The translations under genes and the position numbers were made by a program. A DNA stretch of 21,437 nucleotides from IMG/VR virus record IMGVR_UViG_3300049915_000035, positions 1-21,437 of that record, one strand, 5' to 3'. Origin of the DNA: a virus. The stretch's first letter is position 1. Each line of letters begins with the position of its first letter. Positions 1-21,437 of this stretch are shown here, in pieces. Under the pieces are notes generated by a model. It worked only from the letters and a program-made list of their open reading frames with translations, was not told where the DNA came from and made no database searches.

Positions 1-1043
1 CGAAACTTTTTATTATTTTTTGGGTGATATTCCATATATCCTTTCGCTTGAAACCCAATCCCTCCAGTATCTTCACTTTTGTTCATTTCTTTTGTTTTCT
101 TTTTCATCTTATTAATATATGTACGATAGATGGCCGCTTCTGCAGTTTTACCCATTTCTCTTGCACGTTGTTCCATAGCAACTGCCGCTTGTATTTTATG
201 TGCGTGTTTTTTACCAGAGTTTTCTATCTTCTTAACACTTGCTCGTGCAGTCTCAACATCTTTAAACCCTAATCCGTGTATTGTGCCTTTAGGATTTTCA
301 TCTGTATATAAATCAGAATGTTTTTTAGAATTAGCAGGTTGACCTTTCTTTCTAGGTATTCTAGGGTTTGTTTCTTCTTTCTGCGTTGCAATCCATTTCT
401 TTGCGATTGGATTCATTGGTTCTGCTTTTGCAAATTTATTCATTAGTCTATATGCTCTTAAACTTTCTTTATTATAGTCTTTTCCGTCTGAGTTGTCAAC
501 TATTATAAAGTTCTTTTTAAATGCTTGTTGATATCTACCTAGATTACTCTGAACTTCGTCCCACATCTTTCCTACTTCTTTTGGGTCTAGTCTTCTAGGT
601 CTTGCATCATTTCTTTTCAGTGCAGTTTCTTTGTCAGTGTTTACAAGTATCATTGCAGTACTATATCCAAGTTTTTGTAGTAAACCTCTTTGTCTTAATA
701 TTTTACTTGCATCTTTTCCAGTACCGTCAATCACTAATCCAAGTCTACCTTTCACATACAACTCTTGTTGTTTATTCGTAAGTTCTTTTGCTCTACCTCT
801 TATGTCTTGTCCTTTTATTGAAAAGATATTATCAGGGTTCATTTCAAGACCCGCTTTGTTTAGTGCCTTTTCAAATGCAGTATCAGGATTTACAACTTTA
901 AAACCTAAAGAAGTAAGTCCAGTCTTCCCGACAATAAATGATTTACCACTACCTGGACCACCTGCAAGAAAGATTGCCTTGAAGATTGCAGGGTCATTAA
1001 CGCCTTCTTCAATCTCTTTTATGTGTTCTGAAAAAGATATCAT
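1..1043 (-). CDS. Zeta-toxin-like P-loop kinase (3' end outside window)
   Basis: Reading leftwards from the ATG at 1043 gives 347 residues with no stop before the window edge, so the C-terminus is missing. A Walker A motif GGPGSGKS lies at residues 28-35, followed by VIDGTG at 104-109, an arginine-rich lid-like segment (KRNDARPRR, 143-151) and IVDNS at 181-185. This order is typical of zeta-toxin and polynucleotide-kinase-type P-loop kinases, which phosphorylate small molecules or nucleic-acid ends; the substrate here is unknown. After residue 210 comes a basic, helical second region (about 250-320) that I do not recognise as a named domain. The start overlaps the stop of the upstream gene as ATGA, implying translational coupling. 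The N-terminus (MISFSEHIKEIEE) resembles the FxEhhxE capsid-targeting peptides of T4 internal proteins. The kinase fold is fairly sure, the role is not. Confidence 0.8.
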   Translation of the reverse strand, partial: MISFSEHIKEIEEGVNDPAIFKAIFLAGGPGSGKSFIVGKTGLTSLGFKVVNPDTAFEKALNKAGLEMNPDNIFSIKGQDIRGRAKELTNKQQELYVKGRLGLVIDGTGKDASKILRQRGLLQKLGYSTAMILVNTDKETALKRNDARPRRLDPKEVGKMWDEVQSNLGRYQQAFKKNFIIVDNSDGKDYNKESLRAYRLMNKFAKAEPMNPIAKKWIATQKEETNPRIPRKKGQPANSKKHSDLYTDENPKGTIHGLGFKDVETARASVKKIENSGKKHAHKIQAAVAMEQRAREMGKTAEAAIYRTYINKMKKKTKEMNKSEDTGGIGFQAKGYMEYHPKNNKKF

Positions 1044-2161
1044 TTTAATGATGCTCCTGCAGGATTAGGTTTATAGTCACACATTAAATGCGTTGGGTGT
1101 AATCCACCTTGTTTGTTTCTAATATTAAATTTAAATATGTAAAGTGGTGTAATTACTTCAATGTCAATTCTTTTTGCATCACCTGGTTTAGGATATAATA
1201 TTTTTATACTTGATATTTTAGATGCTTTTTTAAGTCTTGCAGTATTCATTTCATAAAATTCTACTTTTTTACCTTTACGATGTACCATATAATACCCATA
1301 TCCAATACCCGTTAGTAATAATCTTTGTAATGCTGGTTTATTTGCTTGTCTAGTTGCATCAACAATAACTTTTTGAGATTTCTTTTTAGCATTTGCTCTA
1401 TCATACTTTGTGAATATTTCAATGAATCTTGCTTCATCTATACCAAACATATCAAGTAGTTTTTTAGCATCTTTATTATTAATTTTACCATCTGCGAAAT
1501 CAGATGGTGGCATTATTTTTCTAACACCAGCATTAAAGAATGTAACAGTACCACCAAATTTTGCAGAAAGATAAATTTTTCTAGTGCCATTAATTGTTAC
1601 TGTAACGTCTGTAACTTTGTCACCAATTTTTAAATCTCTACCGCCTATGACTGCTTTAACATCACCGAACACTAAAGGTCTTTTTGTGTTTGCAGTACCA
1701 TCTAGTTTTACTGAAATAGTTTTTGCATCTTTTAAAAATTCATCGTGCATAGATTTCATCATGTCAGGAAATTTAAAGTCAGCAGTTTCTCCTTCTGCGA
1801 TATACTTCTCAATGTCTTTTATTATTTGATGTTCAAACTCAAATCCTTTTGATTTAGCACCACCGCCGCCACGAGTTCCATTGCCTGATGTTAATTTAAA
1901 TCCATATTTACTAGAAAGTTTTTTTAAATCTAAATCTACTGCTACCGCTCTTTGAACTTTTATGCCTTTTTCTTTTGTTGATGGAGATAATGCTAGTGGG
2001 TCAGTTGCGCCAGTTTCTTGTTTTACGAATGCTAGTAATTCTTTTAGTTTAGACTTTTCATTATCAGATAAATGCTTAATAGCATCAACGTCTTTTTCAT
2101 TCTTTGGAAGAATATCGTATGCTTCTGAAAATGGTCTTCTGAAATGAGAATATCTAATCAT
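1040..2161 (-). CDS. Phage protein, possible PD-(D/E)XK-like nuclease core
   Basis: A 373-residue protein that I do not recognise by name. Residues 92-101 are glycine-rich (SGNGTRGGGG). They are followed by a helix with FEFEHQIIKDIE and then by two strands reading DVTVTING and KIYLSAKFGGTVTFFN. The order Glu (helix), Asp (strand), x-x-Lys (strand) recalls a PD-(D/E)XK nuclease core, with Ser where Glu is usual in the ExK pair. That assignment is tentative. The C-terminus (IRNKQGGLHPTHLMCDYK) looks like a conserved strand-rich end. The gene stands directly behind a T4-type late promoter with no Shine-Dalgarno in the 6-base gap, and its stop overlaps the downstream kinase ATG. A late promoter suggests a virion or packaging-phase product. 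The N-terminus contains RPFSEAYDI, possibly a degenerate capsid-targeting peptide. Confidence 0.75.
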   Translation of the reverse strand: MIRYSHFRRPFSEAYDILPKNEKDVDAIKHLSDNEKSKLKELLAFVKQETGATDPLALSPSTKEKGIKVQRAVAVDLDLKKLSSKYGFKLTSGNGTRGGGGAKSKGFEFEHQIIKDIEKYIAEGETADFKFPDMMKSMHDEFLKDAKTISVKLDGTANTKRPLVFGDVKAVIGGRDLKIGDKVTDVTVTINGTRKIYLSAKFGGTVTFFNAGVRKIMPPSDFADGKINNKDAKKLLDMFGIDEARFIEIFTKYDRANAKKKSQKVIVDATRQANKPALQRLLLTGIGYGYYMVHRKGKKVEFYEMNTARLKKASKISSIKILYPKPGDAKRIDIEVITPLYIFKFNIRNKQGGLHPTHLMCDYKPNPAGASLK

Positions 2162-2167
2162 AACTAC

Positions 2168-2175
2168 TATTTATA
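2168..2175 (-). promoter_or_regulatory. T4-type late promoter TATAAATA
   Basis: The minus strand reads TATAAATA, the exact T4 late-promoter core recognised by the gp55 sigma factor with gp33 and the sliding clamp. Only 6 bases (GTAGTT) separate it from the ATG at 2161, so transcription should begin at or next to the start codon. The box lies in a perfect 15-base inverted repeat (2166-2180, ACTATT-TAT-AATAGT on the plus strand), which also touches the stop codon of the upstream nuclease gene. Confidence 0.7.
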
Positions 2176-2179
2176 ATAG

Positions 2180-2881
2180 TTAAAATTTGATACTAGTATT
2201 TTCCTCATTCCATTGAGCAATCACTGATTTTAACGGTGTGACCCAATCATCTCTGTGTTCAATATATATCAAAGGAACACTATTGTCAACTGCAATAAGT
2301 GTAACCAATTGTGTAATCGGTTGACCAGTGCGTTCTTCCCACATAATCGCATACGCAGATTCTTGCATAAAATAGTTATGACACCATTGTCTCTTTTTAA
2401 ACTTACGACTTGTTTTGAAATCAATAATAGATATTTGTCCATTAAACTCTGCAACGCAATCTACTCTTCCCGCAACTCCTAGATGCGTAGAGTACAGTGG
2501 TGCTTCTTGGGCATGAATATTGTTTATGTTATCATCTAAAATAGGTCGTATCTTTTGAAACGTTTCTATATTGTTTGGCATCACACCATCAAGATAATCG
2601 GGGTCGTTATCTAGATACTTTTCACATATTGTATGAACTGCAGTACCGCGGTTTGCGGCACGAGTCGATATTTTATTTGCTTCTACTTCACCAACTCTTT
2701 TACGCCACTTTGCAATACTATCTCTGCTAAGTATCGATAATACTGTAGTAATCGATGGTAAGTCTATACCTTCGGGTGTATGATACTTACGACCTTCATC
2801 TGTCGTAACGGTGTTCATTTCAGTTAGTTCTACTGGAACGTGTTTAAAATTTTGTTTCTCTTTCATAGGCATCGTCTTCAT
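2180..2881 (-). CDS. PD-(D/E)XK exonuclease, RecB/Cas4-like
   Basis: A 233-residue protein with the whole RecB/Cas4-type nuclease signature: RGTAVH at 78-83 (metal-binding His83), GRVD at 138-141 (Asp141), IDFKTS at 153-158 (Asp154, Lys156) and a following Gln-x-x-x-Tyr-Ala helix (Q173, Y177, A178). Proteins of this kind in T4-like marine phages are annotated as exonucleases acting in recombination or host DNA breakdown. The start at 2881 is supported by AAGGTGAG about 6 bases upstream. The gene overlaps the end of the HExxH gene by 38 bases and is probably read from the promoter at 3242-3270. The late promoter of the next gene follows directly after its stop. Nuclease assignment is firm; the exact substrate is not visible. 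Confidence 0.9.
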   Translation of the reverse strand: MKTMPMKEKQNFKHVPVELTEMNTVTTDEGRKYHTPEGIDLPSITTVLSILSRDSIAKWRKRVGEVEANKISTRAANRGTAVHTICEKYLDNDPDYLDGVMPNNIETFQKIRPILDDNINNIHAQEAPLYSTHLGVAGRVDCVAEFNGQISIIDFKTSRKFKKRQWCHNYFMQESAYAIMWEERTGQPITQLVTLIAVDNSVPLIYIEHRDDWVTPLKSVIAQWNEENTSIKF

Positions 2882-3143
2882 CTATCTCACCTTTTGTTAA
2901 TAATTGTTGAGCATGTATTAATTCATGAGCAAGTGTAATATATTTTTCTTCATCGTATCTAATGTAGATATCTAGATGTTCTAATTGTTCATCAAATTCA
3001 ATGTACCCTTTAGTATTTTGTAATGAAATGTTCTTTGGTAATTTTCTAATCGAAACGATTACGTCTTTATCATCAATTTTTAGTTGTCTTACTAGTTCTA
3101 TTGCTTTCTCTTGAATCTTCTGGTTTTTGCATATAATATTCAT
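2844..3143 (-). CDS. Small HExxH metallopeptidase-like protein
   Basis: A 99-residue protein with LAHELIHAQQ, a zinc-binding HExxH motif (H73, E74, H77), followed about 17-19 residues later by glutamates in AYERE (E94, E96) that could supply the third ligand, as in gluzincins. The N-terminal 70 residues form an alpha/beta lead-in (MNIICKNQKIQEKAIELV, then IYIRYDEEKY). Small phage proteins with this layout are usually annotated as SprT-like or Zn-dependent peptidases; substrate unknown. It overlaps the 51-residue gene upstream by 71 bases and the nuclease gene downstream by 38 bases, so the three form one operon. AAGAACAAGAAG before the ATG is only a weak ribosome-binding site. Confidence 0.78.
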   Translation of the reverse strand: MNIICKNQKIQEKAIELVRQLKIDDKDVIVSIRKLPKNISLQNTKGYIEFDEQLEHLDIYIRYDEEKYITLAHELIHAQQLLTKGEIDEDDAYERETKF

Positions 3144-3228
3144 CTTCTTGTTCTTTAATCCAGAGTTCGTAGGGACATTCTTCTACTTCTTTTTGTTTTG
3201 AAAATAAGTTTTTAAACCAATTAATCAT
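3073..3228 (-). CDS. Small protein of unknown function (51 aa)
   Basis: A 51-codon reading frame that opens with MINWFKNLFSKQKEVEECPY and ends in a polar tail rich in Ser, Thr and Lys. The first nine residues could form a short amphipathic, membrane-touching helix; no domain is recognised. The main support is position. A TTGACT-17-TATAAT promoter points at it from 3242-3270, with the -10 box 13 bases before the ATG, and a weak GGA lies in that leader. It overlaps the HExxH gene by 71 bases in another frame, which is unusual even for this compact genome. If it is not translated, the region would be a leader for the HExxH gene. Confidence 0.5.
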   Translation of the reverse strand: MINWFKNLFSKQKEVEECPYELWIKEQEDEYYMQKPEDSRESNRTSKTTKN

Positions 3229-3241
3229 TTATATTCCGTAC

Positions 3242-3270
3242 ATTATACTTATATATACAAGAAAAGTCAA
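3242..3270 (-). promoter_or_regulatory. Sigma-70 promoter TTGACT-17-TATAAT
   Basis: On the minus strand TTGACT (3270-3265) is followed by exactly 17 bases and TATAAT (3247-3242). It faces the 51-aa, HExxH and nuclease genes. The -35 box lies inside the downstream arm of the terminator hairpin of the preceding gene. Confidence 0.8.
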
Positions 3271-3286
3271 CCCTAAAGTTGACTTT
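3263..3286 (-). terminator. Rho-independent-type hairpin after the DUF932 gene
   Basis: A perfect 9-bp stem (AAAGTCAAC / GTTGACTTT) with a 6-base loop lies 14 bases beyond the stop of the DUF932 gene. It is followed on the minus strand by a T-rich stretch (TCTTGT). The U-tract is imperfect, so termination may be partial. Confidence 0.6.
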
Positions 3287-3300
3287 CCTCGTCTAAAAGA

Positions 3301-4257
3301 TTATGCCGCTTCGGCGTATTCTACTGCCTTCTCGACCGCTTTAATCTTTCTAGTTTGGTTTCTACCAAACCATGCAGATGCCATTCTCGAATCTGCTTCT
3401 CTACCCATCTTGTGGTCTGTAAGATAAGTAACTGAGTTAAGTGCCTGCCACCAAGTTCCTGCACCCATCTCTGCCCCTGGTTGGGTTTCGAGAACTGCGT
3501 ATGCATCTTGACCTGTAGTAGACAAGTCTTTAAACTTCTCAACTGTAACAGGTTTTTTACCTTGGTAAGTTCTAGGGAACACTTCATTGTAGTATTGAAC
3601 TAGTGCTTTTGCACTGAACTTTTTACTAGCAAGAAATTGTGCCACATCTTTGTATTGAGCAAACTTTTCACTTGCAAGACCCATAGTCTCTTTTACGTGG
3701 TCAGCATCAAACACTTTTCTGTGATTCAATTTTGCACCCTGGTTTTTAACAGATGCTAATGCCATACTTAAAGTATTATTACAAACAACTCTGATAGGAG
3801 TGAATCTAATATCAATAGACTTTCCATACTCATGTGGGTTTGCAAATAATAAGTATGAGTCTACTTGGTCACTGTTACCAATATCAAATGACTCTTTGAC
3901 TTTTGCAAGTCCCCAAACCATTTTACCATCACGTAATGAACCAGCAGTTTCCATACTCATGTCACCTGCTAAACAGTACTCTGAGAAGAATTCAAATGCC
4001 TCTTCGTTTTGTACTGGGTACCAATTCTTACCAACTTGAGTAAGAACTTTGTTATCAGAACTTCTTACTAGTGCTTCTTGACCAGTAGGAACTTCTATTT
4101 CACCAACTCTTGCATAAGTTGGCACCTTATTGACTTGCCAATCAAGTCCTGCTTTTACCATTATCTGGTTGGGACTCAAATCATCACTGACTTTCGTACC
4201 AAGGCCATGCCAAGGAACTTCTCCTGCATATGCCATACTTTCAACTGCCGCTACCAT
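3301..4257 (-). CDS. DUF932 phage/plasmid-like protein
   Basis: A 318-residue protein matching the DUF932 / phage-plasmid-like (TIGR03299-type) family. It has the early PWHGLGTKV motif, QALVRSSDNKVL-like strands and the RFTPIRVVCNNTLSMAL core. The C-terminus has GTWWQALNSVTYLTDHKMGR and a final basic helix. Members occur widely in phages and plasmids and their biochemical function is not established. Length fits the family. AAGGAGGT about 5 bases before the ATG is the strongest Shine-Dalgarno seen here and fixes the start. A hairpin terminator follows the stop. It is probably cotranscribed with the two small genes upstream from the promoter at 4933-4961. Confidence 0.92.
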   Translation of the reverse strand: MVAAVESMAYAGEVPWHGLGTKVSDDLSPNQIMVKAGLDWQVNKVPTYARVGEIEVPTGQEALVRSSDNKVLTQVGKNWYPVQNEEAFEFFSEYCLAGDMSMETAGSLRDGKMVWGLAKVKESFDIGNSDQVDSYLLFANPHEYGKSIDIRFTPIRVVCNNTLSMALASVKNQGAKLNHRKVFDADHVKETMGLASEKFAQYKDVAQFLASKKFSAKALVQYYNEVFPRTYQGKKPVTVEKFKDLSTTGQDAYAVLETQPGAEMGAGTWWQALNSVTYLTDHKMGREADSRMASAWFGRNQTRKIKAVEKAVEYAEAA

Positions 4258-4267
4258 ATAACCTCCT

Positions 4268-4702
4268 TTATGATTGCACCCAAGAAATAGTCTCGGGTAG
4301 TTCGTTAAAATTATATTCTGGTTGAATTTCTTTAACCAAAATTCTGTATGCGTAATCTACACTTGAGTTGTAGTCGAAACCGCCAACATGCCAATCTACA
4401 GGCATGGTCTCTAAAGACTGAGGTCCATAAAGACTTTCTTTCCAATCGTAGATAGTGAACTGAAAAGTTTCAAAATCATCGCATTGTAATTCTTCATTGA
4501 AGAATTCTCTTTTACCTTCAATTGCCCAAGTGTACTCACTTTTTTCATCACCAAACATAATGTCAGTGGGAGCACCAAATACACCAACTAATTCTTTGAA
4601 TGTCATTGGTTTGATACCCATTTCACTGAATGATGCTTGAAGACAAGTACCGCCGATATTACTCGTATCTTCGGATACTTCGTAACTAATATTTTGTTTC
4701 AT
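4268..4702 (-). CDS. Conserved phage protein with TIYDWKE motif
   Basis: A 144-residue protein. The segment LVGVFGAPTDIMFGDEKSEYTWAIEG followed by FTIYDWKESLYG recalls a family of small phage proteins that pair an FGxP segment with a TIYDWK strand; no function is known for them. No signal peptide or membrane segment is present. GAGAGGT precedes the ATG by about 6 bases. It sits 10 bases upstream of the DUF932 gene and 11 bases after the 63-residue gene, so the three form one short operon. Confidence 0.8.
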   Translation of the reverse strand: MKQNISYEVSEDTSNIGGTCLQASFSEMGIKPMTFKELVGVFGAPTDIMFGDEKSEYTWAIEGKREFFNEELQCDDFETFQFTIYDWKESLYGPQSLETMPVDWHVGGFDYNSSVDYAYRILVKEIQPEYNFNELPETISWVQS

Positions 4703-4713
4703 ATATACCTCTC

Positions 4714-4905
4714 TTATAGTTGTGGAGATTCATCGAATCTCTTTTCGATTACTAAATCTATTAAATCGTCATAGACGAACTTTTCTTCGTATGCATCTTG
4801 ATAAGACATTTGAAGTTCATCTAGTAAATCTTCAAAAGAATAATTTGCACCCAAGACCTGCATTTCTATTTGGTCTCGGATTGCTTGGTTGTAATTGTTT
4901 GACAT
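4714..4905 (-). CDS. Small acidic phage protein (63 aa)
   Basis: A 63-residue acidic, mostly helical protein (DLLDELQMSYQDAYEEKFVYDD...) with no recognised domain. It is the first gene behind a perfect-consensus promoter (4933-4961), with a 27-base gap from the -10 box to the ATG and GAGAGGT as ribosome-binding site. The acidic helical make-up would suit a small protein that binds a host or phage partner, but that is a guess. Confidence 0.78.
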   Translation of the reverse strand: MSNNYNQAIRDQIEMQVLGANYSFEDLLDELQMSYQDAYEEKFVYDDLIDLVIEKRFDESPQL

Positions 4906-4932
4906 TTATTTACCTCTCTAATTTATGTTGTT

Positions 4933-4961
4933 ATTATAACAAGTCTAACAAGAATTGTCAA
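4933..4961 (-). promoter_or_regulatory. Consensus sigma-70 promoter TTGACA-17-TATAAT
   Basis: The minus strand carries TTGACA (4961-4956), a 17-base spacer starting ATTCTTGTT, and TATAAT (4938-4933): both hexamers are perfect. It drives the 63-aa, 144-aa and DUF932 genes. The -35 box begins 8 bases beyond the stop of the 97-aa gene. Confidence 0.88.
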
Positions 4962-4969
4962 GTCTTTTC

Positions 4970-5263
4970 TTAACAAATTCTTTCTATCATACTGAAAGGG
5001 ACTCTGTAAGAACCACCTCTCATTTGAACTAATGCTTTGCTCTTGTTAACTTTTTTAACCCAACCCTTAGTAACAACAGTTTTAGTTTTTTTAACTTCAA
5101 CTACGTTTACGTAGTCACCAACTGATAACGAGTTTTTTACTACATTGTCCCATTGGGATTGCATTTCTCTCATTACAGTATTAAGTTGAGTAGCATTTTC
5201 TACTTTTTCTAACAGTTTAAAAACTCTTGATTGGAGTTCAACATTAAGTTTTCTTGATTTCAT
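4970..5263 (-). CDS. Small basic protein with SH3/KOW-like C-terminal half
   Basis: A 97-residue basic protein. The N-terminal half is helical (VFKLLEKVENATQLNTVMREMQ). The C-terminal half reads VGDYVNVVEVKKTK, KGWVKKVNKSKALVQ and YRVPFSMIE, a strand pattern like a small SH3/KOW-type barrel that often binds nucleic acid. No named family is recognised. The ATG lies 7 bases after the TATAAT of its own promoter, so the mRNA should be leaderless, and no Shine-Dalgarno is present. It is a single-gene unit, probably early. Confidence 0.78.
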   Translation of the reverse strand: MKSRKLNVELQSRVFKLLEKVENATQLNTVMREMQSQWDNVVKNSLSVGDYVNVVEVKKTKTVVTKGWVKKVNKSKALVQMRGGSYRVPFSMIERIC

Positions 5264-5270
5264 AATAAGT

Positions 5271-5299
5271 ATTATAGATTAGTGGACAAGTAAAGTCAA
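5271..5299 (-). promoter_or_regulatory. Sigma-70 promoter TTGACT-17-TATAAT, leaderless
   Basis: Minus strand TTGACT (5299-5294), 17 bases, TATAAT (5276-5271). Only 7 bases (ACTTATT) separate the -10 box from the ATG of the 97-aa gene, so transcription should start at or one base before the start codon. Confidence 0.83.
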
Positions 5300-5318
5300 C
5301 ACTTATTTTTAAAACAAT

Positions 5319-5343
5319 GTCTTAAGACGACAGGATATGTCGT
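5319..5343 (-). terminator. Possible terminator after the 2OG oxygenase gene
   Basis: On the minus strand, 2 bases after the oxygenase stop, a 6-bp stem ACGACA/TGTCGT with a 5-base loop (5327-5343) is followed by the palindrome GTCTTAAGAC (5319-5328) and then ATTGTTTT. The U-rich run comes about 10 bases late for a classical terminator, so the call is moderate. Confidence 0.4.
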
Positions 5344-5345
5344 AG

Positions 5346-5810
5346 TTATGCGTACTTAGAAAAGAATGTAATTACAGTTCTATCTGTATTGCCGTGAAGT
5401 GGGTGGTGTGGTACGTTTGCATTGAAACAAACTGCTCGATTATATTTGAATGGTACTTCGTCACCATCTATCCAGGTGCCACCATTTCCTTCTAAATAAA
5501 TGACACCTGAAAAATCCCATGCTTTATCGGTATGTGGCATGGGAGTGGATATGTTTTGTTCTAGTAAATGTTTGTAGAAAGTAATCCAACCAACTTTTAC
5601 ATTAAACATATTTTGTATTTTGTTGACGACCTCAGGAAGTTCAAACATAAGATTCTTAGTTCGAAGTCCTGGCCATTTACCAATGGATTCGCTTTTATTA
5701 TATTCTGCATATTGCTTTGCAGTATAATAATGAGAACTCTTAGAAAAATCTAAGAGTTCTTCCGGGTCGTCTAAAAAGTTATCAAATACTTGGTACTTAG
5801 AATTTGACAC
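5346..5810 (-). CDS. 2OG-Fe(II) oxygenase family protein
   Basis: A 154-residue protein with the whole facial triad of 2-oxoglutarate/Fe(II) dioxygenases: HTD at 93-95 (His93, Asp95), the histidines of VPHHPLHG (135-139), and Arg144 in DRTVITFF for 2-oxoglutarate. GVIYLEGNGGTW and FKYNRAVCFNANVPHH form the expected double-stranded beta-helix strands. Such proteins are common in T4-like marine phages; they hydroxylate proteins, nucleic acids or small molecules, and the target here cannot be read from sequence. The start overlaps the end of the outer-membrane protein gene by 14 bases, so both are read from the promoter at 6452-6480. Confidence 0.88.
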   Translation of the reverse strand: MSNSKYQVFDNFLDDPEELLDFSKSSHYYTAKQYAEYNKSESIGKWPGLRTKNLMFELPEVVNKIQNMFNVKVGWITFYKHLLEQNISTPMPHTDKAWDFSGVIYLEGNGGTWIDGDEVPFKYNRAVCFNANVPHHPLHGNTDRTVITFFSKYA

Positions 5811-6414
5811 TTAATTGTAAGGTTGCGTAGAGTTTATCAGTATTGAATTCATCATCTACTATATATCTAACTCCAGGCCTTATAGTGAAGTTTTTTCCAA
5901 ACTTAACATTTAACATGATGTCAGTTTGAATATCTTCAAAATCTCCATTACTTACACCGTTTTTACTAAATGCAAATCTAGGAGAGAAGTGAACTTGTGG
6001 TGCAACACAAACTAAATCTGTATTACATTTAAAATCACCTTTATATCCGAGAGTAGTTAAGACTCTAAAATAATTAGTTTTCTTATTCTTTTTACCTTCG
6101 ATATCACGATACTCTACTCTAGGTCTAAAATAGAAACCGTTTTCTTGTTGAAAAAGTTTTACTGAAATTCTAGGACGATGTTCAGGTCTACCTTTCTTTT
6201 CAACGTACTGATATGAAAAGTCCCAGTTATCATATTTGTACCCCAATTGGTGATGCGTTTTATCACTGTCTCCAAAGTAATGTCTGTATCTCCAAGATAC
6301 ATTATTACCAAAACTATCTTTAGTTTGTAATTTGAAGTTGAATTGCTCTCTATCCCAATTCTCTGCAAAGATTGGTGCAGAAAGAAACGCAATCAAAACT
6401 AAAAGTTTTTTCAT
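5797..6414 (-). CDS. Phage-encoded outer-membrane beta-barrel protein
   Basis: A 205-residue protein with a clean Sec signal peptide (MKKLLVLIAFLSAPIFA, cleavage before E18). The mature part alternates polar and apolar residues in short strands rich in Tyr, Phe and Arg (WRYRHYF, HQLGYKYDNWDFSYQY, GFYFRPRVEYRD). It ends LQLSVKF, with the terminal Phe typical of BAM-assembled outer-membrane proteins. I estimate 8-12 strands; it resembles small porins such as the KdgM type, though I cannot name a family. C130 and C136 could form a disulfide in an extracellular or periplasmic loop. The SD-like GGAG precedes the ATG. It is transcribed away from the curli cassette. Possible roles are a porin altering host permeability or receptor masking against superinfection. 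Confidence 0.82.
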   Translation of the reverse strand: MKKLLVLIAFLSAPIFAENWDREQFNFKLQTKDSFGNNVSWRYRHYFGDSDKTHHQLGYKYDNWDFSYQYVEKKGRPEHRPRISVKLFQQENGFYFRPRVEYRDIEGKKNKKTNYFRVLTTLGYKGDFKCNTDLVCVAPQVHFSPRFAFSKNGVSNGDFEDIQTDIMLNVKFGKNFTIRPGVRYIVDDEFNTDKLYATLQLSVKF

Positions 6415-6451
6415 TATATTTCTCCAATATTATAATATTAAATTGTTTAGA

Positions 6452-6480
6452 ATTATACATAACAAAACAATAATTGTCAA
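6452..6480 (-). promoter_or_regulatory. Consensus sigma-70 promoter TTGACA-17-TATAAT
   Basis: Minus strand TTGACA (6480-6475), 17-base spacer (ATTATTGTT...), TATAAT (6457-6452); both hexamers perfect. It drives the outer-membrane barrel and the oxygenase, with a leader of about 30 bases carrying GGAG. The opposite late promoter starts 40 bases away on the other strand. Confidence 0.87.
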
Positions 6481-6519
6481 GTTGTTCTAGTATATATTCG
6501 TTTTTTAAACCTCTTTTCT

Positions 6520-6527
6520 TATAAATA
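6520..6527 (+). promoter_or_regulatory. T4-type late promoter TATAAATA for the curli cassette
   Basis: Plus strand TATAAATA, exact T4 late consensus, 7 bases (GGAGTGT) before the ATG at 6535. I see no host-type promoter for the plus-strand block, so the whole curli cassette appears to be late. The GGAG between box and ATG could be a Shine-Dalgarno, but if transcription starts at the usual distance it would hardly be in the mRNA. Confidence 0.75.
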
Positions 6528-6534
6528 GGAGTGT

Positions 6535-6831
6535 ATGACGAATGTAATAAAATTGTTAATGGAAGTAGGAATTCCGATAGGTTCTGCTATCGTTATGGGT
6601 TTCTTTATCTTTCTGACATTGAAATACATTCTAGACGGTGTTGCGAGTTCTGTAGAAGGACTTACTAACATTATGAAAGGATTAGAGTCTAGAGTTCGTC
6701 AGATGAACAACGACATGATTAAAATAGATTTAATCGTCAGTGAATCTTTGGAATTAAGACCCGATGTAGATAGGGTTGCTCGTGCAGAAAATTTTATGGA
6801 AGACGGTAAAATTGATGCGAGACGAGATTAG
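6535..6831 (+). CDS. One-helix membrane protein with coiled-coil tail (paralogue 1)
   Basis: A 98-residue protein with one membrane segment at about residues 12-33 (GIPIGSAIVMGFFIFLTLKYIL) and a charged amphipathic or coiled-coil region after it (LESRVRQMNNDMIKIDLIV). It aligns without gaps to the next protein: E10-x-G12-x-P14, MGFFI and RQMNNDMIKI match E12-x-G14-x-P16, MGYFI and RMLDNDLIRL at a constant offset of 2. This layout is seen in small holin-like phage proteins and in membrane adaptors. First gene of the late curli cassette; its stop overlaps the next GTG (TAGTG). Whether it is a holin or a partner of the CsgG channel cannot be told. Confidence 0.82.
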   Translation: MTNVIKLLMEVGIPIGSAIVMGFFIFLTLKYILDGVASSVEGLTNIMKGLESRVRQMNNDMIKIDLIVSESLELRPDVDRVARAENFMEDGKIDARRD

Positions 6832-7127
6832 TGAACATTGACCAAATAGTTTTAATTATCAACGAATTAGGATATCCCGTTCTAATGACTTTTGGTATGG
6901 GATATTTTATCTGGTATGTATGGCAGTATGTAACTAAGAAGTTGAAACCAACGATTAGTGCATCACATAAAATGTTAATCAATCTCCTTGACCAAATAAG
7001 AATGTTAGATAATGATTTAATTAGATTACAACAGAAAGTAAATACTGTAATCGAATATAGGAAACAACAAGAGAACAATGAAAAGAATAGTAATAATAAC
7101 TTGGGTACTAAGTCTACTCGCAAGTAA
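6831..7127 (+). CDS. One-helix membrane protein with coiled-coil tail (paralogue 2)
   Basis: A 98-residue protein starting with GTG directly on the stop of its paralogue (TAGTG). The membrane segment spans about residues 14-35 (Tyr/Trp-rich: MGYFIWYVWQYV). It is followed by LLDQIRMLDNDLIRLQQKV and a polar C-terminus rich in Asn, Lys and Gln. Same length and gap-free similarity to the preceding protein point to a tandem duplication. The last 50 bases overlap the start of the CsgF gene, so the C-terminal tail is encoded by DNA that also specifies the CsgF signal peptide. Holin/antiholin-type pair and secretion-channel adaptor are both possible. Confidence 0.8.
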   Translation: MNIDQIVLIINELGYPVLMTFGMGYFIWYVWQYVTKKLKPTISASHKMLINLLDQIRMLDNDLIRLQQKVNTVIEYRKQQENNEKNSNNNLGTKSTRK

Positions 7128-7560
7128 TATATACATATACACTTCCGAAGTAGTACATAAATTTAAGAGTCCTAGTTTCTCTGGGATATCTACTTCATCT
7201 CATTATCTAACAATTGAAAACCAAGAGAAAAGTAGAAGAGGTAAAATTGCAGATGACTTAGAGTCTGCAATTGCGGCCGCAGAAAGAGATGCGGAAGGAA
7301 CAACACAAGCAAAATTCCTAAGAAATTTAGAGTCTAGGATTTATGCACAAATATCCAAACAACTAGTAGATAAGATGTTCGGTACAGAAGAGGTAGATGC
7401 TTCATTAGAAGGTTTCTTTGATTTAATGGGAAACAGTATAAGTTATGAAGTATGCACTGGTTGTGGCGTAGACGGTGTTGATGTTATAAGAATATCAATC
7501 ACTAGTGAGGATAATACAATAACAAGTTTAGATGTACCGATAGGAAGTGGTTTATTCTAA
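7078..7560 (+). CDS. csgF: Curli assembly protein CsgF homologue
   Basis: A 160-residue exported protein. A signal peptide (about residues 1-22, MKRIVIITWVLSLLASNIYIYT) is followed by VHKFKSPSFSG and SSHYLTIENQEKSRR. This corresponds to the start of mature CsgF (F-x-NPNFGG...), the part that in E. coli inserts into the CsgG channel and narrows it. The middle is helical (DLESAIAAAERDAEG...), and the C-terminal third is strand-like with a Cys pair (CTGCG) absent from E. coli CsgF as I remember it. It is longer than the E. coli protein (138 residues). The stop overlaps the CsgG ATG (TAATG). CsgF identity rests on the N-terminal motif plus adjacency to CsgG. Confidence 0.82.
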   Translation: MKRIVIITWVLSLLASNIYIYTSEVVHKFKSPSFSGISTSSHYLTIENQEKSRRGKIADDLESAIAAAERDAEGTTQAKFLRNLESRIYAQISKQLVDKMFGTEEVDASLEGFFDLMGNSISYEVCTGCGVDGVDVIRISITSEDNTITSLDVPIGSGLF

Positions 7561-8429
7561 TGAGATTTTTTGTTATACTCGGACTAATCGTAGTCACGTA
7601 CGGTTGTGCAAGTATAACTAAATTTCACGAAATAGATTGTGAAGATGAACAATTTATGTGTCGTGAGAGTGCGAGTGTTGAAAACATACCAACAACCGAA
7701 GCACTGAAAAGAATTAATCCACCTAAAGGGGATAAGGTAGTAGTTGCAGTATATCAGTTTTTAGATAAGACTGGACAAAGAAAATATAGAGATAACTTCT
7801 CTGACTTTTCTACTGCAGTGACACAAGGTGCAGAAACTTTACTGATTGATGCACTGAAAACTGCGGGTAAAGGAGAATGGTTTAGAGTTGTAGAGAGAAC
7901 AAATATAGATGCACTTGTCAAAGAAAGACAGATTATCAGAAGTGCGAGAGAGGAGTTTAACGAAAAGAAAAAGTTAAGTCCTTTATTATTTGCGGGATTA
8001 TTAGTAGAAGGTGGTATTGTAGGATATGATACCAACTTAGAGTCGGGTGGTCGTGGTGCAAGGTGGTTAGGTATTGGTGCATCGACTACGTATAGAAGAG
8101 ACTCAGTAGTCGTTAGTGTGCGAGTAGTGTCGACACTAACTGGAGAGGTTTTGTTGAACGTACAGACAAAGAAAACAATCTTATCTGTAGGTGGTGGATA
8201 TGATGTATTCCGATTCTTTGATATGGACACACAGTTATTGGAAATTGAAGACGGCAACGGATTTAATGAAAGTGTCACGTATGCGACACGTTCTGCGATT
8301 GAAGTTGCAGTATTAGAACTTATTTACCAAGGCCACGATAGAGGTTATTGGGAAATAGAAGGTGAACATCGTCACCCGCATATGAATGACGGGACAAACG
8401 ATAGACATCAAATAAAGGAGAAAAAATGA
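7560..8429 (+). CDS. csgG: Curli secretion channel CsgG homologue (type VIII secretion)
   Basis: A 289-residue protein that follows E. coli CsgG along its length: VVVAVYQFLDKTGQRK, DFSTAVTQGAETLL, WFRVVERTNIDALVKERQII, VEGGIVGYDTNLESGG-RGARWLGIGA, TGEVLLNVQTKKTILS and SAIEVAVLELIYQG-DRGYWE. CsgG forms a nine-fold outer-membrane lipoprotein pore that exports curlins. The lipobox is slightly odd (VTYGC, Cys16). In the constriction loop E. coli mature Tyr51, Asn55 and Phe56 correspond to Y76, D82 and F83: Phe is kept, Asn becomes Asp, and the loop has two extra residues (YRDNFSDF). The C-terminus is extended and rich in His and Asp. Its stop overlaps the next start as ATGA. No CsgE or CsgC is seen nearby. 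Confidence 0.95.
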   Translation: MRFFVILGLIVVTYGCASITKFHEIDCEDEQFMCRESASVENIPTTEALKRINPPKGDKVVVAVYQFLDKTGQRKYRDNFSDFSTAVTQGAETLLIDALKTAGKGEWFRVVERTNIDALVKERQIIRSAREEFNEKKKLSPLLFAGLLVEGGIVGYDTNLESGGRGARWLGIGASTTYRRDSVVVSVRVVSTLTGEVLLNVQTKKTILSVGGGYDVFRFFDMDTQLLEIEDGNGFNESVTYATRSAIEVAVLELIYQGHDRGYWEIEGEHRHPHMNDGTNDRHQIKEKK

Positions 8430-9367
8430 GAGTAGTTCTCGGTTTGTTATTAATTTATATTACACATTTGCCTGTAGTTATGTTTGCAGACAATGAAATA
8501 TATATTGAACAAGTAGGAGACGGACTTGAGTTAATTATTGAACAAACAGGTAATGGAAACTTGGTTGGTCAAAATACAAGTACGGGTTCTTCTGCATCTG
8601 ATATGAAAATGCAGTTAGAAGACGGTAATGCATATTGGTTGTTCAATGGTAGTTCAAACTTATTGTTTGGTGATATTGCGTCCACTGGATTTAATATCGA
8701 CTACAATATTTCTGGTTCTTCAAACAGAATTAATCAGTTGATTGGTGATGTTACTGGAAATACCAATAGTAATTATAGTGCAGATAATATTGACTTAAAT
8801 GTTGATTTACAAGGAAGTAGTAACCAATTGACATTTAGATTTGGTAATAAATCTGAAACTTATAATACTCCTAATAACTTAGGAGATGGTGCGTTCTTCA
8901 ATAATAGTGCAGGATTTCAAACTTACTCTGCACATACGTTTCAAAATGGAGAAATATCTACTTATGGTACATACGGTGGTACGTGTGGTGGTTCTGCGTG
9001 TACTAACAATTATGGTTCAACTGCCGCATACTGGGATAGTTGGACTATTACCGAAGGTAGTGCAGACGGTCTAAATCTAGATTTACTAGTTGACGGTTCT
9101 GGTGCATCTAACACGATTGGTGCATTTGTAAACTCTGCAAACGCAACTTGGGATTTTGATATCACTGGTTCTAACAACTGGATATTAACAACTCAAGAAG
9201 ATGGTAGTGATAACAAAATATCTGTAGACCTAACTGGAGATAAAAACTATGTCTTCGTAGGTCAAAGAACGGGTACTAGTTTATCAAGTACAGAGGCGAT
9301 ATTAGATGCAAGTTTTGTTACAGACGGTTCAGAAATTACGATTATTCAACAAGATACTGGCGAGTAG
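8426..9367 (+). CDS. Curlin-like secreted repeat protein 1
   Basis: A 313-residue protein with a signal peptide (about residues 1-21, cleavage after VMFA). The mature start DNEIYIEQVGDGLELIIEQ closely matches that of the second curlin-like protein. The body repeats a strand-turn unit hxhxhxGSxN (GSSNLLFG, ISGSSNRINQ, LQGSSNQLTF, ITGSNNWILT, LTGDKNYVFV), Asn- and Gly-rich as in curlins, though spacing is irregular and few canonical Q-x-G-x-x-N units remain. A Cys pair is at C187 and C192 (CGGSAC). The C-terminus has ITIIQQ (304-309), shared with the FecR protein. It is probably a substrate of the neighbouring CsgG channel and a fibre or coat subunit; amyloid formation is inferred, not shown. 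Confidence 0.82.
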   Translation: MRVVLGLLLIYITHLPVVMFADNEIYIEQVGDGLELIIEQTGNGNLVGQNTSTGSSASDMKMQLEDGNAYWLFNGSSNLLFGDIASTGFNIDYNISGSSNRINQLIGDVTGNTNSNYSADNIDLNVDLQGSSNQLTFRFGNKSETYNTPNNLGDGAFFNNSAGFQTYSAHTFQNGEISTYGTYGGTCGGSACTNNYGSTAAYWDSWTITEGSADGLNLDLLVDGSGASNTIGAFVNSANATWDFDITGSNNWILTTQEDGSDNKISVDLTGDKNYVFVGQRTGTSLSSTEAILDASFVTDGSEITIIQQDTGE

Positions 9368-10454
9368 TTTATTACTGATAGGTTCTGTATTATACGCAGA
9401 ACCTATTGGTGATGTTCGAGAGTCTACGGGTGCGAGTCAAGTCACACGTCAGACGGGAGAGTCATACGAAGGTGCAGTAGACCTTTCGGTTCTTTTCATG
9501 GATAAAATGGAAACCATGAAAGGACGTATGAAAGTTGAACTAATCGATGAAAGTGTTTTTACTATAACAGAACATTCTATGGTCATTGTAGATAAATTTA
9601 TCTATGACCCCAACCCTACAAAATCTACTCTTGCACTTACCTTTGCAAAAGGTACTGCGAGATTTGTTACCAGTAAGACTGGTAAAATACCAAAAGAAAA
9701 TATTAGTATCAATACAAGTTCTGCAACGATTGGTATTCGTGGAACTGACTTTACTGTTACGGTAGATGAACTCGGTAGAACTTTAGTTGTTCTTTTACCA
9801 GATGAAACTGGTGCACCTTCTGGTTCAGTCATTGTCTCTAATCTGGGTGGAGAGATTATTCTGGACGAAGCATATCAGGCAACTCTGGTACAAAGTTATG
9901 ATGTCATACCAAAAGAAACTGTTATTCTACAAGGTATTACTATTCCTATGATTGATAATATGTTTATTGTAAACCCACCAAAAGAAATACGAAAGATTGC
10001 AGAAGAAGAAGAACAAAGTAACGATGATAAAGATAATATATTAGATATAGATTATTTAGAATTTGATGCATTAGAAGATGATGCCTTAGATAATAGAGAT
10101 GAATTTGAGTTTACTGAATTAGATATAGACTTGTTAGATGTAGACTTTTTACAAGATGTATTAGACATTGTTGCAGATTTAGACAAACTTACTGAGTTAG
10201 ATAGGAAGTCAGAAGAGATAGACAGTATAAATATAGAAGGTACATCAGTTGGTTTTGACCAAGACACTCAGTACAATACTTTAGTAGATAAGAGTGCGGG
10301 TAAAATCACATTGAATAGAGAAGTAACTGGTAAGATAAGAATTACTCAACCTATCTATTCAAATGCAAGAATAGTCACGATAACTGACCAGAAACCAAGT
10401 GACATTATATTAGGAGATGGTTCTGGTTCGAACATAACAATAATACAACAATGA
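9306..10454 (+). CDS. Secreted FecR-domain protein with acidic linker and curlin-like C-terminus
   Basis: A 382-residue protein with a signal peptide (about 1-31, ending SVLYA) and a FecR-type domain at about 35-155 (IGDVRESTGASQVTRQTGESYEG split by strands, then ISINTSSATIGIRGTDF at 133-149). Residues about 233-300 are a strongly acidic stretch with repeated L-D-x-D units. The C-terminal 80 residues are strand-like and end GDGSGSNITIIQQ, the same last hexapeptide as in curlin-like protein 1. The signal peptide is encoded within the last 62 bases of the preceding gene, and no other ATG offers a start nearer the domain. The stop overlaps the next ATG. There is no anti-sigma membrane segment, so it is more likely a fibre-associated or nucleating protein than a regulator. 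Confidence 0.82.
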   Translation: MQVLLQTVQKLRLFNKILASSLLLIGSVLYAEPIGDVRESTGASQVTRQTGESYEGAVDLSVLFMDKMETMKGRMKVELIDESVFTITEHSMVIVDKFIYDPNPTKSTLALTFAKGTARFVTSKTGKIPKENISINTSSATIGIRGTDFTVTVDELGRTLVVLLPDETGAPSGSVIVSNLGGEIILDEAYQATLVQSYDVIPKETVILQGITIPMIDNMFIVNPPKEIRKIAEEEEQSNDDKDNILDIDYLEFDALEDDALDNRDEFEFTELDIDLLDVDFLQDVLDIVADLDKLTELDRKSEEIDSINIEGTSVGFDQDTQYNTLVDKSAGKITLNREVTGKIRITQPIYSNARIVTITDQKPSDIILGDGSGSNITIIQQ

Positions 10455-11266
10455 AAGGTTTTAAAGAAGGTCTAAGAATTGTACTCCCTTGGTGGATAGG
10501 GTTTAGTATCATATTACTCAGTATAGAATATCTTCGTGCAGATAATGAAATAAGCATTACGCAAAGTGGAGATGGTATTGAGTTGTATATAGAACAAGAA
10601 GGTAAAGATAATCTTGTAGACTTCTCTATGCAACATTGGGGAAACAAAGTAAAGATAATACAACATGGACATAATAACCATGTAACCTACGGACATTGGG
10701 GTAGTTTAAGTAGTGGAGATTTAGACGGAACATTTAACGAATTACACTTTGCACAAATATGTAACCGCACTACGAGTTGTAAAACATCTGATATAGGTTT
10801 TCATATTTACGGAGACAACAACTCAGTTCGTTGGGGTCAAGGATATATTTTAAGTTCTATAACAGATACAACTTTTTCATGGGACGGTCAAGAAGGTGGT
10901 GGCCACGATGCGACTATTGATATTCATGGAGATAATAATAATCTTGCGGGTAATCAAAGAAATTCATCTGCGGGTATCTATAGTGAACACCAAGCAACTT
11001 TCAATCTTTATTCTGATAACAACAATGTGTTTTGGCAACAAAATACTGACGGTGTAAAAACTGTAAATCTATCTACATACAATGACGGAAACAATGTGAC
11101 TGGGTATCAAAGTGGTTATGCAACACATACTGCAAACATATCTTTGACTGGTTCTTTCCCAACTACATTAAGTCTATCTCAACAAGGTGGTTCTGCACAA
11201 TCATATTCTTTATCGCAGAACTGTCAAACCTCTGGTGGGTGTAACGTTTCTGTTGTTCAGCAATAA
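10451..11266 (+). CDS. Curlin-like secreted repeat protein 2
   Basis: A 271-residue protein with a long signal peptide (about 1-30, ending YLRA). The mature start DNEISITQSGDGIELYIEQ matches curlin-like protein 1 at most positions. Strand-turn units with GDNN-type turns recur at 69-78 (IIQHGHNNHV), 119-126, 158-165, 186-193 and 209-216, each followed by one or two Gln or Trp. They are 25-48 residues apart, looser than the ~20-residue repeat of CsgA. Cys pairs C104/C110 and C258/C264 occur. It ends CNVSVVQQ, a variant of the ITIIQQ end of its two neighbours. It starts in the ATGA overlap with the FecR gene and closes the late cassette, two bases before the end of a convergent gene. Likely a CsgG substrate. 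Confidence 0.82.
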   Translation: MKGFKEGLRIVLPWWIGFSIILLSIEYLRADNEISITQSGDGIELYIEQEGKDNLVDFSMQHWGNKVKIIQHGHNNHVTYGHWGSLSSGDLDGTFNELHFAQICNRTTSCKTSDIGFHIYGDNNSVRWGQGYILSSITDTTFSWDGQEGGGHDATIDIHGDNNNLAGNQRNSSAGIYSEHQATFNLYSDNNNVFWQQNTDGVKTVNLSTYNDGNNVTGYQSGYATHTANISLTGSFPTTLSLSQQGGSAQSYSLSQNCQTSGGCNVSVVQQ

Positions 11267-11268
11267 AT

Positions 11269-11544
11269 TTATTCTTCGAGGCGAGTCTTTTCGTGTACAT
11301 GAAGCATAATCAATGCATAGTGTATAACTTTCATTAAGTCTTCTTTGTTATACCCATTCTTGTTTCCATATCGTTGTGCATACTTCATAATGTTGCCGAT
11401 ACAGAACCCTTCTCCATGTCCACCATCAATGATAAACTCAGTTGCTTGAAACTTGTTTTTAGAATAATGTTGATTATAAGTTTTATCAACATAGGTCTTG
11501 AGTTCTTTTAAAAATTTATCTTCGTTGTATTTGTATTCTTTCAT
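11269..11544 (-). CDS. DUF3310 / SaV-like phage protein
   Basis: A 91-residue protein whose core (GFCIGNIMKYAQRYGNKNGYNKEDLMKVIHYALIMLHVHE) matches the helical SaV-like DUF3310 family, in which GN-x-IKY, a GxKxG-type turn and EDLxKxxxY are conserved. The family is common in phages; members have been called nucleotide-kinase-like, without certain activity. It has its own consensus promoter only 8 bases before the ATG and no Shine-Dalgarno, so a leaderless mRNA is predicted. It converges with the curli cassette with two bases between stops and no clear terminator. Confidence 0.85.
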   Translation of the reverse strand: MKEYKYNEDKFLKELKTYVDKTYNQHYSKNKFQATEFIIDGGHGEGFCIGNIMKYAQRYGNKNGYNKEDLMKVIHYALIMLHVHEKTRLEE

Positions 11545-11552
11545 TGTCGTGT

Positions 11553-11581
11553 ATTATACATTAATCATCATTACTTGTCAA
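11553..11581 (-). promoter_or_regulatory. Consensus sigma-70 promoter TTGACA-17-TATAAT, leaderless
   Basis: Minus strand TTGACA (11581-11576), 17 bases, TATAAT (11558-11553), both hexamers perfect. The DUF3310 ATG is 8 bases further on. The -35 box and part of the spacer lie inside the last codons of the upstream oxygenase-like gene. Confidence 0.85.
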
Positions 11582-12193
11582 GTCTTCAATTACGTCATGT
11601 AAATAATTTAAATCATCAAACTTAACTGCCATTGTAAATCTATCACATGAAGTATATGCAGAATGCCAACAATGATTATCTGGGTCATTTTTTTCACCAA
11701 AATGAAACCAACGACATTGCCAACCTTTTTTGTCTGGTATAGTGACTATTTCATTTGTTCTATTATCTAAGTAATTAAAATAACCATTGCCATCAAGACT
11801 ATATGTAAATAACATTTGATAGGCAGATGCATTCCAATTTGTATGCCAACCTATAAATCCACCTGGTGGATAATAATTTAATAAAGCATTATGCTTTGCG
11901 CCAATTTCTGGTGGAAATTCATATTTGTAATATTCATAAAACCATTTCCATTTATTTGGATTTTTTTCAAATGCATTACTTATAGAACTATTATAATAAG
12001 CATCAGGAAATCCAACATGTTCTCTTGACATAACATCGTTTAAATATTCTTTAGAACAATAGTATTCACCATTATCTGAGTCACCACTAATTGTAGTATA
12101 GTCCATGTTATCATAATCTAAAGAATAGAATTCATCTATTAAATTATTTAACTTGTTTTTATAGTAAGAATTACTAATTACTATTTCTGCCAT
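11561..12193 (-). CDS. 2OG-Fe(II) oxygenase-like protein with HxN in place of HxD
   Basis: A 210-residue protein with a double-stranded beta-helix pattern: ALLNYYPPGGFIGWHTN (103-119), QMLFTYSLDGNGYFNYLD, KKGWQCRWFHFGE, HCWHSAY (174-180) and DRFTMAVKF (184-192). His117, His177 and Arg185 sit where the first His, second His and 2-oxoglutarate-binding Arg belong, but the acidic metal ligand is Asn119 (HTN). I have the impression that the HTN form recurs in T4-like phage proteins of this type, which would make it a family feature rather than decay. Activity is uncertain. It overlaps the gene before it by 20 bases and is the last member of the long replication operon. Confidence 0.75.
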   Translation of the reverse strand: MAEIVISNSYYKNKLNNLIDEFYSLDYDNMDYTTISGDSDNGEYYCSKEYLNDVMSREHVGFPDAYYNSSISNAFEKNPNKWKWFYEYYKYEFPPEIGAKHNALLNYYPPGGFIGWHTNWNASAYQMLFTYSLDGNGYFNYLDNRTNEIVTIPDKKGWQCRWFHFGEKNDPDNHCWHSAYTSCDRFTMAVKFDDLNYLHDVIEDLTSNDD

Positions 12194-12452
12194 ACCAGTC
12201 TATTAAATCATCACCTGTTCTTTCTATACCAAATCTACAAACTTCTTTATTATTTCTTGTTCTAATAATAAGACCGCTATTATATACTGTATCTACAACT
12301 GGTCCATTCTTTACTATTTCTGCTTTAGTTTCAGCAGTATCATAATATAAAGATGTTAATCCGTGGCATTGTATCTGTACAATTTGTTTTGCCCACTTTT
12401 CTGCTTCAAGTAAAATTCTTTGTCTTTCTACTGCACTACTAAATTCGCCCAT
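12174..12452 (-). CDS. Conserved phage protein of unknown function (92 aa)
   Basis: A 92-residue protein starting MGEFSSAVERQRILLEAEKWAKQ, with a helical N-terminal half and a C-terminal half of strands ending GIERTGDDLIDWYGRNSN. No named family is recognised. I chose the ATG at 12452 because it overlaps the stop of the SDR gene as TAATG, the usual junction here. The same frame stays open to 12521, but that part would run inside the SDR gene. It overlaps the oxygenase-like gene by 20 bases. Confidence 0.78.
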   Translation of the reverse strand: MGEFSSAVERQRILLEAEKWAKQIVQIQCHGLTSLYYDTAETKAEIVKNGPVVDTVYNSGLIIRTRNNKEVCRFGIERTGDDLIDWYGRNSN

Positions 12453-13129
12453 TATGCACCATATATTTCTATATTTGTAATTATGTCCATGACAACTTGC
12501 ACTCTGTCTTCGTCTTTCCAATTTCTATTTTGTTCAAGTGCAACTTCAAACTGCTCTAAATATAATTTGTTTTCTATATCTTTCCACATTCTTTTAGCAA
12601 TATCGTCTGGGTCTATCATTGGATATGCTTCATGTCTTGTTGGGTCAAAGTTACCATGTACATCTCTATTTGTCAATCCAGTTTTAGTTAAACCAAGACT
12701 GTAGTTTGTCCAATACAATTTTTTTCCATCTTTATTTCTTAATTTCCACATAAATGCTTCTAATAATAATTTTGCTTTATTTTCATTATATTGCATGTAT
12801 GGTTGTTTCAACAAATGGTCATAAAAATTATCAAGGGCGTCTACTAAATGCTTGTAACCAGAAACAGAACCTGTAGTAATCATAATCCCTTTTTCGAATC
12901 TATTTGTAAACCAAGTAGCGATTTCATTTTGTTTACCATGTCCCCAAACATTATTAAAAAATATGTCTGGTTCATATTCTTTAATATAACCTAAAACATC
13001 TGGAAGGTCTTCTGTAATGTTATGTCCTGTTGCACGAGAAATGCCTTGGACTTCGTAATTACTAGGGCAATTTTCTAATATTGCTTTACCAATACCAGAA
13101 GTATGCCCAGTTATGAGTACTTTTGTCAT
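12452..13129 (-). CDS. Short-chain dehydrogenase/reductase (SDR) fold protein
   Basis: A 225-residue Rossmann-fold protein: TGHTSGIG nucleotide-binding loop at 8-15, FFNNVWG at 57-63 in place of the usual NNAG, serines 88 and 90 in TTGSVSGYK, and a YxxxK pair at Y114/K118 (YNENK). The SDR fold and active-site residues are therefore present, with NAD(P)H as likely cofactor. The C-terminal 50 residues (DDIAKRMWKDIENK...) are helical and of uncertain role. The substrate is unknown; nucleotide-sugar genes lie further up the operon, but nothing links the two directly. It starts in an ATGA overlap with the 88-residue gene and ends in a TAATG overlap with the next gene. Confidence 0.82.
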   Translation of the reverse strand: MTKVLITGHTSGIGKAILENCPSNYEVQGISRATGHNITEDLPDVLGYIKEYEPDIFFNNVWGHGKQNEIATWFTNRFEKGIMITTGSVSGYKHLVDALDNFYDHLLKQPYMQYNENKAKLLLEAFMWKLRNKDGKKLYWTNYSLGLTKTGLTNRDVHGNFDPTRHEAYPMIDPDDIAKRMWKDIENKLYLEQFEVALEQNRNWKDEDRVQVVMDIITNIEIYGA

Positions 13130-13392
13130 ACTCTTTCTATTACTGACGTTGCCTCTTCATATGCTTTAGCAACATCTTCATGTGTATCAACTACTAAAAC
13201 AACTTGTGGTTTTTTAATTACAATCTCTTCAGGTGACTCTACAGATGTTACACAAACACCTTTTGCAAAACCAAAACCTTTTTCTGATTGTATAACCATT
13301 CTAGGGTTTTTCATTCTGATTACGTCTGCACCTTCTTCAATTTTACCTATGTATTCTCCATAAGTAGTCACAACAGTTTTTATATCTGCCAT
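13126..13392 (-). CDS. Conserved phage protein, possibly Sm-like fold (88 aa)
   Basis: An 88-residue protein. The first half reads VVTTYGEYIGKIEEGADVIRMKNPRMVI, a strand pattern like the G-x-x-x-G-x-hhxxxDxhxhxNP segment of Sm-like barrels. The second half holds PEEIVIKKPQVVLVV and a final helix. Similar small proteins are frequent near T4-like replication genes, and I cannot assign a function. AGGAG stands 8 bases before the ATG. Eight bases separate it from the membrane protein gene upstream, and its stop overlaps the SDR start. Confidence 0.78.
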   Translation of the reverse strand: MADIKTVVTTYGEYIGKIEEGADVIRMKNPRMVIQSEKGFGFAKGVCVTSVESPEEIVIKKPQVVLVVDTHEDVAKAYEEATSVIERV

Positions 13393-13400
13393 ATTTTCTC

Positions 13401-13604
13401 CTATAATTTTATTGCTAACACAACTAATATTGCTAACTGTATTAATATAACTATTAACAACTCAATGCCCAAGATAGTATGATACCATATCCATCTAGTT
13501 TTATATGCGTTATCAACACTTAATTCTGCAGGGTCTGGTTCACCAGATATTCCTTTATCTGGTGCTCCCCATAATGTATCTTTTACTTTATTTACTATTC
13601 CCAT
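13401..13604 (-). CDS. Small C-tail-anchored membrane protein (67 aa)
   Basis: A 67-residue protein with a polar N-terminal 40 residues (VKDTLWGAPDKGISGEPDPAE) and a long apolar C-terminal segment (about 44-66: ILGIELLIVILIQLAILVVL) that would span the membrane once. This tail-anchored layout resembles small inner-membrane phage proteins of unknown role. Its ATG lies within the last codons of the helicase gene (10-base overlap), so translation is probably coupled. It could tether replication or host-takeover factors to the membrane; nothing in the sequence decides this. Confidence 0.75.
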   Translation of the reverse strand: MGIVNKVKDTLWGAPDKGISGEPDPAELSVDNAYKTRWIWYHTILGIELLIVILIQLAILVVLAIKL

Positions 13605-14983
13605 TTGAAATCTTTAAATTTTTCTGAACTTACTCGTTCACCTGATGTTGACTTGTCAAATACAGGCATATCATCATTGTTCGTTACGACATTTTGATTA
13701 TCATCATCTGCTAATCTCATTTTACTTCTGTCAACTTTTAATGTAAATCTATTGTATTTAGTCGGGTCGTTATATCTGTTTTTTAGTTGCTTGACAAGTA
13801 TCTTACCCATTGTGTTTAACTCTTCATTTGATATCAATGCAAACATTAAATCAGCAGTTGCAGGTAAACCAAATGACTCAGAGGTATCTTCTAGACCAGG
13901 GTCATCACTAGTAAACCCACTTCTGTTTGTTTGTGTTGCACTCATAATAGGCACATTAAATTCTACTGCAAGACCACGCATCTCTTCTGCAATGCTCTTG
14001 ATATAAGAATAAGAGTTAATACTACCACCAATCATTTTCATTCTACTTGATGCACAAATGTTTAGATAATCAACAAAGATTATTTCTGGTATAAAGTTTT
14101 TCTTAAGTTTTAATTCATTAAGTAATGCACGAAAGTGTGAAGTGTTTGCTTGACCTGTTGGATATTCTTTGATAATTAATTTACCATCTGTCTTTGCAGT
14201 TATCTGAGATACTTTGTCTCTAAACATATCTTTAGATAGATTCTCAATCTGGTCGATTGGTATATTTAATAAGTTAGCATCGATTCTTTCTGCAATCTTT
14301 TCTTCTGCCATTTCCATAGTAATGTATAAAACATTTCTACCTTGTGATAATATATTAGATGCACAATGACACATGAATAAAGATTTACCCACACCCGTTC
14401 CCGCAAGTGCGATATTCAAAGTTTTGTTTGGCAGACCACCTTTAGTTATCTTGTTAAAGTTATCTAAATCAAAAGGTATACGTTCTTCTTGTTCATGATA
14501 ATAATCATATCGTTCATCTACTTGTTCAAGATAGTCGTGACCAATATTAGTATCAAAAGAAACGCCAAGTGCTTTTGATAAAACATCTGGTATTGCATTC
14601 TTTTGAAGTGTTGCGTGTTTACCATCAATGATTGATATAGATTCCATAACTGCATTATATACTGAACGGTCTTGGCACCATTTCTCAGTTCTTTCAATTA
14701 ACCAATCTAAATTTTCAGATTCAGCAGTAAAGATGTTTGGTAACATTTCGATTGCTTGTCGATAATGTTCTTCACTTAATCTACTACCTTCATCAACTTC
14801 AATCTTAAAAGATTCTAAAGTTGGTATCTTATTGTACTTAGATACAAACTTTGCTACTTCTTTAAATAAGTCTTTATATACGCCTTCGAAATAATCAGGT
14901 GCTAAAAACGGCAATACTCTACGTGTGTATTCTTCGTTAGTGAGAAGATTTCTAAGTATCGTCTGTTCTAGATTTATATTCAT
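13595..14983 (-). CDS. 41: Replicative DNA helicase, T4 gp41 / DnaB-like
   Basis: A 462-residue helicase. An N-terminal helical domain (1-150) precedes a RecA-type ATPase core with Walker A AGTGVGKS (194-201), MEMAEEKIAERI (223-234), Walker B IIFVDYLNI (301-309) and SATQTNRSG (348-356). This is the hexameric DnaB-family helicase that moves 5'-3' at the phage replication fork and works with the primase. Length agrees with T4 gp41 (475). The last 40 residues are polar and end KDFKWE. The gene overlaps its neighbours on both sides (32 bases upstream, 10 downstream) within the operon that also encodes primase and UvsX. Confidence 0.95.
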   Translation of the reverse strand: MNINLEQTILRNLLTNEEYTRRVLPFLAPDYFEGVYKDLFKEVAKFVSKYNKIPTLESFKIEVDEGSRLSEEHYRQAIEMLPNIFTAESENLDWLIERTEKWCQDRSVYNAVMESISIIDGKHATLQKNAIPDVLSKALGVSFDTNIGHDYLEQVDERYDYYHEQEERIPFDLDNFNKITKGGLPNKTLNIALAGTGVGKSLFMCHCASNILSQGRNVLYITMEMAEEKIAERIDANLLNIPIDQIENLSKDMFRDKVSQITAKTDGKLIIKEYPTGQANTSHFRALLNELKLKKNFIPEIIFVDYLNICASSRMKMIGGSINSYSYIKSIAEEMRGLAVEFNVPIMSATQTNRSGFTSDDPGLEDTSESFGLPATADLMFALISNEELNTMGKILVKQLKNRYNDPTKYNRFTLKVDRSKMRLADDDNQNVVTNNDDMPVFDKSTSGERVSSEKFKDFKWE

Positions 14984-15341
14984 TTTCTGCCCATTCTAAA
15001 TTTTCTTTTGTTGCAAGAACTTCTTTGTTATCTTTATCCCATGCCATCATTGAACCATCAGTAATAGATGCTTCTATGATATTACTTAGTATTCTTCCAC
15101 AATACTCTTGGAACTCAAAGTTGCCTTCTATTTCTAAGTCAGGGTCAGGACTGCTAATTATTTCGTAATTAAAAGTAAGTGCATCTTGTTTTCCATCGAA
15201 TGCAACATTACCATAACGTATAACAGTTTCAGGAAACTCTTCTAATAGTCTTACGTCCCAACCCTTTTCATCTAACGAACTTGGAATAATTTCATAGTGA
15301 ATGCCTTCACTAAGTTTATCTACAATATCATTCACTGACAA
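14952..15341 (-). CDS. Conserved phage protein between uvsX and helicase (129 aa)
   Basis: A 129-residue acidic protein with no recognised domain. It begins with a helix (VNDIVDKLSEGIHYEII), then shows strands (DVRLLEEF, ALTFNYEIISSPDPDLEIEG) and a long helix (FQEYCGRILSNIIEASI). A protein in this slot between UvsX and gp41 genes is, as far as I recall, common in T4-like marine phages and usually unnamed. It overlaps uvsX by 14 bases and the helicase by 32, so it is co-translated with both. A helper role in recombination-dependent replication is plausible by position only. Confidence 0.78.
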   Translation of the reverse strand: MSVNDIVDKLSEGIHYEIIPSSLDEKGWDVRLLEEFPETVIRYGNVAFDGKQDALTFNYEIISSPDPDLEIEGNFEFQEYCGRILSNIIEASITDGSMMAWDKDNKEVLATKENLEWAENEYKSRTDDT

Positions 15342-16377
15342 TTTCTTCCATATCTACTTTTGAAGTCAAACCAATAGAGTATTGATTCTTTACAAAATCT
15401 TTGAAGTCTGTATCTGCAAAGATAGGATTCCAAAACTCACCAGTCAAAGTGTCTTTTTCTCTTAGTTTACTGCCAATCATTTCACCAGATTCTTTGTTAA
15501 CTACTTGATACCAACCATTGCTAGGTTTGATTACATAACCACCAGCAAGTGCAACATCAAGTAGACCACTAAACTCTTCTATACCACCTTCCCATGATAC
15601 TGAAATAGGTATTTTAGATTTTTCTTTAACGTATCTACTTTTTTCAATGTTGATAACAAATTCATAACCAGTAACTTCTGTACCAGTTTTTTGTTGTCTT
15701 CTACCAATAATCCAAATGTTGTCTGCAGAATAGTAAATACCGGTACCACCACCAACAACGTCTTTAGGAAACAAACCAATTTCTTTGTAAGTATGATTTA
15801 CTGCAAGAAGCGGTATGTTTTTCATTTTCAAATAAGGCGTTGTCATTCTGAATAAACCTTTCAGTGATTTTGCACGAGACATATCTGCAACTGACTTTTC
15901 ATTAAATGTATCTTCGAGTTCTTTCTTAGATGCAAGATTACCAATAGAGTCAATTACAACAATTACATCATCGTCTCTATCTAGTTCTTCTAGTTGTCTA
16001 ATCAAGTCAAACTTTAATTCTTCTACGTTAGTGATAGGTGTGTGTAAGACTCTTTTTGTATCAATGTCAAATTGTTCAAAGTAAGATTGTGGTGAACCAA
16101 ACTCTGAATCATAAAACAATAGTACTGCATCTTTCTTTTCTTTTAGATAAGATGATGCCATTTTTAGTGCAAACGATGTCTTAAAATGTTTACTTGGTCC
16201 AGCAAGTACAGTAAGACCTGGCATTACACCACCATCGAAGTTGCCACTTAATGCTACGTTAATCATGGGCACATCTGTAGTTACCATATCTGATTCAGTA
16301 AAAAATTTAGAATCAGAAAGCACTGCAGTATTTCCTAATGTTGAATTTTTCTTCAACTTGTCCATTATAGATGCCAT
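15328..16377 (-). CDS. uvsX: UvsX, RecA-like recombinase
   Basis: A 349-residue RecA-fold recombinase. Walker A reads GPSKHFKTS (60-68), close to the T4 UvsX form GPSKSFKSN. Walker B is VIVVIDS (138-144) and the mobile loop lies near NHTYKEIGLFPKDVVGGGTG. UvsX forms filaments on single-stranded DNA and drives strand exchange for repair and recombination-dependent replication. I take the ATG at 16377, two bases after the stop of the dehydrogenase gene, with GAGG about 9 bases upstream; an in-frame TTG at 16392 is less likely. A promoter-like pair inside the upstream gene (16455-16483) might give separate expression. Confidence 0.95.
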   Translation of the reverse strand: MASIMDKLKKNSTLGNTAVLSDSKFFTESDMVTTDVPMINVALSGNFDGGVMPGLTVLAGPSKHFKTSFALKMASSYLKEKKDAVLLFYDSEFGSPQSYFEQFDIDTKRVLHTPITNVEELKFDLIRQLEELDRDDDVIVVIDSIGNLASKKELEDTFNEKSVADMSRAKSLKGLFRMTTPYLKMKNIPLLAVNHTYKEIGLFPKDVVGGGTGIYYSADNIWIIGRRQQKTGTEVTGYEFVINIEKSRYVKEKSKIPISVSWEGGIEEFSGLLDVALAGGYVIKPSNGWYQVVNKESGEMIGSKLREKDTLTGEFWNPIFADTDFKDFVKNQYSIGLTSKVDMEEIVSE

Positions 16378-16378
16378 A

Positions 16379-17236
16379 TTATTTATCCTCAAAATTTATG
16401 TTGTTAGATTTTTCTCGTTCATCGAGTTCATACTCTTCTCGCATTTTGTTGTTTATTTTAACAGACTCAGCAATTAAAGTCAAGTCTTCATCAAACTTAG
16501 TAATTGCACTCATGTCTTTTGGTAAACATGCTCCACCAAAACCACGTTTACCATCATATCCAGGAACTCTAGAGTGAGCAAAACCTATTCTATCGTCATT
16601 ACAAATACCATTAATTATTCTTTGAGGACTTAAATTTTGTTTTTTTGCACTGTCATATATTTGATTCATGAATGTAACTTTCATGCCAAGATAACTGTTA
16701 ACACCATATTTTACCATGGCCGCTTCTTGCGGTGTCATACTAACCCAAGAAAGATTGATACATAAACTAAATGTACTATAGAGTGCCATAATTCTTTGAC
16801 AAGATTCTTCTGATGGTCCACCAATAATTCTCATTCTAGAATTTACAAATTGTTCTTTTGCGTTATTCTCTGTTAAGAATTCTGGGTTGTGTGTGATTCT
16901 AAGTTTATCATCGTCATGTACTGAATTATATAATCTAGTCAGAATATCTGGTGTTACTGTTGATTTAATAACAACAAGTGCATTTGTATGTTCAATAAGT
17001 TTTAATACTGCATCTTCTACAATAGCACCATCAACTGTTCCATTATCAGACATTGGTGTTGGCGCACATACGAAAACACATGTTGGGTCCCACTTACATA
17101 ATTCATCAATGTTGGTATTTAATTTTGGGTCAACGTAAAACTTATCAACTAAGTCATGAGTAAATGCATAGTCAATTGCTTGACCGACAAATCCATAACC
17201 AACAATACCTATTTTTACTTTCTTGTCTTGTACCAT
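16379..17236 (-). CDS. UDP-glucose/GDP-mannose 6-dehydrogenase-like, lacking the C-terminal domain
   Basis: A 285-residue protein with the NAD-binding and central domains of the UDP-glucose dehydrogenase family: GYGFVG (13-18), STVTPD (92-97), NPEFL (118-122), Lys176 and Asn180 in the central helix, and GFGGACLPKD (232-241) with catalytic Cys237. Usual members have about 390-450 residues, with a C-terminal domain that closes over the UDP part; here the protein stops about 45 residues after the catalytic Cys. All catalytic residues remain, so an active short form or one with a different substrate is possible. It would oxidise a nucleotide sugar to the uronic acid, matching the epimerase gene close upstream. 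It overlaps the 43-residue gene by 22 bases. Confidence 0.85.
   Translation of the reverse strand: MVQDKKVKIGIVGYGFVGQAIDYAFTHDLVDKFYVDPKLNTNIDELCKWDPTCVFVCAPTPMSDNGTVDGAIVEDAVLKLIEHTNALVVIKSTVTPDILTRLYNSVHDDDKLRITHNPEFLTENNAKEQFVNSRMRIIGGPSEESCQRIMALYSTFSLCINLSWVSMTPQEAAMVKYGVNSYLGMKVTFMNQIYDSAKKQNLSPQRIINGICNDDRIGFAHSRVPGYDGKRGFGGACLPKDMSAITKFDEDLTLIAESVKINNKMREEYELDEREKSNNINFEDK
16455..16483 (-). promoter_or_regulatory. Possible internal promoter TTGACT-17-TAAAAT before uvsX
   Basis: Within the dehydrogenase coding region the minus strand has TTGACT (16483-16478), exactly 17 bases, and TAAAAT (16460-16455), 77 bases before the uvsX start. Only one base per hexamer differs from consensus and the spacing equals that of the intergenic promoters. 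It also encodes ordinary protein (DLTLIAESVKIN), so chance is possible. Confidence 0.3.
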
Positions 17237-17346
17237 TTTTTAAACTCTGGGTTATTTTGAAATATTGCAAATACATCACGTGGTGGAATTTGTTCTGTCT
17301 TAATACAAGATGCAAGATTTTCCCATTCTTCTTTATTGTACTTCAT
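17215..17346 (-). CDS. Small protein of unknown function (43 aa)
   Basis: A 43-residue frame (MKYNKEEWENLASCIKTEQI... ending EFKKWYKTRK) that fills the gap between the epimerase and dehydrogenase genes. Its ATG overlaps the epimerase stop (TAATG) and its end overlaps the dehydrogenase start by 22 bases, the junction pattern of real genes here. It is helical and basic at the C-terminus, with no recognised domain. I see no signal or membrane segment. Confidence 0.65.
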   Translation of the reverse strand: MKYNKEEWENLASCIKTEQIPPRDVFAIFQNNPEFKKWYKTRK

Positions 17347-18314
17347 TAGTTCACTTCCATATAATCTTTATACCATTCCATAAAATGTGCAACACCTTCT
17401 TCTATATCGACCATAGGTTGATATCCTAACTTCTGTAGTTTGCTTGTATTACTCCAAGTTTCAAGAACATCTGCAGGGTGAGGTGGCACTAAATTTACTT
17501 TTGGTTCTCTATTCAATTCTTTTCCAATTCTATCTATAAACTTCATAAGTTCAACTTGTTTACCATTACCTATATTAAATATCTCTCCAGACTCTATGTC
17601 TTGATTAAAGATAACAAGTTTTATTCCTTCAACGATATCATCAACATAAGTGAAATCTCTTTTCATTAGTCCATAATTGTATGCTTTGATTGGTTTATCT
17701 TTCACAATACTTGTACTAAAATCAAAGAGTGCCATATCAGGTCTACCCCATGGCCCATACACTGTAAAAAATCTTAGACCAATGTTATGTAGTCCCGACA
17801 TTTTAAATTGACATTCGTTTACATACTTAGTATATGCGTAAGGATTTCTTTGATGTGGTTGAACATTATCTTCTGTCCAAGGCAAAGTCTTTGTTCCACT
17901 ATATACAGAACTTGTGGACGCATATATTACTTTTTCTACTTGATGTAGTTTACATGCGTTAATTAGATTTTGTGTACCTTCGATATTATCTCTATGATAC
18001 AAATGTTCATTACCCATACTATTACGTACACCTGCACGTGCGGCCAGATGCACTACAATGTCAGGTTCATAATCTTGAAACAACATATCTAACTTTTCAA
18101 AATCATTTAAATCACAATTTCTCATTTCTAAACCAAATTCTTCGCATCTATCTTTTTTTAGTTGCGGGTCATAGTAATTATTGAAGTTGTCTATACCAAC
18201 ACAATACAAATCATATTCTTTTGTTAACAAAGAGTTCATTAAATGACTTCCAATAAATCCTGCACCACCAGTAACTAATATCTTCACGTGTTTAACTTCT
18301 GTTTCTGTAGACAT
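17346..18314 (-). CDS. NAD-dependent nucleotide-sugar epimerase, UDP-glucuronate 4-epimerase-like
   Basis: A 322-residue extended-SDR epimerase: GGAGFIG (16-22), GIDNFNNYYDPQLKKDR (40-56), HLAARAGVRNS (89-99), STSSVY (133-138), catalytic Y159-x-x-x-K163 (YAYTK), RFFTVYGPWGRPDMALF (181-197) and RDFTYVDDIVEG (219-230). The NYYDP, AGVR and GPWGRPDMA motifs are those of UDP-glucuronate 4-epimerases, which interconvert UDP-glucuronate and UDP-galacturonate. The neighbouring dehydrogenase-like gene could supply UDP-glucuronate, so the pair suggests uronic-acid sugar synthesis for a phage or host surface glycan. No glycosyltransferase is seen in the window. It overlaps the primase gene by 23 bases. 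Confidence 0.9.
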   Translation of the reverse strand: MSTETEVKHVKILVTGGAGFIGSHLMNSLLTKEYDLYCVGIDNFNNYYDPQLKKDRCEEFGLEMRNCDLNDFEKLDMLFQDYEPDIVVHLAARAGVRNSMGNEHLYHRDNIEGTQNLINACKLHQVEKVIYASTSSVYSGTKTLPWTEDNVQPHQRNPYAYTKYVNECQFKMSGLHNIGLRFFTVYGPWGRPDMALFDFSTSIVKDKPIKAYNYGLMKRDFTYVDDIVEGIKLVIFNQDIESGEIFNIGNGKQVELMKFIDRIGKELNREPKVNLVPPHPADVLETWSNTSKLQKLGYQPMVDIEEGVAHFMEWYKDYMEVN

Positions 18315-19245
18315 ATTCTAAGGCCCTATCTGCTTCTCGCACCATATCTCTATCTTTGTACCAACCACCAGTTTCTGCATCGAACTCTTTGCATAGAGTT
18401 GCGACTTGTTGAGCAGTAATTGGATAACCTTTTGATACTGCATTGCCAGATGTTGCGACCATAATCTGATACATTTTATAATACCAACCACTTTCTGTTA
18501 TAGTTCGATATTCTGTTTCGAGTTTCTTAGACCAGAAAGGACAATCTCTATACCCAGACCAATTGACGTTAGTATTATTTAGTTTGCTCTTACGATGTTC
18601 AACAACTGCTTGTTGCAACTCTGGTGGTAATCTATCTAGAAAGTTCTTACCCTTGTTTTCAATATAAGAATGTTTCTCCATTAACATTTGTGGGTCAAGT
18701 GTGATGCCACTGTTTCTAAAATAAAAGTTATATGCATTTGGATATTGTGCAGGAACATAATACATTCTTGCAAGGTCTTTAGTTTGTTCGTCACCAATAT
18801 CTTTAAATTCTTTATTCATTGCAAACCAAAAGTGAGATAAATCTTTTGCAAAGACTTCTTTGGTCAGTGGAAACACTAAACGAAACTTTGGTCTTTTAAC
18901 TGTAGATGATGCAGTGCTATAACAGATGTATTCGTATGCACCAAACTTTTCATATAACTCTTTTCTTAATTGCACAAGAACATCGCCAGATGTATCAGCA
19001 AGTATATAACTATCAACATCAAGACAAGACCAAGCACCCCATTTATCAACATTCTTATTACTCCTTGTCCCACCTTCGTGAAACCGAGCAGGACTAATAA
19101 GAGAAGAACTATTATTTCCACCTTTTACACCTTCCTTATTTGATAACTCATACAACAACAATGCAAATTTGTCCCACGACTGAAACTGCATAGTCCTATG
19201 CGTTTTATTGTCATATGTGTTTTTAAAAATAGTTAGACTATACAT
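18292..19245 (-). CDS. Archaeo-eukaryotic-type DNA primase
   Basis: A 317-residue protein with the pattern of phage AEP-superfamily primases: SCLDVDSY (73-80) with the metal-binding D76-x-D78, the segment STASSTVKRPKFRLVFPLT (110-128) where many relatives have S-x-H, and TKDLARMYYVPAQYPN (155-170). The C-terminal part (after about 230) is helical and resembles a primase C-terminal domain. It would lay down primers for the gp41-type helicase and polymerase encoded nearby. The ATG lies 8 bases after a perfect TATAAT, so a leaderless mRNA is expected; there is no Shine-Dalgarno. It heads the long operon down to 11561. Confidence 0.82.
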   Translation of the reverse strand: MYSLTIFKNTYDNKTHRTMQFQSWDKFALLLYELSNKEGVKGGNNSSSLISPARFHEGGTRSNKNVDKWGAWSCLDVDSYILADTSGDVLVQLRKELYEKFGAYEYICYSTASSTVKRPKFRLVFPLTKEVFAKDLSHFWFAMNKEFKDIGDEQTKDLARMYYVPAQYPNAYNFYFRNSGITLDPQMLMEKHSYIENKGKNFLDRLPPELQQAVVEHRKSKLNNTNVNWSGYRDCPFWSKKLETEYRTITESGWYYKMYQIMVATSGNAVSKGYPITAQQVATLCKEFDAETGGWYKDRDMVREADRALEYVYRNRS

Positions 19246-19253
19246 TGTTGCAT

Positions 19254-19282
19254 ATTATACATGATACAACAAGAATTGTCAA
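19254..19282 (-). promoter_or_regulatory. Consensus sigma-70 promoter TTGACA-17-TATAAT, leaderless
   Basis: Minus strand TTGACA (19282-19277), spacer ATTCTTGTT... of 17 bases, TATAAT (19259-19254); both hexamers perfect. The primase ATG follows after 8 bases (ATGCAACA; the ATG inside that gap is out of frame). The TGA stop of the upstream 37-residue gene lies inside the -35 box. Confidence 0.87.
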
Positions 19283-19392
19283 TTGGAAGAATCTCTCCAA
19301 TGCATACAACCTTGTTCTTTCCATATCTTGCGATACTTCTTCATTCTCTTTTCGTGTTCTTTAAACAATTTTTTTGCTTGTTCTTTTTTCAT
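19279..19392 (-). CDS. Small basic helical protein (37 aa)
   Basis: A 37-residue frame, MKKEQAKKLFKEHEKRMKKY followed by RKIWKEQGCMHWRDSSN. It is strongly basic and helical in the first 27 residues. Its ATG overlaps the stop of the upstream 48-residue gene (TAATG) and its stop TGA is part of the -35 box of the primase promoter. No known domain; nucleic-acid binding would fit the charge but is not shown. Support is the junction and the absence of any other gene there. Confidence 0.55.
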   Translation of the reverse strand: MKKEQAKKLFKEHEKRMKKYRKIWKEQGCMHWRDSSN

Positions 19393-19538
19393 TACCAACC
19401 ACCATCATTCATTTCTTTATCGTTTTTCTTACGAGAAAAGAATTTTTTTAGTTGTCCGCTTAGTCCCCACATGAGAAACAAATAGATTAAAGTTATTAAT
19501 CCTACCATTGATAATAATGCTTGTATAAGTTCTACCAT
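19392..19538 (-). CDS. Small single-span membrane protein (48 aa)
   Basis: A 48-residue protein with one membrane segment at about residues 4-25 (LIQALLSMVGLITLIYLFLM), then a short basic stretch (KKFFSRKKNDK) and a polar end (EMNDGGW). The basic cluster after the span suggests an N-out/C-in orientation. It starts within the last codons of the 111-residue gene (7-base overlap) and its stop overlaps the next ATG. Small inner-membrane proteins of this type are common in phage early regions; function unknown. Confidence 0.65.
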   Translation of the reverse strand: MVELIQALLSMVGLITLIYLFLMWGLSGQLKKFFSRKKNDKEMNDGGW

Positions 19539-19867
19539 TTTTCGTTATAAATAAATTCGCCTGTTTCGTAGTCCCAACCATTCGTTTGATAGAACTCTTT
19601 TTCTCCACGTGCTGTAATTCTGAGTTGCTCTCTTGATGGTGGGTGTGAATATGTCATTGGGTCATGGTCTGTACCAACATACTTAAATGCTTTTGACCCG
19701 TCTGAATATCCACCTTGACCTTCTAACTTACATGGCGGTACATGGTCGAACTCATGTTCGCATTCGCATTTGTGTTTGACACTATACTTACCAATATCTA
19801 AATTAGTACCATAGATGTATTCACCATTGGTCATCTTCATATAAATCATTTCATGTACTTGTGCCAT
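19532..19867 (-). CDS. Protein of unknown function downstream of DNA polymerase (111 aa)
   Basis: A 111-residue protein beginning [17 protein letters not shown], with a central Cys/His-containing stretch (KHKCECEHEFDHVPPCKLEG; C, C and C with flanking His) that could bind a metal, and a C-terminal half with THDP-like and SHPPSREQLRI motifs. No named family is recognised. I chose the ATG at 19867 because it forms a TAATG overlap with the polymerase stop; the frame stays open to 19912, but that would lie inside the polymerase gene. It is co-transcribed with the polymerase. Confidence 0.75.
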   Translation of the reverse strand: MAQVHEMIYMKMTNGEYIYGTNLDIGKYSVKHKCECEHEFDHVPPCKLEGQGGYSDGSKAFKYVGTDHDPMTYSHPPSREQLRITARGEKEFYQTNGWDYETGEFIYNEKW

Positions 19868-21437
19868 TACCCGAAAAAGTCCTCTAATGATGCTTTTGGT
19901 TCTGCCGACCAATCAATCGCATCAAAGATTGGTTCAAGCGGTTCAAGAAAAGTTTTTTCAAACATTGTATCATAGTCGATATATTTATGCAAGTTAAATT
20001 CTTCTGGTAATCTCATTTTAAATGAAATAACATTTTCATTGATTGGGTTTGGCGTTTTTAGATAACAGAATTTAATCTTCTCACCATTACCAATCTTTTC
20101 ATATTTTTTATTCAACTGATGTTTTTCTATGTAATGATTATGTAGCAAACTACCTCTAGAATGTATTGGTGTGCCTTTGGTATAAATGTTTTTGTTATCT
20201 TTGTATTTTTTTACGTGACGAACACCACGAGGAAATGCAATATCTTCTGGGCGTATTTCACTAAACTCTTTACGAAAGTTTGCGACAAACTCTTGTGCTT
20301 CATCTTGAGTTTTACCAACTAAGATAGGAAATAACTCTTTCATTTTATTACGAACTAATTCTGGTGTAGAAGATTTAATTGCTTCAATACCCATAATCTT
20401 TAGTTTTGGTTTTGCGTACTGAACACCTTCTGAGTTGTGTACATTTAGAATATATCTTTTCTTTGCCTGCCAAATGCCTTTATCTGCAATAACTTCTCTA
20501 CCCATTTCCATACGATTACTCATTGCACCAGAATAGTTTGCAAACTCTTGATACGAATCTGTTAAGACTTTTTCAAAATGAGTTTTAGATATCTCGTCCA
20601 GAAACTTAACAGGATTTTTAGGATTGAATTTCTGGACGAGTTCACCCATACGAATGTATAGTGAATCTGTGTCAATTGCTATGACATAATCTTCTTCATC
20701 TGTTTCTAATAACTTATTCATTTCTTTGTTGACAGTTCGTTCTGCCCAAAGAATTGCCAACTGACCAGACATTGTAATAGATTCTGCAACACGTTGGTCA
20801 AAGTATCTAAACCAACGATTGCCCAATGCGCCATACAATGAGTTCATCAAAATCTTAATTGCCATTTGTTCATTATACAGATGCGATATTTTATTTGATA
20901 ATGCCATTGTTGGTGTAGTCTCATACTCTTGTTGTAACTTCAACATTTCTTTTTTAATCTCTACACGTTCTTCATAATATTTCTGAATAACAAATGGGAT
21001 TACACCTTGTCTTTCTTTTGAAAATCTTACACCATTAGGTGTTGTTGCAAATGTTGTATCAATATCTGTTTGTTTTCTTAACATATGCTCAATAGATGTA
21101 TCGACTAGTCCATCAACTACAGTTTCGGGTGACATATTATTCTGAACAATAATATTAGGATATAGTGAGTTCAAGTCAAATGATACTACCCAATCATGAC
21201 CGCCAATCTGAGGTTCTTTTACATATGCACCAACAAAATCTGATTTACTCTTTTCTATTTTAGGTGGGCAAACAACTTTATTTTGCTCAAGTATGCGATA
21301 GATAATAGTGTCCCATATCATTGTCGTACCAAGTACGTCTCTATAGTTTACGCCACCACGATATGCCATAGTTAATGCTAATGTAATAAGACCTAACTTC
21401 TCTTCGAATCTATCAACTAATTCAACGTCTTTGATAT
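19867..21437 (-). CDS. 43: DNA polymerase, family B, T4 gp43-like (N-terminus outside window)
   Basis: The frame is open to the right window edge, so about 523 C-terminal residues are present. Counting from the Met at 21369, motif A DLNSLYPN is at 65-72, motif [10 protein letters not shown] at 172-180 and motif C DTDS at 233-236, the catalytic palm of family B polymerases. The part upstream of 21369 ([20 protein letters not shown]) continues in frame and fits the T4 gp43 region before motif A. The exonuclease domain lies outside the window. The last residues (KASLEDFFG) correspond to the sliding-clamp-binding tail of T4 gp43 (KKASLFDMFDF), so the protein should work with a gp45-type clamp. 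Three small genes follow in overlapping fashion. Confidence 0.97.

Follow-up and report, generated by a model that had tools for sequence, protein, structure and literature searches.

A curli-type operon of seven tightly packed plus-strand genes (positions 6535 to 11266), set in minus-strand T4-like DNA, was found in the window, which is the whole 21,437-nucleotide stretch of viral DNA analyzed and a 21-kb contig fragment. The operon encodes two small membrane proteins (tm1 and tm2), CsgF, CsgG, a first curlin (curlin 1), a FecR-domain protein, and a second curlin (curlin 2) (Table 1). It is somewhat probable (roughly 55%) that this is a phage type VIII secretion module which is expressed late, exports curlin-type subunits, and leaves the infected cell displaying an adhesive surface fiber. 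On the sequence side, a CsgG channel, an intact CsgF docking segment, two curlin-family substrates, and a late-type promoter are directly identified or strongly supported. If the reading is true, phages turn dying hosts adhesive in one of Earth's most dilute habitats. The module is already known in kind, since modules of the same composition were published between 2020 and 2022 for related ocean viruses, namely, pelagimyophages (PMC7029224), an OM43 phage (PMC9004378), and pelagipodophages (PMC9599517). Phage modules of this type occur widely in the ocean, and the three papers give different functional guesses.

Table 1. Features of the curli-type operon (positions are those of the window)
Feature	Position	Strand	Evidence
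Late promoter core TATAAATA (predicted, T4-type)	6520..6527	+	Exact motif
tm1, 98-aa single-helix membrane protein, conserved helix after	6535..6831	+	phrog_18771, E=1.9e-26
tm2, tm1 paralogue, 98 aa, GTG start	6831..7127	+	phrog_18771, E=4.2e-27
CsgF, secreted CsgG-docking protein (predicted)	7078..7560	+	PF10614, E=4.9e-7; docking motif
CsgG, outer-membrane lipoprotein channel (predicted)	7560..8429	+	PF03783, E=1e-49; PDB 4uv3; lipobox
Curlin 1 (constant curlin), with curlin repeats after a signal peptide	8426..9367	+	hhalign; motif counts
FecR-domain protein	9306..10454	+	PF04773, E=8.1e-10; predicted model; C-terminal motif
Curlin 2 (variable curlin/putative adhesin cassette)	10451..11266	+	PDB profile search; model; exchange between phages

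The first-pass annotation had described a curli-type (type VIII) export cassette of five genes in an otherwise minus-strand T4-like genome. Pfam matches and profiles support the cassette, and CsgF, CsgG, the two curlin-like proteins, and the FecR protein all lie on the plus strand in the order given there. The operon begins before CsgF, however, and tm1 and tm2 had been missed. T4-like genes, all of them on the minus strand, flank the operon and include those for a gp43-type DNA polymerase, UvsX, a DnaB-type helicase, and a primase. Near the operon there are also a gene for a probable outer-membrane barrel and nucleotide-sugar genes, and an Rfam search of the window returned no matches. In type VIII secretion the CsgE gate is helpful without being strictly required. 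Pfam scans of window proteins showed no CsgE, CsgC, or CsgD, which agrees with the first reading for CsgE and CsgC, and CsgE is also absent from alphaproteobacterial curli operons (PMC9599517).

The operon is probably switched on late in infection, as had been proposed. Of 73 related operons, 33 have the exact TATAAATA core no more than 70 nt from their first gene, in differing sequence contexts, and in the complete relative HTVC008M it stands upstream of late structural genes and of csgF itself. The same late motif is known from cyanomyophages and T4 (PMC2984593). HTVC008M encodes gp55, a gp33-like factor, and gp45, none of which was found in the window, a 21-kb fragment. In the window the core lies only 7 nt upstream of the first ATG (tm1), so the predicted transcript would be nearly leaderless. 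Phage curli genes have been detected in Pacific metatranscriptomes (PMC9599517).

About 160 relatives were compared, comprising 80 viral loci found by CsgG and 78 further loci found by FecR, and the gene order is kept across both sets. The FecR gene is accompanied by those for CsgF, CsgG, tm, and curlin 1 in 61 of 61 cases, and dN/dS values among the window's close relatives range from 0.03 to 0.36 for all seven genes. These comparisons strongly support the view that all of the operon genes are co-conserved and under purifying selection.

CsgG is well matched in Pfam, and its residues 51 to 270 match PDB 4uv3 (E=2.9e-46), with the channel domain aligned with that of the nonameric Escherichia coli CsgG. 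It carries the lipobox GCAS. CsgF exceeds the Pfam cut-off, and its CsgG-docking motif, counted as [FY]-x-[NS]-P-x-F-x-G, is kept in 79 of 79 relatives (a stricter earlier regular expression matched 11 of 80). A search of PDB with the single CsgF sequence found nothing relevant, and a family profile aligned the N-terminal ~45 residues weakly with E. coli CsgF (E=0.57), the remainder of the window protein having no match in it. By these sequences the module has the CsgG with an outer-membrane lipobox and the CsgF with a docking N terminus of a type VIII system, in which CsgG would assemble the usual nine-fold channel and CsgF would cap it.

A Pfam search of the five proteins had been suggested as a check, and CsgG, CsgF, and FecR passed their cut-offs, whereas the curlin repeat fell below its own in both curlin-like proteins (E=0.018 and 0.0031), which were secured by profile. 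A profile built from curlin 2 and related proteins matched only curlins in PDB (8c50, E=3.5e-8; E. coli CsgA 8enq, E=0.0063), and curlins 1 and 2 form one family (hhalign, 99.6%, E=1.6e-24). They contain 13 and 7 GxxN-strand motifs, respectively, versus 1.3 and 0.8 in shuffled sequences. Among 74 curlin 2 proteins, 38 matched the Pfam curlin model at E<=0.01, the best at 2.2e-14. Curlin-repeat substrates, with a signal peptide as judged by eye, are thus present. Curlin 2 is modeled as a beta structure of repeated strands (mean pLDDT 75), in line with the structural check that had been proposed for the curlin-like proteins; the matches of this model from Foldseek against PDB were weak, with no E-value at or below 0.001, and fell on a mixture of mainly beta-helical proteins.

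In 43 of 55 close pairs, identity among the four genes compared was lowest for curlin 2. In two phages (L055 and L060), a clean exchange of curlin 2 was found, with DNA 98.7% identical on one side and 98.0% identical on the other. The boundary, preceded by operon DNA that is 98.7% identical, falls directly after the curlin 2 signal peptide. By these comparisons curlin 2 is an exchangeable cassette. Some curlin 2 proteins carry PA14, GLEYA-like, or F5/8C domains; a recognizable binding domain is absent from most of them, that of the window included. PA14 and F5/8C domains are carried by adhesins.

In the displayed-fiber reading, curlin 1 would be the constant fiber subunit, curlin 2 the diversifying, target-binding subunit, and tm1 and tm2 dedicated inner-membrane partners. 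The likeliest benefit would be that the infected cell or its debris adheres to neighboring cells and increases virion-host contact ('sibling capture'), with the blocking of superinfection a close second. More tentatively, curlin 2 may be a receptor-binding-like gene outside the virion, with adhesin heads (plain curlin, PA14, F5/8C, and others) swapped on a constant export machine. Infected cells would then be sticky traps whose specificity evolves like that of tail fibers, and FecR would be a third exported subunit and no regulator.

Surface masking, or superinfection exclusion, has been proposed for such modules (PMC9599517) and is a less probable explanation. The fibers would coat the cell and block the access of competing phages to receptors, and curlin 2 would vary because competitors and surfaces vary. 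A late, surface-exposed product with one diversifying subunit fits this explanation, as do the barrel and nucleotide-sugar genes near the operon. Superinfection exclusion usually acts early, however, so late expression would come late for it, and the PA14 and F5/8C domains favor binding over masking.

The FecR-domain protein passed the Pfam cut-off and matched no other domain. It consists of an apparent signal peptide, the FecR domain (residues ~35 to 195), a helical acidic linker, and a six-strand beta tail ending in NITIIQQ. In the predicted model a signal-like N-terminal helix directly precedes the FecR domain, and the C-terminal tail has a pLDDT of ~86; Foldseek matched the FecR domain alone (PupR/FecR-fold 6ovk, E=2.2e-4). 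A curlin-like strand ends the protein in 136 of 138 relatives (59 of 60 plus 77 of 78), by a motif picked after viewing the sequences and checked on the 78 further loci, the two sets not being fully independent. Since hhalign gave no convincing support for homology between the tail and curlin (probability 6.8%, E=0.0054), it is the terminal motif and the spacing of the modeled strands that speak for the likeness. The protein looks secreted. It might reach the envelope or leave the cell and use its C-terminal strand to join the curlin stack, where it could act as an anchor, cap, or sensor. Because it looks secreted and has a curlin-like strand at its end, an iron-responsive regulator is unlikely; no N-terminal anti-sigma domain was found in the protein and no FecI-type sigma gene in the operon.

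Envelope signaling is an improbable alternative, in which FecR would signal to a CHASE2-adenylate cyclase that the fiber had assembled or made contact and would alter the infected cell through cAMP, the fiber being part of the sensor. Such a cyclase is the usual last gene, in 28 of the 38 FecR-found loci with room for it, and adjoins bacterial FecR relatives in 3 of 10 cases, for which reason FecR and the cyclase are probably an older pair. The cyclase is missing from the window phage and from its close relatives, including one on a 50.7-kb contig, yet their FecR is under purifying selection.

Of the paralogous proteins tm1 and tm2, tm1 gave no Pfam match, and neither matched a kinase in Pfam at E<=1. 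The core of tm2, R-M-x-D-x-D-x-I-R-L, is conserved. In relatives, tm1 is always linked to the curli module, and tm2 lies beside it in 66 of 66 cases, on the opposite strand in 15 of these. A histidine kinase was considered for the pair and rejected, as 98 residues are too short and no dimerization/phosphoacceptor or ATPase domain matched. The 'histidine kinase' of the literature is probably tm1, in reality a one-helix membrane protein of ~98 residues.

The holin-like size of tm1 and tm2 would suit a role in lysis timing, for which CsgG alone or with an inverted CsgF was proposed to form a pinholin- or secretin-like pore, with a structural argument from CsgF divergence in the Methylophilales phage Melnitz and from gene context (Buchholz et al. 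2022). This appears very unlikely here. The argument presumed that curlins were missing, but curlins are present and conserved; the CsgF docking segment is retained throughout the relatives; CsgG, with its lipobox, belongs in the outer membrane, and a pore there would fail to depolarize the inner membrane; and HTVC008M has separate endolysin genes. Help with release, one of the purposes first suggested, is likewise disfavored because the CsgF docking motif and the substrates are conserved. Least credible is a channel that stays open without CsgE for the uptake of cofactors or siderophores under iron regulation by FecR (suggested in PMC7029224 and PMC9599517), which the missing CsgE and the FecR match would fit but which conflicts with the signal-peptide-like start and curlin-like ending of FecR, its lack of an anti-sigma domain, and the absence of a FecI-type sigma gene from the operon and would leave the curlins and CsgF pointless. 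The exchangeable curlin 2 and the apparently secreted FecR favor a displayed adhesin over both a lysis pore and iron uptake.

HTVC008M and other pelagimyophages (PMC7029224) and HTVC023P-type pelagipodophages (PMC9599517) have the same genes in the same order as the window: one or two small upstream proteins, CsgF, CsgG, a curlin, FecR, and a second curlin. The window and its closest relatives differ from these modules in lacking the adenylate cyclase. The pelagiphage literature describes the upstream proteins as a histidine kinase and FecR as an iron regulator, and the evidence here contradicts both. The first-pass annotation rightly suspected that such modules were known but took their full composition to be open, although it was published in 2022, curlins and FecR included (PMC9599517). 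Melnitz has the same module and order, with a CsgG 43% identical to that of the window, but its operon terminates in the CHASE2-cyclase (PMC9004378). Its csgA and csgB were described as absent, yet curlin-repeat genes are annotated in the Melnitz record itself, and neither cytometry nor TEM revealed clumping in Melnitz-infected cultures (PMC9004378).

Many alphaproteobacterial chromosomal curli operons have adjacent CsgF, CsgG, and curlin-repeat genes, as in the window, with CsgG about 40 to 51% identical; none of 70 such CsgG loci (up to 10 kb fetched on each side) contained the FecR protein, the tm pair, or the cyclase. E. coli csgDEFG-csgBAC shares the CsgG channel domain, the CsgF N-terminal docking part (weakly), and the curlin repeats with the window, which has FecR and tm proteins in addition and in which the CsgE, CsgC, and CsgD of E. 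coli were not seen. The CsgG matches also included an unannotated 1.5-kb Salmonella phage record, 44.9% identical.

Seven tightly packed genes were found on the plus strand of the window at positions 6535 to 11266, and the neighbouring genes on both flanks are on the minus strand. The flanking genes include those for a gp43-type DNA polymerase, primase, UvsX, and a replicative helicase, which indicates that the virus, represented by a record of 21,437 bases, is T4-like. Its DNA polymerase is nearest to that of phage C48C1 (64.8%; Kyanoviridae; record without a stated host), a phage absent from the matches of the window CsgG search. The genes for CsgF, CsgG, two curlins, and a FecR-domain protein (FecR) that the first-pass annotation had placed on the plus strand amid minus-strand T4-like genes are present at 7078 to 11266. 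The Pfam search that it had proposed supported CsgG (E = 1e-49), CsgF (4.9e-7), and FecR (8.1e-10) above the cut-offs, whereas curlin repeats in curlin 1 and curlin 2 were suggested below them (0.018 and 0.0031). Among the replication genes are those for a UDP-glucose dehydrogenase and a nucleotide-sugar epimerase (16379 to 17236 and 17346 to 18314, minus strand), a pair that C48C1 likewise carries, adjoining its primase.

Genes of the curli operon in the window
Gene	Position	Strand	Pfam family
tm1	6535-6831	+	
tm2	6831-7127	+	
csgF	7078-7560	+	CsgF
csgG	7560-8429	+	CsgG
curlin 1	8426-9367	+	
fecR	9306-10454	+	FecR
curlin 2	10451-11266	+	

Operons of this kind have already been published, with Zaragoza-Solas et al. 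(PMC7029224) among the earlier reports. A 2022 study of uncultivated pelagiphages described CsgF, CsgG, CsgA/B, and FecR, often together with a second curlin and adenylate cyclase, in podophages and myophages; one or two "histidine kinases" come before this set, and transcripts were detected in the Pacific (PMC9599517). The first-pass annotation was thus right that the presence of the genes might be known, but their composition is not open, since the whole set is published. The window locus is a further example, without the cyclase that such loci usually have. New here are the readings given to FecR, to the small membrane proteins tm1 and tm2, to the docking of CsgF, and to curlin 2 as a cassette.

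Viral comparison loci were fetched via CsgG (80 loci) and via FecR (78 new loci). The usual gene order is tm-tm-F-G-curlin 1-FecR-curlin 2-(cyclase), with tm-F-tm-G in one clade and a single tm or no curlin 2 in some loci. FecR occurs with CsgG, CsgF, at least one tm gene, and curlin 1 in all 61 loci having room for them. The tm pair, fetched independently, adjoins the curli module in 66 of 66 loci, inside the operon in 51 and on the opposite strand facing the cyclase end in 15. In these 15 (L260, L278, L281, L286, L292, L306, L320, and others), the pair is away from csgF and convergent with the cyclase end. Among the close relatives of the window, purifying selection acts on each of the seven genes (dN/dS of 0.03 to 0.36). 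In two close relatives, an inserted lysine-rich gene of about 170 to 180 aa separates fecR from curlin 2 (L002, 5313 to 5852; L003, 8844 to 9401). This gene seems to have moved, since window positions 78 to 378 hold a homologous stretch of 301 nt (~85%) in the reverse orientation. Just upstream of the operon, a 205-aa protein (5797 to 6414, minus strand) with a signal-peptide-like start and a C-terminal phenylalanine weakly matches DUF2490 (7.8e-4, below the Pfam cut-off) and looks like a phage-encoded outer-membrane beta-barrel; its gene is kept beside the operon in close relatives and essentially nowhere else among the loci fetched.

The cyanomyophage late promoter is NATAAATA (PMC2984593). 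Of 73 operons, 33 have an exact copy of the late motif TATAAATA no more than 70 nt upstream of tm1, in many cases directly after a terminator-like hairpin. In the complete pelagimyophage HTVC008M, the motif is rarer than expected from base composition (21 occurrences versus 54) and precedes genes for the DNA end protector, baseplate, tail, and portal as well as csgF. In the window, 7 nt separate the motif from the ATG. T4 late transcription starts about 6 nt downstream of the promoter motif, and with such a start the window mRNA would be nearly leaderless. The motif often ends just 5 to 7 nt before a start codon, as in the window at 6520 to 6535 (plus strand) and 2161 to 2175 (minus strand) and in HTVC008M (L164 to L166), several genes of which share a 5-nt spacing. 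With this spacing, the late mRNAs of these phages are predicted to be leaderless.

Curlin 1 and curlin 2 form a single family (99.6%), and the curlin-type turn motif occurs 13 and 7 times in them, respectively, more often than in any of 2,000 shuffles. In the PDB, the only matches to a profile built from curlin 2 and related proteins were two sequences, both curlins (8c50, E = 3.5e-8; Escherichia coli CsgA 8enq, E = 0.0063). AlphaFold2 modelled curlin 2 as successive short strands about 11 residues apart (mean pLDDT, 75; pTM, 0.76), and this model had no significant match among PDB structures.

Curlin 2 is the variable part of the operon. In 55 pairs of loci whose FecR proteins share at least 80% identity, CsgG and curlin 1 each averaged 93%, FecR 92%, and curlin 2 78%, and curlin 2 was the least identical of the four in 43 pairs. 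Between loci L055 and L060 the exchange is clean: their DNA is 98.7% identical over a stretch (L055, 780 to 4618) that starts near the tm gene and takes in FecR as well as the signal peptide of curlin 2, then unrelated for 1.1 kb versus 1.4 kb, after which 98.0% identity resumes into the cyclase. One allele is a plain curlin and the other has a PA14 head. The HTVC008M curlin 2 also has PA14, that of another relative has an F5/8C head, and those of L068 and L072 have a head of about 250 residues without an assigned domain; most alleles, including that of the window, have no recognised added head.

Export of curlins by the operon late in infection is very probable, and display of an adhesive, diversifying fibre is the best-supported of its proposed purposes, followed by blocking of superinfection. 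For the related operon of phage Melnitz, a lysis-related pore was argued for, with curlins taken to be missing, and clumping of infected cells was not observed (Buchholz et al. 2022, PMC9004378). Residues 51 to 270 of the window CsgG align with E. coli CsgG structures (E = 2.9e-46), and all 79 phage CsgF proteins examined have [FY]-x-[NS]-P-x-F-x-G directly after the signal peptide. In CsgG:CsgF structures, this is the position of the E. coli CsgF segment entering the CsgG barrel, and the CsgF profile matches PDB CsgF, weakly, over just this region. The motif fits a phage CsgF docked normally on CsgG, and its retention lessens the case for a loss of CsgG binding by phage CsgF and, with it, for the lysis-related pore.

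FecR has an apparent signal peptide, a FecR domain matching PupR (6ovk, E = 2.2e-4), an acidic helical linker, and a C-terminal domain predicted as six short strands 10 to 11 residues apart (pLDDT, ~86). The last strand has the I-x-I-x-Q form, like curlins. This C-terminal motif is present in 59 of 60 FecR proteins from the CsgG-fetched loci and in 77 of 78 from the FecR-fetched ones, whereas a single one of 335 other ORFs with 150 aa or more has it; profile comparison gave no convincing support for homology of the tail to curlin. Among 70 bacterial CsgG loci, mostly from Alphaproteobacteria, many have CsgF and curlins, and none has FecR, tm, or cyclase genes within the DNA fetched. Bacterial FecR relatives, present in 10 of 30 genomes with curli genes, match in the FecR domain alone, lack the I-x-I-x-Q ending, and adjoin a CHASE2-type cyclase in three cases. 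The phage module therefore looks like a bacterial curli unit joined to a bacterial FecR-cyclase unit, with FecR having a curlin-like ending. Ten further "bacterial" contigs bear phage-type curli modules, including those binned as Sphingobacteriales, Rhodobacteraceae, and Flavobacteriales (L084, L085, L086, L087, L088, and L097). They look like phage contigs binned into genomes and are likely to lead to curli genes being wrongly annotated as "bacterial."
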